Below, piece after piece: positions 1 through 64,000 of a DNA stretch of 64,000 bases. The stretch lies in NCBI GenBank assembly GCA_017473115.1, contig JAFUNC010000010.1, positions 1-64,000 of the forward strand. Reading direction: 5' to 3'. The notes beneath the pieces are model-generated. The model ran no database searches and was not told the origin of the DNA. It saw nothing but the letters and a program-made list of their open reading frames with translations. Numbering within the stretch: position 1 is the stretch's first letter; the number at the start of each line of letters is the position of its first letter. The position numbers and the translations under genes are program-made. Source of the stretch: Lachnospiraceae bacterium (lineage in GTDB: Bacteria; Bacillota; Clostridia; Lachnospirales; Lachnospiraceae).

Positions 1-486
1 AAAGCATTAAAATTACCAACATTGATAAAACTGCCCCTGTTGTCAGCGAAATTACAGCAGATAAAACAAGTCCTACAAACGGTAAGGTAGTGCTCTCCAT
101 TGAGGCAAAGGACAGTGTGGGTTTGCCTGCAAAATATGCAAGTTGGAATGGAGGGGTATACGGTAACAGCAATCAATATGAGGTTACAGCCAACGGAACG
201 TATAAGGTGACAGTAAAGGATTTGGCCGGAAACACGGTGAGTAAAAGCATTAAAATTACCAACATTGATAAAACTGCCCCTGTTGTCAGCGAAATTACAG
301 CAGATAAAACAAGTCCTACAAACGGTAAGGTAGTGCTTTCCATCGAGGCAAAGGACAGTGTGGGTTTACCTGCAAAATATGCAAGTTGGAATGGAGGGGC
401 ATACGGTAACAGCAATCAATATGAGGTTACAGCTAACGGAACGTATAAAGTAACAGTGAAGGATTTAGCAGGGAATAAAACGACCA
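1..486 (+). repeat. 243-bp tandem coding repeat (two near-identical copies)
   Basis: The sequence from 1 to 243 recurs at 244-486 with only a handful of mostly synonymous changes over the first 200 bases. The period of 243 bp equals 81 codons, one Ig-like domain. Later repeats in the same gene are diverged, so the first two copies reflect recent duplication or gene conversion and are a likely place for copy-number change. Confidence 0.9.
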
Positions 487-1889
487 AAAGTATTAAAATC
501 AGCAATATTGATTTGGAGGTTCCTGTTGTCAGTGAGATCAAAGCAGACAAAACGGTACTTACCAATGATAAAGTAATTTTGACCGTAGAAGCAACGGATA
601 ATGTGGGTCTCCCTGAAAAATATGCAAGTTGGAACAGTCAGGAATATGGTTCATCTAATCTGTATGAGGTTTCGGAAAACGGAATCTATCATGTACAAAT
701 CAGGGATATTGCCGGAAATACAGCAATCAAAAGCATTGAGATTAACAATATTGATAAGGAAAATCCGGTGGCAGGTGAGATTGTTGCAGACAAAACGGAG
801 GCTACTAACGATAAAGTTATACTTTCGATAGAAGTAAAAGATAATATGGACTTACCGGAGAACCATATCAGTTGGAACGGTGGAGAACCCGGAAACAGTA
901 ACCGATATGAAGTTACGGAAAACGGGACCTATCAGGCAGTAATCAAAGATGCGGCCGGTAATACCGTTACCAAGACCATTGAAATAAATAACATTGATAA
1001 AACCGCGCCGGAAATTGTTTCCGTTATTACCACCCCTGTGCCCTGGTACTATGATAATTGTACAATTACAGTGGACGCAACGGATAAAGGCGATAGCGGA
1101 GAAGGAAGCGGCCTCGCGAAGGAAGCGTATTCTTGGGATGGTGGTAGAACCTGGATATCTGAAAATACTTATGAAGTATCGGAAACCGGTACAATCGTTA
1201 TTTCAGTAAGAGATAATGCAGGAAATATTGCACAAGCAGAAGTGAATGCAGTAAAAGAAAAAGTCGCAAAAAAGGAGGATGAATCAGGAAATAGCGAAAC
1301 GGAAACGGAACAGTCGCATAAGGATTCTTCTGCGGTTGAAACAACGCCGACAGTTTCAATTACAGCAGATGTAGCAGAACAGACAGAAACTACAGAAAAT
1401 ACAAGTGAAGAAAAAACGGAAGAAGGTAGCAAAGACTATATTTTGTCGGAAATAGAAAAAGAAGAAACGGTATTTGAGCAGGAGTCCTTTTTGGAAGAAA
1501 ATGAAATGTTAGAACTGGATACATTGGAGAATGATAAAAATGACGCGAACGGAATTGTAATATTGTGTATTTGGGCGGGATTGTTACTTGGATTGAGCAT
1601 TCTGTTTATTGCGGTATATGTGTTATTTGGAATGTGTCGCGTATATGAGATTAGTCCTGCAGGAAAAGAACATTATCTTGGCAGGGTAGGTATCGGTTAC
1701 CGTAAAAAGAATTTTATTGTTAAAATCGGAATGCGAATGATTGAGAATGCGTCGGAAAGGATTTTAATGATAAGGATTCCTGGATGGTTTGTAAAAATAA
1801 ATGAAAACCGACCTTTGAGAATCATTGCAGGAGCACTTGTAATTACAAAGTATGTAGAGAAAGAAATTCAGTTTCATATACAGGTGTAG
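1..1889 (+). CDS. Ig-like repeat surface protein with C-terminal membrane anchor (5' end outside window)
   Basis: The reading frame is already open at the first base, so this is the 3' part of a larger gene; no start is visible. The protein is a chain of about five Ig-like beta-sandwich repeats of roughly 81 residues, each with the pattern NIDKTAP..ADKT..N.KV.L...A.DN.GLP..Y.SWNGG..G..N.YEV..NGTY...V.DLAGN. A Glu/Thr/Ser-rich acidic stretch (about 1250-1545) follows, then one strong transmembrane segment (about 1552-1632) and a basic C-terminal part of about 85 residues that looks intracellular. This is the layout of an exported protein held in the membrane. No enzymatic domain or LPXTG signal is seen. 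The first two repeats are almost identical in DNA. Function is probably adhesive or structural, but this is inference. Confidence 0.8.
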   Translation, partial: SIKITNIDKTAPVVSEITADKTSPTNGKVVLSIEAKDSVGLPAKYASWNGGVYGNSNQYEVTANGTYKVTVKDLAGNTVSKSIKITNIDKTAPVVSEITADKTSPTNGKVVLSIEAKDSVGLPAKYASWNGGAYGNSNQYEVTANGTYKVTVKDLAGNKTTKSIKISNIDLEVPVVSEIKADKTVLTNDKVILTVEATDNVGLPEKYASWNSQEYGSSNLYEVSENGIYHVQIRDIAGNTAIKSIEINNIDKENPVAGEIVADKTEATNDKVILSIEVKDNMDLPENHISWNGGEPGNSNRYEVTENGTYQAVIKDAAGNTVTKTIEINNIDKTAPEIVSVITTPVPWYYDNCTITVDATDKGDSGEGSGLAKEAYSWDGGRTWISENTYEVSETGTIVISVRDNAGNIAQAEVNAVKEKVAKKEDESGNSETETEQSHKDSSAVETTPTVSITADVAEQTETTENTSEEKTEEGSKDYILSEIEKEETVFEQESFLEENEMLELDTLENDKNDANGIVILCIWAGLLLGLSILFIAVYVLFGMCRVYEISPAGKEHYLGRVGIGYRKKNFIVKIGMRMIENASERILMIRIPGWFVKINENRPLRIIAGALVITKYVEKEIQFHIQV

Positions 1890-1895
1890 CAATCA

Positions 1896-1930
1896 ATAAG
1901 GCGAAAGTACATAAAATACTTTCGCCTTAT
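1896..1930. terminator. Bidirectional terminator between convergent genes
   Basis: A 14-bp perfect stem (1896-1909 with 1917-1930; core AAGGCGAAAGTA) with a 7-base loop sits between the Ig-repeat gene and the convergent corA gene. A/T-rich flanks on both sides make it usable on either strand. Confidence 0.8.
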
Positions 1931-1937
1931 AATAAAA

Positions 1938-2882
1938 TTATTTGAAGAGTTTATTTTTCATAAAGAAGATGGTTACCAATAAGCCTAATACCAAAGATGC
2001 GGCTACGATGATAACAAATCCAAAAGGACTGTCGGCAAAAGGCATTCCGCTCGATGCCACGTTCATACCGTATGCGCTGAAAATCATAGTAGGGATAGAT
2101 AAAACGATGGTGACTATTGCTAAAGTTTTCATTACGGTATTTAAGTTATTGGAAATCACAGAAGCAAAAGCATTGGTCATACCGTTCAGAATGCCGCTGT
2201 AGATATTAGCCATCTCAATTGCCTGTTTGTTTTCTATGATGACATCTTCCAATAATTCTTCGTCTTCGGGATATTTTTTGAAACGTTCATTTCTGAAAAG
2301 TTTTTCCATTACTACTTCGTTGGAACGCAGGGAGGTTGTGAAGTAAACCAAACTCTTTTCCAACTTAAGAAGTTCAAACAAGGCACTGTTTTGAGTAGAC
2401 TTGTGTAAGTCATTTTCCAAAACTTCACTTTGTCTTTCAATATTACGCAGATATTGCAGATAAAGAGAGGCTGTGCGATAAAGTAATTGCATTAAAAAAC
2501 GTGATTTCATTGCCGTACTGAAGTCTCTTACCCGTCCGTCCACAAAGGCACGTAAAACCGGGCTTTCTTCCATGCACACGGTAATTATGGTTTTTTTTGC
2601 AATAAAAACAGACAAAGGAATTGTATCGTATAATTCCTTCTCGGTATCTTCTTCAATGGTGGGAATATTTACCAAAACCATTGTATAATTATCCTCGTAA
2701 GCAAGTCGGGAACGTTCATCGGTATCCAATGCGGATTTTAAATCATCCACATCAATAGAAAACTTCTGTGAAATGTCGTGAATTTCACTTTCGGAAGGAC
2801 GGATCATAGAAATCCAACAACCTTCGGCAGGTGCATCCAGAGTGCGAAGACTCCGGCCTTCTGTAAAATAGTAGTGTACCAT
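1938..2882 (-). CDS. corA: CorA-family magnesium transporter
   Basis: Divalent cation channel of the CorA/MIT family, mainly for Mg2+ uptake across the cytoplasmic membrane, working as a homopentamer. The 314-residue length fits the family. A large soluble N-terminal domain is followed by two C-terminal membrane segments, the first ending in the diagnostic YGMN signature (MIFSAYGMNVASSG); the protein ends in a short basic tail (KNKLFK). I chose the ATG at 2882 (MVHYYFTEG) because AGAAGG lies just upstream; an in-frame ATG at 2915 would run through a structured leader and lacks a binding site. The gene is alone on this strand, preceded by an upstream ORF and an RNA switch-like leader (2885-2988) and a good promoter. 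Selectivity for Mg2+ rather than Co2+ or Ni2+ cannot be read here. Confidence 0.93.
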   Translation of the reverse strand: MVHYYFTEGRSLRTLDAPAEGCWISMIRPSESEIHDISQKFSIDVDDLKSALDTDERSRLAYEDNYTMVLVNIPTIEEDTEKELYDTIPLSVFIAKKTIITVCMEESPVLRAFVDGRVRDFSTAMKSRFLMQLLYRTASLYLQYLRNIERQSEVLENDLHKSTQNSALFELLKLEKSLVYFTTSLRSNEVVMEKLFRNERFKKYPEDEELLEDVIIENKQAIEMANIYSGILNGMTNAFASVISNNLNTVMKTLAIVTIVLSIPTMIFSAYGMNVASSGMPFADSPFGFVIIVAASLVLGLLVTIFFMKNKLFK

Positions 2883-2884
2883 TT

Positions 2885-2934
2885 CTAACCTTCTTTCTAT
2901 GCCGTATGGGCACAAAAAAAAGAGGTTAGCCCAT
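2885..2934 (-). promoter_or_regulatory. corA leader: alternative helices masking the ribosome binding site
   Basis: In the corA transcript, CUAACC...UCUUU around the upstream ORF stop codon (2919-2929) can pair with AAAGAAGGUUAG (2885-2896), giving 11 base pairs with one bulge that cover the corA Shine-Dalgarno (2889-2894). A second helix, AUGGGC (2929-2934) with GCCCAU (2906-2911), crosses the first, so the two cannot form together except as a pseudoknot. The stop codon UAA of the upstream ORF (2926-2928) lies within the masking strand, so a ribosome terminating or paused there would expose the corA site. Pairing is seen in the sequence; regulation is inference. Confidence 0.55.
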
Positions 2935-2988
2935 CAGCATTGCATATTCATTTAAATAAGTGTTTGCGTGATAGGGGTCCGCGTCCAT
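2926..2988 (-). CDS. 20-residue upstream (leader) peptide of corA
   Basis: A short ORF begins with ATG at 2988, eight bases after a perfect AGGAGG (2997-3002), a better ribosome binding site than that of corA itself. It encodes MDADPYHANTYLNEYAMLMG and stops 43 bases before the corA start. It lies on the same transcript as corA, downstream of the promoter at 3019-3047. The strong initiation site and the placement of its stop codon inside the masking helix argue for a regulatory leader rather than chance. Leader peptides upstream of Mg2+ transporter genes are known in enterobacteria (mgtL, corL); no sequence similarity to those is claimed. Confidence 0.65.
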   Translation of the reverse strand: MDADPYHANTYLNEYAMLMG

Positions 2989-3018
2989 TTTTCTTACCTC
3001 CTGTAAAGTGATAATATA

Positions 3019-3047
3019 AGTATATTTCCCCAAAAGAAAAAAGTCAA
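3019..3047 (-). promoter_or_regulatory. Sigma-A type promoter of the corA leader transcript
   Basis: Read on the - strand: TTGACT (3047-3042), a 17-base spacer, TATACT (3024-3019). The predicted start near 3012 leaves about 10 bases before the AGGAGG of the leader ORF. Confidence 0.7.
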
Positions 3048-3085
3048 CCATCAGTCCGGAAAGTACCGGCAGATTTTCGTGGCAG

Positions 3086-3114
3086 TTGCAAATTAAAAAT
3101 AAGTGATGTATACT
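3086..3114 (+). promoter_or_regulatory. Sigma-A type promoter of the VTC/DUF4956/CotH genes
   Basis: TTGCAA (3086-3091), 17-base spacer, TATACT (3109-3114), about 45 bases upstream of the VTC gene. It is divergent from the corA leader promoter. Confidence 0.6.
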
Positions 3115-3166
3115 AGTAGCGGTTTGAAAAAATTGATTTTTGAAAGAAGAATTCATATAAAAGTGT

Positions 3167-3880
3167 ATGGAAACAAAGAAAAACAGAAAATTCAGATATG
3201 AGAATAAATATATCGTTAATGTTGCAGAAATAGAGTTGTTGCGAAACCGAATTTTGGGAATTTGTGATATGGACAAATATGCAATCGGAGACGGAGAATA
3301 TAATATTCGAAGCCTTTATTTTGACAATTATGGCAGTTCCTCTTTTTATGACAATGAAATTGGAATTGAACCAAGAGAGAAATTTCGTATTCGAATTTAT
3401 AACTGTAATTCGGATGTGGTTGTTTTGGAGCGGAAAATCAAAGTAGGCGGTAAGATTTCCAAAGACAGAGCCGTGATTGACAAAGCATTTGCAGAAGCAA
3501 TTATGGCAGAAGATTTAAATCATATCCGATACGATGAAACAAATCAGTTGATTAATCATTTTATGTTGAAATATCAAACAGAATATTTGCGACCGAGAAT
3601 TATTGTAGATTATGTAAGAGAGGCTTATGTTTCCGAATTGGAAGATATTCGTATTACGTTTGATAAAGAAATCAGTTTTTCGGACCAAATAAATCATTTT
3701 TTTGATAAAGATTTATTTTTGCAACCGATTATGCAGATTGGAAAAGAGTTAATGGAAGTAAAATATACGGAAATGTTACCGGATTATATTCATAGTTCCT
3801 TAAATTTAGGGAAATTGCAACAAAGTACGTTTTCAAAGTACTATTTGTCGGAAAAAATGAGAAGAGAGGGAGTAATATAG
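3167..3880 (+). CDS. VTC-domain (polyphosphate polymerase-like) protein
   Basis: A 237-residue protein covered by a VTC domain, the tunnel-fold catalytic domain of the yeast vacuolar transporter chaperone that makes polyphosphate from ATP. Features seen: RYENKYIV at residues 10-17, RSLYFDNY, the basic strand REKFRIRIYN, and LERKIK; basic residues of this kind line the tunnel. There is no membrane segment. It lies one base before the DUF4956 membrane protein and just upstream of a CotH gene; VTC-DUF4956-CotH is a recurrent gene set in Firmicutes. Whether the bacterial form truly makes polyphosphate is not established from sequence. The ATG at 3167 is kept although its ribosome binding site is weak. 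Confidence 0.85.
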   Translation: METKKNRKFRYENKYIVNVAEIELLRNRILGICDMDKYAIGDGEYNIRSLYFDNYGSSSFYDNEIGIEPREKFRIRIYNCNSDVVVLERKIKVGGKISKDRAVIDKAFAEAIMAEDLNHIRYDETNQLINHFMLKYQTEYLRPRIIVDYVREAYVSELEDIRITFDKEISFSDQINHFFDKDLFLQPIMQIGKELMEVKYTEMLPDYIHSSLNLGKLQQSTFSKYYLSEKMRREGVI

Positions 3881-3881
3881 T

Positions 3882-4556
3882 ATGACATTCCAAGATATTA
3901 TTAAATCATCTTTTATGGAGCAGTTTCAAACCGGAAATCTTGGTTTGAAGGAGGTTCTGCTTGCATTGGGATTTGCTGTGATTATGGCATTATATTTGTT
4001 TGTTGTATATCGCTTTTTTGTCAGAAAATCAATGTATAATCTTCATATGAATCTTGCAATTGTGGGGATGACAATTGTGACTGCGGCAGTGATTTTAACC
4101 ATACAATCCAATCTTGTTCTTTCATTGGGTATGGTTGGTGCCTTGTCCATCGTCAGATACAGAACGGCGGTCAAGGATCCCATGGATTTGTTTTTTATGT
4201 TCTGGGCAGTGGCGAGCGGTATTATGTGCGGAGCCAACCAGTATATTTTAAATCTTGCAGTAACGGTTGTTTTGACACTGGTGGTGTTTGTTTTGGCACA
4301 GTTGCCGTCAACTAAGGCTCCTTATGTTTTGGTAGTAAATGGTGAAAATGCAGAGGTGGAAGATGCCATAACGGATATTTTGCAGGAGTGTTGTTCTTAC
4401 TATAAGGTAAAATCAAGAAACATATCCAAGTCATCGGTAAGAATCATTATAGAATTGCGTGCAAAAGAACCCAAGAAAGTTACGGATGGCGTGGCAAAAT
4501 TAGATAAAGTAACAAACTTATCTCTTTTAAGTTATGAAGGAGATGTGGTTGCATAA
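3882..4556 (+). CDS. DUF4956 integral membrane protein
   Basis: A 224-residue protein with about four membrane segments in its first 150 residues (VLLALGFAVIMALYLFVVYRF; LAIVGMTIVTAAVILTI; two more around LFFMFWAVASGIMCG and LAVTVVLTLVVFVLAQL), a conserved-looking loop SIVRYRTAVKDPMDLFF, and a soluble C-terminal domain of about 75 residues resembling a small alpha/beta sensor fold. It starts two bases after the VTC gene and is surely cotranscribed with it. Family DUF4956 has no assigned function; the constant association with VTC and CotH proteins suggests a membrane partner of the VTC enzyme, which is inference. Confidence 0.85.
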   Translation: MTFQDIIKSSFMEQFQTGNLGLKEVLLALGFAVIMALYLFVVYRFFVRKSMYNLHMNLAIVGMTIVTAAVILTIQSNLVLSLGMVGALSIVRYRTAVKDPMDLFFMFWAVASGIMCGANQYILNLAVTVVLTLVVFVLAQLPSTKAPYVLVVNGENAEVEDAITDILQECCSYYKVKSRNISKSSVRIIIELRAKEPKKVTDGVAKLDKVTNLSLLSYEGDVVA

Positions 4557-4590
4557 ACCCATGCGGTTAAGGTAACAGAGAGGAATCTTG

Positions 4591-6855
4591 ATGAGAGCAA
4601 AAGGATTAAAAAAGGCAATTCCGGCAATCTTGCTGTTAACGATTTGTAGCATCATCGGCGTTGTAATCTATATCTTTTCTGCTAATGAGGAGACGCTGTA
4701 TGTTTCACATGAGAGTGGTATATACAGTGGCTCTTTTGATTTAAAGATATATTCATTTCAAGAAGGAAAGATTTATTATACAACCAATGGACAGGAACCT
4801 ATGGCCGGAGCGGAAGGAACCTATGAATATTCCGGACCGATTAAATTGGAATGTAACGGCGAAACGGTTACGTATTCTATTCGTATGTATTGTTTGTATG
4901 AAGATGGCAGTGTCTCACCGGTTTATGACAGAGACTATATATTGGATCCGTTGGGGAAGGACAGATTTACAACGGATTATGTAGTCTCTCTTACGGGAGA
5001 TGAGGAGTTGCTGTTTGGAGATGAAAAAGGAATTTTTGTCAGAGGAACCCAATTCTATGAATATGTGGAAGCAAATCCGGACACGGATGTGTTGAATGAA
5101 ATTATTCCTGCCAATTATTATGAGGATATTGAAGTACCTGTACATGCAAGTATGTTTTTGAAAGACGGAACACAGATTATTGAGCAGGATTGCGGCATTA
5201 AAATATATGGTAATGTTACCAGACAGTTAAATCAGAAGTCCTTCCGTTTGTTTGCCAGATATGAATATGATGATGTTAATGAATTTTCTTATCCGTTTTT
5301 TGAAGATATTTATACGCAGGATGGAAAAGAACCGATTACGAACTGGCAGCGTTTGTCTTTTCACAATGGCGGAAACGACAACGGATATGCATTTATTCGT
5401 AGTGAATTGGTAGGAGAATTGGGACGTCAGTCAGGGTTTCAGGATACATTAGGCGCCGAAAGTGTTACGGTGTATATTAACGGAAAATATCAGGGAGTAT
5501 ATTGGCTGCAAAATTCATTTGATGACAGATATTTCAAAGAAAAATATGGTGATTATGCGGGAGAAATGGCTGTCTGTGAAGGTGGTTTAAGTGCGATGAA
5601 TACAGAGGCTGTTGAAACGGAAGCGGAGCAAGAATGCGCAAGCGATTACCGTGAATTCATTCAATGGGTTGAAAATGCGGATTTAAATGATGATGCAAAC
5701 TGGAATCGTGTTTGTGATACGATTGATATAGAAAATTTTGCACACTATTTTGCAATTGAACATTATAGCGGAAATCTTGATTGGCCTCATGGGAATGTAA
5801 AACTGTATCGCTATATTTGTGCTGAAGGAGAAACATATCGTGAAGGAACTGTTTTTGACGGAAAGTACAGATATCTTCTTTTTGATACTGATTATAGTAT
5901 GGGACTGATGTTTTTCGGCTTTTTCGGTTATAATGCAGCAGATACGCGAATGAATGATTTTCTGGTAACAAATGAGCATACCGGTTTGTTCCGTGCATTG
6001 TCTCAACGTAAAGAATTTCGCGACATGTACTCTGCGAAGATACTGTATCTGATGAATGAAATTTTTACAAGAGATAATGTGTCGGATACTATGTATAATT
6101 TAAACGTAAAAAGATACGATGAATTGAATTATATGATTATGCAGACGGACATTTTAAAAGATTCCATTTGGAAGGAATGGGGTGTTGGAGAAGGAGATAT
6201 GGCTCAAACCGAGCAGGAGTGGGCACGCATATTGGAATACACGGTTGCAAGACCACAGTATGTAATAGGAGAATTGCAACAGGAATGGCAATACGGAGAT
6301 ACCATTCTCATGCATATGAGTATGCAGGAAGAGGGCAACCTACTGATAAACGGTATGAATGCCGGCAAGGAATATGAAGGACAGTGGTTGGAAGGTGTAA
6401 CTGCTGAAATCAGTTGTGAGTTACCGGTTGGAATGACGGTGCAGGGGTGGACCGTGAATGGCGAGTATGCGGAAGGTGAAGCGTTACAATTGACGGAAGA
6501 ACTTTTAGCAGGAGCAAACGGTGATTTGACTATTGTGCCGGTAATACAATCAGTCAGTGCAACAAGTTTGACGGTATCTTCCTATAGCATTGGCGGTGCG
6601 CAAGATTATGTGGTGTTGTATAATAACGGAACACAAACGCTTAACCTTAAGGATTATGCCTTGGCAGACAGTGAAGACTCCTTGTCGGGTGCAATCTTGC
6701 CCGGTCATCAGTTGGCTCCGGGAGAGAAATATTATGTATATGGAGCGAAGTATACAGGAATAATGCAGGAGAACAGTACGCAGGTGGCTTTCTCCTGGAA
6801 TGATGAAGAGCACATCTATCTCTACAGTGAATCGGCCGGTATAACGGTATACTAA
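4591..6855 (+). CDS. CotH-kinase family exported protein with chitobiase-like and lamin-tail domains
   Basis: A 754-residue protein anchored by an N-terminal membrane segment (about residues 9-29). In order: a beta-sandwich resembling the chitobiase C-terminal domain (about 45-118; IYYTTNGQEP), a CotH domain (about 185-480) with IKIYGNVTRQLNQKSFRLFA, INGKYQGVYWLQNSFDDRYF and LLFDTDYSMG, and a C-terminal lamin-tail-like domain (about 655-750; VVLYNNGTQTLNLKDYALAD). CotH proteins are atypical protein kinases first known from spore coats; many clostridial members are extracellular and of unknown substrate. ATG 4591 is used because AGAGAGG precedes it; the TTG three bases earlier is less likely. 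It closes the VTC-DUF4956-CotH set. Confidence 0.88.
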   Translation: MRAKGLKKAIPAILLLTICSIIGVVIYIFSANEETLYVSHESGIYSGSFDLKIYSFQEGKIYYTTNGQEPMAGAEGTYEYSGPIKLECNGETVTYSIRMYCLYEDGSVSPVYDRDYILDPLGKDRFTTDYVVSLTGDEELLFGDEKGIFVRGTQFYEYVEANPDTDVLNEIIPANYYEDIEVPVHASMFLKDGTQIIEQDCGIKIYGNVTRQLNQKSFRLFARYEYDDVNEFSYPFFEDIYTQDGKEPITNWQRLSFHNGGNDNGYAFIRSELVGELGRQSGFQDTLGAESVTVYINGKYQGVYWLQNSFDDRYFKEKYGDYAGEMAVCEGGLSAMNTEAVETEAEQECASDYREFIQWVENADLNDDANWNRVCDTIDIENFAHYFAIEHYSGNLDWPHGNVKLYRYICAEGETYREGTVFDGKYRYLLFDTDYSMGLMFFGFFGYNAADTRMNDFLVTNEHTGLFRALSQRKEFRDMYSAKILYLMNEIFTRDNVSDTMYNLNVKRYDELNYMIMQTDILKDSIWKEWGVGEGDMAQTEQEWARILEYTVARPQYVIGELQQEWQYGDTILMHMSMQEEGNLLINGMNAGKEYEGQWLEGVTAEISCELPVGMTVQGWTVNGEYAEGEALQLTEELLAGANGDLTIVPVIQSVSATSLTVSSYSIGGAQDYVVLYNNGTQTLNLKDYALADSEDSLSGAILPGHQLAPGEKYYVYGAKYTGIMQENSTQVAFSWNDEEHIYLYSESAGITVY

Positions 6856-6907
6856 AAATGCATCATAAAAAGCAATTTTAAATCATACATTTTATCAAAG
6901 AAAATAT

Positions 6908-7726
6908 ATGAGGACAATTGTGAAGAAGATTCATGAACTGCTAAAAAAAATAAAAGATAATAGAACCAAAGCGGCGTTGATAATGAGTGTCAGTGCCGCT
7001 TTTATGGTGTTGACTCTTTGCATATGTATTTCCGGTTCTAAACAGGAAATAGAGGCGAGCAATATGTATGGTGACCGTAAATTGCCGATTTACTGCGTGG
7101 AAACGGAGGAGAAAGTGGTTGCGCTTTCTTTTGATGCGGCTTGGGGAAATGAAGATACGGATAAAATATTGGAAATTCTGGAACGCCAGGATGTAAAAGT
7201 GACGTTTTTTATGACCGGAGGATGGGTATCTTCTTACCCTGAGGACGTGAAAAAAATACATGATGCAGGGCACGAACTGGGAAATCACAGTGAAAATCAC
7301 CTAAATATGTCTGAACTTTCCATGTCAGAGATTGAAGAAGAAATTATGGAGGTACATAATCGGGTAAAGGACCTTACCGGATATGAAATGTGTGTATTCC
7401 GCCCGCCGTATGGCGATTATGATAATGATGTTATCACCGGTGTGGAGAATTGTAACTATTATGCAATCCAATGGGATGTCGATAGCTTGGATTGGAAAGA
7501 TTATGGCGTGGATTCCATTATCAAAACCGTAACCTGTCATGAAAATTTGGGATGCGGCTCAATCATATTATGTCATAACGGCGCAAAATACACAGCGGAC
7601 GCACTGGAGGAAATGATTATTGCATTAAAAGAACAGGGCTATTCCTTTGTGAAAATGTCAGATTTGATTTACAGGGAAAATTATAAAATGGATGTTACGG
7701 GAAGGCAGTGTCCTTGCGAGGAGTAG
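6908..7726 (+). CDS. Membrane-anchored polysaccharide deacetylase (NodB fold, PdaB-like)
   Basis: A 272-residue protein with one N-terminal membrane segment (about residues 22-42) and a NodB homology domain. All catalytic motifs are visible: the metal-binding Asp in SFDAAW (D76), the HxxxH pair in GNHSENH (H127, H131), RPPYGDYD, WDVDSLDW, and the final ILCHNG with the catalytic His. The enzyme would remove N-acetyl groups from peptidoglycan or another amino-sugar polymer outside the membrane. Its length and anchor fit the PdaB group, several of which act in sporulation. It lies 52 bp after the CotH gene and may be cotranscribed. Substrate is not decidable from sequence. Confidence 0.9.
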   Translation: MRTIVKKIHELLKKIKDNRTKAALIMSVSAAFMVLTLCICISGSKQEIEASNMYGDRKLPIYCVETEEKVVALSFDAAWGNEDTDKILEILERQDVKVTFFMTGGWVSSYPEDVKKIHDAGHELGNHSENHLNMSELSMSEIEEEIMEVHNRVKDLTGYEMCVFRPPYGDYDNDVITGVENCNYYAIQWDVDSLDWKDYGVDSIIKTVTCHENLGCGSIILCHNGAKYTADALEEMIIALKEQGYSFVKMSDLIYRENYKMDVTGRQCPCEE

Positions 7727-7780
7727 TTTGTCGGTGGAGAGAGTATGATTCATTTTTTTTATCCAAAAGAGTCATAAATA

Positions 7781-7809
7781 TTGACAAAAGGATTTGAAGA
7801 TACTAATAT
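7781..7809 (+). promoter_or_regulatory. Promoter of the TPP riboswitch-thiT transcript
   Basis: A perfect TTGACA (7781-7786), 17-base spacer and TAATAT (7804-7809), about 30 bases upstream of the TPP aptamer. Confidence 0.8.
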
Positions 7810-7835
7810 GTAACCGTAATTAAATATCAGATATA

Positions 7836-7921
7836 CGCTAGGGGTGCTAATTTGCTGAGACGGGGCCTTGGTCCTAACCCTCATTACTTGAACCGGATAA
7901 TACCGGCGGAAGGAAGCAGTG
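7836..7921 (+). promoter_or_regulatory. TPP (THI element) riboswitch aptamer
   Basis: The conserved cores are present in order: GGGGTGC (7841-7847), GCTGAGA (7854-7860), then ACCCTCATTACTTGAACCGG starting at 7877 and the closing GGCGGAAGGAAGC. These are the P2/P4 junction and pyrophosphate-sensing sequences of the thiamine pyrophosphate aptamer. The gene downstream is a thiamine transporter, as expected; thiamine pyrophosphate binding should lower its expression. Confidence 0.96.
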
Positions 7922-7923
7922 AT

Positions 7924-7998
7924 ATACAAACTCGTTCGAATCCGGGTTTGTATGTTTGATTCGAAAGTAACCTCCTGCGTATGCAAAGGAGGTTTTTT
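7924..7998 (+). promoter_or_regulatory. Expression platform of the TPP riboswitch: nested alternatives ending in a terminator that contains the Shine-Dalgarno
   Basis: Three perfect 8-bp helices can be drawn. ATACAAAC (7924-7931) pairs with GTTTGTAT (7946-7953). TTCGAATC (7935-7942) pairs with GATTCGAA (7958-7965) and crosses the first, so they exclude each other. AACCTCCT (7969-7976) pairs with AGGAGGTT (7987-7994), followed by a T run to 7998, forming a terminator-like hairpin whose 3' strand is also the thiT ribosome binding site AAAGGAGG. One hairpin could therefore act on both transcription and translation. Confidence 0.75.
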
Positions 7999-8682
7999 AT
8001 GTCATTCTTTTTTACGGCAGAAGAGTATGACGGAGTAACATCCTACCTTCCCACAACCGCAGGTTATGGAGTGTTAATTGTTTTAATGTTGGCGATTCTT
8101 TTCATTGCCTGCTACTGTAACGGCAAAAAAAATGTCAAACTCAGTAGTAAACAATTGGCGTTTTCTGCAATGGCCATGGCACTTGCGGTGGTAACTTCCA
8201 TGATTAAATTATTTGAGTTACCAATGGGTGGTTCGGTTACTTTGTGCAGTATGCTCTTTGTTGTACTTATCGGCTATTGGTTCGGACCGAGAGCCGGTCT
8301 TATGACCGCCATTGCATACGGATTTCTTCAGTTGATTCTGGAGCCGTACATTATACATCCGATGCAGATGATGGTGGATTATATTTTTGCTTTTGGAGCA
8401 CTGGGATTGTCCGGGATTTTTACCGACAAAAAACATGGCTTGCTCCTGGGCTATTGGGTAGCGGTATTCGGACGATTTGTATTTGCGTTCCTTTCCGGAA
8501 TGATTTTCTTCGGCTCTGCGGCAGCAGACTATAATATGTCCATACCGGTTTATTCGGCAGTGTATAACGGATCCTATCTGTTGGCGGAAGGAATTATTAC
8601 CACAATTGTTATTTGTATTCCGCCCGTTAATAAGGCATTGGCGGGAATCAAAAAGATGGCGCTTGCCGAGAAAAAATCATAG
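7999..8682 (+). CDS. thiT: Energy-coupling factor thiamine transporter substrate-binding protein ThiT
   Basis: S-component of an ECF transporter that binds thiamine in the membrane; it needs the shared EcfA/A'/T module, which is not in this window. The 227-residue protein has six membrane segments; the thiamine-site region is visible as GPRAGLMTAIAYGFLQLILEP. The ATG at 7999 follows AAAGGAGG by six bases, whereas the in-frame ATG at 7981 lies within the riboswitch terminator loop and is rejected. Regulation by the TPP riboswitch directly upstream confirms the substrate. A terminator follows at 8693. Confidence 0.95.
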   Translation: MSFFFTAEEYDGVTSYLPTTAGYGVLIVLMLAILFIACYCNGKKNVKLSSKQLAFSAMAMALAVVTSMIKLFELPMGGSVTLCSMLFVVLIGYWFGPRAGLMTAIAYGFLQLILEPYIIHPMQMMVDYIFAFGALGLSGIFTDKKHGLLLGYWVAVFGRFVFAFLSGMIFFGSAAADYNMSIPVYSAVYNGSYLLAEGIITTIVICIPPVNKALAGIKKMALAEKKS

Positions 8683-8692
8683 CGATGTAAAA

Positions 8693-8726
8693 GAGGCTTC
8701 CTGTCTTGTGCAGGAGGCTTCTTTGG
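8693..8726 (+). terminator. Rho-independent terminator of thiT
   Basis: GAGGCTTCCTG (8693-8703) pairs with CAGGAGGCTTC (8711-8721) over 11 positions including two G-U pairs, followed by TTTGGTT. Confidence 0.75.
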
Positions 8727-8779
8727 TTATAAAGTATATCGTCTTAACCAATAATTTGCCCCTATTTTCCAGTCTTTGC

Positions 8780-8808
8780 TTGTAAAGAAAAGTAAAATTG
8801 AGTATACT
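8780..8808 (+). promoter_or_regulatory. Probable hisC promoter
   Basis: TTGTAA (8780-8785), 17-base spacer, TATACT (8803-8808), about 75 bases upstream of the hisC start. Confidence 0.5.
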
Positions 8809-8884
8809 ATTACATTGAGTGGATAAATTGAGGGATATATTTGACAACAAATGACCTTTAAATACAAAATCCATGTGGAGGAAT

Positions 8885-9958
8885 ATGAGCTGGGAAAGCA
8901 ATGTACGTAAAGTGGTTCCTTATGTTCCCGGAGAACAGCCGAAGGCCGCGAATATTATTAAATTAAATACCAATGAAAATCCGTATCCCCCTGCCCCCGG
9001 TGTAAAAGAGGCAATGGAGAGATATACCGAGCGTTCGCAGGAATTGCGTTTATATCCAAGTCCGACGGTAGAGAATCTTGTAAAAGATTTGGCGGAATAC
9101 TATAAGTTGGCGGAGGAACAGATTTTTGTCGGAGTAGGGTCCGATGATGTGTTGGCAACTGCATTTTTGACCTTTTTTCATTCGGATAAACCGGTATTGT
9201 TCCCGGATATTACATATTCATTTTATGAGGTGTGGGCACAATTGTATGATGTTCCATACGTAAAAAAACCTTTGGATGAGGATTTTAATATTGTTAAAGA
9301 AGACTATTTGGGCGGTAAAAACGGCGGAGTTGTGATTACAAATCCCAATGCGCCTACCGGTATCGCCAGAAGCCGAGAATGGGTGGAAGACATTATCCGG
9401 GCAAATTCCGATTGTGTTGTGATTGTGGATGAGGCTTATGTGGATTTTGGCGGTGAAAGTTGTCTGCCGCTTATAGAAAAATATGATAATGTCCTGGTGG
9501 TGCATACTTTCTCTAAATCGCGTTCTCTTGCAGGGCTTCGTGTAGGCGTCGGCATGGGAAGCAAGAAGTTGATTCAATATTTGAACGATGTGAAGTTTTC
9601 AATTAATTCTTATACCATTAACCGTCCCACACTGGAATATGCATCCCTATCCTTAAAAGATGAACCTTATTTCAGAAAATGTGTGGATCAAATTTGTGCA
9701 ACCAGGGAATGGACGATGGAAGAATTACGCAAATTAGATTTTACGATGACGGACAGCAAAACGAACTTTGTATTTGCAAAGCATAAAGATGTGCCTGCGG
9801 AAGAACTTTTTGAAATGTTAAAACAAAAAGGTGTGTATGTCAGATATTTTAAAGCACCACGTATTAACGAATATTTGCGCATCACCATTGGTACGGATGA
9901 AGAAATGCAGGTATTGATAAAAGAGTTAGAATTATACCTAAAAAATAAAAATGTTTAA
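8885..9958 (+). CDS. hisC: Histidinol-phosphate aminotransferase
   Basis: PLP-dependent class I/II aminotransferase that converts imidazole acetol phosphate and glutamate to L-histidinol phosphate and 2-oxoglutarate in histidine synthesis. The 357 residues include the N-terminal KLNTNENPYPP motif typical of HisC, TNPNAPTG, VDEAYVDF, the PLP-lysine motif TFSKSRSLAGLRVG, and the phosphate-binding Arg near the C-terminus (EYLRITIGT). I use the ATG at 8885 (MSWESNVRK), as in relatives; GGAGG ends only three bases before it, an unusually short spacing, and the ATG at 8873 lacks a site altogether. It is outside any his operon, so a broader role (for example aromatic amino acids) is possible. Confidence 0.9.
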   Translation: MSWESNVRKVVPYVPGEQPKAANIIKLNTNENPYPPAPGVKEAMERYTERSQELRLYPSPTVENLVKDLAEYYKLAEEQIFVGVGSDDVLATAFLTFFHSDKPVLFPDITYSFYEVWAQLYDVPYVKKPLDEDFNIVKEDYLGGKNGGVVITNPNAPTGIARSREWVEDIIRANSDCVVIVDEAYVDFGGESCLPLIEKYDNVLVVHTFSKSRSLAGLRVGVGMGSKKLIQYLNDVKFSINSYTINRPTLEYASLSLKDEPYFRKCVDQICATREWTMEELRKLDFTMTDSKTNFVFAKHKDVPAEELFEMLKQKGVYVRYFKAPRINEYLRITIGTDEEMQVLIKELELYLKNKNV

Positions 9959-9970
9959 AGGAGACTGAAA

Positions 9971-10480
9971 ATGACAGCAGTAGCAGAATGGTTTGCCCAG
10001 ACATTAGGGCAGTATATATCACCGGAATGGGTTGTTTTTATTATTTCCATGATTCCTATCTTGGAGTTGCGTGGAGGATTGATTGCGGCATCGATTTTAG
10101 AGATTCCCATTGTCAAAGCGATTCCTTTTTGTATTGCAGGAAACATAGTTCCCATTCCGTTTATCCTGCTTTTTATTAAAAAGATTTTAAAATGGATGCA
10201 GAATGTGAAAGGTTTGCGTGTAATTGCAAACTGGCTTGAAAAGAAAGCAATGAAGAAAAGTGACGCCTTAAAAAAAGGTGAGTTCTGGGGGCTTGCGCTG
10301 TTTGTAGGTGTTCCGCTTCCGGGTACAGGTGCTTGGACCGGTTCCTTGATTGCGGCATTGTTTGATGTGAAGTTAAAGAAAGCGGTTGGAGCAATATTGC
10401 TTGGTATTGTGATTGCGACTATCATTATGTCCATCCTCTCTTATGGATTGTTAGATGTAATTATGGGATGGTTTGCATAA
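9971..10480 (+). CDS. Small multidrug export protein family (COG2426) membrane protein
   Basis: A 169-residue integral membrane protein with family marks MIPILELRGGLIAAS near the N-terminus and FVGVPLPGTGAWTGSLIAAL in the middle, both membrane-embedded glycine-rich turns reminiscent of re-entrant loops in the wider DedA/VTT superfamily. About four membrane segments. The family name (small multidrug export) comes from limited work; transport activity is unproven. It starts 12 bases after hisC with an AAAGGAG site, so it is cotranscribed with it. Confidence 0.85.
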   Translation: MTAVAEWFAQTLGQYISPEWVVFIISMIPILELRGGLIAASILEIPIVKAIPFCIAGNIVPIPFILLFIKKILKWMQNVKGLRVIANWLEKKAMKKSDALKKGEFWGLALFVGVPLPGTGAWTGSLIAALFDVKLKKAVGAILLGIVIATIIMSILSYGLLDVIMGWFA

Positions 10481-10497
10481 GATAAAAGAGGTGTGCA

Positions 10498-11361
10498 GTG
10501 GAAGCATATACAGATTTTGCAAGTGTGTATGATACATTTATGGATGAAACGCCTTATGAAGAGTGGGCGGAGTTTCTCCATAAATTGATAGAAGAACATG
10601 GTATATCCGAACCGCTTTGTAAAAGGAACGATGCGGATAAAAAGTCCGAAGGTGCGCAGGAAAAGAGCAAAACTGCGGTAGAGACGGTAACGGATGTTCT
10701 TGCATCCGAAAAGAATCTGGTTCTTGACTTGGGTTGCGGTACAGGAACTCTGACAGAACTTTTGTATCGTAAAGGTTATGATATGATTGGCGTGGATTTT
10801 TCGCAGGAAATGCTGAATATTGCATTAAGCAAAAAGGAAAAGTCCGGTAGTGAGATTCTATATTTATGCCAGGATATGAGAGAATTGGATTTGTACAGTA
10901 CGGTAGGTACCGTTATCAGTGCCTGTGATTCGGTCAATTATCTTCTGGATGAGGAAGAGGTCGTTGAGACATTTCGTCTGGTAAATAATTATCTGTATCC
11001 GGGCGGATTATTTGTATTTGATTTTAATACAACATATAAATACGAGTGTGTGATTGGGGATACCACGATTGCCGAGAATCGTGAAGAATGCAGTTTTATC
11101 TGGGATAATTTTTATCACGAAGAGGAAGGAATCAATGAGTATGATTTGACTATTTTTGTAAAAGAAGGAAAGGACGGACTGTTTCGAAAATTTACGGAAA
11201 CCCATTATCAAAGAGGGTATACATTAGATGAGATGAAGTCTTTTGTGGAAAAAGCAGGACTTAAGTTTGTCAAAGCATTCGATGCGGATACTCACAAGGT
11301 ACCTACAGAAAACAGTGAGCGTATTTATATCGTTGCAAAAGAGCAAGAGAAAATGAAATGA
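10498..11361 (+). CDS. Class I SAM-dependent methyltransferase
   Basis: A 287-residue Rossmann-fold methyltransferase with motif I at LVLDLGCGTGTLTELL, the acidic end of strand 2 at GVDFSQEML, and motif IV-like CDSVNYLL. A charged, Lys/Glu-rich insertion of about 25 residues (about 41-68) separates the N-terminal cap from motif I and looks disordered. Start is GTG at 10498 with AAAGAGG six bases before it. Substrate unknown. Its stop codon TGA overlaps an ATG at 11358 that is in frame with hslO, suggesting translational coupling. Confidence 0.87.
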   Translation: MEAYTDFASVYDTFMDETPYEEWAEFLHKLIEEHGISEPLCKRNDADKKSEGAQEKSKTAVETVTDVLASEKNLVLDLGCGTGTLTELLYRKGYDMIGVDFSQEMLNIALSKKEKSGSEILYLCQDMRELDLYSTVGTVISACDSVNYLLDEEEVVETFRLVNNYLYPGGLFVFDFNTTYKYECVIGDTTIAENREECSFIWDNFYHEEEGINEYDLTIFVKEGKDGLFRKFTETHYQRGYTLDEMKSFVEKAGLKFVKAFDADTHKVPTENSERIYIVAKEQEKMK

Positions 11362-11371
11362 TTTCATTTTC
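11349..11371. repeat. Perfect palindrome at the methyltransferase-hslO junction
   Basis: GAAAATGAAA (11349-11358) and TTTCATTTTC (11362-11371) form a perfect 10-bp inverted repeat around the TGA stop of the methyltransferase gene. No T run follows, so it is not a standard terminator; it could modulate coupling to hslO. Confidence 0.6.
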
Positions 11372-11411
11372 TGATTGGAAAGGAGAACGCAGAGGACTGC
11401 CGTTTGATGAA

Positions 11412-12293
11412 ATGAGTGATTATATTGTAAGAGCAACTGCAGGCGATGCACAGATTCGTGTATTTGCGGCATATACAAAGGATATGGTGGAAGAAGCAAG
11501 AAGACGTCATGATACCAGCCCGGTGGCAACAGCAGCGTTGGGCAGGCTTATGACGGCAGGTGCTATGATGGGAAGTATGTTAAAAGGAGAAAAAGACCTT
11601 TTAACCTTGCGCATTAATGCAAGTGGTCCGATTCAGGGCATTACCGTAACTGCGGATTCCAAAGCAAGGGTCAAAGGATATGTGGGCAATCCAAACGTAA
11701 TCCTTCCGGCGAATAAGGCAGGCAAACTGGATGTGGCCGGAGCGGTAGGTATTGGATTTATAGATGTCATTAAGGATATGGGGCTAAAAGAGCCTTATGT
11801 GGGACAGACCGTGTTGCAGACCGGTGAAATTGCAGAGGATTTAACTTTTTACTTTGCCAATTCGGAGCAAGTGCCCTCTTCCGTAGGCTTAGGCGTATTG
11901 ATGAATAAAGATAATACTGTGGCGCAGGCCGGCGGTTTTATCATCCAGTTAATGCCTTTTGCACAGGAATCGGTAATCGCGCAGTTGGAAGAGAATTTAA
12001 AAGAAATTACCAGTGTAACCACACTTTTGTCACAGGGAAAAACTCCGGAGGATTTGGTCGAACTTTTGTGTAAGGGACTGGATCCTGTGATTTCGGATAA
12101 AACAGATACCGGTTTTTATTGTAACTGTGATAAAGCCAGAGTGGAAAAAGCCTTAATCAGTATAGGGAAAAAAGAGATTCAGTCAATGATTGATGACGGA
12201 GAAGATATCGAAATGAAGTGTCATTTCTGTAATACGGCTTATGTATTTACTGTAGATGATTTAAAGAGTCTTGCCGTGAAATCAAGAGCATAA
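11412..12293 (+). CDS. hslO: Redox-regulated chaperone Hsp33
   Basis: Cytosolic holdase chaperone switched on by oxidative unfolding stress. The 293 residues carry the family start MSDYIVRATA, the N-terminal core (ATAALGRLMTAGAMMG), and the C-terminal zinc-binding switch with four cysteines in NCDKARV and KCHFCNTAY (CxC and CxxC). In reduced cells zinc binds the cysteines; oxidation forms two disulfides and activates it. The ATG at 11412 matches relatives but lacks a clear ribosome binding site; an in-frame ATG at 11358 overlaps the stop of the preceding gene and may be the true start by re-initiation, adding 18 residues. Confidence 0.93.
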   Translation: MSDYIVRATAGDAQIRVFAAYTKDMVEEARRRHDTSPVATAALGRLMTAGAMMGSMLKGEKDLLTLRINASGPIQGITVTADSKARVKGYVGNPNVILPANKAGKLDVAGAVGIGFIDVIKDMGLKEPYVGQTVLQTGEIAEDLTFYFANSEQVPSSVGLGVLMNKDNTVAQAGGFIIQLMPFAQESVIAQLEENLKEITSVTTLLSQGKTPEDLVELLCKGLDPVISDKTDTGFYCNCDKARVEKALISIGKKEIQSMIDDGEDIEMKCHFCNTAYVFTVDDLKSLAVKSRA

Positions 12294-12296
12294 TAA

Positions 12297-12336
12297 AACT
12301 GCCTTTGCATGTTGTATGCAAGGGCAGTTCTTTTTT
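12297..12336. terminator. Terminator between hslO and the convergent gene
   Basis: AACTGCC...TTGCAT (12297-12310) pairs with ATGCAA...GGCAGTT (12316-12329), followed by a run of six T. It overlaps the end of the convergent gene at 12335. Confidence 0.85.
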
Positions 12337-12814
12337 ATTCTTCCGGTTCGGCAGGGAGGTTTGTGGTTTTTGCCTTGTTAAGGGAAACTTCAATTGCTTC
12401 TAAAATCACCAGTGAGGTGTATTTGGCATCGGAAGGATAGGTAATCGTATCCAAAGACTGGGCGTCAATAATTTGAGCGGTCAAATCATCAAAGGAAGGT
12501 TTGATTAAGGGAAACATGGTTTCCACATCTTCGCTCAGGTTAACAAGTTCAATGGAGGTAATGGCATTGGCATCTACCATAACTTCGATATCGAGTGTCT
12601 GACTTCCTAAGTTGACGGTGGTTGAATAGATACCCGGTATGTATTTGTTATCAGACACTGTGGGAGCCGGTAATTCCGGTGCGGTTTCTTCCTGTTTATC
12701 AGGAACAAACATAATAATCAGCAACACAACAAATAAGATGCCCAGCAATGCAAAAATTGCGCTATATATTATTTCTTTCATACGAAGTACGACGATTTTG
12801 GTTTTATTACTCAT
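12335..12814 (-). CDS. Membrane-anchored small protein with an FMN-binding-like domain
   Basis: A protein of about 159 residues with one membrane segment near the N-terminus (IIYSAIFALLGILFVVLLIIMFV) and an outside domain. The pattern YIPGIYSTTV...DIEVMVDANAITSIELVNLSE...LTAQIIDAQSLDTI...SDAKYTSLVILEAI resembles the FMN-binding domain that carries covalent FMN in Rnf/Nqr-type electron carriers, with SDAKYTS in place of the usual SGATxTS flavinylation motif. This altered motif makes flavin attachment uncertain. Start at 12814 (MSNKTKIVV) is preferred; an in-frame ATG four codons upstream is possible. Convergent to hslO. Function unknown. Confidence 0.65.
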   Translation of the reverse strand: MSNKTKIVVLRMKEIIYSAIFALLGILFVVLLIIMFVPDKQEETAPELPAPTVSDNKYIPGIYSTTVNLGSQTLDIEVMVDANAITSIELVNLSEDVETMFPLIKPSFDDLTAQIIDAQSLDTITYPSDAKYTSLVILEAIEVSLNKAKTTNLPAEPEE

Positions 12815-12982
12815 ACGCTTCACCATTTCCTTTTCTTATGTTTTAATTGTATTCGCGGAAGAAGGATTTTATGAATGGTATCCGTGGTGTTTTTTCTTGT
12901 GGTTTTATCGGGAATGGAATATAATTATACTGGTATGATTTTGTTTAAAGAAACAATTGAAATAAAAGCGAGGAACAAAAAT

Positions 12983-13816
12983 ATGAAATTTACCAAGATG
13001 CAGGGATGCGGAAATGATTATGTATATGTGAACGGAATGGCGGAAACTGTTTTAAATAAAGCAGAGATAATACCGGCCTTGAGTGACAGACACTTTGGAA
13101 TCGGTGGTGATGGCGTTATTTTTATTAATAAGGGTGTTAATGCGGATTTTGAAATGGAGATGTATAATGCCGACGGATCACGCTCTCAAATGTGCGGAAA
13201 CGGAATACGTTGTGTGGGAAAATTTGTTTATGATAAAGGACTTACGGACCAAAAGGAAATTACGGTAGAAAGTTTCGGTGCGGTGAAATATCTTACATTG
13301 ACAGTGGGTGACGATAATAAGGTCACCAAAGTAAAAGTAGACATGGATGAGCCGGAGTTACAGGCAAGTAAGGTTCCGGTTGTTTGTGAGGATGAGCAGG
13401 CAGTCAAAGTGCCTGTCGAAATCAATGGTAAGAAATATGAGATGACCTGTGTGTCCATGGGAAATCCGCACGCGGTTATTTTTGTGGATGATATTACGGA
13501 TGATATGGTGTGGACAGATGGTAAGGCATTGGAAGTGCATCCTTGTTTTCCGGAAAGAGCCAATATTGAATTTGTGCAGGTAATCAACCGTAATCATATC
13601 AAGATGCGTGTTTGGGAAAGAGGTTCCGGCGAGACATTTGCCTGCGGTACCGGAAGTTGTGCCTGTGTGGTGGCCGGGGTTTTAAACGGTTTGACAGACC
13701 GTAATGTTACCGTATCTTTGTTGGGCGGTGATTTGGATATTGAGTGGAATGCGGAGAATAACCGTGTTTATATGACCGGTCCTGCGGTAACGGTGTTTGA
13801 AGGTGAAATAATTTAA
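12983..13816 (+). CDS. dapF: Diaminopimelate epimerase
   Basis: Cytosolic PLP-independent racemase converting LL- to meso-diaminopimelate for lysine and peptidoglycan synthesis. The 277-residue length is typical. The two catalytic cysteines are in MCGNGIRCVGKF and FACGTGSCACV, and the start MKFTKMQGCGNDYV is the family N-terminus, which fixes the ATG at 12983 (AGG nine bases before) rather than an in-frame ATG at 12875. It appears to be a single-gene unit; no clear terminator hairpin follows. Confidence 0.96.
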   Translation: MKFTKMQGCGNDYVYVNGMAETVLNKAEIIPALSDRHFGIGGDGVIFINKGVNADFEMEMYNADGSRSQMCGNGIRCVGKFVYDKGLTDQKEITVESFGAVKYLTLTVGDDNKVTKVKVDMDEPELQASKVPVVCEDEQAVKVPVEINGKKYEMTCVSMGNPHAVIFVDDITDDMVWTDGKALEVHPCFPERANIEFVQVINRNHIKMRVWERGSGETFACGTGSCACVVAGVLNGLTDRNVTVSLLGGDLDIEWNAENNRVYMTGPAVTVFEGEII

Positions 13817-13889
13817 AAAAAATAAAAAAAGCCATAAAAAATAAAATAAGAATCGTATCTTAATCAGAAGCGGTTCGGAAAGGGGAACG

Positions 13890-14414
13890 ATGACCCAACC
13901 GGAATTTGAGGCAAGTATTGCCAAAATTCAGCGTGGCGATAAAGACGGACTGAAAGAAATCTATGAAGCATATATCAGTTATATTTATACGATTGTACTG
14001 GGCCTGGTGGGAAACCGGGAGAATGCGGAAGACGTCACGTCGGAATTTTTTATTAAACTTTGGACCATAGCGGATACCTATCAAAATAATGGTGCTCACA
14101 AGGCATGGCTTGCTACGGTGGCACGCAATATGGCATTGGATTTTCTGCGGAAAAATAAAAGAGAAATTCCCACAGAGGAATTTGCGGAAGATGTAAGCGA
14201 TGAAGAAACGCCGGAGACACAGGTGGTAGGCGAAATATCGGTGCAGGAAGCACTGGAACTGTTGAATGAGGCAGAACGTCAAATTGTGGATATGAAAGTG
14301 CTTGGAGAGATGTCTTTCCGGGAAATAGCAGAAGCATTACATATCCCGATGGGTACCGTGACATGGCGGTATCAAAATGCAATCAAAAAATTAAGGAGGT
14401 GCGGTTATGAGTAG
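13890..14414 (+). CDS. ECF-type RNA polymerase sigma factor
   Basis: A 174-residue extracytoplasmic-function sigma factor. Region 2 lies at about residues 15-80 (AYISYIYTIVLGLVGNRENAEDVTSEFFIKLW; AWLATVARNMALDFLRK) and region 4 at about 120-172 (LNEAERQIVDMKVLGEMSFREIAEALHIPMGTVTWRYQNAIKKLR). The linker between them is acidic. AAAGGGG precedes the ATG. It overlaps the anti-sigma gene by eight bases, the usual coupled pair. The long membrane/ABC/MoxR cluster that follows the anti-sigma gene is the natural candidate regulon, which is inference from position. Confidence 0.93.
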   Translation: MTQPEFEASIAKIQRGDKDGLKEIYEAYISYIYTIVLGLVGNRENAEDVTSEFFIKLWTIADTYQNNGAHKAWLATVARNMALDFLRKNKREIPTEEFAEDVSDEETPETQVVGEISVQEALELLNEAERQIVDMKVLGEMSFREIAEALHIPMGTVTWRYQNAIKKLRRCGYE

Positions 14415-15219
14415 GAACTTCGAGGAAGCATATAAAGCAGAAGTACAATTGAATATTCCTGATTTGTGGGACCGCATCGAAAGTGCTCTTCCGGAAAAGA
14501 AGGTATCGTCTGAACAGACAACAGTGAGTAAAAAGGCGGAAAATGAGCCGGTAGTAATGAAAGAGGTAACCACAAATTTTAATCATAAATCAAAGAAAAA
14601 ATCCCGTGCATGGATGAAATGGGCTTCTTTGGCGGCGGCTGCACTTTTTATGGTAATTCTATTACCGGCAATAGCGGGTCTGGGAATTTTAGGTGTTTTA
14701 GGCAGCAGTAGTTCTGATATGGCGGCAAATGAATCTGCGGCCGCTCCCGAAATGATGTATCAGGATGTAAAGGAAGAGCCTATGGAAGAAATTACGACAG
14801 ATGCGGAATATAATATGACAGAAGGTGCTGTAGAAGAATTTGTAACTATGGATAGTGCGGCAGAATCGTGGGAAGAGGGCGAGTGCGCGGCACCGACAGT
14901 GGAAGAGAATGCTTCACCGGAAGAGAATGCGCTAATGAGCGATGAACGTACCGTATTGGCAATGGGTATGAAGGCAAAAGTGGTAGGATGTGAGTGGAGT
15001 TCGGATCAATCAATCTATTGCAGAATGTGGTTGGAAATTCCGGAAGAAGCATATGAAACCTTTGCAGAATGTGAGTTTTTTGTAAACGGGCAGTTAGAGG
15101 TTCGTTATTATTACGATGATATCCATTCTGTACCGGAAGGCGGAAATACTTATAAGTTTGATATCATAGAGGTCGGAGGAGGCAGTTGGCTGGTAGCCAA
15201 ATTGCCGGACGAAAATTAA
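14407..15219 (+). CDS. Membrane-bound anti-sigma factor
   Basis: A 270-residue protein: a cytosolic N-terminal part of about 70 residues (start MSRNFEEAYKAEVQLNIPDLWDRIESAL, the sigma-binding side), one membrane segment at about 75-100 (WASLAAAALFMVILLPAIAG), a low-complexity acidic linker rich in Glu, Ala and Met, and a C-terminal beta-rich domain of about 90 residues on the outside. AAGGAGG overlaps the sigma gene end. The LNIPDLWDRIE motif is common in clostridial ECF-associated anti-sigma factors. The outer domain is the likely sensor; its signal is unknown. Confidence 0.85.
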   Translation: MSRNFEEAYKAEVQLNIPDLWDRIESALPEKKVSSEQTTVSKKAENEPVVMKEVTTNFNHKSKKKSRAWMKWASLAAAALFMVILLPAIAGLGILGVLGSSSSDMAANESAAAPEMMYQDVKEEPMEEITTDAEYNMTEGAVEEFVTMDSAAESWEEGECAAPTVEENASPEENALMSDERTVLAMGMKAKVVGCEWSSDQSIYCRMWLEIPEEAYETFAECEFFVNGQLEVRYYYDDIHSVPEGGNTYKFDIIEVGGGSWLVAKLPDEN

Positions 15220-15376
15220 AAGAGCAATATGCATCTAAATTGTAGCGGAAAACAAGAGATATTTTGTTGCGGTAGAGCAATATCGTGGTAGAAAGCAAAA
15301 GAAAACAATAGTATAATAGAATCGTGTTTTTGTATGCCGTTTGACGGCAAGCATAAAAGTGAAAAGAGGAATTGGA

Positions 15377-17722
15377 ATGAAAAAAGGTTTTTTACTGAAA
15401 ACGCTGGTGATTTTAGCCCTGAGCATTTGTATGCTGGGGCTATTGGCATGTGTAGAAAGTCAGGCGGACAAGACCCGCTTCGATGTGGAATTGGAGTACG
15501 GTTACGGAAACAATGTAAAGGTAGGCGCCTATGCACCGTTTTATGTGGAAATTACCAATAACGGTAAGGATTTTGAGGGCTCCGTACAGATGATTGTTCC
15601 CGGCAGAGGCGGCGATAACGTTATGTACGAAAAAGAGATTTCTTTGCAGGCAGGCGGAACCAAGACGGTGGAACTTGTAGGACGAATTGAGCAGATAACC
15701 CGACAGGTAAATATTCGTGTTGCCAATAGCAAGGGAGATGTGATTTGGTCTTCTTTGGAAAACTGTACTACGATGTCAGATTTTAACAATATCGTTAATA
15801 TCGGTGTTTTAAGTAATGATTATACCGCATTGGGGTATATGGATCATAAAACGTTCTCTGGATATGCGGAATTAAGTACCCGTATTTATGAGTTAAGCGC
15901 CAATACCTTCCCGACAGACTGGCATGCGCTGGATATGTTGGATGTTATTGTGATTTCTGATTTCAGTACGGATGCATTAAGTGAGGAGCAGTTAAATGCA
16001 TTGGGACTTTGGGTAAGTGACGGCGGTCTTCTTATGGTGGGTACCGGCAGTACTTCCAATAAAACTTTGGCATCTCTAAACGGAAGATTTTTTGATGTGG
16101 AAGTAGGTGAACTTGAGAAATATGAAACCAAGTTTGGCTTGTATCTGGCAGATTTTTCATATATTTACAGTTACGAAGACACAACAAACAGTGCTTACGG
16201 AGATGAACTGTATGCGACTTTCTATGAGCAGAACTATGAGTCGATGCGGGAATGGTTTGAAGAAGAATATATGGAGCAGTTTAAAGAGGACTACTATTAC
16301 GATGATCAGTATGATACTTGGGATGAGTACTGGGAAGATAGTTTTTATTGGTATTGCTTCGATGTTTTTTATAAGGCGTATCTGGAAAGTTTAGGTCAGG
16401 GTGATGGCGGATATTATGCGTTGATTGAAGAAATGCCTTATGTAAAAGCAGATATTCTGACAATGAAGGGGCCTTTGTTATCGGCAGCGGATACTCAGGT
16501 GTTTAAAGGCGAGTGTAAGGATGGTAATACATATGATTTGGCATATGCCATTGAACAGGGGAACGGATACATTCTGTTGTGTGCCGCTGATTTTACAAAA
16601 ACACCTTTAAGTGATTATGACGGAAATTCCATCTTGTTTATTCATTGGGTGGAATCTTTAATCGGAGAAAAATGCTACAATGAAGCAATTAATTATACGG
16701 ATTATATCAACGGCTATTATAACCCGTATGAGATAGACTATAACGAGGAAGAAATTCTGAATGGTGCTTCTTCGGCTACAGTACCGCCGGTATTGGTATA
16801 TGTAGTGTTGATTCTTTTATATATCATAGCCATTTTAGTGATTTATTTGGTGCTTCGTCACAAGAAAAAAACAATGAAACTTTGGATTTTATATCCTGTT
16901 GTGGCAGCGGGATTGTCGATATTGATTTTCTGCATCGGCTTTTCTACAAGAATTTATCGTCCCGTTGTGGGAGCAATAACCTTGATTACTCCGAACGGAA
17001 GTGCTTCGGTACAACGCTCTTATGTGGCTGTTACCGTACCGGGAAATAAGTCCTATGATGTAGGGTTCTCGCCCAGTCAGAGTGTTGAATATGTAAACCT
17101 GGATTATTCGTATTACTATGGTAATGATGAGATAGATTTCGATACTTATGAAATCGGTTATAAATATGGGTATGAGTCTGTTGACGTCACTATGGGTGAG
17201 CAGGAAGCCATGGGTAATGTATATTTCAGATTGGACTCCGTGGCATCAGACCAGAGAAATATTGTGATAACTTCCAACGGATACGGATTGGGTACGCTGG
17301 AGGTTACCAATGCATATGGTTGTGATTTGGAAAATGCAGCCATTATCATGCAGGGAGAAGTGTACGTAATCGGAGATATGGAAAACGGTGAAACCATTCA
17401 GGGCAGCAGTTTAAACAAAGAAAAGGAAATGACTTTGTATCGTGACGGATTGGGAAGTATTGTCCTGCAGAAGGAGAATGGTAAGTCTGCGTTAGGTTGG
17501 ATGGTCGGCTCCATTTCCCATACGTATGATGAATATTTATGCAGGATTCGTGCTTTGAATTCCATGACGGATTATGTGGATCGGAGTAATATGCCTGATA
17601 TTGTGTTTGTGGCAATTCCTTCGGAAGATACAGCAATGGAATTACAGGGAGCAACCAATTATAAAGAGCGTCGTGTGGAAGTGATATATGTGGAATATGA
17701 TTACTTTGCATATGGTCAGTAA
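15377..17722 (+). CDS. Predicted lipoprotein with two internal membrane segments, first gene of the ABC/MoxR/vWA cluster
   Basis: A 781-residue protein starting at ATG 15377 after AAAAGAGG. The N-terminus is a signal peptide ending in GLLAC, a good lipobox. An extracellular part of about 450 residues follows, with an N-terminal Ig-like region (YAPFYVEITNNGKDFEGSVQM) and a stretch VIVISDFSTDALSEEQLNALGLWVSDGGLL resembling the glutamine amidotransferase-like fold of membrane vWA proteins. Two membrane segments (about 485-540: LVYVVLILLYIIAILVIYLVL; LYPVVAAGLSILIFCIGF) precede a C-terminal domain of about 240 residues. An unusual Tyr/Asp/Glu-rich segment lies at about 285-335. Not recognised as a named family; gene order links it to the ABC transporter that follows 21 bases later. 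Confidence 0.8.
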   Translation: MKKGFLLKTLVILALSICMLGLLACVESQADKTRFDVELEYGYGNNVKVGAYAPFYVEITNNGKDFEGSVQMIVPGRGGDNVMYEKEISLQAGGTKTVELVGRIEQITRQVNIRVANSKGDVIWSSLENCTTMSDFNNIVNIGVLSNDYTALGYMDHKTFSGYAELSTRIYELSANTFPTDWHALDMLDVIVISDFSTDALSEEQLNALGLWVSDGGLLMVGTGSTSNKTLASLNGRFFDVEVGELEKYETKFGLYLADFSYIYSYEDTTNSAYGDELYATFYEQNYESMREWFEEEYMEQFKEDYYYDDQYDTWDEYWEDSFYWYCFDVFYKAYLESLGQGDGGYYALIEEMPYVKADILTMKGPLLSAADTQVFKGECKDGNTYDLAYAIEQGNGYILLCAADFTKTPLSDYDGNSILFIHWVESLIGEKCYNEAINYTDYINGYYNPYEIDYNEEEILNGASSATVPPVLVYVVLILLYIIAILVIYLVLRHKKKTMKLWILYPVVAAGLSILIFCIGFSTRIYRPVVGAITLITPNGSASVQRSYVAVTVPGNKSYDVGFSPSQSVEYVNLDYSYYYGNDEIDFDTYEIGYKYGYESVDVTMGEQEAMGNVYFRLDSVASDQRNIVITSNGYGLGTLEVTNAYGCDLENAAIIMQGEVYVIGDMENGETIQGSSLNKEKEMTLYRDGLGSIVLQKENGKSALGWMVGSISHTYDEYLCRIRALNSMTDYVDRSNMPDIVFVAIPSEDTAMELQGATNYKERRVEVIYVEYDYFAYGQ

Positions 17723-17743
17723 AGAAAAGCGGAGGATAATGAT

Positions 17744-18700
17744 ATGTTGGAAATCAAACATTTATATAAAAGATACGGCCGCTTTTTGGCCCTGAATGAT
17801 ATGAACTTGCATGTGGAACCCGGTGAACTGTTTGGTTTCGTAGGTTCCAACGGTGCAGGTAAAACTACCACCATGCGAATTTGTGTAGGTCTTTTGGAGG
17901 CAACTGCCGGCGAAGTGTATATCGGCGGACAGGATGTACTCCAGAACCGTAAAACCATGAGTGAGAAAATCGGTTATGTGCCGGATTTCTTCGGTGTATA
18001 CAACAGTTTCAGTGCGTTGGAATATTTGGAGTTTTTTGCGGCTGCCTACGGTATTTACGGAGATGAGGCAAAGCAACTCTGCCTGGATCTTTTAAAACTG
18101 GTTAAATTATCGGATAAGGCCAACGCAGACGTAAACGGCTTATCCCGTGGTATGAAGCAGAGAATGTGCCTGGCAAGAGCCCTGGTACATAATCCTGACA
18201 TTTTATTTTTGGATGAGCCGGCCAGCGGATTGGATCCTAAGGCAAGATTTGAACTAAAAGAAATTCTGAAGAATCTTTCGTCTATGGGCAAGACGATTGT
18301 AATCAGTTCGCATATTTTACCGGAACTTGCAGAAATGTGTACCAGTGTCGGCATCATAGACCGCGGTCATATGGTGTTAAAAGGCACGATTGATGAAATT
18401 CACAGAGCAGCGGCATTATCCAGTCCTGTATTGATTACGGTTTCTGAAGACAGTGTGGATCAGACGTTTTCCTTCTTACAGGAGATTCCGAATGTGCATA
18501 AAGTTACTGCACAGGGCAATCGTCTGTCCGTGGTTTTTGACGGAAGTAAGGAGGATGAAGTTGCACTTTTAAAAAGGATGGTGAATGAAGATATTCCGGT
18601 ATATTCGTTCAGCAGACAGGAAGGCAGTTTGGAAAGTCTGTTTATGCAAATTGTAGGTAAAAACAAAAATGCGGCCGGAAAGGCAGGTGGCAGACGATGA
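17744..18700 (+). CDS. ABC transporter ATP-binding protein
   Basis: A 318-residue ATPase subunit of an ABC-2 type exporter. Walker A is GSNGAGKTTT, the signature is LSRGMKQRMCLARAL, Walker B with the catalytic Glu is ILFLDEPASGLDP, and the switch His is in SSHILPE. The roughly 90-residue C-terminal extension after the ATPase core is typical of this subfamily. GGAGGATAATGAT precedes the ATG. It overlaps the permease gene by four bases (ATGA). Its cargo is unknown; similar ATPase-permease pairs sit beside MoxR/vWA genes in many phyla, including gliding-motility-type transporters. Confidence 0.95.
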   Translation: MLEIKHLYKRYGRFLALNDMNLHVEPGELFGFVGSNGAGKTTTMRICVGLLEATAGEVYIGGQDVLQNRKTMSEKIGYVPDFFGVYNSFSALEYLEFFAAAYGIYGDEAKQLCLDLLKLVKLSDKANADVNGLSRGMKQRMCLARALVHNPDILFLDEPASGLDPKARFELKEILKNLSSMGKTIVISSHILPELAEMCTSVGIIDRGHMVLKGTIDEIHRAAALSSPVLITVSEDSVDQTFSFLQEIPNVHKVTAQGNRLSVVFDGSKEDEVALLKRMVNEDIPVYSFSRQEGSLESLFMQIVGKNKNAAGKAGGRR

Positions 18701-19800
18701 AAAAAGTAATGATAAAAAATGCGGTGCTTCGTAAAGATATGCTGCTGGATATGAAAAAGCCTAAAGTGGCTATCATTATGTTGATTTTTAATGCCTTATT
18801 GAGTTTGGTGGCATTTCCTTTTTTGGCATCTACTTCTTTTATGGCGGAATGGTATGATTATGGTGTTTTCGGATTATCGTACAGAACTTTGATTACGATG
18901 TTTATGGTGCTTGTATGGCTGGAAGCGGTTGCTATCTGTTTTTTGACACCGGCATTAACGGCAGGATGTGTATCCATAGAGAAAGAACGTCAGACCATGG
19001 ACGTATTACTGACAACCAGAATGTCTACATGGCAGATTATTAAGGGCAAGTATTTTTCATCCATTATGCTTGTGATTATGTTGATTATATCAGGGTTGCC
19101 CATTATGTCTCTTGTCTACATCTTCGGCGGTATTAATTTGTGGCAAATGTTTCTGATGACATTGGTGTTAATTGCAACTACGATGTATTTGGCAAGTTTT
19201 GGAGTGTTCTTTTCGGCTTTGGTGAAGAACACCATTGTATCGGTTATTTTAACCTATATCTTTTTGGGTGTGATGTTGTCTATGACCATGACCATAGCCT
19301 TTGGCGGAGCATCCATTATGATTTTGATTAATGAGTATTTGGAAGAGGTACATCAAATCCATTTAAACCTTCACGGAGATTATTTCTTTTTTATCCTTTG
19401 GTGGAATCCGTTGGTTACCATTTTTGACAGTACGGCGCAGATTTTCGGATACGGATTTGACAGTTCCTCTGTTTTTAATGGAATGCAGGATTTCGGGGGA
19501 GATTTATTTCAATCTATGTCAGATAAAAATCTGATTTTGAGAGGGTGGTCATTTATTAGTGTGGCAGTGCAGTTAGCAACTTCTTATTTGTTATTGCGCT
19601 GGTCGGCACGCTTAATTAAGCCTGTTAAGAAAAAACCGAAAAAGTTTGTAAGTAATTTCCGCGGAGTTCAGAGAACGGGCGCACAGGTTGCGGAAAAAAC
19701 AGAAGAGAAGCAACAGGAGGAAATGCAACAGGAACAGCCGGCAGAACAGGAAGAGATGCAGCAGGAGATGCAATCTGAAATGAATGCAACGGAGGATTAA
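18697..19800 (+). CDS. ABC-2 family transporter permease
   Basis: A 367-residue permease with about six membrane segments (first at IIMLIFNALLSLVAFPFLA, then LITMFMVLVWLEAVAICFLTPA, and others to the last near residue 290). The motif ERQTMDVLLTTRMSTWQIIKGKY in the first cytoplasmic loop is typical of ABC-2 permeases that contact the ATPase. The C-terminal 50 residues are a Glu/Gln-rich tail (EEMQQEQPAEQEEMQQEMQ), like the Gln-rich composition of the next gene, and may mediate contact with it. Partner of the ATPase encoded just upstream. Confidence 0.92.
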   Translation: MKKVMIKNAVLRKDMLLDMKKPKVAIIMLIFNALLSLVAFPFLASTSFMAEWYDYGVFGLSYRTLITMFMVLVWLEAVAICFLTPALTAGCVSIEKERQTMDVLLTTRMSTWQIIKGKYFSSIMLVIMLIISGLPIMSLVYIFGGINLWQMFLMTLVLIATTMYLASFGVFFSALVKNTIVSVILTYIFLGVMLSMTMTIAFGGASIMILINEYLEEVHQIHLNLHGDYFFFILWWNPLVTIFDSTAQIFGYGFDSSSVFNGMQDFGGDLFQSMSDKNLILRGWSFISVAVQLATSYLLLRWSARLIKPVKKKPKKFVSNFRGVQRTGAQVAEKTEEKQQEEMQQEQPAEQEEMQQEMQSEMNATED

Positions 19801-19803
19801 TAT

Positions 19804-21429
19804 ATGAGTCAGGATCATGTCATACTTCAGTTTATCAAAAAAGTACGCAGACGATTGTGCAGAAATATATTCTGGACGACTGTTCTATGGGCTATTTTTG
19901 CGGGAATGACTACGTGGGGAGTTTTTCATCTCATTGCGTTGTTCGTGCCCTTTTATGCTGCAGTTCTATATGGATTCCTGGCTTTTATTGTTTGTATAAT
20001 AGCGGGTATGGTGATTGCAGTGCGTCGATACCCGAATATGAAAAGTGTTGCCTTACAGATTGACAGCAAGGGATTAAAAGAACGTGTCACCACGGCTTAT
20101 GAATTATCCGGCAAAAATGATATCTGCAGTCAGTTACAGAAGAATGATACGCTGGAAAAAATCCAAGGAATTAATATTCGTAAAAGTTTTCCGTTCAAAA
20201 TAAAAAAACGAATGTATTTGTTCCTGTTTGGTGCTTTGATTTTTGTGGTAACTACCGCTATGATTCCGGCAAAGACAAAGGATGAGGCCAAGGAACTTCA
20301 TGAATTGAACCAACAGATTGCGAAACAGGAAGAAGTATTGGAAGAGATGGTAGAGGAAGTCAAGGAAAATTATCAATTGACGGATGAACAAATAGAGGCT
20401 TTGGAAAACATGCTCCAGGAAGCCAAGGAAGAACTTCAGAATGCAACTACGCAGGATGAAATGGCCAAGATTGAGGAACGGTTTGAAACAAAACTTCAGC
20501 AGCAGTTTATTGACCCGTTAGAGCAGAAGAAGGAAGCGGAAGCCATTGCGAACAGTCTGCAGAGTATGCAGGAAGGCAAAGAGATGACGGAAGAAGAGCA
20601 GCAGGCCGTGGCGGATCAGTTTGAAAAATTGGCACAGGAAGCGGAAGACCAGCATATGCAGGAAACTGCCGAGCAGATGCAGCAGGAGATGCAGCAGAAT
20701 GGTGAAATATCTCAAGATACGACTGCGCAGGCACAGCAGCAGTTGCAAGAGTATATGCAGAACCAACAGAATCAGGTAGGGCAGGGTCAGCAAGGCCAAC
20801 AGGGTCAGCAGGGCCAACAGAGTCAGCAAGGCCAACAGGGTCAGCAGGGCCAACAGAGTCAGCAGGGTCAACAAGGTCAGCAAGGCCAACAGGGTCAGCA
20901 AGGTCAACAGGGTCAGCAGGGCCAACAGGGTCAGCAAGGTCAACAGGGTCAGCAAGGCCAACAGGGTCAGCAGGGCCAACAGGGTCAGCAAGGCCAGCAG
21001 GGACAAGGACCGGAAAATGGTTCGGGATCCGGTGATAGTTCAAGTGAAGGTCAAGGAGCAGGCCAGGGAGAAGGCTCAAGTTCCGGTGGTGATCAAGGTA
21101 CAGGTCAAGGATCGGGTGGCGGAGGTACCGGTTGGGATAACGGAAGTCAATATGGACAGGAAATAGAAGGCAATTCCAATGGCGAGCGTGTGATGATTCC
21201 GGACGGAGATTGGGGAACCAATGAGAATTTGACGGGACAGGCAAATACCGGCGGAAATTCTTACCTTACGCCTTCGGATCAGACAGCTACATGGAGCGGC
21301 CAGTCCGTGGATTATAATCAGGTAATCGGAGAATATACCAATCAGGCCTATACCAATATGGACAGCAGTAATATTCCGGATTCCATGAAAGATTTAATCA
21401 GGGATTATTTTACGGAGTTAAATGAATAA
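19804..21429 (+). CDS. Membrane coiled-coil protein with Gly-Gln-Gln repeat (DUF4175-like position)
   Basis: A 541-residue protein with two close N-terminal membrane segments (about residues 20-65) and a third (about 138-156), then a long predicted coiled coil (about 165-320, rich in Glu, Gln, Lys), a run of about 25 GQQ triplets (about 323-400), a Gly/Ser-rich part and a C-terminal domain of about 90 residues. The start is ATG 19804 after GGAGG. Similar proteins with a membrane N-terminus and Gln-rich coil occur at this place in other ABC-MoxR-vWA clusters, where they are annotated DUF4175-like; I cannot confirm membership. Glycine at every third residue is compatible with a collagen-like rod but lacks proline. 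Confidence 0.75.
   Translation: MSQDHVILQFIKKVRRRLCRNIFWTTVLWAIFAGMTTWGVFHLIALFVPFYAAVLYGFLAFIVCIIAGMVIAVRRYPNMKSVALQIDSKGLKERVTTAYELSGKNDICSQLQKNDTLEKIQGINIRKSFPFKIKKRMYLFLFGALIFVVTTAMIPAKTKDEAKELHELNQQIAKQEEVLEEMVEEVKENYQLTDEQIEALENMLQEAKEELQNATTQDEMAKIEERFETKLQQQFIDPLEQKKEAEAIANSLQSMQEGKEMTEEEQQAVADQFEKLAQEAEDQHMQETAEQMQQEMQQNGEISQDTTAQAQQQLQEYMQNQQNQVGQGQQGQQGQQGQQSQQGQQGQQGQQSQQGQQGQQGQQGQQGQQGQQGQQGQQGQQGQQGQQGQQGQQGQQGQQGQGPENGSGSGDSSSEGQGAGQGEGSSSGGDQGTGQGSGGGGTGWDNGSQYGQEIEGNSNGERVMIPDGDWGTNENLTGQANTGGNSYLTPSDQTATWSGQSVDYNQVIGEYTNQAYTNMDSSNIPDSMKDLIRDYFTELNE
20776..21006 (+). repeat. Tandem 9/18-bp coding repeat (GQQ triplets)
   Basis: About 230 bp of tandem 9-bp units alternating GGTCAGCAA/G and GGCCAACAG, each coding Gly-Gln-Gln, with two units changed to Ser-Gln-Gln. 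The near-identity of units makes replication slippage likely; the repeat stays in frame for any change of unit number. Open reading frames on the opposite strand here are artefacts of the repeat. Confidence 0.95.
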
Positions 21430-21443
21430 ACGCGGAGGATAGT

Positions 21444-22427
21444 ATGATACAGAATGAAAATGAATTAAGAATGATGATAGAGAAGTTAAATGCTGCAGAA
21501 GCAGAAATCGGCAATGCAATTATCGGCCAGAAACAGGTAATCCGCCAGGTATTGCTGGCAATGCTTTCCGGCGGTAACGTACTTTTGGAAGGTGTTCCCG
21601 GACTTGGTAAAACGCAGTTGGTTAAGGCGGTGGCTTCCGTATGTTCCATGGATTTTTCCAGAATACAGTTTACACCGGATTTAATGCCTGCAGATGTGAC
21701 CGGTACAAACTTAATCGTAAAAGAAGACGGCAGAAATGTGTTTCAGTTTCAAAAAGGTCCCGTGTTTGCGAATTTAGTATTGGCGGACGAAATCAACCGT
21801 GCCACACCCAAAACCCAATCGGCACTTTTGGAGGCCATGCAGGAACATACCGTAACCGTAGGTAATGAAACCTATGCTCTTGCGGAGCCTTTTATGGTAC
21901 TGGCAACCCAGAACCCTATTGAAAACGAAGGAACTTATCCTCTTCCAGAAGCGCAGTTAGACCGTTTTCTGTTTAAGATTCAGGTAGATTTTCCTACCTT
22001 GGATGAATTAAAGCAGATTATGGACATTACAGTAACGAACAAACAGGTTTCGTTACGTCCTGTTCTTACGGGCGAAGATATTGTTGCTATGCGCAGTGCA
22101 ATCCGTGATATACCTATGGCGGATGCAGTGGCAGAATACGCTCTGAAGGTAGTTGTGGCAACTCATCCTGAAGTATCCGGTGCGTCAGATTTTGTGAAAC
22201 GTTATGTTTCCTGCGGTGCCAGTCCCAGAGCCGCACAGGCAATTTATCAGACGGCCCGTGCCAAGGCAATGATGGAAAATCGTTTTAACGTTTCGTTTGA
22301 TGATATTAAGAGCGTGGCTTATCCCGCACTACGTCATCGTCTGGTATTGAGTTTTGAGGCTTTGGCGGATGGTGTGACGGCAGATGAAATTATTAAGCAG
22401 ATTTTAGATAATGTTAAAGTAGGATAA
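21444..22427 (+). CDS. MoxR-family AAA+ ATPase
   Basis: A 327-residue AAA+ ATPase. Walker A is EGVPGLGKTQLVKAV, Walker B is LVLADEINRATPKTQSALLEAMQE, sensor 1 is LATQNPIENEGTYPLPEAQLDRF (read in two parts), and the C-terminal lid ends with VLSFEALADGVTADEII. MoxR proteins act as chaperone-like machines for assembly or metal insertion of partner complexes and are nearly always next to DUF58 and vWA genes, as here. GCGGAGG precedes the ATG, 15 bases after the preceding gene. Confidence 0.96.
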   Translation: MIQNENELRMMIEKLNAAEAEIGNAIIGQKQVIRQVLLAMLSGGNVLLEGVPGLGKTQLVKAVASVCSMDFSRIQFTPDLMPADVTGTNLIVKEDGRNVFQFQKGPVFANLVLADEINRATPKTQSALLEAMQEHTVTVGNETYALAEPFMVLATQNPIENEGTYPLPEAQLDRFLFKIQVDFPTLDELKQIMDITVTNKQVSLRPVLTGEDIVAMRSAIRDIPMADAVAEYALKVVVATHPEVSGASDFVKRYVSCGASPRAAQAIYQTARAKAMMENRFNVSFDDIKSVAYPALRHRLVLSFEALADGVTADEIIKQILDNVKVG

Positions 22428-22504
22428 GCAAATAAACCGATTGATAAAACAAAGGTCTTTGTATAAGGCTAAAGAAGCGAAAACAGCAGGTTTGGAGACT
22501 GTTT

Positions 22505-23374
22505 ATGGATAAAATATTTAACAGTGAATTTTATTCAAAATTACATACATTACGAATGTCCATTGCCATGCGGCTGGCAGCCGGAATGAGCGGCGGACGT
22601 AAATCCAATGCCAAGGGTAATTCCGTGGAGTTTTCTGATTTCCGGGAGTATCAGTTGGGGGATGATATTCGTAGAATTGATTGGAATGCCTACGGACGTT
22701 TTGATAAGTTGTATATCAAATTATTTATGGAAGAAAAAGAAGGTATTTTTCAAATTTTTCTGGACACCAGCAAATCAATGGATTTCGGAGAGGACAATAA
22801 GGGTGTGTGTGCGGCGAGGATTGCGGCTGCGCTGTCTTATGTAGTACTTGAGAATTCTGACAGATTGTATTTGAATTTGCTAAAAGAAGGTAAAATTGAA
22901 ACTCCCAAAAGTTACACCGGAAAGCAGGCTTTTTCCAAAGTAATTGATTATTTGGAAGGGGTTAAGTTTGAAGGTGCGGGAGATTTGCTCTCATCCATAC
23001 ATCATAAAAAATTTGATCGGCGCGGAATGTCTGTATTGATTTCCGATGGATATTGCGATGATATGGAAGAAGTTTTCCGATATATGAAATTTAAAAATCA
23101 GGACATTGTTTTTATCCATGTATTGTCACCGGAAGAACGGAATCCTGATTTTGAGGGAACGGTAAAACTGATTGACAGTGAAACTGCAGGTGATATGCGT
23201 ATCACAATGAGTGCTACGACGTTAAAGTCATATAAAAGCAGTTATAAAAATTTTATCAGGAATACGGAACTTTTATGTAAAAAGTATTCCGCAATTTACA
23301 TTCCGGTCAGTTCCGATGACAGTTTGGACACATTGTTTTTCGGTGCGCTTGCCAGAATTTCACCGAGAAGGTAA
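22505..23374 (+). CDS. DUF58 domain protein, MoxR partner
   Basis: A 289-residue soluble protein with the DUF58 signature (GNSVEFSDFREYQLGDDIRRIDWNAYGR around residues 38-67, read in parts) followed by a vWA-like half with the metal-site start FLDTSKSM. DUF58 proteins combine a short conserved N-terminal element with a degenerate von Willebrand A domain and work with MoxR ATPases. Start at ATG 22505 preceded by TTTGGAG. The gap of 77 bp to moxR has no clear signal. Confidence 0.92.
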   Translation: MDKIFNSEFYSKLHTLRMSIAMRLAAGMSGGRKSNAKGNSVEFSDFREYQLGDDIRRIDWNAYGRFDKLYIKLFMEEKEGIFQIFLDTSKSMDFGEDNKGVCAARIAAALSYVVLENSDRLYLNLLKEGKIETPKSYTGKQAFSKVIDYLEGVKFEGAGDLLSSIHHKKFDRRGMSVLISDGYCDDMEEVFRYMKFKNQDIVFIHVLSPEERNPDFEGTVKLIDSETAGDMRITMSATTLKSYKSSYKNFIRNTELLCKKYSAIYIPVSSDDSLDTLFFGALARISPRR

Positions 23375-23395
23375 TACATAATAGGAGAATTGTAC

Positions 23396-25204
23396 GTGAA
23401 GTTTTTATATTTATGGCCTTTCTTTCTGTTGCTTTTGATACCGGTTATCATCATTATGTATCTTTTGAAGCAGAAAGCAGTGGATATGCCCATAGCATCC
23501 CTGTTTCTCTGGAAAGAAATGTATCGCAACGTTGAGGCCAATACACCTTGGGAAAAATTGAAAAAGAACTGGCTTTTCATTCTGCAGATTATTACCGTGA
23601 TTGTATTGATTATTGCGCTTGCCTCTCCCTATATTATGAGCGGAAGTGCAGGTGCGGACCATGCAATTATTGTCATTGACAACAGTGCAAGCATGAATGC
23701 GGTGTATGAAGGAGAACATACCAGACTGGAGCAGGCAATCAATGAAGCAGAAGACTATGTGCGGAGTTTGAAAACCGGCACCGGAATATCCATTATCACC
23801 AGCAATGCCAAAGCAACTTTAGTATTAAGTAATTCTGATGATAAAACCCAGGCAATCAATGAATTAAAATCCATCGAGCCGGGATATGTAGCCGGAGACT
23901 GCGCGGCGGGGATTGAAATGGTAAAGTCCATGCAAACCCAATGGGATAGTGTGGAAACCGTATGTTTTACGGACACTGCCGTATCTATGGAGCAGGTGGA
24001 AGGCTATATTGTGGATCTGTACATTCCGGTGAATAATACCAGCGTGGATTATGTTGGGCATGGTATGAATAACGGAAAATTAGTTGTGCTTGCAAAAGTA
24101 TCCAACTACGGAGCAGAACCTGTCACAACAGATGCAACTTTGTACGGAGACGATGAACTTCTTCAAATCAAGACGGTTACCATTCAAGCCGGGGAAGCCG
24201 AAGTAGTATATTTCGATGATGTGATTTTTGAAGGCAGTGCGCTTTCCGTGGAACTTTCCGGTCAGGATGCCATCAAAGAGGATAATATCTGTTATGATGT
24301 ATTGGAAGAAAATAAAGTAACAAAGGTTCTTTTGATGACAGAGTCCAATCTATATTTGGAAAAAGCACTTTTGTTGGTGGACGGTATCGAAATTACCAAA
24401 TCCAATGATATTTCATCTTTTTCGGATTTTATGACACAGGAATATGATTTGTACATATTTGATGGGATGGCACCGGAGGTTTTGCCGGCAGAAGGCAATA
24501 TGATTTTTATGAATGTCAGATGTGAAGAATTGTATGAAACGGTATCGCCTATGGGTGGCGTTATGGTATCGGTAGAGAATCACAGCCTTACGGAGTACCT
24601 GGATGAATTGTCTTTTGGTGTCAGCAGTGTATATGCATTGGATAAGCCGGAATGGGCAGAGACCTTTTTAAGTGTTGGGGATACCTGCGTCGGTTTTATC
24701 GGTAAAAAAGATGTGCAGACCGTTTGTGTTATGGGATTTGATTTTCATAATTCGGACCTGCCTTTAAAAATGGAATTTCCGATTTTGATTTATAATATTG
24801 TAAATGAATGTACCGCGTCCGGTTTGATTGGTGAAACCGTAGTAAGTGCCGGAGATACCGTAACCATTAACGGAAAATTAAATGTAAAATTACCGGTGGT
24901 TACCCGTCCTGACGGCAGTGAGCAGGAACTGAGTGATTACCGCATGAACTATACCAATACGGAAGACTTAGGTGTTTATGTGGTAGAGCAGCATCAGGGA
25001 ACCGCTCGTGTGGAGAGGGCCTTTGCGGTTAATTTCCCGGCATCGGAAAGTACAATTACCAATGCACCTTCTGCAATGATTACGGAAGTAAATGAGGATG
25101 CCGTAAAGACTACGGTTGGTGGTATGTTAAATCTTCGCAATCTGATTATTTTGATTGCTTTGGGATTGTTGGGGATTGAGTGGATTGCATATATCCGCAG
25201 ATGA
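23396..25204 (+). CDS. BatA-like membrane protein with vWA domain
   Basis: A 602-residue membrane protein. The N-terminus (MKFLYLWPFFLLLLIPVIII, then an aromatic/basic stretch and a second membrane segment at about 56-77) is the BatA-type membrane domain; a von Willebrand A domain follows (about 85-205) with the MIDAS start VIDNSASM; Ig-like and GATase-like regions come next; one more membrane segment closes the protein (about 578-598). The GTG at 23396 is chosen: GGAGA lies eight bases before it and the protein then starts with the conserved MKFLYLWP; a TTG six bases earlier is less likely. The vWA domain faces outside or inside depending on topology, which is not certain. Confidence 0.88.
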   Translation: MKFLYLWPFFLLLLIPVIIIMYLLKQKAVDMPIASLFLWKEMYRNVEANTPWEKLKKNWLFILQIITVIVLIIALASPYIMSGSAGADHAIIVIDNSASMNAVYEGEHTRLEQAINEAEDYVRSLKTGTGISIITSNAKATLVLSNSDDKTQAINELKSIEPGYVAGDCAAGIEMVKSMQTQWDSVETVCFTDTAVSMEQVEGYIVDLYIPVNNTSVDYVGHGMNNGKLVVLAKVSNYGAEPVTTDATLYGDDELLQIKTVTIQAGEAEVVYFDDVIFEGSALSVELSGQDAIKEDNICYDVLEENKVTKVLLMTESNLYLEKALLLVDGIEITKSNDISSFSDFMTQEYDLYIFDGMAPEVLPAEGNMIFMNVRCEELYETVSPMGGVMVSVENHSLTEYLDELSFGVSSVYALDKPEWAETFLSVGDTCVGFIGKKDVQTVCVMGFDFHNSDLPLKMEFPILIYNIVNECTASGLIGETVVSAGDTVTINGKLNVKLPVVTRPDGSEQELSDYRMNYTNTEDLGVYVVEQHQGTARVERAFAVNFPASESTITNAPSAMITEVNEDAVKTTVGGMLNLRNLIILIALGLLGIEWIAYIRR

Positions 25205-25277
25205 CGGAAGGGGAACAGAAGTGTTTCGGACCGATTGGAAAAGTTTGGTTCGAATAAAGTGATACAGAGGTATAAGA

Positions 25278-28200
25278 ATGGATATTTCTTTTGAAAGACC
25301 ATGGTTTTTGCTACTGCTTCCGGTAGTGATTGGTCTGTTGATTTTTTCAATGCGCTATATGATTGCGCAAAATAAAAAGACAAGAATCGGTCAGGTTGTG
25401 GTACGTTCCGTTTTAGCCGCAGCCCTTGTTCTTGCGCTTGCACAAGTGTCGGTTAAATGGGTGGGACGTGATGTGACCACCATTTTTCTCGTGGATGTTT
25501 CCGACAGCGTAAGGGAACAACGTGAGGAGGTCATAGAATTTGTCAATGAAGCCGTTGAAGAAAAAGGGAAGCATGATTATATCGGTGTGATTGCATTCGG
25601 CAGTGATACCCGTGTGGAACAGTTTATTTCCCAAGATATTTCTTTTGCGGAGTTTCAAACGGATGTTACCACGGAAGCCACGGACTTAGAAGAGGCCGTC
25701 AACATTGCTTTGGCAGAAATGCCGGAAGATTCCGCAAAGCGAATTGTATTAATTACCGACGGAAATGAAAACGAGGGAAGCATCCGCAATACTGCTTCTT
25801 TGGTTGTTGCTACAGGCTGTGATTTTCAGGTAAAAAAATTGGAGGAAAATCTTGCCAATGAAGTATATGTCAGTGATATGTCCATCCCGGAAGAAGTTGG
25901 AATCGGTGAGAATTTTAACATCAATGTGGAAGTGGAAAGTAATGTGGCATGTCAGGCTGTGGTGAGTCTGTATTCAGGCAGAACCTTAAAAGGACAACAG
26001 ACTGTGGTATTGCAGGAAGGCACCAATCGATATGTGTTTACGGATACCCAGACCGATGAAGGTTTGAAAACATATCGTGTTACGGTAGAGGCTGCGGAAG
26101 ATACGGTTACCATTAACAACGAATTTTCGGCATATACCAATATTGAAGTGGAACTGCCTTTGCTTGTAGTAGAAGGTTCAGAGGGGAAAGCCGCGGAATT
26201 TAAAGGAATTCTTGATAGCATCGGTGTGCGGTATAATGTGGTAACTCCGGCTACCGTACCGGCAACATTGTCTGATTTGACAGAATATTCTGCTATTATT
26301 TTCATAGATGTGTATGCAGATGAATTAAGGCAGGGATTTTTGGAAAATCTGCAGACATATATCAAGAATTACGGCGGCGGTTTTATTGTGACCGGTGGCC
26401 AGAACAGTTTTGCATTGGGCAATTATCGTGATACCGTAATCGAAGAAGTATTACCGGTTAAAATGGATTTGCAGGGCGAAAATGAAGTACCAGTTATGGC
26501 ACTTCAAATGGTCATTGACCAGTCCGGCAGTATGAGTGACGGCAACGGTATTATTACGAATTTGGATTTGGCGAAAGAGGCAGCCAATGCGGCGGTAGAG
26601 AATGTGCGTGATACCGATTATGTAGGTGTTATGGCGTTTGATGATAATTATGACAGAGTGGTTCCTTTGCAGATTGCCGCTGATAAAGGCGCGATTTCCA
26701 ATGAAATCTTTTCGATCGGAATTGACGGCGGAACTTCTATTTATCCCGCGCTTCTTGCAGCGGCGCAGGACGTCAGTGAATGTGATGCACAGATTAAACA
26801 TATCATTCTTTTGACAGACGGACAGGATACATACGGAGATTATGATGAATTAAAACAGACGATTAATGATGCGGGTATTACCGTGTCTACGGTGGCAGTT
26901 GGTGCCGGATGTAATGAAACGCTTTTAAGAGACATTGCGGAAAGTTGTAACGGACGTTATTTTTATACGGATATTACAACCGATATTCCGCGAATCTTTG
27001 CACAGGAAGTGTTTTTATCGTCCAATACATATTTAATCCATGAAGAGTTTACACCCATTGTAACATCCAATGATGCAATCATTCGTGACGTAGTAACGGA
27101 CGGTTTACCGATGTTAAAAGGCTATGTGGCAACTACACCAAAAGAGAGAAGCATCCAATTGTTACAGTCACACTACGGAGATCCTATATTGTGCTATTGG
27201 CAGTACGGATTGGGGAAAACCGTTGTGTGGACCTCTGATGTGACGGGTGAATGGTCAGCGAATTATTCCGGCTGGGAAAATACCCAGTTAATGTGGCATA
27301 ACATTCTCCAATATGTTACCCAGGATATGGGAATGGAAGGTGCTTATGTGGAAGTGGAACAGAGCGGAAGCCGTTCGGAAATTCATTATACCACAGAGAA
27401 TTTCAGCGGAGATACCACTGTTACCGCAATGGTGTTTGACGATGAAGGTAATGCGGTGGAACTTGAATTAGATCCGATAAAACCCGGTGAATATATTGCG
27501 GAAATTGATACCGCAACCACAGGTGTTTATACCATTAATGTGCAGCAAAAAGAAGGGGATGAAGTGGTCAGCAGTATGAATACGGCTGCAATCAACCAAT
27601 ATTCCATGGAATACCGTTTTTATCCCGATAATACCCTGATGGAAGAATATGTAGCTTCTGTAGGAGGAAGTATTATTACGGATGCTTCAGAAGTGTTTGC
27701 AAGCAAGCCGGAGCATGTAAAAAGCCGCTGGAATTTGTCTACGATTTTGCTTGTGATCGCAGCAGTATGGTTTGTCTGGGATATAGCGGTAAGACGATTC
27801 CATTTGGATTTATCCAAATTGGTTCCTGTGGAGACAATAAAGAATAAAAATGCTGCAAGAAAGAGTAAGGCAGAAGAGAAACGTCTGCTGAAAGCAGAGA
27901 AGAAGGCTGCCAAAGAAGTTGCAAAAGGAAACAATAACATATCTGCAAGCAATGATGCATTAAAAGCAGGGGCTATGATATCACAGCGAAGTTATGAAAA
28001 CACGACAACCGCGATGCAAAAGCAGCCTGCGGAAAAAGTGCAGAAGAAACCTGTGACAGAAGCGCAAAGGCAGATGAAACAGCCTAAGGAAACCATATTG
28101 CAACCGCAGATAAATCAACAGAGGCCTCATTCCGGGCCTGCAGCGTCAAACAACGGAAATATTGCGCAACAGATGAAACGCAGTTCGACGGTGCGCGTGT

Positions 28201-28385
28201 GGACAAAGGGCGGTGGCGAAGTGTCACAGACTATGCCAAGAAATAATGCCGGTGCAACTCCTACGGAAAAACGGCCGGTACAGGGAAATAATAAAGTGCG
28301 GGGAATGACAAATAACGTAAGGAACGAAAAGAAAGAATTACTGAATACCCGGGCACTTTTGAGAGGATTGGAAGAGGATGAGTAA
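25278..28385 (+). CDS. Large membrane protein with two vWA domains and a glutamine-amidotransferase-like region
   Basis: A 1035-residue protein. Two N-terminal membrane segments (about 8-30 and 37-60), a first vWA domain (about 67-205; LVDVSDSV), a beta-rich region, a class-I glutamine amidotransferase-like fold (about 280-395; YIKNYGGGFIVTGGQNSF) and a second, better conserved vWA domain with intact MIDAS (MVIDQSGSMSDG, about 410-575). A membrane segment at about 818-838 precedes a 200-residue basic, Gln/Lys/Asn-rich cytoplasmic tail. Proteins of this type close MoxR-vWA clusters in many bacteria. The 3' end overlaps the GH9 gene by eight bases, so the two are translated from the same message. 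Confidence 0.88.
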   Translation: MDISFERPWFLLLLPVVIGLLIFSMRYMIAQNKKTRIGQVVVRSVLAAALVLALAQVSVKWVGRDVTTIFLVDVSDSVREQREEVIEFVNEAVEEKGKHDYIGVIAFGSDTRVEQFISQDISFAEFQTDVTTEATDLEEAVNIALAEMPEDSAKRIVLITDGNENEGSIRNTASLVVATGCDFQVKKLEENLANEVYVSDMSIPEEVGIGENFNINVEVESNVACQAVVSLYSGRTLKGQQTVVLQEGTNRYVFTDTQTDEGLKTYRVTVEAAEDTVTINNEFSAYTNIEVELPLLVVEGSEGKAAEFKGILDSIGVRYNVVTPATVPATLSDLTEYSAIIFIDVYADELRQGFLENLQTYIKNYGGGFIVTGGQNSFALGNYRDTVIEEVLPVKMDLQGENEVPVMALQMVIDQSGSMSDGNGIITNLDLAKEAANAAVENVRDTDYVGVMAFDDNYDRVVPLQIAADKGAISNEIFSIGIDGGTSIYPALLAAAQDVSECDAQIKHIILLTDGQDTYGDYDELKQTINDAGITVSTVAVGAGCNETLLRDIAESCNGRYFYTDITTDIPRIFAQEVFLSSNTYLIHEEFTPIVTSNDAIIRDVVTDGLPMLKGYVATTPKERSIQLLQSHYGDPILCYWQYGLGKTVVWTSDVTGEWSANYSGWENTQLMWHNILQYVTQDMGMEGAYVEVEQSGSRSEIHYTTENFSGDTTVTAMVFDDEGNAVELELDPIKPGEYIAEIDTATTGVYTINVQQKEGDEVVSSMNTAAINQYSMEYRFYPDNTLMEEYVASVGGSIITDASEVFASKPEHVKSRWNLSTILLVIAAVWFVWDIAVRRFHLDLSKLVPVETIKNKNAARKSKAEEKRLLKAEKKAAKEVAKGNNNISASNDALKAGAMISQRSYENTTTAMQKQPAEKVQKKPVTEAQRQMKQPKETILQPQINQQRPHSGPAASNNGNIAQQMKRSSTVRVWTKGGGEVSQTMPRNNAGATPTEKRPVQGNNKVRGMTNNVRNEKKELLNTRALLRGLEEDE

Positions 28386-31215
28386 TATGTCAGAGGAAAT
28401 AAAGAATAAAAGTGAGGATGTAAAAGATATTGCCGAAAGTATGCAGGCACAGGAACCTCAAAAAAAGAAAAAGAAAAAATGGTGGTTGATTATTTGTATC
28501 CTGCTCTTGGTTTTAGTGATTGGAGTGGGGGCTATGGCAGCGGCAGCATTTGCCATTATCAGATTGGTAATCGGAGCCAAAGAGACAGGAACAGATGCGA
28601 ATTCTGAAACTTCTTCGGTGGAGGAATTAGTATCGGAAGACGGTAATGTTGATACCGGCGACAGTGATGTGAATCAGGACGGCAATGATGATAGCACCTC
28701 TTCATTTACCGGTAATGATACCAATACAACCATCAACACGGGCGAATTGACGGAAAATGCAACAGAATATGAAGGAAGACAAGGTACCGGAAAATATAAT
28801 TACGGAGAAGCACTGCAGAAGGCAATTCTCTTTTATGAGTTACAGCGTTCCGGTGACTTGCCTGAGGAAACCAGATGTAACTGGCGAGGTGATTCCGGTT
28901 TGACCGACGGTGCAGACGTGGGACTGGATTTGACCGGCGGATTGTACGATGCAGGTGATCATGTGAAGTTTAATCTGCCTATGGCTTATACTGCTTCTAC
29001 ATTGGCATGGTCTGTTTATGAAAGTCGTGACAGTTATGAAGAAAGCGGACAGTTGGTTTATATTCAGGATTCTATTCGTTGGATTAATGATTATCTGATA
29101 AAGTGTCATCCGGAAGAAAATGTATTTTATTATCAGGTGGGTGACGGCTCTGCAGACCACTCCTGGTGGGGGCCCGCAGAAGTAATGCAGATGAACCGCC
29201 CTTCCTATAAGGTGGATATGAATAATCCCGGTTCAACGGTATCGGCAGGGGCAGCGGCTTCGCTGGCGTCCTGCTCGGTCATTTTTGCGGAAGATGACCC
29301 GGAATATGCCCAAGAATGTTTGGAGCATGCCATCCAATTGTATGAGTTTGCGGCTTCTACCAAGAGTGATGCAGGATATACCGCGGCAAACGGTTTTTAT
29401 ACCTCTCACAGCGGTTTTTATGATGAATTGACTTGGGCAGCCGCCTGGTTATATATTGCTACCGGTGATGACAGTTATCTTGCAGATGCAAAAACTTATT
29501 TTGCACAGGCAGATACCAATCCCAAGTGGGCACATTGTTGGGACAATGTATCTATCGGAGCAGCGACTCTTTTGGCGATTGAAACAGGGGATTCTGTTTA
29601 TACACAGTTGGTGGAAGATAATCTGGATTTTTGGACGACAGGATTAAACGGTGAGCGTATTACCTATACACCACAGGGCTTGGCATGGCTTGATTCATGG
29701 GGATCATTACGATATGCTACTACGGAAGCGTTTGTTGCTTTGGTGTACAGTAAATCCGATGTTTGCCCGGATAATAAAAAAGATACTTATTATGATTTCG
29801 GTGTCGCACAGGTGAATTATGCCTTGGGTGATACGGGAAGATCTTATTTAATCGGATTTGGCGAAGATTATCCTCAGAATCCGCACCACAGAACGGCACA
29901 GGGCTCTTACAGTAATAACATGAACGAGCCGAAGGAAGCAAGACACACATTATATGGTGCATTGGTGGGCGGACCGGATTCCAATGACGGTTATCAGGAT
30001 GAGGTATCCAATTATATTAACAATGAAGTTGCTTGTGATTATAATGCGGGTATTGTCGGTGCATTGGCTTGTTTGTATGAAGACTTCGGCGGTCAGACCC
30101 TTGTGGACTTCGGTGCGGTGGAAGCAGTGCCTGAAGATGAAGTTTATATCGATGCCTGCGTCAATGTATCCGGAGACAATCATCTTGAGGTAAAAGCATT
30201 TGTAACCAATACTTCTGCGTGGCCGGCAAGAACCATGGATACTGTTACATTACGCTATTTTATGGATTTGAGTGAGGTGTATGCGAATGGAGGCACTGCA
30301 TCGGATATCAGTTTAAATACCAATTACAGCCAAGGCGGAAGTGCAGTGGGTGTTATGCCTTGGGATGAAGAAAATCATATTTATTATGTGGAAATTCAGT
30401 TTGCCGGAGAACCGATTTATCCCGGTGGACAGAGCAGTTATAAAAAAGAAGTACAGTTTAGAATGACTTCTGCTTCTTCCTGGGATAATTCCAATGACTT
30501 TTCTTATCAGGATATTGCCGGAACCAACGGAGGAAGTTTGGTAAAAGCATCTCATATGGCGTTATACGACAATGGAGAATTAATCTATGGTACTGAGCCT
30601 GATGGTGAAGGCGTGGCTGTGACAACACCGGTACAGGGAAATGATTCCGATGTGCAGCAGGAAAACGGACAGCAGTCAAATGAACAGCAGACAGACAATC
30701 AGGGAAGTCAGAGCAATACACAAAACAACCAGCAGAACAATGCAGGTTCCAATACTGCTTCGGGAAATCAGTTGACAATGACTGTTGATAATCAGTCAAA
30801 AAGCGGCAGTGGCTCCAGTATGTCATTTTTTATTACGATTCGCAATGACGGTACGGAAGCGGTTGCTTTGGAAGACTTGGAAATAAAGTATTTCTTTACG
30901 GATGATGGAGAGAAAGGTATTAACTTTTATTGTGATTATGCCTGTCTTTCCGGAAGTACTTATTCTGCAATTACGGATAAAGTCCAAGGTGAATTTGCAG
31001 CAGTTACCGGAAATAAAACCAATGCGGATACTGAACTGTCCATTACCTGCGATTCCAAGGATGCTTTGCGTTCCGGAGATGAAGTCACCATTCAGGTGCG
31101 CGTTGCCAAAGAGGATTGGAGCAATTTTGATTTCGATAACGATTTTTCGGCAGGCGGGGCAGACAAAGTAGCAGTGTTCTGTGAAGGTGAATTGGTTATC
31201 GGCAGCCAGCCTTAA
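28378..31215 (+). CDS. Membrane-anchored GH9 endoglucanase with CBM3-like modules
   Basis: A 945-residue cellulase. A Lys-rich stretch and one membrane segment (about residues 33-60) act as a type II anchor instead of a cleavable signal. After an Asp/Thr-rich linker comes the GH9 catalytic domain (about 137-570): DAGDH holds the nucleophile-side Asp residues, HHRTA follows, and NNEVACDYNAG contains the acid Glu. A CBM3c-type module (about 584-740), typically fused to processive GH9 enzymes, a Gln/Asn linker (about 740-797) and a second CBM3-like module (about 797-943) follow. There is no dockerin, so it is not cellulosomal. Translation overlap with the vWA gene upstream is unexpected for a hydrolase and places it in the ABC/MoxR/vWA operon. 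Confidence 0.93.
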   Translation: MSNMSEEIKNKSEDVKDIAESMQAQEPQKKKKKKWWLIICILLLVLVIGVGAMAAAAFAIIRLVIGAKETGTDANSETSSVEELVSEDGNVDTGDSDVNQDGNDDSTSSFTGNDTNTTINTGELTENATEYEGRQGTGKYNYGEALQKAILFYELQRSGDLPEETRCNWRGDSGLTDGADVGLDLTGGLYDAGDHVKFNLPMAYTASTLAWSVYESRDSYEESGQLVYIQDSIRWINDYLIKCHPEENVFYYQVGDGSADHSWWGPAEVMQMNRPSYKVDMNNPGSTVSAGAAASLASCSVIFAEDDPEYAQECLEHAIQLYEFAASTKSDAGYTAANGFYTSHSGFYDELTWAAAWLYIATGDDSYLADAKTYFAQADTNPKWAHCWDNVSIGAATLLAIETGDSVYTQLVEDNLDFWTTGLNGERITYTPQGLAWLDSWGSLRYATTEAFVALVYSKSDVCPDNKKDTYYDFGVAQVNYALGDTGRSYLIGFGEDYPQNPHHRTAQGSYSNNMNEPKEARHTLYGALVGGPDSNDGYQDEVSNYINNEVACDYNAGIVGALACLYEDFGGQTLVDFGAVEAVPEDEVYIDACVNVSGDNHLEVKAFVTNTSAWPARTMDTVTLRYFMDLSEVYANGGTASDISLNTNYSQGGSAVGVMPWDEENHIYYVEIQFAGEPIYPGGQSSYKKEVQFRMTSASSWDNSNDFSYQDIAGTNGGSLVKASHMALYDNGELIYGTEPDGEGVAVTTPVQGNDSDVQQENGQQSNEQQTDNQGSQSNTQNNQQNNAGSNTASGNQLTMTVDNQSKSGSGSSMSFFITIRNDGTEAVALEDLEIKYFFTDDGEKGINFYCDYACLSGSTYSAITDKVQGEFAAVTGNKTNADTELSITCDSKDALRSGDEVTIQVRVAKEDWSNFDFDNDFSAGGADKVAVFCEGELVIGSQP

Positions 31216-31414
31216 AATCGAAAGAATTTTATGTATAAAAATCTACCAAAAAACACTGGATTTCTTTTTAAAATATGGTAAGATATAGGTAGGTCACAGA
31301 AAGTTCACAATTTTTATTGAAAATAGAAGAAACATCTGTGAATAAGGGAAAAGCAAATCCATTGGGGAATGGTTGATTTTGTGTAAAAAACGAGGACTCG
31401 AAAGGAGAAGAACC

Positions 31415-32104
31415 GTGACACATACATATGAATTGTCGGTTGTTATGAGAGAATTATTAGCAGGAAATAAGAAAGCGTTCCAGAGCCTTTATGATTTGAC
31501 TGCAAATGATTTCTATTTTCATATTAAAATGATTGTAAATAATGATGAGGAGGCTGCAAGACTTCTTGTGAAAATTTACAAGAGTATGGCTATGCGTCTT
31601 GAGAGACTTCAGAGACCGGAAGATGCATTAAAATGGATGAACGGTATTATGTACGGTCACCTTATGGATTGGATGAATGTACATTGTTCAACAATGCTGA
31701 TGGATGAAGAAATGGGCAGATTTGATAAAATGCCCGTGGCACCTGTTGTAGAAGGCGGAACCACTATGTATACGGAAGCGGAAACCGCTGCCCTTGCTGC
31801 TAATTATATTTCTCAACTTCCGGAGATTCATGCGATTACTGCCTTGGCATATTTTTACGACAATATTGAATTGCAGGATACTGCTGAATTGCTTCAGTGC
31901 GAAGATACCAGAATTACCACAAGAGCAAAGTATATTGTTCGCTTGATTGAGAGTTATTGCAAGGATTATGCAAAACAGAACAGTATTGAAATTCAGCCGG
32001 TTGATACGCATATGATTCTTTTGGCATTCGTACTTCTTGCAAAAGATGTTGTGTTGCCCGGTAAGAGAGAATTGTACTTTGATATTGCACAGGCAATTTC
32101 GTAA
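31415..32104 (+). CDS. Sigma-factor-like protein (divergent ECF sigma-70 relative)
   Basis: A 229-residue soluble protein. Residues about 10-80 (GNKKAFQSLYDLTANDFYFHIKMIVNNDEEA..LLVKIYKSM) resemble sigma region 2, and about 125-185 (LPEIHAITALAYFYDNIELQDTAELLQCEDTRITTRAKYIVRLIESY) resemble region 4 with a helix-turn-helix, but conserved region-2 aromatic and acidic residues are weak and a C-terminal tail of about 40 residues is added. It may be a true but divergent sigma factor or a regulator that lost polymerase binding. The GTG at 31415 is used because AAAGGAG precedes it by seven bases. It is flanked by its own terminator. Confidence 0.6.
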   Translation: MTHTYELSVVMRELLAGNKKAFQSLYDLTANDFYFHIKMIVNNDEEAARLLVKIYKSMAMRLERLQRPEDALKWMNGIMYGHLMDWMNVHCSTMLMDEEMGRFDKMPVAPVVEGGTTMYTEAETAALAANYISQLPEIHAITALAYFYDNIELQDTAELLQCEDTRITTRAKYIVRLIESYCKDYAKQNSIEIQPVDTHMILLAFVLLAKDVVLPGKRELYFDIAQAIS

Positions 32105-32140
32105 GGTACTACATAGAACTGAATTGTATTTTTGAACCAT

Positions 32141-32188
32141 AAGACCACTTTTATCAAGGTTATTTATCTTGGTGGAAGTGGTCTTTTA
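32141..32188 (+). terminator. Terminator after the sigma-like gene
   Basis: AAGACCACTT (32141-32150) pairs with AAGTGGTCTT (32176-32185), with an inner CAAG/CTTG stem, followed by a short T-rich end. Confidence 0.85.
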
Positions 32189-32265
32189 TGCTATACTAAA
32201 CAATATAAAAAGAAATGCAAAAGCATAGATGCTTTTATAAACAGGTAAGACAGCGGGAGGCCGAT

Positions 32266-35200
32266 ATGGCATTACAATTCTGGTTTGGAGCATCCGGCGC
32301 AGGTAAAAGCGTCGGTGTCCAGGAAACAATCATAAAAGAGGCAATACAGAATCCGGATAAAAAATATTTTTTGATCGTTCCGGACCAGTTTACCATGCAA
32401 ACACAGAAGCAGATGGTAAGGATGCATCCTGACGGCGGCATCCTGAATATTGATGTGTTAAGTTTCGGGCGATTGTCTCACCGTATTTTTGAAGAGGTGG
32501 GAAAGGATGACCGTCTTATTCTTGATGACACCGGAAAATGTCTTCTTTTGCGTAAAGTGGCAGAGCGTGAAAAGGAGCATATTCCCGTGCTTGCCGTCGG
32601 TTTAAAAAAGCCGGGATATATTCAGGAAGTAAAGTCTGTATTGTCAGAGTTTATGCAGTACGGATTAAAACCGGAAGATGTAGAACAACTTTCGGAATTT
32701 GCCCAAACGAAAAGATCATTATATTTAAAATTAAAAGATTTAAGCCATATTTATGCGGCATTTTTAAAGGAATGTGAAGATAAGTTTTTGACCAAAGAAG
32801 AGACGTTGGATTTGTTGACGAATCGTCTGTGCCTCTCTGAGTCCGTCAAAAATGCCACTTTTGTTTTCGACGGTTTTACCGGTTTTACGCCGATTCAAAA
32901 TAATGTCATAGAAGAACTGATGCGTTTGTCCGAGGATGTAATCGTCACGTTGGAAATGGATCACAGATATGATGCCTATCGTATGGAAGGGGAGGACTTT
33001 CTTTTCCACTTAAGCCGCCAGACGGTAAAAAGTTTGCAGAAGAAGGCAGAAAAAAATGGTGTTTCTTTAAAAGAAGATGTTGTTTTGTCGGAAATGCCGG
33101 TGAAACGTTTTTTGAGGAATCCGGAGTTGGCTCATTTGGAACGTAATCTGTTCCGGGAAAAAAGTGATGCGTATAAAGACGAGCCCTATTTTGTTCAAAT
33201 TGTAAAATCAGTGAATGTGCGTGAAGAGTGCAAGGATTTGTGTTCGGCTATGTTTGAATTGATTGAACAAAAAGGTTACCGGTATCGTGATATTGCCGTG
33301 GTGACGGGAAATATGAGCCGGTATGAATCACCTTTGCGACAACAGTTTGAAAAATATCACATACCATATTTTATGGATGCGACAAGAGATTTGCTTACCA
33401 ATCCTTTTGTGGCATTTCTTCGTAATGCAATTGCAGTATTGCGTTATGATTTTCGCTATGCAGACGTGTTCCGTTTTCTTCGCAGCGGTATGACCGATTT
33501 TACAAGGGAAGAAATCGACCTTTTGGAGAATTATGTAAGGGCGCGAGGAATCAGAGGATATGCGGTATGGAGCAACCCTTTTAAGTATCCTCATAAAGAG
33601 GGTATGAGAGATGCGGATGCTTTTGCGCAAATTAATACACTGAGAGAACGTGTAGTCTCCATATTTGCAATGTCTGCCGGGGAGAGCAAATGTGCGCTGT
33701 TGCCTGCATACCGGTGGTGCGAAATTTTTTATGAGTTCTGTGTAGAGCAGAATATTGCAAAAAAATTGGAAAATTATGCACTTCAATTGGAAGAACGCAA
33801 TGATTTATCGGGGGCATTGGAATATAGACAGATTTACAGACTGATTATGGATCTTATGAATCAGGTGGCGGAACTTTTGGGTGAGGATATGTTATCGTTG
33901 CAGGAGTTTTCCGATATTCTGGACGCGGGCTTTGGCGAAATCCGTGTCAGAACCATTCCTCAGGGGGTGGATTTACTTGTGGTAGGTGATATGGAACGAA
34001 CCAGGTTAAAAGAAATAAAAGCCTTGTTTTTCCTTGGCGTAAACGATGGGAATATTCCTCAGAGCAGCAGTAAGGGTGGATTGATATCCGATATGGAGAG
34101 AGAGTTCTTGTTAAGTTCCGGCCGGGAACTGGCACCCACTCCTGCGTCACAGATGTTTATTGAACATCTGTATTTGTATATGAATTTAACCAAACCTTCT
34201 GAGCATTTATATCTGTCTTATGCGATGATGGAGGAAGACGGCAGTGCAAAGCGGCCGGCATATCTGATTGCGGAACTTCAGAAATTGTTCCCGAAATTAC
34301 AGATTGATACAGGAAACGGAAAGAAGACCATCTTATCGATACAGGATGCAAAAGAACGGATTGCATTCTTAATCAATGAATATGTTGCGGGAAGTATGCA
34401 TGAGGAGCGGCAGAAAGAATTTTATGCATTGTACGGAGATTTGTCCGCAAGAGAAGAATGCAGAGAATGGCTCCGAGAGATTACAGAGGCGGCGTTTCTT
34501 CATTATACGCCGACGGACCTTGAACGGAGTCTGGCAGAGGATTTATACGGTAAAATTATGGAGTGCAGCATCAGCAGTCTTGAAAAATTTGCGGCATGCC
34601 ATTATGCACATTTTGTATCTTACGGTCTGCGTTTGGAAGAGCGGGAAGAGTACGGATTTGAAAGCATGGATATGGGTAATGTCATGCATGATATTCTTCA
34701 AATGTTCGGTAAGATGCTAAAAGAAAAACAACTGGATTGGGTTACCATTGACGGCGGGACGGTGGAAAAATTTATTGATGATGCAATTGTTAAGGTGAGT
34801 GCAGAGTACGGACAGGCCATTTTGCAGGAAGGGGCCAAGAATCGCTATTACAGGGAGCAGTTGAAGCGTATTGTCAGACGCAGCATTAAGACATTGCAGG
34901 AGCAATTAAAACACGGTAGTTTCCGACCTTATGCATTTGAAAAGGAATTCCGTAAATTGTATGATTTCGATTCGGATAATGCACAGAATCAGGGAGGGCA
35001 ACTTCTTTTGAAAGGAAGAATTGACCGTATTGATACCTGTGTACAGGGTGATGAAGTTTTTGTAAAAGTTGTGGATTATAAAGCGGGAAATCATAAATTT
35101 GACATTAATACATTGTATTATGGTGTTGCCTTGCAGTTAGCGGTTTATTTGGGACAGACCGTAAAAAATCTGGAAAAGGTATATCCAAAGCAAAAGATTG

Positions 35201-35703
35201 TGCCGGCGGCGATGTTATACTATCGTACCGCGGACCCAATCCTTTCGTCGGAGAAAGTGATGAGTCCGGAAGAATGTGAGAATGAAATTTTAAAAGAATT
35301 AAATAATACAGGAGCCGTATCGGCTCGCGCAGGAATTATAGAGGCTCTGGATGAAGGACTGGAAGGGAAATCCCTGGTGGTGCCGGTCAGCAAAAAGGGA
35401 AACGATATTAAGTTAAGTAACAGTGTTTATAATCCTGTTTTGCTGAATGAAATTTTGGATTTTGCCGGGGAGAAGACCATTTCACTGGCAGAAGAAATTA
35501 TAAAAGGTAAAATAGAAGTGAATCCTAAAACAATCGGAGACCGGGATGCCTGTCAATATTGTGCCTACAAGGGTGTGTGCGGTTTTGATTCGAAAATTGC
35601 AGGATACGAAAAGAGCAAGCCGGAAGAAATAACGACAGAAGAATTTGAAAGGAGACGTAACGATGGCAGTGAAGTACACGACGGATCAGCAGAAAGTCAT
35701 TGA
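32266..35703 (+). CDS. addB: ATP-dependent helicase/nuclease subunit B (AddB/RexB)
   Basis: Subunit of AddAB, the Firmicute counterpart of RecBCD that resects double-strand breaks and responds to Chi sites. The 1145 residues start with an intact nucleotide site (WFGASGAGKSVGVQE) and end in a nuclease domain with VKVVDYKAG and the iron-sulfur cluster cysteines: one in FAACHYAHF and three in DACQYCAYKGVCGFD. The cluster holds the nuclease domain together, as in Bacillus AddB. ATG 32266 follows GGGAGG; an in-frame ATG at 32215 adds a non-conserved extension. The end overlaps addA by 41 bases. Confidence 0.97.
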   Translation: MALQFWFGASGAGKSVGVQETIIKEAIQNPDKKYFLIVPDQFTMQTQKQMVRMHPDGGILNIDVLSFGRLSHRIFEEVGKDDRLILDDTGKCLLLRKVAEREKEHIPVLAVGLKKPGYIQEVKSVLSEFMQYGLKPEDVEQLSEFAQTKRSLYLKLKDLSHIYAAFLKECEDKFLTKEETLDLLTNRLCLSESVKNATFVFDGFTGFTPIQNNVIEELMRLSEDVIVTLEMDHRYDAYRMEGEDFLFHLSRQTVKSLQKKAEKNGVSLKEDVVLSEMPVKRFLRNPELAHLERNLFREKSDAYKDEPYFVQIVKSVNVREECKDLCSAMFELIEQKGYRYRDIAVVTGNMSRYESPLRQQFEKYHIPYFMDATRDLLTNPFVAFLRNAIAVLRYDFRYADVFRFLRSGMTDFTREEIDLLENYVRARGIRGYAVWSNPFKYPHKEGMRDADAFAQINTLRERVVSIFAMSAGESKCALLPAYRWCEIFYEFCVEQNIAKKLENYALQLEERNDLSGALEYRQIYRLIMDLMNQVAELLGEDMLSLQEFSDILDAGFGEIRVRTIPQGVDLLVVGDMERTRLKEIKALFFLGVNDGNIPQSSSKGGLISDMEREFLLSSGRELAPTPASQMFIEHLYLYMNLTKPSEHLYLSYAMMEEDGSAKRPAYLIAELQKLFPKLQIDTGNGKKTILSIQDAKERIAFLINEYVAGSMHEERQKEFYALYGDLSAREECREWLREITEAAFLHYTPTDLERSLAEDLYGKIMECSISSLEKFAACHYAHFVSYGLRLEEREEYGFESMDMGNVMHDILQMFGKMLKEKQLDWVTIDGGTVEKFIDDAIVKVSAEYGQAILQEGAKNRYYREQLKRIVRRSIKTLQEQLKHGSFRPYAFEKEFRKLYDFDSDNAQNQGGQLLLKGRIDRIDTCVQGDEVFVKVVDYKAGNHKFDINTLYYGVALQLAVYLGQTVKNLEKVYPKQKIVPAAMLYYRTADPILSSEKVMSPEECENEILKELNNTGAVSARAGIIEALDEGLEGKSLVVPVSKKGNDIKLSNSVYNPVLLNEILDFAGEKTISLAEEIIKGKIEVNPKTIGDRDACQYCAYKGVCGFDSKIAGYEKSKPEEITTEEFERRRNDGSEVHDGSAESH

Positions 35704-38700
35704 TGCAAGAGACTGTAACATACTGGTATCTGCAGCGGCCGGTAGCGGCAAAACTGCTGTCCTTACGGAACGCATTATACAGCGTATTTGCGATAGTGAA
35801 CATCCGGTTCAGATTGACAGGATGCTGATTGTAACATTTACCAATGCGGCCGCAGCAGAGATGCGGGAACGTATCGGCAATGCTTTGCGTAAAAGATTGG
35901 AAAGCAATCCCGGAAACGCACATTTACGAAAGCAGATTACGTTATTGAATAATGCGCAGATTACCACCATTGACAGTTTTTGTCTCTATCTTCTCCGAAA
36001 TCATTTTCATGAAATCGGGTTGGAACCGGGGGTTCGAATCGGTGATGATGGTGAAATCAAGTTGTTGCAGCAGGAGGTTTTGGAGGAGTATTTGGAGCAG
36101 AAGTATGAAGTTGCCGAGGAAGCATTTTTAGACCTTGTGGAAAAATATGCAGGTAACGGAAAAGATGATGCTCTGAAGGATTTAATTTTAAAGTTGCATT
36201 TGTTTTCTGAAAGTCATCCGTTTCCGGAAGATTTTATCAGGGCATGCATGGCAGAATTACAAGATGAACACGGCGGATTTACGGGAGAGAGTGAAGCATT
36301 TCTTCGTAATTATGAACAGGAACTGTTGGAAGAATGTATTTCGGCATCTAATGAGGCAATTGCACTTTGCAGGATGCCGGGGGGACCTGTAAATTACGAG
36401 GAAGCCTTGACGGATGACCTGAATTTTTATCAGAGCATAAAAGAGGTAACCGGTTTTACGGAGCGTGCAGCCTTATACAGCGCTCATAAATTTAAGACAT
36501 TATCCAGAAGCAAAGTTGCGGATTTGGATGAAGCAATCAAAGAGGAAGTAAAAAATATCCGTGATAAAAAGTGTAAAAAAATAATAGAAGAAATCAGAAA
36601 AAACTTCTATTACGGTTCTGCGGAAGATATTTTGGAAGACAACCGCAGGGCAGGGCAGACCGTTGCTGCGCTTTTAGGGTTGGTATTGGAATTTGCAGAT
36701 TTATTTGAACATAAAAAAAGGGAAAAAAATATCATTGATTTTTCGGATATGGAGCATTTGGCATTGCGTATCCTTTTGCGGAAAGAGGAGGATGTATATG
36801 TACCAAGTGAAGTGGCACGAGGGTATCAGGATTATTTCGAAGAAATTATGGTAGATGAATACCAGGACAGTAATCAGGTGCAGGAGTGTCTGTTGGAGAG
36901 TATCAGCCGTCAGCGTGAAGATTACGGGAATCGTTTTATGGTCGGGGATGTGAAACAGAGTATCTATCGGTTCCGCTTGGCAAGACCTGAAATTTTCATG
37001 GAAAAATACAGTGCATTTCATCCTGACACCGGTAAGAACAGAAGAATCAATCTGTCCATGAATTTCCGTAGTCGTAAAGAGGTGTTGGATGGCGTAAATA
37101 CAGTATTTGAGCAATTAATGATTCCTGCAGTGGGAAAAGTATCCTATGATGCGGATGCCAGGCTGTATTACGGGGCGACTTTTCCGGAAAGTGAAAGTAA
37201 TTACAATACGGAATTATTATTATATGACAAATCGGAATTTACCGAACAAAATATTTCCGATATAGAGGCAGAGGCCTTGATTATGGCAACGCACATTAAA
37301 AAATTGTGCGAGGAGTTTCGGGTTACCGATAAGGAGACCGGGGATTTACGTCCTGCGGCATTTTCGGATATGGTGATCCTTTTGCGTGCGGCCAGCGGTG
37401 TGGACGATATTATCAAAAAAACGTTGGAAAGAGAAGGAATCCCTACCTATGTGGCTTCCGGAAAAGGATATTTTGCAGCAACGGAAATTAAGGAAATTCT
37501 TAATTTCTTGACGGTTTTGAATAATCCCAGACAGGATATTCCGCTCCTTGGAGTACTACACTCAGTGTTCGGCGGTTTTGAAGAAGAGGAAATTGCCCGT
37601 ATCCGCGTGGCGAACGGTAAAAAAGGCCGATTATATGACAGTTTAGTGCAATATGCCGGAAATGGGAAAGATTGTGCTTTGCGAAGCAAGGCGGAGGCAT
37701 TTTTAAAAATGATGGAAGGCTGGCGGGAGGAAGCCGTATATTATTCCGTGTATGAACTTTTGGAAGCAATTATGGAACATACAGGTTTCCTTCATTATTG
37801 TACTGCACTGCCCGGGGGAGAACAACGTCGGGCCAATCTGATGGTGTTTTTGCAGAAAGCAAAGGCGTTTGAAAGCAGCGGATATTCCGGGTTGTTTGAT
37901 TTTATCCGCTATATGGAACAAATGCAGGAGCGAGAGGTGGATTTCGGCGAGGCAAATATTTTGGATGAAAAAGCCAATGTGGTTCGTATTATGACCATTC
38001 ATAAAAGTAAAGGTCTTGAATTCCCTATTTGCTTTGTGGCTGGATTCGGTCGTCAATTTAATACAAGAGATTCTTCCGATGCGGTTCTGATGGATGCTGA
38101 ACTGGGAATGGGCGGTGATGCCATTGATCTTGCACTGAGATGCCGGCGAAGAACATTACGCAAAAATGTAATTGCCTTAAAGCAGAAAAAAGACAGCCGT
38201 GGTGAAGATTTAAGAGTGCTTTATGTAGCAATGACCCGTGCAAAAGAAAAATTGATTCTGGTAGGACAGGGAGCACTTCCGGAAACTGTCCGGGGCGGTC
38301 TTTCGGCATATGACATTTTAAAGGCCAAATCTTTTATGGAGATGGTACTTCCTATTGCTGTGCAACATACGGGATTATTTGCAATCCGGGAGTATACACC
38401 GGAAGATATTTCGTTGGAAAAAGTGACGAAAAAAATAGAAACACACATTATGCGGGAAAGTTTAAACGGACTGACTTGCGATGCTGTTTGGACGGCATAC
38501 GAATATCCGCATCCTTCATTAGAAGGGTTATATACCAAGACTACGGTATCTGAATTAAAAAAAGCGGCTTACCTGGAAGAAGCAGAACCTTGTCAGGAGT
38601 TATACAAGGAAGAAGAGTTTACACAATATGTACCTGCTTTTATTGCAGGAAAAGAAGAAGCGGTTACCGGTGGCAGACGCGGCAGTGCTTATCATCGCAT

Positions 38701-39193
38701 TATGGAATTAATGGATTTTACAATTGCGTTAAAAGAAGGTAATATAGAAGAGGATATACTGGCAGTAAGAAAGAAGGCTATAGAAGGCTTAAGGATTTCG
38801 GAAGCAGATGCGAATCTGGTCAGTGAGGAGAAAATATATACTTTTATGAAGACGGAACTGGCAAGACGTATGGGAATCGCGCAAAAAGCAGGGATGTTTT
38901 ATCCGGAGCAACCTTTTATGATGAGTGTGAAGGCGAATTCGGTAAAAGAAGATTTTCCGGAAGAGGAAGACATTCTTGTGCAGGGTGTGATTGACGTATA
39001 TTTTCAGGAAGGCGATGAGTTGGTGCTGATGGATTATAAAACCGACAGGGTTTCGGAGACGGAGGAATTAATCAAACGTTATCGTACCCAGTTGGATTAT
39101 TATGCCGAGGCGCTGGAACGTCTGACGCATAAAAAAGTAAAGGAAAAACTAATTTATTCGTTTGCCTTGGAAGAGGTAATTACGGTGGATTAG
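35663..39193 (+). CDS. addA: ATP-dependent helicase/nuclease subunit A (AddA/RexA)
   Basis: The 3'-to-5' UvrD-type helicase and nuclease subunit of AddAB. Of 1176 residues, motif I is LVSAAAGSGKTAVLTER near the start, Walker B is VDEYQDSNQVQ, motif VI region is LRVLYVAMTRAKEKLILVG, and the C-terminal nuclease has VLMDYKTDRV with the catalytic Asp and Lys. ATG 35663 is fixed by AAAGGAG eight bases before it, inside the end of addB, so the two subunits are made in a coupled way. Confidence 0.98.
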   Translation: MAVKYTTDQQKVIDARDCNILVSAAAGSGKTAVLTERIIQRICDSEHPVQIDRMLIVTFTNAAAAEMRERIGNALRKRLESNPGNAHLRKQITLLNNAQITTIDSFCLYLLRNHFHEIGLEPGVRIGDDGEIKLLQQEVLEEYLEQKYEVAEEAFLDLVEKYAGNGKDDALKDLILKLHLFSESHPFPEDFIRACMAELQDEHGGFTGESEAFLRNYEQELLEECISASNEAIALCRMPGGPVNYEEALTDDLNFYQSIKEVTGFTERAALYSAHKFKTLSRSKVADLDEAIKEEVKNIRDKKCKKIIEEIRKNFYYGSAEDILEDNRRAGQTVAALLGLVLEFADLFEHKKREKNIIDFSDMEHLALRILLRKEEDVYVPSEVARGYQDYFEEIMVDEYQDSNQVQECLLESISRQREDYGNRFMVGDVKQSIYRFRLARPEIFMEKYSAFHPDTGKNRRINLSMNFRSRKEVLDGVNTVFEQLMIPAVGKVSYDADARLYYGATFPESESNYNTELLLYDKSEFTEQNISDIEAEALIMATHIKKLCEEFRVTDKETGDLRPAAFSDMVILLRAASGVDDIIKKTLEREGIPTYVASGKGYFAATEIKEILNFLTVLNNPRQDIPLLGVLHSVFGGFEEEEIARIRVANGKKGRLYDSLVQYAGNGKDCALRSKAEAFLKMMEGWREEAVYYSVYELLEAIMEHTGFLHYCTALPGGEQRRANLMVFLQKAKAFESSGYSGLFDFIRYMEQMQEREVDFGEANILDEKANVVRIMTIHKSKGLEFPICFVAGFGRQFNTRDSSDAVLMDAELGMGGDAIDLALRCRRRTLRKNVIALKQKKDSRGEDLRVLYVAMTRAKEKLILVGQGALPETVRGGLSAYDILKAKSFMEMVLPIAVQHTGLFAIREYTPEDISLEKVTKKIETHIMRESLNGLTCDAVWTAYEYPHPSLEGLYTKTTVSELKKAAYLEEAEPCQELYKEEEFTQYVPAFIAGKEEAVTGGRRGSAYHRIMELMDFTIALKEGNIEEDILAVRKKAIEGLRISEADANLVSEEKIYTFMKTELARRMGIAQKAGMFYPEQPFMMSVKANSVKEDFPEEEDILVQGVIDVYFQEGDELVLMDYKTDRVSETEELIKRYRTQLDYYAEALERLTHKKVKEKLIYSFALEEVITVD

Positions 39194-39206
39194 CAGGGTG
39201 AAAAAG

Positions 39207-39881
39207 ATGTATAAGTTTGCATTGTTTGATTTGGATGGTACGCTTACGGATTCCAGAGAGGGAATCTGTAAGTCGGTGCAGAATGCTTTTGTGAAACTGG
39301 GAAGACCGGCACCTTCCTTAAAAGAATTGGAATGTTTTATCGGACCGCCGCTGAAGACCAGTTTTCGTGAATTTTACGGTATTGTAGGGGAAGAAGCGGA
39401 CCGGGCGGTTGCCTTTTATCGAGAGAGATACTCTGTAGTGGGCAAGTATGAAAATATGCCTTACGAAGGCATTGCCGGTTTGCTGAAAACGTTGAGAACT
39501 GCAGGTTATATTCTTTCTGTTGCTTCAAGTAAACCGGAAGTATATGTGGAGGATATTCTGAAACATTTTGGATTGTATGACTATTTTCATTATGTGGTAG
39601 GAAGCGATATGGAAGGAAAGCGCGGTGAAAAAGAGGATGTGATTGAAGAAGCATTCCGTCGTATGGGCTTGGATGAAAAGAGCCGCAAAGAACAGGCAAT
39701 TATGATTGGTGACAGGCACTTCGATATTAACGGAGCAAAGTATTTTGGTATCGACAGCGTGGGTGTAACCTACGGATTTGCCAAGGAGAACGAATTGGCA
39801 GAGGCCGGGGCTACCTATGTAGTGGACACAGTGGGTGAGTTGCAGGAACTTTTATTAAGTAAATTGGATGTAAAAGAATGA
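39207..39881 (+). CDS. HAD-superfamily phosphatase (phosphoglycolate phosphatase-like)
   Basis: A 224-residue hydrolase of HAD subfamily IA. Motif I is FDLDGTLTDS (nucleophile Asp), motif II is SVASSKPE, motif III Lys is in the KRGEKEDVIEEA region, and motif IV is MIGDRHFDINGA. The helical cap between motifs I and II matches Gph/PpaX-type enzymes. Start ATG 39207 (MYKFALFDLDG); a GTG nine bases earlier, only four bases from the addA stop, is possible. Substrate unresolved. It sits within the addBA-HAD-CPBP transcription unit. Confidence 0.9.
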   Translation: MYKFALFDLDGTLTDSREGICKSVQNAFVKLGRPAPSLKELECFIGPPLKTSFREFYGIVGEEADRAVAFYRERYSVVGKYENMPYEGIAGLLKTLRTAGYILSVASSKPEVYVEDILKHFGLYDYFHYVVGSDMEGKRGEKEDVIEEAFRRMGLDEKSRKEQAIMIGDRHFDINGAKYFGIDSVGVTYGFAKENELAEAGATYVVDTVGELQELLLSKLDVKE

Positions 39882-40657
39882 ATGGGACTGTAATAGATAA
39901 AAAACTTACAATTTTTCGTACGCTATTTATGATTTGCGGAAGTGTGGGCGTTTATCTTGTGGGTTATCTTCTGGCAATATCACTTTTAACCCTGACTCCT
40001 GCAGTAAGGGAGTGGCATACCATGTATCTTAACGCCCTTGCCATGGCAACGGCAGCATGCGCTACGCTTTTTACGGTAAAAAAGCAGGAAATAGGAATCA
40101 AAATTGAAAACAGGCCGATATTGCAGTTGGCTGCAGTTGTAGTTATGGCATACAGTGCGTCGGTGTTGTTTAACATTTTGCTCGGTAGTATTCCGTGGGA
40201 AAAGATATTTGAACAGCAGGTTACACCGGATGCGATGGTGTATTACGGAATTCCGTTGTGGGCAAGAATGTTGTGCTATGAAGTGGTTGCACCTGTTGCG
40301 GAGGAATTATTGTTTCGTCAGGTGATTTATAAAGGATTACGCAAGATTTCTCCCATATGGTTGGCTGTAGTGATATCGGCAGTTTTGTTCGGACTGTATC
40401 ACGGAAACTTAGTACAGGGCATTTATGCTTTTATTATGGGGTGTTTTTTGGCGTTGGTATATGAATGGACCGGAAGTTTTATGGCCCCTGTAGTATTTCA
40501 TATGGTAGCAAATCATGTGTCAGATATTACCTATGAGTTTGAGAGCGTAAGCAAAGTAGTATATTCGCCTTATGGAGAAGCGGTATCCGCCATCTTATTG
40601 TTAAGTGCATTTGTGTTCTTATTCAAAAATAAGAACAAATGTTCTAAAAAGCATTGA
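39878..40657 (+). CDS. CPBP-family intramembrane metalloprotease
   Basis: A 259-residue membrane protein with about seven membrane segments. The family motifs are present: EELLFRQVIYKGL (catalytic Glu-Glu and Arg), FGLYHGN (His) and FHMVANHVSD (second metal site). CPBP (CaaX protease and bacteriocin-processing) enzymes cleave prenylated or signal-type peptides in the membrane; substrate here is unknown. It overlaps the HAD gene by four bases (ATGA). The last codons overlap a LexA-type operator that serves the next gene. Confidence 0.92.
   Translation: MNGTVIDKKLTIFRTLFMICGSVGVYLVGYLLAISLLTLTPAVREWHTMYLNALAMATAACATLFTVKKQEIGIKIENRPILQLAAVVVMAYSASVLFNILLGSIPWEKIFEQQVTPDAMVYYGIPLWARMLCYEVVAPVAEELLFRQVIYKGLRKISPIWLAVVISAVLFGLYHGNLVQGIYAFIMGCFLALVYEWTGSFMAPVVFHMVANHVSDITYEFESVSKVVYSPYGEAVSAILLLSAFVFLFKNKNKCSKKH
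40632..40645. promoter_or_regulatory. LexA (SOS) box upstream of the nuclease-helicase gene
   Basis: The perfect palindrome AGAACAAATGTTCT fits the Gram-positive LexA consensus GAACNNNNGTTC. It ends nine bases before the -35 of the helicase promoter and overlaps the last codons of the CPBP gene. A DNA-repair helicase is a natural SOS target. Confidence 0.65.
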
Positions 40658-40682
40658 AATCATAATAGAGTTGTGTTATGAT
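40654..40682 (+). promoter_or_regulatory. Promoter of the nuclease-helicase gene
   Basis: TTGAAA (40654-40659), 17-base spacer, TATGAT (40677-40682), followed by a leader of about 115 bases. Confidence 0.65.
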
Positions 40683-40720
40683 GAATTTATCCAAAAGAGA
40701 GACAGAAAAAGATTAATGAA

Positions 40721-40784
40721 TGTCGGTGTGTTGCAGAGCAATTTTGTCAGCATACCGACAGGATGCCCCTTTTATGAACGGGGG
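40721..40784 (+). promoter_or_regulatory. Structured 5' leader of the nuclease-helicase mRNA
   Basis: TGTCGGTGTG (40721-40730) pairs with CATACCGACA (40751-40760) over ten positions with one G-U pair, and CCCC (40766-40769) can pair with GGGG (40780-40783) immediately before the ribosome binding site. A short ORF with ATG at 40717 reads through both hairpins but has no good binding site. Structure is seen; function is unknown. Confidence 0.4.
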
Positions 40785-40801
40785 AGCGGAGGATTTGTAA
40801 C

Positions 40802-43195
40802 GTGGAAATCCATATTTCGGTTCGTAATCTTGTAGAATTTATTATGCGTTCCGGCGATATCGATAACCGTCATTCGATGAAGGCTTCCGAACAGGCAATG
40901 CAGGAGGGGAGTCGGATTCATCGCAAAATTCAGAGGAATGCAGGCAGTGCGTATGAGGCGGAAGTTCCCATGAAATATTGTTATGTGAAGGATGATTATC
41001 AGATTATCATCGAAGGACGCGCCGATGGTGTAATTACGGCTTCTACAGGTATTGTAATTGATGAAATTAAAGGAACATATAGAGATGTTGATAAATTAGA
41101 GGCGCCGCAGCCTGTGCATCTTGCCCAGGCAATGTGTTATGCCTTTTTTTATTGTGTTCAAAATGATTTGGAGGCCATTTCGGTCAGAATGACGTATTGC
41201 AATTTGGAAACAGAAGAAATTCGATATTTTCAGGAGGAATATTCTAAGGAATTTGTTACAAAATGGTTCGATGACTTGATGAGTCAATATAAGAAGTGGG
41301 CAGATTTTGAGGTGAAATGGCGTGAAATCAGGCAGAATTCCATAAAAGATATGCAGTTTCCGTTTATATACAGGGAAGGTCAGAAGGAATTGATTACACA
41401 TGTTTATCATACCATTTGCCATAAAAAGAAGTTGTTTATTGAAGCGCCTACCGGCGTGGGTAAGACCATTTCCACGTTGTTTCCGGCCATTAAAGCAATC
41501 GGAGAAGGAAAGGCGCAGAGAATCTTTTATTTGACGGCTAAAACCATAACAAGAACTGTGGCTGCGGATACGTATGATATTATGCGTCAAAGCGGTTTGA
41601 GAATGAAGACGGTTGTCATTACGGCCAAAGAAAAAATCTGTCCCATGGAAAAACCGGAATGCAATCCCAAAGAATGCCCTTATGCGAAAGGTCATTTTGA
41701 TCGCATAAATGATGCCATGTACGAACTTTTGACCACGGAAGATTCTTTTACCCGTGAAAAGATAGAAGAGTATTCAGAACGTTATATGGTGTGTCCTTTT
41801 GAGTTCTGTCTGGATATGAGTCTGTATTCCGACGGAATCATCTGTGATTATAATTATTTATTTGATCCGCATGTATATCTGAAACGTTTTTTTGCAGAAG
41901 GAAATAAAGGGGAGCACTTGTTTTTAATTGATGAGGCACATAATCTTCTGGAGCGTGGTCGTGAGATGTATTCTGCACAGATGGTGAAAGAAGAATTGTT
42001 GGAACTGCGGGGGGCTATCAAAGAATTTACGGAACATAAAACCAAATTATATCCGGAACTCGAGACTATTGTACGTCAGTTGAACAGTGCGAATAAAGAA
42101 ATGCTTATCCTGAAAAGAAGTTGTGAAGGGGATTATTTGGTTTTAGATAATCCGGAGCGGTTATCAAGTCTGATTTTACGGCTAAACAATTTACACAGTA
42201 AGATAGAAAAGTACTTGGAGGATGAGGAAAAAGATAGTGACTTACGTAGTCAAATTCTTGATTTTTACTTTGAATTGTCCCATTTTTTGCTGATTTGGGA
42301 AGGTTTGGATGAAAATTATAAAATATATCTGAAGTATGAAGCACAGGAGCGTTTTGTCTGTCGGCTGTTTTGCGTAAATCCTTCGTATCATCTTCGCACC
42401 TGTATGGACAGAGGGGTAAGTACTACATTATTTTCTGCCACACTTTTACCGATTCAGTATTATAAAAGCCTTTTGGGCGGTACGAAAGAAGATTATGAAG
42501 TATATGCACAGTCTGTTTTTGAGCCGGACAAGAGAGGTCTGTTTATTGCAAGAGACGTGACCAGCCGATACAGGAATCGAGGCGTAATAATGTATGAGCG
42601 GATTGCGTCTTATATTCGTGATATTACAGCGTGTAAAAAAGGAAACTACCTGGTATTCTTTCCGTCTTACAACTTTGCAAATGCGGTCTTAGAGTGTTTT
42701 TTGCCGGAAGAAAAAGAAGAGATTCTTATGCAGGGAGAAAATATGCGAGAAACGGAACGGGAAGCATTTTTGCAGTGTTTTGATAATAACAGGAACTGTG
42801 ATAAAAATCTGATTGCGTTTTGCGTAATGGGCGGTATTTTTTCCGAAGGAATTGATTTAAAAGGGGAGCGCCTCATAGGTGCAATTATTGTTGGAAACGG
42901 TATGCCGCAGATTGGTCCGGAGCGGGATATTTTGCGTGCACATTTTGATGAAACGGAGCAAAAAGGTTTTGATTATGCCTATACCTATCCCGGAATGAAC
43001 AAAGTATTGCAGGCTGCGGGGCGTGTTATCCGTACGGCGGATGATGTAGGGATTGTGGCTTTGCTGGAGGAACGGTTTTTGGAGTCTTCTTATCAACGTT
43101 TGTTCCCAAGAGAGTGGAAGTTGTATGTAACGGTAGATATGAATACGGTTTCGGATGAGGTAAGAGCATTTTGGATTGCCCGAGGGATGTTGTAA
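40802..43195 (+). CDS. Iron-sulfur DinG/XPD-type helicase with N-terminal PD-(D/E)XK nuclease domain
   Basis: A 797-residue superfamily 2 helicase. Residues 1-200 form a nuclease-like domain with IIIEGRADGVI and VIDEIKGTY, the Asp and Glu-x-Lys of Cas4/AddB-like PD-(D/E)XK enzymes. The helicase core has Walker A IEAPTGVGKTISTLFP (about 214-229), four candidate iron-sulfur cysteines between about 279 and 325 (KICPMEKPECNPKECPY and MVCPFEFC), the DEAH box LIDEAHNLL (about 375), and C-terminal motifs GIFSEGIDLKGERL and QAAGRVIRTADDVG. It should unwind DNA 5' to 3' in repair. GTG 40802 follows GGAGG by nine bases. The LexA box upstream suggests SOS control. Confidence 0.93.
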   Translation: MEIHISVRNLVEFIMRSGDIDNRHSMKASEQAMQEGSRIHRKIQRNAGSAYEAEVPMKYCYVKDDYQIIIEGRADGVITASTGIVIDEIKGTYRDVDKLEAPQPVHLAQAMCYAFFYCVQNDLEAISVRMTYCNLETEEIRYFQEEYSKEFVTKWFDDLMSQYKKWADFEVKWREIRQNSIKDMQFPFIYREGQKELITHVYHTICHKKKLFIEAPTGVGKTISTLFPAIKAIGEGKAQRIFYLTAKTITRTVAADTYDIMRQSGLRMKTVVITAKEKICPMEKPECNPKECPYAKGHFDRINDAMYELLTTEDSFTREKIEEYSERYMVCPFEFCLDMSLYSDGIICDYNYLFDPHVYLKRFFAEGNKGEHLFLIDEAHNLLERGREMYSAQMVKEELLELRGAIKEFTEHKTKLYPELETIVRQLNSANKEMLILKRSCEGDYLVLDNPERLSSLILRLNNLHSKIEKYLEDEEKDSDLRSQILDFYFELSHFLLIWEGLDENYKIYLKYEAQERFVCRLFCVNPSYHLRTCMDRGVSTTLFSATLLPIQYYKSLLGGTKEDYEVYAQSVFEPDKRGLFIARDVTSRYRNRGVIMYERIASYIRDITACKKGNYLVFFPSYNFANAVLECFLPEEKEEILMQGENMRETEREAFLQCFDNNRNCDKNLIAFCVMGGIFSEGIDLKGERLIGAIIVGNGMPQIGPERDILRAHFDETEQKGFDYAYTYPGMNKVLQAAGRVIRTADDVGIVALLEERFLESSYQRLFPREWKLYVTVDMNTVSDEVRAFWIARGML

Positions 43196-43217
43196 GGCAT
43201 GGTCAATGTGATAATGA

Positions 43218-43446
43218 TGTGGATAGAAGGATAGAGTTTTGCAGGATGTTATGTAACTGCATTTCGACAAAATATGACAAAATGACACTCAAAATGACAC
43301 GGATGTCTTATTGTTTCGACAAAAAACAGCAAAAAATATCATGTGGATAAACCTGTGGAAACGGTGGATTTTTGTGAAAAAACCGCAAAAAGTTATCCAC
43401 ATATGCCAAAAGTGTCATTGTTTTGATGTGGAAAAATGTATTTTTA
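43218..43446. promoter_or_regulatory. DnaA-box cluster in a 525-bp non-coding region
   Basis: Two perfect DnaA boxes of opposite orientation, TGTGGATAA (43342-43350) and TTATCCACA (43393-43401), plus near matches TGTGGATAG (43218-43226), TGTGGAAAC (43354-43362) and TGTGGAAAA (43438-43446). Between 43260 and 43310 lie several ATGACA direct repeats and two TTTCGACAAAA copies (near 43263 and 43313). The following 43500-43660 is very A+T-rich. No protein-coding gene is seen from 43196 to 43721. It may bind DnaA; whether it titrates DnaA, regulates genes or has an origin role is unknown. Confidence 0.6.
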
Positions 43447-43602
43447 TGAAGAAAAGCAGTGTTGTTTTTTATGTAAACACATAAAATATTAACCAATCAA
43501 GTCAATGGAAATAGGGGTATAAAATATACAACGGGTGATATTGAAAGCACATATAAATAAAACACGGTTCCGTAAGTATTTCTTTGGAGATGTGAAGAAA
43601 TA

Positions 43603-43631
43603 TTGTCAAAAACGAAAAAGAATAATATAAT
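43603..43631 (+). promoter_or_regulatory. Promoter of the small membrane protein/DUF4097 pair
   Basis: TTGTCA (43603-43608), 17-base spacer, TATAAT (43626-43631), about 90 bases upstream of the first gene. Confidence 0.65.
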
Positions 43632-43721
43632 AAAAATTCGAATAAAAACGAAAAAATTATGTGTGAAAGAGATAGGCGATAGGCTTGCCAAAAAGAAACA
43701 CATGTGAGGAAAGGAAAGAGT

Positions 43722-44105
43722 ATGGGTGAGAGTAAATCTGAAAAAAAGAAGTATACTTTGATGGAAATTATTCTTATAATCGGTATTCTTTTTTTTCCGC
43801 TTTTGGCAATGAATATATTGGTAATTTTGTTATTGATTTTTGCCATAATGCTGTTTTTGAGTGTGGTTGTGTTGGCAGTTTTGGGAATATTTCAATTACT
43901 AGCCGGAGTTGCCATGGTTGGTGTCGGTATTGAGAAATTATTTTCCATGCCGATGGGGGCAGTTGCCGTAATGGGTTTTGGTGTGTGTAATATCGGTGTG
44001 GCCTTACTGGCGGAGTGTCTGGTATTCTGGTGGTATGGTGTGGCGGTGCCGGCATTTTATAAAAAAATAATGCGCAGGGAGGAAAACGATGAAAAGAAGG
44101 CTTAA
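43722..44105 (+). CDS. Small membrane protein (partner of the DUF4097 protein)
   Basis: A 127-residue protein with three to four membrane segments and a short basic C-terminus. It is hydrophobic from about residue 15 to 115 (LMEIILIIGILFFPLLAMNILVILLLIFAIML and others, read in parts) with a Gly-rich segment LLAGVAMVGVGIEKL. ATG 43722 is used because AAAGGA precedes it; a GTG at 43704 is upstream of that site. Position, composition and overlap with the DUF4097 gene resemble DUF1700-type proteins of PadR-DUF1700-DUF4097 operons, but no PadR regulator is present and the family assignment is tentative. Confidence 0.75.
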   Translation: MGESKSEKKKYTLMEIILIIGILFFPLLAMNILVILLLIFAIMLFLSVVVLAVLGIFQLLAGVAMVGVGIEKLFSMPMGAVAVMGFGVCNIGVALLAECLVFWWYGVAVPAFYKKIMRREENDEKKA

Positions 44106-45123
44106 ATCCCTGTTTCGAATTGCAATTAGTTTTGTGACCATTGGAGTTATTATGATTACTGTGGGCCTGATAATGGGCGGTGCGGGAGAACTGAGTAAAG
44201 AAGTGACGGAATTGGTACATGTAATGCGTGTAGGTATTTCGGAAACGGTAGAACGCATTCCGTTACTGGAGCGTATTACGAATTTTAGCGGTTTTACTAT
44301 TGTGGTGGATGTAGATAAAGAAGGTGTATCGGCAGAAATTAACGATGCTTATGAGACCATGGAAGGGGATTATTATAATCCTGTCGTAGCGGATGCCGGT
44401 GAGGTCGAATGTTTGGATATCAGTATATTGAACGGTGTCTGCAGAATTTTACCTTCCGAAAACGGTTGCTTTGGTGTGGAAAGCAGTGACGCGGAACAAT
44501 ATCAATGCTATGTAGTTGAGAACACATTGTATCTGAATGCTTTACCAAAAGATTGGGGCAAAAGTGAGGCCGCTGAGATCATTCTTTATGTGCCGGAAAA
44601 TCAGGAGTATGAGAATGTATTTCTCTTTTGTTCCGGAGCGGGAGTTGTTGTAGATACCGCGTTGACGGGCACCGAAATGGATGTCAGTTCCATTTGCGGA
44701 GATAACATTATAAATGCTGATATGGATTTCAAGGAAATGACTATGACAGCAGGTATCGGAACCTTATCTGTAAAATCTTTATATACAGAGAATTTAAAAC
44801 TGGAGGTAGGTACTGCAGAAGTTGTTATAGAGAATATGACTGTGGGAAATATGGAAGCGAATCTTGGCGTGGGAAGTATTTTGGCGCAGGGAAGTACCAA
44901 CGGTGATATTGTTTTGAATTGCGGTATAGGAAGTCTGGAGATGCTGTTGGCAGGCGAACAGGATTCCTATAATTACGATATCTCCGGTTCGGCAGAGAGC
45001 GTCCAAATCGGAACGGATACTTTGGCCGGTATGGTGATGGAGCGGTGGATTGATAATAATGCCGATAAACAAATTACTATGAGTTGTGCCATGGGAAGTG
45101 TTAAAATCGAGTTTGAAGAATAA
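44089..45123 (+). CDS. DUF4097-type beta-helical envelope protein
   Basis: A 344-residue protein with one N-terminal membrane segment (about 10-32) and a C-terminal right-handed beta-solenoid (about 180-344) made of repeats with alternating Gly and hydrophobic residues such as MTAGIGTLSVKSL, LEVGTAEVVIEN and LGVGSILAQGS. This is the DUF4097 (toast-rack) fold found in putative adhesin or cell-surface stress proteins. It overlaps the small membrane protein by 17 bases; GGGAGG precedes its ATG. Function is not known for the family. Confidence 0.82.
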   Translation: MKRRLKSLFRIAISFVTIGVIMITVGLIMGGAGELSKEVTELVHVMRVGISETVERIPLLERITNFSGFTIVVDVDKEGVSAEINDAYETMEGDYYNPVVADAGEVECLDISILNGVCRILPSENGCFGVESSDAEQYQCYVVENTLYLNALPKDWGKSEAAEIILYVPENQEYENVFLFCSGAGVVVDTALTGTEMDVSSICGDNIINADMDFKEMTMTAGIGTLSVKSLYTENLKLEVGTAEVVIENMTVGNMEANLGVGSILAQGSTNGDIVLNCGIGSLEMLLAGEQDSYNYDISGSAESVQIGTDTLAGMVMERWIDNNADKQITMSCAMGSVKIEFEE

Positions 45124-45261
45124 CCGAAAAAACACATAGCGATGTAAGAGTGTGCTTGCCAAAGACAGTAAAGATGTTGTAAAATAAAAAATGGTGTACA
45201 TTTTTAATGAAATTAAAATAAAAAGAATGTTTTCACATAGAATGAAAAGGAGTACTTGAGA

Positions 45262-47904
45262 ATGAGCAAAGAACTTGCAAAAACTTATGATCCTCATGGA
45301 ATTGAGGACCGTCTCTACGCAAAGTGGCTGGAAAAGAAATATTTCCACGCAGAAGTGGATGAGAATAAAAAACCGTTTACCATCGTGATTCCGCCCCCCA
45401 ACATTACGGGACAGCTTCACATGGGACATGCATTGGACAATACTATGCAGGATATTTTAATTCGTTTTAAAAGAATGCAGGGATACAATGCCCTTTGGCA
45501 GCCCGGTACAGACCATGCCAGCATTGCAACCGAGGTTAAGATTATCGAGAAGTTAAAAGAAGAAGGTATCGATAAAAACGACCTTGGCCGTGAGAAATTT
45601 TTAGAGCGTGCATGGGACTGGAAGAGAGAATACGGCGGAAGAATTATCAGCCAGTTGAAGAAACTGGGTTCTTCCTGTGACTGGGACAGAGAGCGTTTTA
45701 CCATGGACGAAGGCTGTAACAAGGCAGTTACGGAAGTATTTATTAAAATGCATGAAAAAGGCTGGATTTATAAGGGAGCCAGAATCATTAACTGGTGTCC
45801 TGTTTGTAATACCTCCATTTCTGATGCAGAGGTTGAATACGAGGAGCAGGCAGGCCATTTCTGGCACATCAAGTATCCTATTGTAGGTACCGATGAATTT
45901 CTTGAATTTGCCACAACCCGTCCCGAAACCATGCTTGGTGATACTGCGGTAGCGGTAAATCCCGATGATGAAAGATATACTCATTTGGTAGGAAAGACAG
46001 TGAAACTTCCTTTTGTGGACCGCGAGATTCCTATCATTGCAGATTCATATGTAGACAAAGAGTTTGGTACCGGTGTGGTTAAGATTACTCCGGCCCATGA
46101 CCCTAACGACTTCCAGGTAGGACAGCGTCATAACCTGCCTTTAATCAACATTATGAATGATGATGCTACCATCAATGAAAACGGTGGTAAGTTTGCAGGT
46201 ATGGACCGTTATGCTGCAAGAAAGCAGATGGTGGAAGAATTGGATGCAATGGGACTTCTTGTGGAAGTGGAAGATTACTCTCACAATGTAGGTACGCATG
46301 ACCGTTGTAAAACAACCGTAGAACCTCTTGTAAAACAGCAGTGGTTCGTTAAGATGGATGAGTTGATTAAGCCCGCCGCAGATGCAGTTCGTAACGGTGA
46401 AATCAAATTGGTTCCCGAAAGAATGGATAAAGCATATTTTAACTGGACCGATAACATCCGTGACTGGTGTATTTCAAGACAGTTATGGTGGGGACACAGA
46501 ATTCCCGCATACTACTGTGGCGACTGCGGTGAAATCGTGGTTGCAAGAGAAATGCCCTCAGTATGTCCTAAGTGCGGTAAGAATCATTTTACACAGGATC
46601 CCGATACTTTGGATACCTGGTTCTCATCAGCACTCTGGCCTTTCTCAACTTTGGGCTGGCCCGAAAAAACCAAGGATTTGGAATATTTCTATCCTACCGA
46701 CGTGCTTGTAACCGGTTATGATATCATCTTCTTCTGGGTAATCCGTATGGTATTCTCTGGCTACGAGCAGATGAAGGAGAAACCTTTTAAAACCGTTTTA
46801 TTCCATGGTTTGGTTCGTGACTCTCAGGGACGTAAAATGAGTAAGTCTTTGGGTAACGGTATTGATCCTTTGGAGATTATTGAAAAGTATGGTGCAGATG
46901 CATTGCGTCTTACCTTGATTACCGGTAATGCACCGGGTAACGATATGCGTTTCTACTACGAAAGAGTAGAAGCAAACCGTAACTTCGGTAACAAGATTTG
47001 GAACGCTTCCCGTTTCATTATGATGAATATGGAAGGCAAGGAAGTGACCACACCTGCAGTTGCTGATTTAGAGCCTGTTGATAAGTGGATTCTTTCCAAG
47101 TTAAATAATGTGATCAAAGAAGTTACCGAAAACATGGAGAACTATGAGTTAGGTATTGCCGTTCAGAAGGTTTATGATTTCATCTGGGATGAATTCTGTG
47201 ACTGGTACATTGAAATGGTTAAGCCCCGTCTCTATGCATCCGACAATCAGGTATCTTCCAACGCGGCACTTTGGACATTGAAGACCGTATTGATTGATGC
47301 GTTAAAATTATTACATCCTTATATGCCTTTTATCACTGAAGAAATATTCTGTACTTTACAGAACGAAGAAGAATCCATTATGATTTCTTCATGGCCTGTA
47401 TACACCGAAGACAGAAACTTCGCGAAAGAAGAAAAGGAAATCGAAATCATGAAGGAAGCAATTCGCGGTATCCGTAACGTAAGAACTTCCATGAACGTTC
47501 CACCTTCTAAAAAGGCACAGGTTTATGTAGTATCCGAGAAGCCTGAAATGAGAGCGATTTTTGAAGAAGGTAAGTTATTCTTCGCTTCTCTTGCTTATGC
47601 ATCCGAAGTAATCGTTCAGGCAGACAAGAGCGGTATTGCAGATGATGCGGTATCCGTAGTGATTGCTAACGCAAACGTATACATTCCTTTTGCAGAACTT
47701 GTTGATATCGCGCAGGAAATTGAGCGTCTTGAAAAAGAAGAAAAGAAACTTGCCGGAGAGCTTGCCCGTGTAAACGGCATGCTGAACAACGCAAACTTCG
47801 TATCGAAAGCACCTGCGGCTAAGATTGAAGAAGAAAAGGCAAAATTAGAGAAGTATACACAGATGATGGAACAGGTTAAGGAGAGACTTGCACAACTTAA
47901 ATAA
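45262..47904 (+). CDS. valS: Valyl-tRNA synthetase
   Basis: Class I aminoacyl-tRNA synthetase charging tRNA-Val. The 880 residues show the HIGH-type motif in [14 protein letters not shown], the editing domain ([19 protein letters not shown]), the KMSKS loop [10 protein letters not shown], the anticodon-binding helical domain and the C-terminal coiled coil ([21 protein letters not shown]) that is typical of ValRS. ATG 45262 follows AAAAGGAG by a longish spacing of 11 bases. No T-box leader is seen in the 138 bp upstream, so tRNA-dependent antitermination is unlikely here. Codon use is more optimised than in neighbours (many C-ending codons), as expected for a highly expressed gene. Confidence 0.98.
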
Positions 47905-47913
47905 AGTGAGTAT

Positions 47914-47940
47914 GCCCGCCCGGTTAGGGCGGGCTATTTG
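47914..47940 (+). terminator. valS terminator hairpin, also the left tip of a large palindrome
   Basis: GCCCGCCC (47914-47921) and GGGCGGGC (47927-47934) form a perfect GC-rich stem with a five-base loop, followed by TATTTGTTT. Confidence 0.8.
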
Positions 47941-48176
47941 TTTCTGATGCCCCGCAGGAATGAATCTTGAAGTGTCATCAGGAATTTTGTTCCTTACGGA
48001 CGCGCTCTCGCTCGGTTGTGAATGTAGCGGACACTAAACTCGTGCGGCATTGCATTTGCACTCGTTAAGTGCCGACACTCACAATACGGTCCTTAAAGGA
48101 ATCAAAATTCTGCTGACACTAACAATAGAAAGTAAAGCGGGGCAGGAAAGAATGGCAATGCCCTAACCGTGCGGAC
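47914..48176. repeat. About 260-bp imperfect palindromic element (MITE-like or long hairpin)
   Basis: The two halves are inverted copies of one another around a centre near 48045: CGGTTAGGGC (47921-47930) with GCCCTAACCG (48160-48169); TGCCCCGC (47948-47955) with GCGGGGCA (48137-48144); AGTGTCA (47971-47977) with TGACACT (48114-48120); GGAATTTTG..TCCTTACGGAC (47981-48001) with its near-inverse (48089-48110); and weaker inner arms. The whole intergenic region between valS and the methyltransferase is this element; no ORF is present. It looks like a non-autonomous mobile repeat or a very long structured RNA. Confidence 0.75.
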
Positions 48177-48206
48177 AAAGAGAGATGATTAAAAAGGAGG
48201 TTTTGC

Positions 48207-48827
48207 ATGAGTAAAGAATTAGTTCCTTTCTGGGAAGACACATATCGAGATAACAGTGTTTCAACATTTGCAATCATGCCCAATCCAACAGTTAAGGAAT
48301 TTGAACATCTTCTTAATTTACACTCTCAAATCTTGGAAGTGGGATGTGGCGAAGGTCAGAATATTTTGTATTTGGCAGAACAAGGATATTGTAATCTCGA
48401 TGCTTTTGATTTATCGAAAAGTGGAATCGAAAAATTAAAACAAAGAGGGAAAAGTATTAAAAATCACATTAATGCATTTGTAGATGATTTAACTACACAT
48501 CAATTTGCGAAAAAATATGATATGATTATATGTTTCGGAACTTTGCATTTTGTAAGTAAAAAAGATTGGAAGAATTTTATTTGCAGGGCAAAAGAAAATA
48601 CTAATATAGGTGGTATACATATTATGCAAATATTTACGGATGTGGTTCCGGCTTCGGCAGATATTGCTCCATTTGCAATTGGTCTTGCGAAAGATGAAGA
48701 AATAAAAGATTTGTACAGCGATTGGGAGATATTACAATTTAAGTCTTATGTATTCGAAGATGAACATCCTAATGTACCCAGACACCTTCATGCTTCCAAT
48801 AAAATTGTTGCCTGCAGAATAAAATAA
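48207..48827 (+). CDS. SAM-dependent methyltransferase (TehB-like)
   Basis: A 206-residue class I methyltransferase. The start MSKELVPFWEDTYRDNSVSTF resembles TehB-like and thiopurine-type enzymes; motif I is ILEVGCGEGQNILYLAE, strand 2 ends in AFDLSKSGIEKL, and CFGTLHFV takes the motif IV place. AAAAAGGAGG lies six bases before the ATG. Codon use is more A+T-rich than in the housekeeping genes, and it follows the palindromic repeat, which may mark an accessory segment. Substrate unknown. Confidence 0.87.
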   Translation: MSKELVPFWEDTYRDNSVSTFAIMPNPTVKEFEHLLNLHSQILEVGCGEGQNILYLAEQGYCNLDAFDLSKSGIEKLKQRGKSIKNHINAFVDDLTTHQFAKKYDMIICFGTLHFVSKKDWKNFICRAKENTNIGGIHIMQIFTDVVPASADIAPFAIGLAKDEEIKDLYSDWEILQFKSYVFEDEHPNVPRHLHASNKIVACRIK

Positions 48828-48909
48828 TACCTATTTCAATTCTATTCAAAACAACATATAATATAGTTATTGAATGAGCGGGATTTAGAACATATTTTGT
48901 GAGGAAAAC

Positions 48910-49347
48910 ATGACACAGGAGCAAATCAATCTTTTAAAAGAATTCGGCTTCCAAACAGGTGAAGACGATCATCGTGGAAGAACACCGATTTATAGCGAAA
49001 AAATTCCGGATTTATTGTTTTTGGAAATGCTTATTTTAACCATGACTTTTCAAGATGAAATCAATTATTGGGATGCGGATTGGTATTCGCCCACAGATCC
49101 CGGCGGCTATGTCAGTGCCCTTCGTTTGGATAATGAGAGGGTGGCATATAAAGAAGGAAATCACGGATGGACAAGCCGGTGGTATATTGTTACCATAAAA
49201 GAGATGGCGGAACACATGCAGAAGAATTGGGACAAGGATTATGACCGGGGGAAATTTTTGAATCAGGTTTGGATTGAACCGAATCGGTATACGACCAAAG
49301 AAAAGATACGGGAGAAAATCAGCAAAGATTCAAAGTTATCATTTTAA
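48910..49347 (+). CDS. Hypothetical soluble protein
   Basis: A 145-residue protein that I do not recognise. It is rich in Trp, Tyr, Asp and Glu (WDADWYSPTDPGGYVSALR; WTSRWYIVTIKEMAEHM) with no membrane segment or signal peptide and no Cys/His metal motif. GTGAGGA precedes the ATG by several bases. It ends 13 bases before the acetyltransferase start, so the two are probably cotranscribed. Confidence 0.7.
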   Translation: MTQEQINLLKEFGFQTGEDDHRGRTPIYSEKIPDLLFLEMLILTMTFQDEINYWDADWYSPTDPGGYVSALRLDNERVAYKEGNHGWTSRWYIVTIKEMAEHMQKNWDKDYDRGKFLNQVWIEPNRYTTKEKIREKISKDSKLSF

Positions 49348-49360
49348 GGAGAAAACTTTT

Positions 49361-49927
49361 ATGACAGAAAAAGATAAAATGTTAAAAGGCGAGTGGTATG
49401 ATGCCAATTTTGACGAAGAATTGGTGGAAGTGCGAAGAAAGGCAGAGATATTCTGCTATGATTTTAATATGGCAAGACCGGGAAGTGATGCGCAGGAAAC
49501 TGCATTAAAAGAGTTGCTTGGTACAGAGATTATTCCGGAAGGTGTTACTGTTCTGGCACCGGTGTATTTTGATTATGGTAATTATACAAAACTTGGCAAA
49601 GGAACTTTTGTAAATCACGGTTGCTATTTTATGGACGGTGGTACCGTTACCATAGGCGAGAATGTGTTTATCGGACCTTTCTGCGGCTTTTATACGGCAA
49701 CCCATCCTATGAACTATACAGACCGCAATAAGGGGCTTGAAAAGGCTTTGCCCATTAACGTCGGGGATAACTGTTGGTTTGGGGCCAATGTGTCCGTAAT
49801 GCCCGGGGTAACCATCGGAAGCGGCTGCGTGATTGCGGCAGGCAGTGTGGTAACGGAAGATGTGCCGGATAATTCCATGGTGGCAGGCGTGCCGGCTGTG
49901 GTGAAGAAAAAGATTGAGCAGAAGTAA
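49361..49927 (+). CDS. Sugar O-acetyltransferase (maltose/galactoside acetyltransferase type)
   Basis: A 188-residue left-handed beta-helix (hexapeptide repeat) acetyltransferase. The N-terminal MTEKDKMLKGEWYDANFDEEL is the Maa/LacA helical cap; the catalytic His is in TATHPMNY; the repeats run from GTVTIGENVFIGPFCGF to the end, closing with SMVAGVPAVVKKKI. It transfers acetyl from acetyl-CoA to sugars, probably in the cytoplasm. ATG 49361 follows AAGGAG; the open frame upstream overlaps the previous gene and is not used. Confidence 0.95.
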   Translation: MTEKDKMLKGEWYDANFDEELVEVRRKAEIFCYDFNMARPGSDAQETALKELLGTEIIPEGVTVLAPVYFDYGNYTKLGKGTFVNHGCYFMDGGTVTIGENVFIGPFCGFYTATHPMNYTDRNKGLEKALPINVGDNCWFGANVSVMPGVTIGSGCVIAAGSVVTEDVPDNSMVAGVPAVVKKKIEQK

Positions 49928-50019
49928 TTCGCTTAGTGAAATGTAACAGTCAAAGAATGTTGAAATCAACTGAATAAAAGAATATGCAGACATAATACAG
50001 ACACATTTGGAGGTATCAT

Positions 50020-50598
50020 ATGAGTATTTTAGAAACCATCAGTAACAGACACAGTTATCGAAAAACTTTTAAACCGGACCCTGTGCCTCGAGAGGATTTG
50101 ATTAAAATTATGCAGGCCGGACTGGATGCGCCCTCAGGCTGTAATAAGCAGACCGTAAGTCTGATTGGAGTAGATGATCCGGAAGTGCTTGCGAAACTTC
50201 ATGCAGTGATTGACCCGCCTCAGGGAGAGACGGCTCCGGCTATGATTTGCGTACTTTCAAAAGAGAGAATTGCTTACGCGAACAGATGCTTTGCAGTGCA
50301 GGATTATTCCGCTGCCATTCAGAATATGCTTCTTGCCATCGTGGAACTTGGTTATGAGAGTTGCTGGTACGAAGGTCATATCACGGACGAGGACAGAATC
50401 TGCGATAAAATGGCTAAAATTCTCAATGTTCCGGAAGAGTATAACTTAGTGTGTATGCTTCCCGTAGGTATCGCGGCTGAGGAAGTCAGCGGTCCGAGAA
50501 AACGTCCTTTTGAGCAGCGCGCATGGTTTAATTCTTTTCCCACGGAAGAAGAATATCAGCAAATTTTTGAGAGAGCAGGCGTAAAGCCTCCGAGGTAA
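50020..50598 (+). CDS. Nitroreductase-family flavoprotein
   Basis: A 192-residue FMN-dependent oxidoreductase. It starts with ISNRHSYRKTFKPDPVPREDL, the FMN phosphate-binding Arg-Ser/His-Arg motif of the family, followed by QAGLDAPSGCNKQT and the dimer core with GYESCWYEGHI. Physiological substrate cannot be told. TTTGGAGG precedes the ATG. It lies two bases before the glycosylase gene, so they form one unit. Confidence 0.92.
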   Translation: MSILETISNRHSYRKTFKPDPVPREDLIKIMQAGLDAPSGCNKQTVSLIGVDDPEVLAKLHAVIDPPQGETAPAMICVLSKERIAYANRCFAVQDYSAAIQNMLLAIVELGYESCWYEGHITDEDRICDKMAKILNVPEEYNLVCMLPVGIAAEEVSGPRKRPFEQRAWFNSFPTEEEYQQIFERAGVKPPR

Positions 50599-50600
50599 TT

Positions 50601-51077
50601 ATGATCCAACACCCCATCAACCCCATATATGATAAAAACTCTAAAATACTGATTCTTGGAAGTTTCCCTTCGGTTAAGTCCAGAGAAGCAGGGTTCTTTT
50701 ACGGGCACCCGCAGAACCGTTTCTGGAAAGTTATGGCGGCTGTTTGCGGTGTGGAAACACCAGCCACTATTGAAGAGAAGAAAGCATTTTTTTTAGAGTA
50801 TCATATTGCGGTGTGGGATGTGATTCATTCCTGTGATATTGTAGGTTCTTCTGACAGCAGCATTCGGAATGTTGTTGCAAATGATTTGAATGTCATTTTG
50901 GAATGTGCCGACATCCGGCAGATTTATGTGAATGGTAAAAAGGCGCAAGAACTGTACAACAAATATATATATCCGAAGATTCAAAGAGAGGCAGTCTGCC
51001 TTCCTTCCACCAGCCCTGCCAATGCGGCGTGGAGTTTGGAACGGTTGATAGAAGAATGGAAACAAGTGTATTGGTAA
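50601..51077 (+). CDS. DNA-deoxyinosine (hypoxanthine) glycosylase, UDG superfamily
   Basis: A 158-residue member of the uracil-DNA glycosylase superfamily, family 6 (hypoxanthine-DNA glycosylase). Motif 1 is LILGSFPSVKSREAGFFYGHPQNRFWK and motif 2 is LPSTSPANAAW; the GSFPS start separates it from MUG, where GINPG is found. It removes hypoxanthine formed by adenine deamination, beginning base excision repair. ATG 50601 with GAGG close upstream. A strong terminator follows. Confidence 0.9.
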   Translation: MIQHPINPIYDKNSKILILGSFPSVKSREAGFFYGHPQNRFWKVMAAVCGVETPATIEEKKAFFLEYHIAVWDVIHSCDIVGSSDSSIRNVVANDLNVILECADIRQIYVNGKKAQELYNKYIYPKIQREAVCLPSTSPANAAWSLERLIEEWKQVYW

Positions 51078-51090
51078 AGATTAAAAGAAG

Positions 51091-51121
51091 TCGGTGAGCA
51101 GTTTGCTCATCGATTTTTTTC
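51091..51121 (+). terminator. Terminator of the nitroreductase-glycosylase unit
   Basis: TCGGTGAGCA (51091-51100) pairs with TGCTCATCGA (51104-51113) with one G-U pair, then seven T. Closely related in sequence to the hairpin at 53095. Confidence 0.9.
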
Positions 51122-51206
51122 TGCAGTTCGCGAAAGGTCTTGAGGTTGTGTTGTAGCGCAGCTTGCATGGGGAATTTGCAAACAAAATATTTTTTATAAA
51201 AAATAG

Positions 51207-51267
51207 TTGACAAACAATTAAACATGTGGTTATATAATCATATAACAGTTGAACACTTGCTCAACTG
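51207..51267 (+). promoter_or_regulatory. Promoter with SmtB/ArsR-type operator before the CDF exporter
   Basis: TTGACA (51207-51212) with TATATAAT (51231-51238) gives a sigma-A promoter, spacing 18 if TATATA is used. Right downstream is CAGTTGAACACTTGCTCAACTG (51246-51267; written in two parts here as CAGTTGAACAC and TTGCTCAACTG), a 22-bp palindrome matching at 18 positions, with the TGAnCA-N2-TGnTCA form of ArsR/SmtB-family metal-sensor operators, placed to block the transcription start. Confidence 0.65.
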
Positions 51268-51291
51268 TTCAAGTTTAAAAGAGAAGGAATA

Positions 51292-51324
51292 ATGGAAAGA
51301 CATATTTTACCACACGACCATTAG
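51292..51324 (+). CDS. 10-codon ORF MERHILPHDH: leader peptide or relic of a metal-sensor gene
   Basis: After GAGAAGGAATA an ORF codes MERHILPHDH and stops; the CDF gene begins 14 bases further with its own AGGAGG. Three of ten residues are His. N-terminal ILPHDH-like sequences occur in clostridial metal-responsive repressors encoded next to CDF genes, so this may be what is left of such a gene after deletion, or a working leader peptide. The choice cannot be made from this sequence. Confidence 0.45.
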   Translation: MERHILPHDH

Positions 51325-51338
51325 AGTAGGAGGAAATC

Positions 51339-52232
51339 ATGAAAACAGAAAAGAACATTTTAATCGCCTTTATTTTAAATCTGGCATTTTCTATTTTTGA
51401 ATTAATTGGCGGAGCCTTGACCAACAGCGTTGCAATTATTTCCGATGCAATACATGATATCGGAGATGCAATCAGCATTGGTATTTCTTATTTCCTTGAA
51501 AAAAAGAGTAAGAAAAAGCCGGATGAAACTTATACATTCGGTTATGCAAGATATTCCGTTATCGGCAGTGTAATCACCACCCTGATTCTGTTGTTCGGTT
51601 CGGCTATGGTTATTTACAATGCGGCCAATCGAATTTTCAATCCGGTAGAAATTAATTACAATGGAATGATTATCTTTGCAGTGATTGGTACAGTTGTTAA
51701 TTTTGGTGCTGCATATTTTACCAAAGACGGCGATTCTTTGAATCAGAAAGCGGTGAATCTTCATATGCTGGAAGATGTGCTTGGCTGGGTAGTTGTATTA
51801 ATTGGTGCGGTAGTTATGCGTTTTACGGATATTTCCATCATCGACCCGATTATGTCTATTGCGGTAGCGTTATTCATTTTCATCAATGCCATTAAGAATC
51901 TGAAAAGAGCAGTGGATTTGTTTTTGGAGAAAACTCCTCACGGCATTTCCGTAGAAGAAATCAAAGAACATGTGTCGGAAATTGAGGGTGTTATCGATGT
52001 GCATCATATTCATATCTGGAGTATGGACGGAAATAACAATTATGCAAGTATGCATATCGTAACAGATGCTGATGCACGGAAGGTAAAAGCAGAAATCAGG
52101 GAAGAATTGAAGGAACATGGAATCGGTCATGTGACTTTGGAATTTGAAAGTTCAGAGGAAGACTGTCATGAAGAGCATTGTCATGTGGAGTATGAGGCAT
52201 CGGCAGGACATCATCATCACCATCATCACTAA
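51339..52232 (+). CDS. Cation diffusion facilitator (zinc/divalent metal exporter)
   Basis: A 297-residue CDF transporter with six membrane segments. The metal site residues are in SDAIHDIGDA (helix 2) and HMLEDVLGW (helix 5), the HxxxD arrangement of Zn2+-type CDF proteins such as ZitB/CzcD. The cytoplasmic C-terminal domain has VIDVHHIHIWSMDG, and the protein ends in a Cys/His-rich tail with seven consecutive His, probably a metal sensor or buffer. GTAGGAGG precedes the ATG. The SmtB-type operator upstream agrees with metal-induced export. Confidence 0.94.
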   Translation: MKTEKNILIAFILNLAFSIFELIGGALTNSVAIISDAIHDIGDAISIGISYFLEKKSKKKPDETYTFGYARYSVIGSVITTLILLFGSAMVIYNAANRIFNPVEINYNGMIIFAVIGTVVNFGAAYFTKDGDSLNQKAVNLHMLEDVLGWVVVLIGAVVMRFTDISIIDPIMSIAVALFIFINAIKNLKRAVDLFLEKTPHGISVEEIKEHVSEIEGVIDVHHIHIWSMDGNNNYASMHIVTDADARKVKAEIREELKEHGIGHVTLEFESSEEDCHEEHCHVEYEASAGHHHHHHH

Positions 52233-52324
52233 TGCAGAGATTCAGGCTTGATATATCAAATTATCACGTTGATAGTCTGAAATAACATCAATGTCCTAAA
52301 ATGAATAAGAAAGAGTGATAAAGT

Positions 52325-53086
52325 ATGAAGTTTTATGAGTTTGGAAAAGAAAATGATATAACCCTTCTTTTGCTTCACGGCGTGGCTACTACTTGGCAGC
52401 TGAGTTTTAAAAGATTTATTGCGCTGGCAAAGCACAAATATCATATCATAGCAGTGGCAGAGGACGGGTTCAATACTGATGAGCCTGATGTAGATGCAAT
52501 AAGCGTTGTTGCGGAAGCGAAAAAGGTGGCTGATTACATAGTTGCTAATTTTGACGGTAAAATTGATATTATTCTTGGTGAGTCCCTCGGTGTAATGATT
52601 ATGACGGAAATACTCCTTGATCCGCGCATAAAAGTACATACTGCAATCGGTGACGGCTATACGATACTGGAATACCCTAATTTCAGATTCGATTTTATGA
52701 AAAGATTTTTATCGCATGCTATTGCCGGGTTTGAACGCTTTGCTTTCAAACATATGAATTTATTGAATTGGGCATTGGGCGAAGATGTCAAGTCTATGCT
52801 TTATACCAAAGCCTCAAAAGCAACATTATATAATCTTGAATATTCTATGATGCCATACAGATACAAATATGAGGCGTTAAATCTTGCGGACAGTTATCTG
52901 TGGCATGGTGAAAAAGAAATAGGTCTAAAGCAGGTCTTAAAAAAGATTGATAAGTCAAAATATCATTTTGCACATAAAGTGTTTAAAGGAAGAGGACACG
53001 GGTCTCTTTTATTAGAACCGGATCGATTGCTGATAGAAGTCGATAAAGCCTACAAAGGATATAAAGGAAATATTATTTCTAAATAG
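52325..53086 (+). CDS. Alpha/beta hydrolase
   Basis: A 253-residue alpha/beta-hydrolase fold protein. The oxyanion strand LLLLHGVATTW and nucleophile elbow LGESLGVMI (Ser) are clear; the catalytic His is probably in GRGHGSLL near the C-terminus. No signal peptide. The ribosome binding site is weak (AGAAAGAG). Substrate unknown. Followed by a long terminator hairpin. Confidence 0.85.
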   Translation: MKFYEFGKENDITLLLLHGVATTWQLSFKRFIALAKHKYHIIAVAEDGFNTDEPDVDAISVVAEAKKVADYIVANFDGKIDIILGESLGVMIMTEILLDPRIKVHTAIGDGYTILEYPNFRFDFMKRFLSHAIAGFERFAFKHMNLLNWALGEDVKSMLYTKASKATLYNLEYSMMPYRYKYEALNLADSYLWHGEKEIGLKQVLKKIDKSKYHFAHKVFKGRGHGSLLLEPDRLLIEVDKAYKGYKGNIISK

Positions 53087-53094
53087 AAACGAAT

Positions 53095-53133
53095 AGAAAA
53101 AGTCGGTGAGTATTTTACTCATCGACTTTTTCT
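53095..53133. terminator. Bidirectional terminator after the hydrolase gene
   Basis: AGAAAAAGTCGGTGAGT (53095-53111) pairs with ACTCATCGACTTTTTCT (53117-53133) over 17 positions with one G-U pair. The arms carry an A run and a T run, so it can act on both strands. Confidence 0.9.
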
Positions 53134-53247
53134 ATGGAATGTGGCGCAGAGATGGTGTATAATTTATGTGGCTTTATAATAAACAAAATAAGGCAAAGCG
53201 ATATAGAATTATGGAAGATACCAGTGACGAGGCATTAGAAAATTACA

Positions 53248-54630
53248 ATGAATCCAAATGAAATAACAACTTTCAAACAAGCAGAAGAATATTTATATAA
53301 CGTACCAAAATTCACAACTAAATCCACGCCGGAGATGACAAGAGCATTCTATGAGTTCTTGGGTTGTCCCGGTGAGACGCGTAAGATTGTCCACGTAGCA
53401 GGAACCAACGGTAAGGGCTCGGTTTGTACTTATTTGAGCAGTATTTTGATTGCGCATGGTTATAAAACTGCTATGTTTACTTCGCCCCATTTGATTTCCA
53501 TGTGCGAGCGTTTTCGCATTGACGGGGAGTTGATGCGTGAAGATGAATTTATGCGGTATTTTTATGCTGTCAAAAAGAAATTGGAAGAATTAAAAAAAGA
53601 GAGAGTAAGAGCAGAGCAGGAACATGATAGGGCACGTATCAATGTGTTAAAAAACATTCCCTCCGATTATCACCCCACCTTCTTTGAATACCTCTTTTTT
53701 ATGGCAATGCTTTGGTTTGAAGACAAAGAGGCGGACTATATCGTTTTAGAGACAGGGCTGGGCGGAAGACTGGATGCCACCAATATTATTAAAAAACCTG
53801 AACTTTGCATTATTACCAAGATTGGTATTGATCACACAATGTATTTGGGCAACACGTTAGAAGAAATTGCGGGAGAAAAAGCCGGCATTATCAAAAAAAA
53901 TGTACCTGTTCTTTACTATCATTTCGACAAAATAGTTACATCTGTAATAGAAAAAACTGCCATTTTACAGGGAAGTAAGGCTTATTCTGTCGAAGGGACA
54001 GATATTAAGAATGTGAAAATTCATCAAAAAGACATTGATTTTTGTATGTTTTATGAGTATGATAATTATGTGTGTCCGGAATGGGAAGAATTTCGGCTTC
54101 CTACGGTGGCAACATACCAGACGATTAATTCTACTATGGCAGTAAAGGCCTCAAGGCTTCTCTTGGGAGAAGGTTGGAATTTGGAGCGTGTGAAGGAAAC
54201 TTTGGCCTGCACGTTCTGGGAAGGTCGTATGGAGGAAGTTTTACCCAACTTTTATGTGGATGGGGCACACAATGAAGATGGTGTGGAAGCGTTTTTGGCG
54301 GGCTTGTCCGAGGCGAATGAGAAAGATGCGATTCTTTTGTTCGGCGTCAACGGGGATAAGGATTATGAGCCTATGATTAAGCGTATGGCGGAGAGCGGTT
54401 ATTTTAACCACGTTGTGGTCACCCGGCTCGCCGGAGCACGCAGTGCCCTGCCGGAGGAAATTGCAGAAGTATTTCGTCGATATACCGGTATAGACATCAT
54501 CTTAACCAACAGTGTAAAAGATGCAGTAGACAAGTGCCGCGACTTATCAGGCGGTGGCAGAATATACGCGGTAGGTTCTCTTTATCTTGTAGGAGAGATT
54601 AAGGAACTTATCAGGGAGGAATTGTTGTGA
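53248..54630 (+). CDS. folC: Bifunctional folylpolyglutamate synthase/dihydrofolate synthase
   Basis: Mur-ligase-type enzyme that adds glutamate to dihydropteroate and to folates. The 460 residues show the family start TFKQAEEYLYNVPKF, the ATP loop VAGTNGKGSVCTYLSSIL, TSPHLISMCERFRIDG, the second site LETGLGGRLDATN, and the C-terminal WEGRMEEVLPNFYVDGAHNEDG. The ribosome binding site before ATG 53248 is weak. A 47-codon ORF overlaps its stop codon. No other folate genes are nearby. Confidence 0.95.
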   Translation: MNPNEITTFKQAEEYLYNVPKFTTKSTPEMTRAFYEFLGCPGETRKIVHVAGTNGKGSVCTYLSSILIAHGYKTAMFTSPHLISMCERFRIDGELMREDEFMRYFYAVKKKLEELKKERVRAEQEHDRARINVLKNIPSDYHPTFFEYLFFMAMLWFEDKEADYIVLETGLGGRLDATNIIKKPELCIITKIGIDHTMYLGNTLEEIAGEKAGIIKKNVPVLYYHFDKIVTSVIEKTAILQGSKAYSVEGTDIKNVKIHQKDIDFCMFYEYDNYVCPEWEEFRLPTVATYQTINSTMAVKASRLLLGEGWNLERVKETLACTFWEGRMEEVLPNFYVDGAHNEDGVEAFLAGLSEANEKDAILLFGVNGDKDYEPMIKRMAESGYFNHVVVTRLAGARSALPEEIAEVFRRYTGIDIILTNSVKDAVDKCRDLSGGGRIYAVGSLYLVGEIKELIREELL

Positions 54631-54770
54631 TTGATTTTGAAGAAGAATTAAAGAAGTTTCATCCGTGTTTGGAAGTGGCTGATACAGAAGAAAATGTAAA
54701 AAATCACGATTTGGCCGATATGGTAGATATCATTGTAGGAGTAGTAAAAGAATCCGCAAAAGACGAATAG
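54627..54770 (+). CDS. 47-residue acidic small protein coupled to folC
   Basis: A GTG at 54627 overlaps the folC stop (GTGA) and is preceded by GGGAGG seven bases before, an excellent binding site. The product starts MIDFEEELKKFHPCLEVADT and continues as an acidic, helix-prone peptide with no membrane segment, ending 13 bases before the TPR gene. Strong initiation signal, tight packing and helical composition support a real gene. Function unknown. Confidence 0.75.
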   Translation: MIDFEEELKKFHPCLEVADTEENVKNHDLADMVDIIVGVVKESAKDE

Positions 54771-54783
54771 AGGATAAAAGTTC

Positions 54784-56196
54784 ATGAAATGCTATAATTG
54801 TGGCTGTGCGTTATCCGAAAAAGACTTTTGTACCGGATGTGGTGTGGATGTAGCCAATTACAAGAAAGTAATGTTTTTATCCAACCAATACTACAATGAA
54901 GGTCTGGAAAAGGCACAGGTTAGAGATTTAAGTGGTGCTGTTGTAAGTTTACGACAGAGTTTGAAATTAAATAAAAATAATACCAATGCAAGAAATCTTC
55001 TCGGGCTTGTTTATTTTGAACGGGGTGAATCCGTAGCAGCCCTGACGGAATGGATTATCAGTAAAAGTTATCAGAGCGAGAAGAATATTGCAGATGACTA
55101 TATTGAAAAGGTGCAGTCTAATCTCTCGGGATTTGAGGATATGAACACCAGTGTTAAAAAATATAATCAGGCATTGTCCTATTGTCAGCAGGACAGTTTG
55201 GATATGGCTACCATTCAGTTACGCAAGGTAGTGCTTACCAATCCGAAACTGATTCCGGCAAGACAGTTGTTGGCACTTTTGTATATCAGAAGTGAAGAAT
55301 GGACCAAGGCAAAGAAGGAATTGGATGCCTGCAAACGCATTGATAACGGAGATGTTTTAACCAATCGTTACCTCAAAGAAGTTGACAGTATGCTGGGATT
55401 TGAGGAAAGTAAAAATGCCGGCAAGCGTAAAAGTCAGGAAGCGGCCATTTGGTCCAAGAGCGGAAATGATATTGTAATTCAACCCAATAACCCCAGAGAT
55501 GTAGGTGCTTGGAATGTATTTTTAAATATCATCATCGGTTTGGTAATCGGACTTGCCATCGGTTGGTTTTTATTGGCCCCCATACGTGTAAACAGTGAGC
55601 GTGCGGGTATGGATGATGAATTAACCAGCCTCCGTGAACAGTTAAATGTTAAGACCACAGCGGTAGACGAATTGACACAGCAGATTAATCTTTTGACCAC
55701 TGATAAAGAGGTTTTGGAAAATCAGTTGGAAGATTATGAGAGCAGTACCGGTCTTTTGGCTGCGCACACCAGCCTTATGCAGGCACAGATTGAGTATAAT
55801 AAGGGTGCGGCGGCAGATAAGATGCTGATTGCAGAATATCTGGATCAGGTGGATTTAGAGTTTATTGAAAGTGTAGCTTCGGAAGAATACATTATTTTAT
55901 ACGAAGGTCTGAAACAGGCAGTAGGTTCATCGGTAGCCAGCAGTTTCTATGACAGCGGTTATGAAGCATTCCGCAATCAGGATTACGAGACTGCCATTGA
56001 ACGATTGAGTAAGGCTGTGGATTATGATCCGAACAATGCGGAAGCGTTGTATGCCCTTGCCAATGCGTACCGCGAGAACAAAGATTATGTACAGGCGCGT
56101 AAAATTTATGTGCAGGTAATCGAATTGTTCCCGGATACGGAGAAAGCAATCAAAGCCCAGGGATATATCGCAGAAATTGATGCAATGGGTTCATAA
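54784..56196 (+). CDS. Zinc-ribbon, TPR-repeat membrane protein
   Basis: A 470-residue protein: an N-terminal zinc ribbon (CYNCG...CTGCG, residues 3-20), TPR repeats (about 28-205; ARNLLGLVYFERGE, ARQLLALLYIRSEEW), one membrane segment at about 246-268, a coiled coil (about 275-320) and two more TPRs near the C-terminus (ALYALANAYRENKDYVQARKIYVQVIELFP). The double set of TPRs on both sides of the membrane suggests a scaffold, perhaps for envelope assembly or division; inference only. AGAGGA precedes the ATG. Terminator at 56231. Confidence 0.87.
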   Translation: MKCYNCGCALSEKDFCTGCGVDVANYKKVMFLSNQYYNEGLEKAQVRDLSGAVVSLRQSLKLNKNNTNARNLLGLVYFERGESVAALTEWIISKSYQSEKNIADDYIEKVQSNLSGFEDMNTSVKKYNQALSYCQQDSLDMATIQLRKVVLTNPKLIPARQLLALLYIRSEEWTKAKKELDACKRIDNGDVLTNRYLKEVDSMLGFEESKNAGKRKSQEAAIWSKSGNDIVIQPNNPRDVGAWNVFLNIIIGLVIGLAIGWFLLAPIRVNSERAGMDDELTSLREQLNVKTTAVDELTQQINLLTTDKEVLENQLEDYESSTGLLAAHTSLMQAQIEYNKGAAADKMLIAEYLDQVDLEFIESVASEEYIILYEGLKQAVGSSVASSFYDSGYEAFRNQDYETAIERLSKAVDYDPNNAEALYALANAYRENKDYVQARKIYVQVIELFPDTEKAIKAQGYIAEIDAMGS

Positions 56197-56230
56197 AATA
56201 CGTAAGACAAATGAATAAGTGACGAAGGAA

Positions 56231-56270
56231 GAACATAAAACGAATCAGGTTTTATGTTCTTTTTTATTTT
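56231..56270 (+). terminator. Terminator between the TPR gene and spoIIA
   Basis: GAACATAAAA (56231-56240) and TTTTATGTTC (56250-56259) form a perfect 10-bp stem, followed by a long T-rich run. Confidence 0.9.
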
Positions 56271-56290
56271 ATGCGGAAAGGAAAGAAAAA

Positions 56291-56617
56291 ATGGAAGAAA
56301 GAAAAATACTGGAGGGCACTTTCGCAATACTGGACAGGCATCTGATGGTTAAAATGCCCCGGGAACTGGATCATCACAACGCAGGACGTATCAGAGAAAG
56401 AGCAGATTATTTTCTGCTGATGGATAACGTGGATCATATCGTGTTTGATTTTGAGGATACCTTGTTTATGGATAGTTCGGGCATTGGAGTGATTATGGGA
56501 CGATATAAAAAGGTATGTTGTTTTGGCGGCAAGGTATATGCCATACACACCAATGAGCGGATCAAAAAGATTATTAAGATGTCCGGTCTGCAAAATATTG
56601 TGGAGATTATCAGTTAA
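56291..56617 (+). CDS. spoIIAA: Anti-sigma F factor antagonist SpoIIAA
   Basis: A 108-residue STAS-domain protein. In its unphosphorylated form it binds SpoIIAB and frees sigma F in the forespore; SpoIIAB phosphorylates it on the Ser of MDSSGIGVIMGRYK. ATG 56291 follows GGAAAGGAAAG. It is the first gene of the classic spoIIAA-spoIIAB-sigF operon and its stop codon overlaps an ATG for the next gene. Confidence 0.96.
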   Translation: MEERKILEGTFAILDRHLMVKMPRELDHHNAGRIRERADYFLLMDNVDHIVFDFEDTLFMDSSGIGVIMGRYKKVCCFGGKVYAIHTNERIKKIIKMSGLQNIVEIIS

Positions 56618-56631
56618 TGGAGGAAAAAAGA

Positions 56632-57099
56632 GTGAGTAATGGAAAGTTAAGAGAGACCAATGAAATGGAAATTATATTTGATGCGGTTTCGGAGAATGAA
56701 GGTTTTGCAAGAGTGGCGGTAGCCGCTTTTATGACGGGGCTGAATCCTACCTTGGAGGAAGTATCCGATGTAAAAACTGCCGTATCGGAGGCAGTAACCA
56801 ATGCCATCATTCACGGATACGGTTTTGGCATAAAAGAGAACGAAGAAATCGGAAAGGTCAGATTGCATTGCAGTATAGAGAAGAACGTAATCCGAATATC
56901 CGTGGAAGATAAAGGCGTGGGAATTGAAGATGTACATAAGGCCATGGAGCCCCTTTTTACTACCAAACCGGAATTAGAGCGTTCCGGGATGGGATTTGCC
57001 TTTATGGAGGCTTTTATGGATACGGTACAAGTCTATAGCGTGGTAGGAGAAGGTACTCGTGTTGTGCTGGAGAAGATGCTTGGAAAGGATTGCGAATAA
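56632..57099 (+). CDS. spoIIAB: Anti-sigma F factor and serine kinase SpoIIAB
   Basis: A 155-residue GHKL ATPase/kinase that holds sigma F inactive and phosphorylates SpoIIAA. The N box is EAVTNAIIHGYG, the G1 box VEDKGVGIED, and the G2 region ERSGMGFAFMEAFMD. GTG 56632 is chosen: GGAGG lies eight bases before it; an in-frame ATG at 56617 overlaps the previous stop and has no site. Its stop overlaps the sigF start (TAATG). Confidence 0.96.
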   Translation: MSNGKLRETNEMEIIFDAVSENEGFARVAVAAFMTGLNPTLEEVSDVKTAVSEAVTNAIIHGYGFGIKENEEIGKVRLHCSIEKNVIRISVEDKGVGIEDVHKAMEPLFTTKPELERSGMGFAFMEAFMDTVQVYSVVGEGTRVVLEKMLGKDCE

Positions 57100-57836
57100 T
57101 GTCTGAAACAAGAAGTTTGCTTGTAAAGACGAAAGAGGGCGACATTGAAGCAAGAAATACTTTGATAGAAAATAATTTGCGTCTGGTACACCATGTGGTA
57201 AAACGTTTTGTGGGCAGGGGGACGGAATTACAGGATTTGTTCCAGATTGGTACCATCGGCCTGATTAAGGCGGTAGATCATTTTGATTTGGAGCGTGAGG
57301 TTCAATTCTCTACGTATGCCGTTCCGATGATTATGGGCGAAATTAAGCGATTTTTAAGGGATGACGGAATGGTAAAGGTCAGCAGAAGTTTAAAAGAAAA
57401 TGCGTATCGTATCCGTAAGGAACAGGAGGCTTTCTGCAAGGAGTACGGAAGAGAACCGCTTATTTCCGAATTGTCGTCCCGATTGAATTTGACACCGCAG
57501 GAGATTGTTGAGGCCCTAGATGCCTGTGTGGAGGTGGAATCTCTCCAAAAGGAGATTTTTCATAATGACGGCAGCAGTACGGCATTGGAAGATTTGGTGC
57601 CGGATGAACGGAATGAAAAAGAGGAACTGCTGAATCATATGGTGCTGGAACAATTAATGGAAGCGCTGGATCCGGAAGAACGGGAACTGATTGTATTACG
57701 CTATATGGAGAATATGACACAAACCGAGGTGGCGAAGCGTTTTGAAACCAGTCAGGTGCAGATTTCACGATATGAAAAAAAGATATTAAAGAAGATGCGG
57801 GAGAGATATTTGAGTACAAAAACAAACTGCAACTAG
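57099..57836 (+). CDS. sigF: RNA polymerase sigma factor, sporulation sigma F
   Basis: Forespore-specific sigma-70 factor of 245 residues. Region 2 has LRLVHHVVKRFVGRGTELQDLFQIGTIGLIKAVDHFD (read in parts), region 3 RIRKEQEAFCKEYGREP, and region 4 a helix-turn-helix at MTQTEVAKRFETSQVQISRYEKKILKKM. ATG 57099 is fixed by overlap with the spoIIAB stop and AAAGGA upstream. The presence of the full operon shows the host can sporulate or descends from a spore former. A palindrome TGCAACTAGAATTAGTTGCA lies across its stop codon. Confidence 0.97.
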   Translation: MSETRSLLVKTKEGDIEARNTLIENNLRLVHHVVKRFVGRGTELQDLFQIGTIGLIKAVDHFDLEREVQFSTYAVPMIMGEIKRFLRDDGMVKVSRSLKENAYRIRKEQEAFCKEYGREPLISELSSRLNLTPQEIVEALDACVEVESLQKEIFHNDGSSTALEDLVPDERNEKEELLNHMVLEQLMEALDPEERELIVLRYMENMTQTEVAKRFETSQVQISRYEKKILKKMRERYLSTKTNCN

Positions 57837-57889
57837 AATTAGTTGCAATTAGAAGCAGATGGGGTTATTATATTTTTGAGGAGGTAAAA

Positions 57890-58023
57890 GTGAGTCAAAA
57901 GGAAAAGTTGGTTGCAAGACTTTTAAAGAAACCGAAGGATTTTACATTTGATGAAATGGTATATTAAAAAAATATATATTGGAACAAGTAATAGATAAAT
58001 TGAGAAAGGATGATCTGATATGA
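57890..58023 (+). pseudogene. hicA: hicA toxin with internal deletion
   Basis: GTG 57890, after GAGGAGG, starts the HicA N-terminus (SQKEKLVARLLKKPKDFTFDE) but the frame stops after 25 residues at 57967. From 57979, in another frame, LEQVIDKLRKDDLI followed by TGA (58021-58023) matches the usual HicA C-terminus. About 40 central codons, including the catalytic His region of this mRNA-cleaving toxin, are missing. The end still overlaps the hicB start in the normal way (ATGA). The toxin should be dead. Confidence 0.8.
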
Positions 58024-58352
58024 GTAATTTATTAATGTATAAAAATTATAACGGGACAGTAGAATATTCTAAGGCAGACAAATGTTTATACGGTAGAGTC
58101 GTAGGAATCCAATCTTTATTATCATATGAAGGAACATCTGTGCAAGAATTGGAAGATGATTTTCAAAAAGTAATTGATGAGTATTTGGAAGATTGTAAGG
58201 CCAGAAATGTGTTGCCCGAACAACCATATAAAGGTTCTTTTAATGTAAGAATTAATCCGGAATTGCATAGAACGATTGCGGTATACGCTATGGAGAATGG
58301 TAAAACATTAAATGCTGCCGTAGAAGAGGCTTTGAGACTGTATGTAAGTTAA
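58020..58352 (+). CDS. hicB: HicB-family antitoxin
   Basis: A 110-residue antitoxin with the HicB RNase-H-like half (YNGTVEYSKADKCLYGRVVG; SYEGTSVQELEDDFQKVIDEYLE) and a C-terminal ribbon-helix-helix DNA-binding part (FNVRINPELHRTIAVYAMENGKTLNAAVEEAL). It would neutralise HicA and repress its own promoter. The toxin gene upstream is internally deleted, so this antitoxin is orphaned; it may persist as a solitary antitoxin or repressor. Confidence 0.92.
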   Translation: MSNLLMYKNYNGTVEYSKADKCLYGRVVGIQSLLSYEGTSVQELEDDFQKVIDEYLEDCKARNVLPEQPYKGSFNVRINPELHRTIAVYAMENGKTLNAAVEEALRLYVS

Positions 58353-58418
58353 AAAAGACATTTTGGGAATGTTGTTTGGATATTTCGGAAACCAAAGTAA
58401 AAAAAATAAAACTTTCTA

Positions 58419-58448
58419 TTGACATACAGGGGCATTCTGTCATATAAT
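58419..58448 (+). promoter_or_regulatory. Promoter of the tRNA cluster
   Basis: Perfect TTGACA (58419-58424) and perfect TATAAT (58443-58448) with an 18-base spacer, 27 bases before the first tRNA. Confidence 0.9.
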
Positions 58449-58475
58449 AGCAATCGTCGGTGACGAAAGTTACGT

Positions 58476-58549
<74 letters not shown>

Positions 58550-58606
58550 TTTTGTGTGGTTCGACCACGCAGGATAAAGGCGAGGAAGCCCTAGCATAAT
58601 TAACAT

Positions 58607-58681
58607 GGTGGGTATGGCGCAGTCGGCTAGCGCGCCAGATTGTGGCTCTGGAGGCCGAGGGTTCGAGTCCCTTTACCCACC
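58607..58681 (+). tRNA. tRNA-His (anticodon GTG)
   Basis: 75 bases including the extra 5' G(-1) opposite discriminator C, the tRNA-His identity element. Acceptor GTGGGTA with TACCCAC; anticodon GTG at 58642-58644. Confidence 0.95.
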
Positions 58682-58687
58682 CTTTAC

Positions 58688-58759
58688 TGGGCTATCGTCA
58701 AGCGGTAAGACACAAGATTTTGATTCTTGCATTCGCTGGTTCGAATCCAGCTAGCCCAG
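58688..58759 (+). tRNA. tRNA-Gln (anticodon TTG)
   Basis: 72 bases; acceptor TGGGCTA with TAGCCCA, T arm GGTTCGAATCC, anticodon TTG at 58720-58722. The U-A first pair is typical of tRNA-Gln. Confidence 0.95.
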
Positions 58760-58813
58760 CTTACTTTGCGAAATATTGCATAAGATACAATCTTATGGAT
58801 ATCATATAAATAC

Positions 58814-58886
58814 GGGCCATTAGCTCAGGTGGTAGAGCACTTGACTTTTAATCAAGTTGTCCGGGGTTCGAGTCCCCGATGGCTCA
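58814..58886 (+). tRNA. tRNA-Lys (anticodon TTT)
   Basis: 73 bases; acceptor GGGCCAT with ATGGCTC (one G-U pair), anticodon TTT at 58847-58849, discriminator A. Confidence 0.95.
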
Positions 58887-58895
58887 CGAAAAAAA

Positions 58896-58935
58896 GCGTA
58901 AAATCAAGGGTTTCCAAGGTTTTACGCTTTTCTTA
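58896..58935 (+). terminator. Terminator of the tRNA cluster
   Basis: GCGTAAAA (58896-58903) and TTTTACGC (58920-58927) form a perfect 8-bp stem preceded by an A run and followed by TTTTCTT. Confidence 0.88.
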
Positions 58936-59138
58936 TACCCTATTAAACTACAATCGTGCAAAAATCAAGTTGTCGGGTATATTGATGCAAATAATAGTAT
59001 ATTATAACCTAAAATGATGAAATTGAATTTGTGTCAGCGTTGTTGACACAAATCTAATAAATGCAAAAACATTACAAATGTATTGAATTTGCATTCAAAA
59101 TGTATTATTCTAATGGTAAGAAACAGGAGGTGGGTGAA

Positions 59139-59432
59139 ATGGCAAGTACAATTCAGGTAAGAGTAGATGATGATTTGAAGGCGAAGTCTGAAGAATTGTT
59201 TAAGGAATTGGGAACAGATACTACAACTGCGATTCGTATGTTTTTGACACAGGCAATAGCAGTGAAGGGATTTCCTTTTGAAATTAAAAAAGTAAGTGCG
59301 AATCCATATGGTGCATTATCTGAACAGGAATTTTTGACAAAACTTGAAATGTCAAGAGAACATGCAGTACAGGGAATGTATAGGGATGCGGAAGATGTAT
59401 CGCGTGATATGAGGGCAAAATATGGATTATAA
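59139..59432 (+). CDS. RelB/DinJ-family antitoxin
   Basis: A 97-residue antitoxin. The N-terminal STIQVRVDDDLKAKSEELFKELGTDTTTAIRMFLTQA (read in parts) is the ribbon-helix-helix DNA-binding domain of RelB/DinJ proteins; the C-terminal half is charged and helical and would wrap the toxin. ATG 59139 follows AGGAGG; an upstream in-frame ATG at 59061 is rejected. It overlaps the toxin gene by 11 bases. Confidence 0.93.
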   Translation: MASTIQVRVDDDLKAKSEELFKELGTDTTTAIRMFLTQAIAVKGFPFEIKKVSANPYGALSEQEFLTKLEMSREHAVQGMYRDAEDVSRDMRAKYGL

Positions 59433-59736
59433 AGTAGTAGTCACCGGTGATGCGGAAACTGATTTGGATAATTTTATAAAATATCTTATCATGGAAAAGG
59501 GGAGCCTTCAGGCAGTCAAAAATGTTTTGGATGATTATGATGCAACAATCGAAACATTGAAACGTGTAGCCGGAAGTTTAAAACTATGTGATAATCCAAA
59601 ATTATATAAACTAGGGTATCGTCGCATCAATTTTTTGAATCATAGGTATTTTATGATGTATCGTGTAGAAGGCAATATGGCTATTGTTGATAATATTTTT
59701 CATGATTTACAGGATTATGAATCCAAGATGCATTAA
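59422..59736 (+). CDS. RelE/ParE-superfamily toxin
   Basis: A 104-residue toxin with the RelE/ParE fold: an N-terminal helix pair (DAETDLDNFIKYLIMEKGS) and a beta-sheet with YKLGYRRINFLNHRYFMMYRV and VDNIFHDLQDYE at the C-terminus. It pairs with the RelB-type antitoxin encoded just before. Whether it cuts mRNA on the ribosome or poisons gyrase cannot be told from sequence; the RelB-type partner favours RNA cleavage. Confidence 0.9.
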   Translation: MDYKVVVTGDAETDLDNFIKYLIMEKGSLQAVKNVLDDYDATIETLKRVAGSLKLCDNPKLYKLGYRRINFLNHRYFMMYRVEGNMAIVDNIFHDLQDYESKMH

Positions 59737-59756
59737 AAGAACGGTGAATCTTTAGA

Positions 59757-59903
59757 TTAGAAATCAAAGGAAAGGTATATACCGCAATTTATAACGCATC
59801 CGTAATAGAGGACGATGCAATTGAGCAAATTGGTAGAATGTGCGATTACGAGTTTACGGAAGGTTCCAAAATCAGAATTGAATACCATAAAAGCCTGTTT
59901 TAG
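59757..59903 (+). pseudogene. rtcB: N-terminal fragment of RtcB RNA ligase
   Basis: Without a start codon, the frame reads LEIKGKVYTAIYNASVIEDD, then AIEQIGRMCDYEFTEGSKIRI, matching the N-terminus of RtcB-type RNA ligases, which continues with MPDVHAGKG in intact proteins. Here the match stops at SKIRI, seven unrelated residues follow and a stop is reached at 59903. All metal-binding residues are absent, so it is a relic. It sits just after the toxin gene and runs into a terminator hairpin. Confidence 0.75.
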
Positions 59904-59922
59904 AAAAAACAGGCTTTTATGG
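59885..59922. terminator. Long perfect hairpin terminator
   Basis: CCATAAAAGCCTGTTTT (59885-59901) and AAAACAGGCTTTTATGG (59906-59922) form a perfect 17-bp stem with a four-base loop. Usable on either strand; it separates the toxin-antitoxin/rtcB relic from the signalling cluster. Confidence 0.88.
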
Positions 59923-59940
59923 TGTATTATAGTTGTATAA

Positions 59941-60023
59941 AAGGTGTAAACCTTGCATGAAAATCAGAATCTCCTTATGTTGTATGATGTAATAAAAAAA
60001 TAAGGAGGAGAACAGGATGCAAT
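59941..60023 (+). promoter_or_regulatory. Leader of the HTH gene: small inverted repeat, masked ribosome binding site and 4-codon ORF
   Basis: AAGGTGTAAACCTT (59941-59954) is a short palindrome that could be an operator. CTCCTTA (59971-59977) can pair with TAAGGAG (60001-60007), the Shine-Dalgarno of the next gene. The best-spaced ATG after that site (60017) opens a tiny ORF, MQYG, whose stop TAG overlaps the second codon of the HTH gene, so the HTH start at 60024 may depend on re-initiation. Confidence 0.45.
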
Positions 60024-61031
60024 ATGGATAGAAAGAATGTGGAGACTGTATATATTAAAGATGAAATTTCCAGATGCGAAGATTTGGATGAACTGAAAAG
60101 CAGAATTTTACCTTTGTTAAACAGTCAAAGAGAACAGTGGAAAGAGAAAATAGCAGAGATAAAAGAAAATAACGGATACACCAAGACCAAAATGGCTGAG
60201 TTGTGTGGGGTTAGCCGCGTGACCATAGATAAATGGTTTAAAGGGTCTGTACCGAAGAATCGGGAGACCTTTTTGAATATAGGTATGATGGCAAATTTCG
60301 ATGTGGAACAGATGAATATATTTTTACAGCGATACGGACGCTATCCCGCACTATATTCCAAAAACTTGGATGATTGTATCTGCATTTATGTATTGCAGCA
60401 TTTTTCCGGAGAAGAAAGAATCAGCAAATATCAGTATATCAAAGACAAGATTAAAGAGAATTTGGGCGAAAACGATAGTGTTGAAATGGAGAATCTCACC
60501 ACCGAAAAATTTGACAGACAGTTGTCGGGTGTACAAAGTGAGGATGAATTAGAAAATTTTATTATTGAAAATACAGCCATGTTTTCGTACTCCTATCATA
60601 AATTTTATGCATATGTTAAAATGTGTATCAATGCCAATTATCCGAAAAGCGCAGGCAGCGTATATGAGATGGCAGAAGGACAGGGGTGGTCTTCTTCACT
60701 GCGTCAGGCGGTATCGGCCATCCGGCAGAATAAGTGGACACCGACCCGCAATAAGATTATTTCTTTGGGATTGCACATGAGCATGGATCACGACCAGATT
60801 GACGAGATGCTTAGACTTGCTTATATGGAGCCTTTGTGTGCGAGAAATATCTTTGAAAGCGTAATCATGTTTATTCTGGATGATGCAAGTTTAAATAATA
60901 TGCTGGATGAAGATTCAGAAGATTATGATCAGGATGAATTGTGCAAATATGCAAAATTGGTATTTGATGAATTAAAACTTCCGGAGGCTGAATTTTTTAT
61001 TTCAGAACTGATGGAGATTGAGGATGAGTAA
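60024..61031 (+). CDS. HTH-domain protein of the kinase/FHA cluster
   Basis: A 335-residue soluble protein. Residues about 40-85 hold an XRE-type helix-turn-helix (TKTKMAELCGVSRVTIDKWFKG) followed by a region that resembles a conserved extension (ETFLNIGMMANFDVEQMNIFLQRYGRYPALYSKN). The remaining 220 residues are mostly helical and not recognised; RNKIISLGLHMSMDHDQIDEML near residue 245 looks like a second copy of the post-HTH extension. It lies directly before an FHA gene and two kinase genes, with the FHA start overlapping its end; it may be a kinase target that controls the operon. Start at 60024 has a 13-base spacing to AAGGAGG. Confidence 0.75.
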   Translation: MDRKNVETVYIKDEISRCEDLDELKSRILPLLNSQREQWKEKIAEIKENNGYTKTKMAELCGVSRVTIDKWFKGSVPKNRETFLNIGMMANFDVEQMNIFLQRYGRYPALYSKNLDDCICIYVLQHFSGEERISKYQYIKDKIKENLGENDSVEMENLTTEKFDRQLSGVQSEDELENFIIENTAMFSYSYHKFYAYVKMCINANYPKSAGSVYEMAEGQGWSSSLRQAVSAIRQNKWTPTRNKIISLGLHMSMDHDQIDEMLRLAYMEPLCARNIFESVIMFILDDASLNNMLDEDSEDYDQDELCKYAKLVFDELKLPEAEFFISELMEIEDE

Positions 61032-61572
61032 AAGAAAAAATAATTTAATTATAATTGAGAACGGGCGTATCAGAACGTGTCTTTTAGATGAAAAAAATGT
61101 ATGGGAAATAGGACGACCTTCGAAAGAAGACAAGCCGGATATATCTTTTCGCTCCGCAACAGTGAGCCGTAAACACGGGCGCTTGGAAAATGTGGACGGT
61201 ATATGGTTTTATTTAGACTATAACGGGAAAAACGGTACGGTGTATAACGGCAAACATATCGTTGCCGGACGAAACGGACGGACCAAACCGGTAATGTTAT
61301 CCGAAGGAGATGTTTTGATTCTTGGCGGTGGTGAACAGGCGGTCATTAATCATAAAACAATTTGGGCTATGTTTATGACCAAGTGTCATGAAGGAATGTG
61401 GCAGGTGTTGGATACAAAAGGCGTAAAGAAGATTACTGTAAGTGACGGGGAAGAGACACAATGTTTTGAGAATCCTGAAAAAGGTACTGTAGTATCCATG
61501 CAGAAGGGAATTGCCATTTATATGGGAGATATTACATATCTGATTGGGGAACTGAATGTGACAGGTGAGTAA
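61024..61572 (+). CDS. FHA-domain protein
   Basis: A 182-residue protein with a forkhead-associated domain in its first 105 residues: WEIGRPS (conserved Gly-Arg), SFRSATVSRKHGRLE (Ser-Arg-Lys-His) and DYNGKNGTVYNG (Asn-Gly-Thr) are the phosphothreonine-binding core. The C-terminal 75 residues form a small unknown domain. It probably binds phosphothreonine made by the kinases encoded next. ATG 61024 overlaps the end of the HTH gene. Confidence 0.9.
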   Translation: MSKRKNNLIIIENGRIRTCLLDEKNVWEIGRPSKEDKPDISFRSATVSRKHGRLENVDGIWFYLDYNGKNGTVYNGKHIVAGRNGRTKPVMLSEGDVLILGGGEQAVINHKTIWAMFMTKCHEGMWQVLDTKGVKKITVSDGEETQCFENPEKGTVVSMQKGIAIYMGDITYLIGELNVTGE

Positions 61573-61648
61573 TATTACAATTCGTGTAACGGGAAGCAAA
61601 ACATACGGAAGAGAACAGAGAAAACAATGTACAAGGAGAAAAGGTGCC

Positions 61649-63430
61649 ATGCAAGGTCTGGATATTCCGGAAGTGGAAGCAATACTGGAACAATTGGATT
61701 CCGAAAAACGTATTTTTCCACAATATCAATTATATAAAGATAACGGCCGGCCGGTATTGCTTGGCAGGGGTGGTTTTTCGTGTGTTTATGAGATGGTTAG
61801 CCGAAACGACCCGGAAAAGCATTATGCAATGAAAGTCATGGGGTTTGATAAGCATACCATAACTTCGGAAGCGTTTCATTGTATGACGGATTTGCAAAGA
61901 ACGTTAAGCGAACAAAGTGAATCTGTGGCACGGATTATAGACAGCCTTGAAATCACTTTACCTATCGAAGAAAAAGGACATAGACAGATTCAATTTGTTT
62001 TAATGGAGAAGTTGGAACCTGTGTTAAAGAAAGACCGGTTTGGCAAGGTTACATTGGATTTGGAGGCTTTGAAAACGGCGGAAGGTGTTGTTGAATTTGC
62101 TTTGCAAATCGGTGAAGCAATACAAACGGCACATTGTAACCGGGTGTTACATCGTGATATTAAATTGGAAAATATATTTTATCATCCGCAAACCGGTAAG
62201 TATGTATTGGGAGACTTTGGTATTGCAAAGTTTGTGGAGAATGGTACTGCGGAAACGATGGTATATACCGACGGATACGGAGCACCGGAGATTGAACGTT
62301 GCCTGGCAGATCAATACAGTGCTACGGCAGATATTTATTCTTTTGGCGTGACCTTGTATCTTTTATTAAATGAATTATGTTTTCCGGCGTCGGAAGGCTA
62401 TCGGGTAAATCCCATACAATATTCACCGGACTTTGTTTTTCCTGCACCGAAAAATGCAGGTGCGGATTTTGCGGGAATTGTCCAGAAGATGTGTTGTTAT
62501 GACAGTGAAGACCGTTATGAATCAATGGAGACTGCATTAGCGGATGTGAAAAGGATGATGTCGAGGGAAGAAACTGCCGATGAGAATACCTTTTACCCGG
62601 ATTTGGAAACGGAAACCTATAAAGAGAGTATCAAGAAAAACAAAATAAAAAAAGGAACCCGCAAGATACAAAAAACCAGAATGTTCCGCAAAGAAGAAAA
62701 GCGGTTGGCGGAGAAAGATTATAGGATCATTTCTGTTGTGTCAGGCATCGGAATTGCTCTTTTGGTGATGTTGCTTATAAAGTCTGTGGGAATGGAAACG
62801 AAAAGTGTTACAAGTCCGTTGTTTTGGCTTATGCCGATTGCATTGGCGGTACAGGCATTGTTGGTCAGAATCAAAGAGTTTCAATGGATATTTGGGATAT
62901 TGGCGGTAGGATTAACTGTATATTCGGCGATTTCTTTAGGATGCGGTGTCGTCCACGTGGTAGTTTGCCTTGCGATACTTTTGGGGTTACCGCTTGTAAT
63001 GGCGGCAAGTGCCGGCGGAGTGTTTTTGTGGATGCTTTGGGATGTGTACGGAATCATTCCGGAGGTTGCGTCGTTTGAACATTCCAATATCGGATGGATA
63101 CCGGCGGCGCTTTTATTGTTGCTGATAAACGGTTATATCTGGCAGGGATGGTATTACGACAAACGAAGCGACCGTGTTGTGGATTGTTGGGATATCTTAT
63201 ACAGAGCAATCTATCATATTTTACTGTTGGTGGGCATAGTTGTCGGATTATTGCAATTAACAGGTGTGGTGCAGATGCCGGAATGGTGGAACCGTATTCA
63301 TCCCGGTTTGATTGGCCTCGTATTAAAAACGGTTGCAGCCATAGAACCGCTGATTGACGGAATCCGGGCGAAGATAATGCATGCGGAAGATGGGAAAGTG
63401 ATAAACGAAGAGGAAGAAGAGGCAGTGTAA
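61649..63430 (+). CDS. Membrane Ser/Thr protein kinase with polytopic C-terminus
   Basis: A protein of 593 residues (621 if a GTG at 61565 is used). The kinase domain is complete: Gly loop LGRGGFSCVYEM, lysine in YAMKVM, HRDIKLENIF, GDFGIAKF, APEIE. It is followed by a basic linker and about six membrane segments (LLVMLLIKSVGM onward) and an acidic tail; no PASTA repeats. This is unusual, since most bacterial kinases of this class have one membrane pass. ATG 61649 is preferred because AAGGAGA precedes it and the start then aligns with the paralogue downstream. The FHA and HTH proteins are likely partners or substrates. Confidence 0.9.
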   Translation: MQGLDIPEVEAILEQLDSEKRIFPQYQLYKDNGRPVLLGRGGFSCVYEMVSRNDPEKHYAMKVMGFDKHTITSEAFHCMTDLQRTLSEQSESVARIIDSLEITLPIEEKGHRQIQFVLMEKLEPVLKKDRFGKVTLDLEALKTAEGVVEFALQIGEAIQTAHCNRVLHRDIKLENIFYHPQTGKYVLGDFGIAKFVENGTAETMVYTDGYGAPEIERCLADQYSATADIYSFGVTLYLLLNELCFPASEGYRVNPIQYSPDFVFPAPKNAGADFAGIVQKMCCYDSEDRYESMETALADVKRMMSREETADENTFYPDLETETYKESIKKNKIKKGTRKIQKTRMFRKEEKRLAEKDYRIISVVSGIGIALLVMLLIKSVGMETKSVTSPLFWLMPIALAVQALLVRIKEFQWIFGILAVGLTVYSAISLGCGVVHVVVCLAILLGLPLVMAASAGGVFLWMLWDVYGIIPEVASFEHSNIGWIPAALLLLLINGYIWQGWYYDKRSDRVVDCWDILYRAIYHILLLVGIVVGLLQLTGVVQMPEWWNRIHPGLIGLVLKTVAAIEPLIDGIRAKIMHAEDGKVINEEEEEAV

Positions 63431-63431
63431 A

Positions 63432-64000
63432 ATGTTTCTATGGTCGAGAAAAGAAATGGAAGATATACTTCTGCAGTTGGAAGAGAGAGGGCAACTTTTC
63501 GAAAGGTGCAGATTTTGCAGAAGGAAAGACGGATTCAGCCTGCTTGGAACCGGTGGTTTTGCGTGTGTGTATGAGGCTGAGAATATCAGGGATTCACGCA
63601 AACGATATGCCCTTAAAGTAATCGGATTCGGTGATAAGTATGTGGAGTCTGACGCATTTCAAAAGTCTGTATCCGCACAAAGGAATATCGGCAGATATCG
63701 TGACAGTATGATTCAAATCTACGATTATAAGGAATTGTGTGTGGAATTGGATCGAAATAATCAGGTGATTTCGATACTGTCTCAAACAGAAAAAAAGCCG
63801 GAGCAAAATTGTCTTACGCTTCAGTTTATCCTTATGGAGAAATGCAGACCGATTCTTGCGTATGATAAAACGGGAAATGCGTATTTGACGTGTCAGGAAT
63901 TGCAAGAGCGGGATGAAAAAGAGATTTTGAAACTTGCTTTTGATATCGGGAAAGCGTTATCTTTGGCACATACTAAAAATGTGATTCACAGGGATGTAAA
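63432..64000 (+). CDS. Second Ser/Thr protein kinase, 3' end outside window
   Basis: The frame opens at ATG 63432, one base after the stop of the first kinase, with AGAGG nine bases before, and stays open to the last base (189 complete codons). It has the Gly loop LGTGGFACVYEA, the lysine strand YALKVIGFG, and reaches the catalytic loop VIHRDVK at the window end. It is a diverged tandem copy of the first kinase (shared FACVYE/FSCVYE, LILMEK-like strand, helix before the HRD motif). Whether it also has a multi-pass C-terminus is not visible. Confidence 0.9.
   Translation, partial: MFLWSRKEMEDILLQLEERGQLFERCRFCRRKDGFSLLGTGGFACVYEAENIRDSRKRYALKVIGFGDKYVESDAFQKSVSAQRNIGRYRDSMIQIYDYKELCVELDRNNQVISILSQTEKKPEQNCLTLQFILMEKCRPILAYDKTGNAYLTCQELQERDEKEILKLAFDIGKALSLAHTKNVIHRDV

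Follow-up and report, generated by a model that had tools for sequence, protein, structure and literature searches.

The locus considered here raises the question of what a short, well-initiated open reading frame (uORF) is doing at the beginning of the message for a CorA-family transporter in a member of the Lachnospiraceae. The window, i.e. the whole stretch of 64,000 nucleotides that was analysed, had been the subject of a preliminary description, in which ribosome position on this leader was proposed to decide corA expression. According to our analysis, the chances are a little better than even that the corA leader is a translational attenuator, read by the ribosome on a conserved leader peptide, and that a stall on this peptide would free corA.

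The corA locus and its leader

The features of the locus are compiled in Table 1. The 20-codon uORF preceded by an AGGAGG site was confirmed exactly as initially described. The promoter that had been considered clear does agree with the consensus. However, the region 1800-3400 contains eight promoter-like sites against 4.8 ± 2.4 in shuffled sequences, so it counts as a consensus match only. We infer, rather than assign, the ion of the window CorA, because its score against NCBIfam TIGR00383 (135.9 bits) is under the cut-off of 200.75. No intrinsic terminator-like site was found in 1800-3400. Likewise, no Rfam family, including the M-box (RF00380), exceeded its gathering score in the window leader; at E-values up to 5 the only match was to a snoRNA and was judged to be due to chance. 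In the window's own genome (85% complete) we detected neither an MgtE domain nor a match to the M-box covariance model (RF00380).

Table 1. Positions of the features of the corA leader and gene in the window
Feature	Position	Strand	Remarks
Sigma-70-type promoter-like site of the corA transcript, TTGACT-17-TATACT	3047-3019	minus	10/12 consensus bases
Shine-Dalgarno AGGAGG of the uORF	3002-2997	minus	sequence
uORF, 20 codons, MDADPYHANTYLNEYAMLMG and stop	2988-2926	minus	sequence; conserved among relatives
Peptide core D-A-D-P-Y-H, codons 2-7	2968-2985	minus	family form [DE]-x-[GD]-P-[SYC]
uORF stop codon	2928-2926	minus	
Strand 1, within codons 5-8	2965-2975	minus	pairs with 2939-2930
Strand 2, just before the uORF stop here	2929-2940	minus	partner is strand 1 (A) or 2911-2899 (B)
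Helix A	2975-2965 with 2939-2930	minus	10 bp, one bulge; folding
Helix B, core, 6 bp	2934-2929 with 2911-2906	minus	
Helix B, extended, 12 bp, one bulged A	2940-2929 with 2911-2899	minus	positions by hand; agree with 12 pairs, -18.3 kcal/mol computed
3' strand of helix B, which is upper stem and loop of hairpin C	2899-2911	minus	
Hairpin C (strands 3:4), predicted to sequester the corA Shine-Dalgarno	2885-2929	minus	7 bp, 2-nt bulge, 12 bp
corA Shine-Dalgarno GAAGG, paired in hairpin C	2889-2893	minus	folding
corA, CorA-family divalent-cation transporter, 314 aa	1938-2882 (ATG 2882-2880)	minus	PF01544, E 1.5e-57

Distribution of the leader peptide

Within the genus, CorA of the window type (match at E ≤ 1e-40) is encoded in 8 of 31 genomes. 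The pattern GGAGG-N4-11-ATGGANNNNGRNCC occurs once per genome in the same eight genomes, each time just upstream of corA, and in none of the 23 genomes without this corA, while the reversed pattern, used as a control, matches three of the 31. In all eight leaders GGAGG stands 4-11 nt ahead of the uORF start. The encoded peptide begins with MDADPYHA in seven leaders and with MDSGPYHE in the remaining one. Codons 1-8 of the seven MDADPYHA leaders have four variable columns, every one of them a silent third position, and beyond the conserved start the peptides vary.

At the family level, a CorA protein match at E ≤ 1e-60 was obtained in 151 of 397 genomes. We took 109 family corA places (the first 89 by score and 20 lower-scoring ones, the remaining lower-scoring places being left out), which together with the eight genus leaders gave a set of 117; four of these (L027, L057, L062 and L102) are shortened by contig ends. 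A uORF was accepted if it was a Shine-Dalgarno-preceded ATG ORF of 8-60 codons starting with M-[DE]-x-x-P. Such uORFs are present in 40 of the 117 leaders, representing 27 genera; dinucleotide-shuffled leaders, in 200 rounds, had 0.245 on average and never more than 4, and the reverse strand had none (0/117). A lack of conservation of the ORF, its stop position or its pairing in related leaders, which by the preliminary description would count against its proposal, was not what we saw: the uORF recurs in the genus (8/8) and in the family set (40/117).

Glu/Asp2 and Pro5 served as the selection criterion for the 40 leaders; 28 of them have G and 7 have D at position 4, and at position 6 there is S in 20, Y in 10 and C in 4. 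At the nucleotide level, codon 6 is AGT, TAT, TGT, GAT or GGT (a purine-U end) in 37 of the 40, and Pro5 is never encoded by CCA (0/40). This codon bias is a constraint beyond what the peptide alone explains. A looser start pattern raised the number of uORF-bearing leaders to 47 (uORF length 14-42 codons). The additional forms include MDSGSSYHAE and MESGSCYHIE, which by their sequences seem to bridge the MDADPYHA and MESGPSP forms. Most starts from other genera carry one acidic residue (M-E-S-G-P) and are less EPDP-like. Even under the looser pattern the uORF is missing from 70 of the 117 leaders; in 26 of these a promoter-like site lies no more than 70 nt from the corA match, so that a leader of this kind would hardly fit. 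The leaders of 20 uORF-bearing relatives that were scanned gave no Rfam match.

To see the peptide start beyond the family, genome contigs of 84,980 species were scanned for AGGAGG-N4-10-ATGGAYKCNGRNCCNTAYCA. The 18 loci found comprise seven genus corA leaders, one Erysipelotrichaceae MAG and ten loci of Desulfosporosinus. In the MAG, MDSGPYHSSLKEHN (start MDSGPYH) precedes a corA encoding a protein with 43% identity to the window CorA. The Desulfosporosinus uORFs (28-34 codons) start with MDSGPYH in nine cases and with MDAGPYH in one (L131), and their leaders fold differently. An MgtE-type ORF begins 0-14 nt past the uORF in nine of these ten loci, L124 being truncated by its contig end. The product at L118 was confirmed to have MgtE_N and CBS domains, and by eye the other eight MgtE-type products are alike. 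Other searches gave smaller returns. The pattern AAGGAN{4,9}ATGGARRSYGGNCC matched 4 of 391 genomes class-wide and 9 of 397 family-wide, numbers that do not amount to a census because its spacer bound is too tight (the spacing is often 10-11); by position, five of the nine family matches are corA leaders already in the set. Phylum-wide, ATGGAYKCNGRNCCNTAYCA was found in 2 of 398 genomes, one of them the window's own (the reversed pattern gave 1), which makes the PYH form uncommon beyond the groups listed above.

The M-box (ykoK, RF00380) was sought at a number of these loci as well. In all nine Desulfosporosinus leaders that were scanned (L124 was outside the scan) it stands in front of the uORF, so that M-box and peptide start precede mgtE in tandem. 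No M-box was found at L133, where the contig offers only ~200 nt upstream. L009 and L010, the best CorA orthologues from outside the genus (68 and 67% identity, both from one genus), have an M-box before corA and no such uORF; they are the only M-box cases among the uORF-less loci, 20 of 70 of which were scanned. In contrast, the M-box is absent from the window and from all 31 genus genomes. As far as sequence comparison can tell, one peptide start thus precedes two unrelated families of Mg2+ transporters, in one case downstream of an established Mg2+ sensor. This sharing between CorA and MgtE leaders, together with the M-box tandem, is the strongest, though indirect, argument for Mg2+, and we infer that Mg2+ is the signal of the corA leader.

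Competing helices and the four-strand arrangement

The window leader (2860-3025) folds at -39.8 kcal/mol compared with -27 ± 3.3 for shuffled sequences (z -3.87), and none of 200 shuffles was as stable; the region of hairpin C has a z-score of -3.85. The helix reported to pair with the corA Shine-Dalgarno (SD) over 11 bp with one bulge turned out to be longer: in hairpin C, 2929-2923 pair with 2891-2885 and, after the 2-nt bulge, 2920-2909 with 2903-2892. Within it the SD has an unpaired probability of 0.05 versus 0.33 in shuffles. The second, crossing helix of 6 bp seems to be the core of helix B, which can be extended to 12 bp, whereas a third, helix A, had been missed. Helix B shares bases with both A and C, and the three helices are predicted to compete with each other.

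The stop codon had been placed inside the strand that pairs with the corA SD. This is the case in the window and its clade (L001-L004), where the stop lies in C (in the window, in its lower stem), but not in the other four of the eight genus leaders (L005-L008), where it lies beside or within strand 2. A stop in the anti-SD strand is therefore not a general element. Instead, there are four strands, with the peptide N-terminus on strand 1 and the stop at strand 2.

To assess this arrangement, we set the strand windows by the uORF and the corA SD alone, independently of sequence. Starting from the 47 looser-pattern leaders, we first set aside near-duplicates (L002, L003, L035, L038, L051 and L058) as well as L041, an odd leader; L004, L005, L020, L028, L043, L046, L047, L068 and L082 fell outside the length limits, which left 31. 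In these, the predicted pairings beat shuffles (z -0.86 ± 0.21 for 1:2, -0.89 ± 0.24 for 2:3 and -1.85 ± 0.25 for 3:4; z below -1 in 12, 12 and 21 leaders, respectively). The unpredicted pairings are not enriched in the same 31 leaders (1:3, +0.04 ± 0.14; 2:4, -0.28 ± 0.17; 1:4, +0.41 ± 0.08). In a position test, an 18-nt strand 2 was slid along 36 leaders and its complementarity to strand 1 was scored. At offsets of -6, 0, +6, +12 and +18 from the stop the scores are -0.60, -0.30, -0.76, -0.71 and -0.45; farther off they are -0.07 (-24), +0.02 (-18), -0.18 (+24), -0.01 (+30) and -0.68 (+36, n = 6). Strand 2 sits at the uORF stop.

Helix B (≤ -8 kcal/mol and at least 4 nt shared with C) is found in 35 of 42 leaders, or 29 of 36 once near-duplicates are removed. 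Our first estimates (mean z -2.09 in 42 leaders; overlap with C in 41 of 44) were inflated, as the 'B' of the compact leaders L001-L004 was hairpin C itself, and were discarded. The hairpin region has a mean z of -2.20 over 44 leaders. The corA SD is unpaired at 0.35 compared with 0.48 in shuffled surroundings, the value being lower in 32 of the 44; at least three SD bases are paired in C in 29 of 44 leaders, so this does not apply to every relative.

The compensatory changes that the preliminary description had looked to as a check do occur but are scarce. Ten comparisons were made between leaders of 0.82-0.98 identity, some of which entered two comparisons. Of the base pairs in the three helices, 398 were unchanged, 27 had changed on one side and 2 on both, and 37 were broken. 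Among close relatives covariation by column is weak, and most of the remaining leaders diverge too far downstream of the uORF for tests of this kind. The argument for the structure is based on the pairing z-scores of the 31 leaders and their internal controls. By these statistics, over 31-42 leaders, the corA leader appears to have the stems 1:2 and 3:4 versus 2:3 known from mgtQ, and in the window leader the target ribosome-binding site is likewise predicted to be inside stem 3:4. The ermC and trp attenuators follow the same four-strand logic.

Proposed mechanism, alternatives and known systems

In the mechanism we propose, strand 1 would correspond to codons 3-9 of the uORF, strand 2 to its stop codon and strand 3 to the 5' arm and loop of the terminal hairpin, while strand 4 would bear the corA SD. 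When the ribosome moves freely or is absent, 1:2 and 3:4 would form; a terminating ribosome would cover strand 2. In most leaders the corA ribosome-binding site would be shut in 3:4 in any of these states. A ribosome held over the acidic/proline start (MDADP here, MESGP/MDSGP elsewhere) would cover strand 1, so that strand 2 would pair with strand 3 ahead of strand 4 transcription, the site would stay open and CorA would be made. The likeliest signal would be low intracellular Mg2+, which would weaken ribosomes on such sequences and raise transporter output under Mg2+ shortage. What has been computed is that the uORF is conserved, that it goes with Mg2+ transporters and that three helices compete; to this the mechanism adds that the peptide would slow the ribosome, that Mg2+ would act as the signal and that the response would run in this direction. 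The translation-controlled switch of the preliminary description is thus retained as regards the conserved uORF and the helices, mutually exclusive in silico, but it would not generally operate through a stop in the anti-SD strand.

We modelled the ribosome by equilibrium folding, with no kinetics and with its leading edge assumed to be 16 nt from the first P-site base. At the point where strand 3 exists and strand 4 does not, helix B increases in 20 of 44 leaders and decreases in two, L076 and L004, when a ribosome is positioned with its P site at codon 5; L004 belongs to the window clade. At full length B goes up in 14 of 44 and down in three. For the window at the strand-3 checkpoint, B rises from 0.25 to 0.98 and A falls from 0.61 to 0. 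L037 behaves as proposed even at full length: A 0.90, C 0.74 and SD open 0.32 without the ribosome become B 0.91, C 0.01 and SD open 0.93 with it. At full length, however, C prevails over B in the window and in L002-L003 even if strand 1 is covered (C 0.92-0.94; in the window 0.93 with strand 1 covered or free), so that in the window clade the stall model needs co-transcriptional, kinetic control.

There, equilibrium folding favours another reading, in which a ribosome that reaches the end of the uORF occupies the anti-SD strand and thereby opens C, so that efficient leader translation means ON and aborted translation OFF. With the ribosome at the stop codon, which in L001-L004 is in C, the SD of these leaders is open at 0.99-1.00 (window 1.00), and completed uORF translation could switch corA on in them; an SD at least 0.8 open is seen in 11 of 44 leaders with the ribosome at the stop, compared with 10 for the stalled ribosome and 3 without any. 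Averaged over the 44 leaders, SD opening rises from 0.35 in the absence of a ribosome to 0.47 under a stall and 0.50 for a ribosome at the stop. Because stalled and stop ribosomes open the SD to a similar extent, equilibrium folding fails to single out the stall; an earlier run on 46 leaders, with the ribosome placed on codons 3-6 or on the stop codon, also gave no uniform direction of SD accessibility. However, most leaders disagree with coupling, as exemplified by L005-L007, L037 and L055, whose SD is open at only 0.01-0.40 with the ribosome at the stop (C 0.83-0.98). Moreover, if low Mg2+ impairs leader translation, coupling has the wrong sign for an Mg2+ importer. We therefore regard it as unlikely overall, although in the window clade it is still live.

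The remaining explanations are less probable. The resemblance to MgtL raises the prospect of ribosomes dropping off at the acidic/proline start at low Mg2+, upon which the RNA would refold and corA would be turned on, perhaps by escaping Rho-dependent termination. M-D-A-D-P has the MgtL-like spacing of acidic residues and Pro, and for the EPDP of MgtL ribosome drop-off at low Mg2+ is described, with EttA stabilising ribosomes that have Pro3 in the P site (PMC11282234). In the window, however, a free strand 1 gives the closed state (without a ribosome at full length, A 0.81, C 0.93 and SD open 0.05), which makes drop-off rather improbable. We favour a stall over drop-off for the same reason: covering strand 1 favours B, whereas freeing it favours A and C, and low Mg2+ causing drop-off would lead the model to predict OFF. 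It would be more surprising still if the leader RNA were an unrecognised metal riboswitch, with the uORF incidental or a mere carrier of the aptamer. The bias in codons 5 and 6 does constrain nucleotides beyond the peptide, but uORF length varies although the frame, the SD and the peptide start are preserved, the sequence after the uORF differs between groups, the peptide core tolerates silent changes, and neither the window leader nor those of the 20 scanned relatives match Rfam. We give least credence, and very little of it, to a functional small protein made along with the transporter, the folding being incidental. The conserved N-terminus would suit such a protein, but the C-terminal half varies in length and sequence between leaders, and the pairing pattern of the predicted strands, with its internal controls, also speaks against it.

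Among known systems, the closest in layout is mgtQ of Salmonella, described as an 8-codon ORF with Asp2 and Glu5 before mgtB, in a leader where 1:2 and 3:4 alternate with 2:3 and the mgtB ribosome-binding site is in 3:4 (PMC8092293). Both are short ORFs with an acidic codon 2 before an Mg2+ transporter, and the four-strand layout predicted here matches that of mgtQ. In contrast, mgtQ, as described there, lies between mgtC and mgtB in a PhoP-dependent operon, whereas the uORF here is the first ORF of its message, has 14-42 codons and precedes CorA; the two were compared by description. The view that the peptide is not obviously related to enterobacterial ones needs qualification, since M-D-A-D-P and the E-P-D-P of MgtL, in the leader of the Mg2+ transporter gene mgtA, share the acidic-x-acidic-P spacing. 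This is a resemblance of motifs that does not imply homology. MgtL is described as acting on Rho-dependent termination via drop-off (PMC11282234), whereas the SD-sequestering hairpin here predicts translational control and arrest.

Other leaders are more distant. CorL of E. coli and Salmonella is likewise a uORF in a structured corA leader, for which an Mg2+ response is reported; it differs in being Rho-dependent, in its UUG start, in reportedly having fewer Pro/acidic residues than mgtL and in its structure (PMC11552253). In M. tuberculosis an M-box is followed by a conserved short ORF, Rv1805A, with an N-terminal Pro (position 7 in most), but it is described there as mycobacteria-specific and of unknown role, and the likeness is one of description (PMC12810186). 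The 'corA motif' riboswitch candidate is also a structured leader before corA; it is reported only from gamma-proteobacteria (PMC6429828). The window leader matches no Rfam family. Similarly, the mgtE motif of Thioalkalivibrio is reported from that group only (PMC11109978). As to how a start of this kind might act, in B. subtilis Asp-Pro repeats are reported to stall ribosomes lacking EF-P, and EF-P or YfmR to resolve the stall (PMC11381351). In the open-access literature (most subscription journals and supplements being outside its scope) we recognised no description of this leader or peptide, and five peptide strings gave no match.

A broader and more tentative proposal, to which we give somewhat less than even odds, is that Bacillota may possess an Mg2+-sensing arrest peptide not described before, whose start M-[DE]-[SAG]-[GD]-P-[YS]-[HP] would itself be the sensor. 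By way of different RNA folds it would control CorA in Lachnospiraceae and the Erysipelotrichaceae MAG and MgtE in Desulfosporosinus, and it would replace the M-box in some lineages while standing in tandem with it in others.

For Bacillota, the M-box riboswitch is the familiar means of controlling genes by Mg2+. Sensing of Mg2+ by leader peptides, through the ribosome, has been characterised in enterobacteria (PMC11282234, PMC8092293). In the leader analysed here, production of the transporter probably depends on whether a ribosome is held up on the peptide. If this is true, the peptide start common to two unrelated families of Mg2+ transporters, at times behind an M-box, would represent a second ribosome-based sensor of Mg2+ that evolved independently, and its short, near-invariant motif would make the action of low Mg2+ on nascent acidic/proline chains directly testable.

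Nucleotide preference at codons 5 and 6

Of the 40 leader ORFs (uORFs) of the corA set that open with M[DE]..P behind a Shine-Dalgarno sequence, 37 have purine-U as the last two bases of codon 6 (in the window, codons 5 and 6 lie at 2976-2971), and none of the 40 uses CCA for Pro5. This bias is a constraint on nucleotides or on tRNA choice. In one relative (L021), a Clostridiales-1 sRNA (RF01699, 120.3 bits) occupies positions 1020-1172, about 200 nt upstream of the corA uORF.

Other features of the window

Based on Pfam, the genes divergent from corA open with a VTC-domain protein, followed by a DUF4956 membrane protein. The ORF near the window's beginning contains similar repeats of about 80 residues each ('KDSVGLPAKYASWNGG...'), with an apparent membrane segment near the C-terminus; judged by eye, its product is probably a repeat-rich surface protein.

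Features of the window outside the corA leader
Feature	Position	Strand	Remarks
Repeat-containing ORF	90-1889	+	
Gene run divergent from corA	3167-7726	+	
Long ORF after the DUF4956 gene	4588-6855	+	presumably CotH-like
Last ORF of the run	6908-7726	+	resembles, we assume, polysaccharide deacetylases
TPP riboswitch	7830-7931	+	RF00059, 65.1 bits
ORF about 50 nt after the riboswitch	7981-8682		taken by appearance to be a thiamine transporter
Cluster of four tRNA genes	58476-58886	+	

Leaders of mgtE in Desulfosporosinus

Nine Desulfosporosinus loci (L118, L119, L122, L123, L125, L127, L128, L131 and L132) share one order: an M-box riboswitch, a hairpin that by eye resembles a terminator, a uORF starting MDSGPYH or MDAGPYH, and mgtE, which begins 0-14 nt after the uORF ends. 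At these loci, a single message carries two stacked candidate Mg2+ controls.
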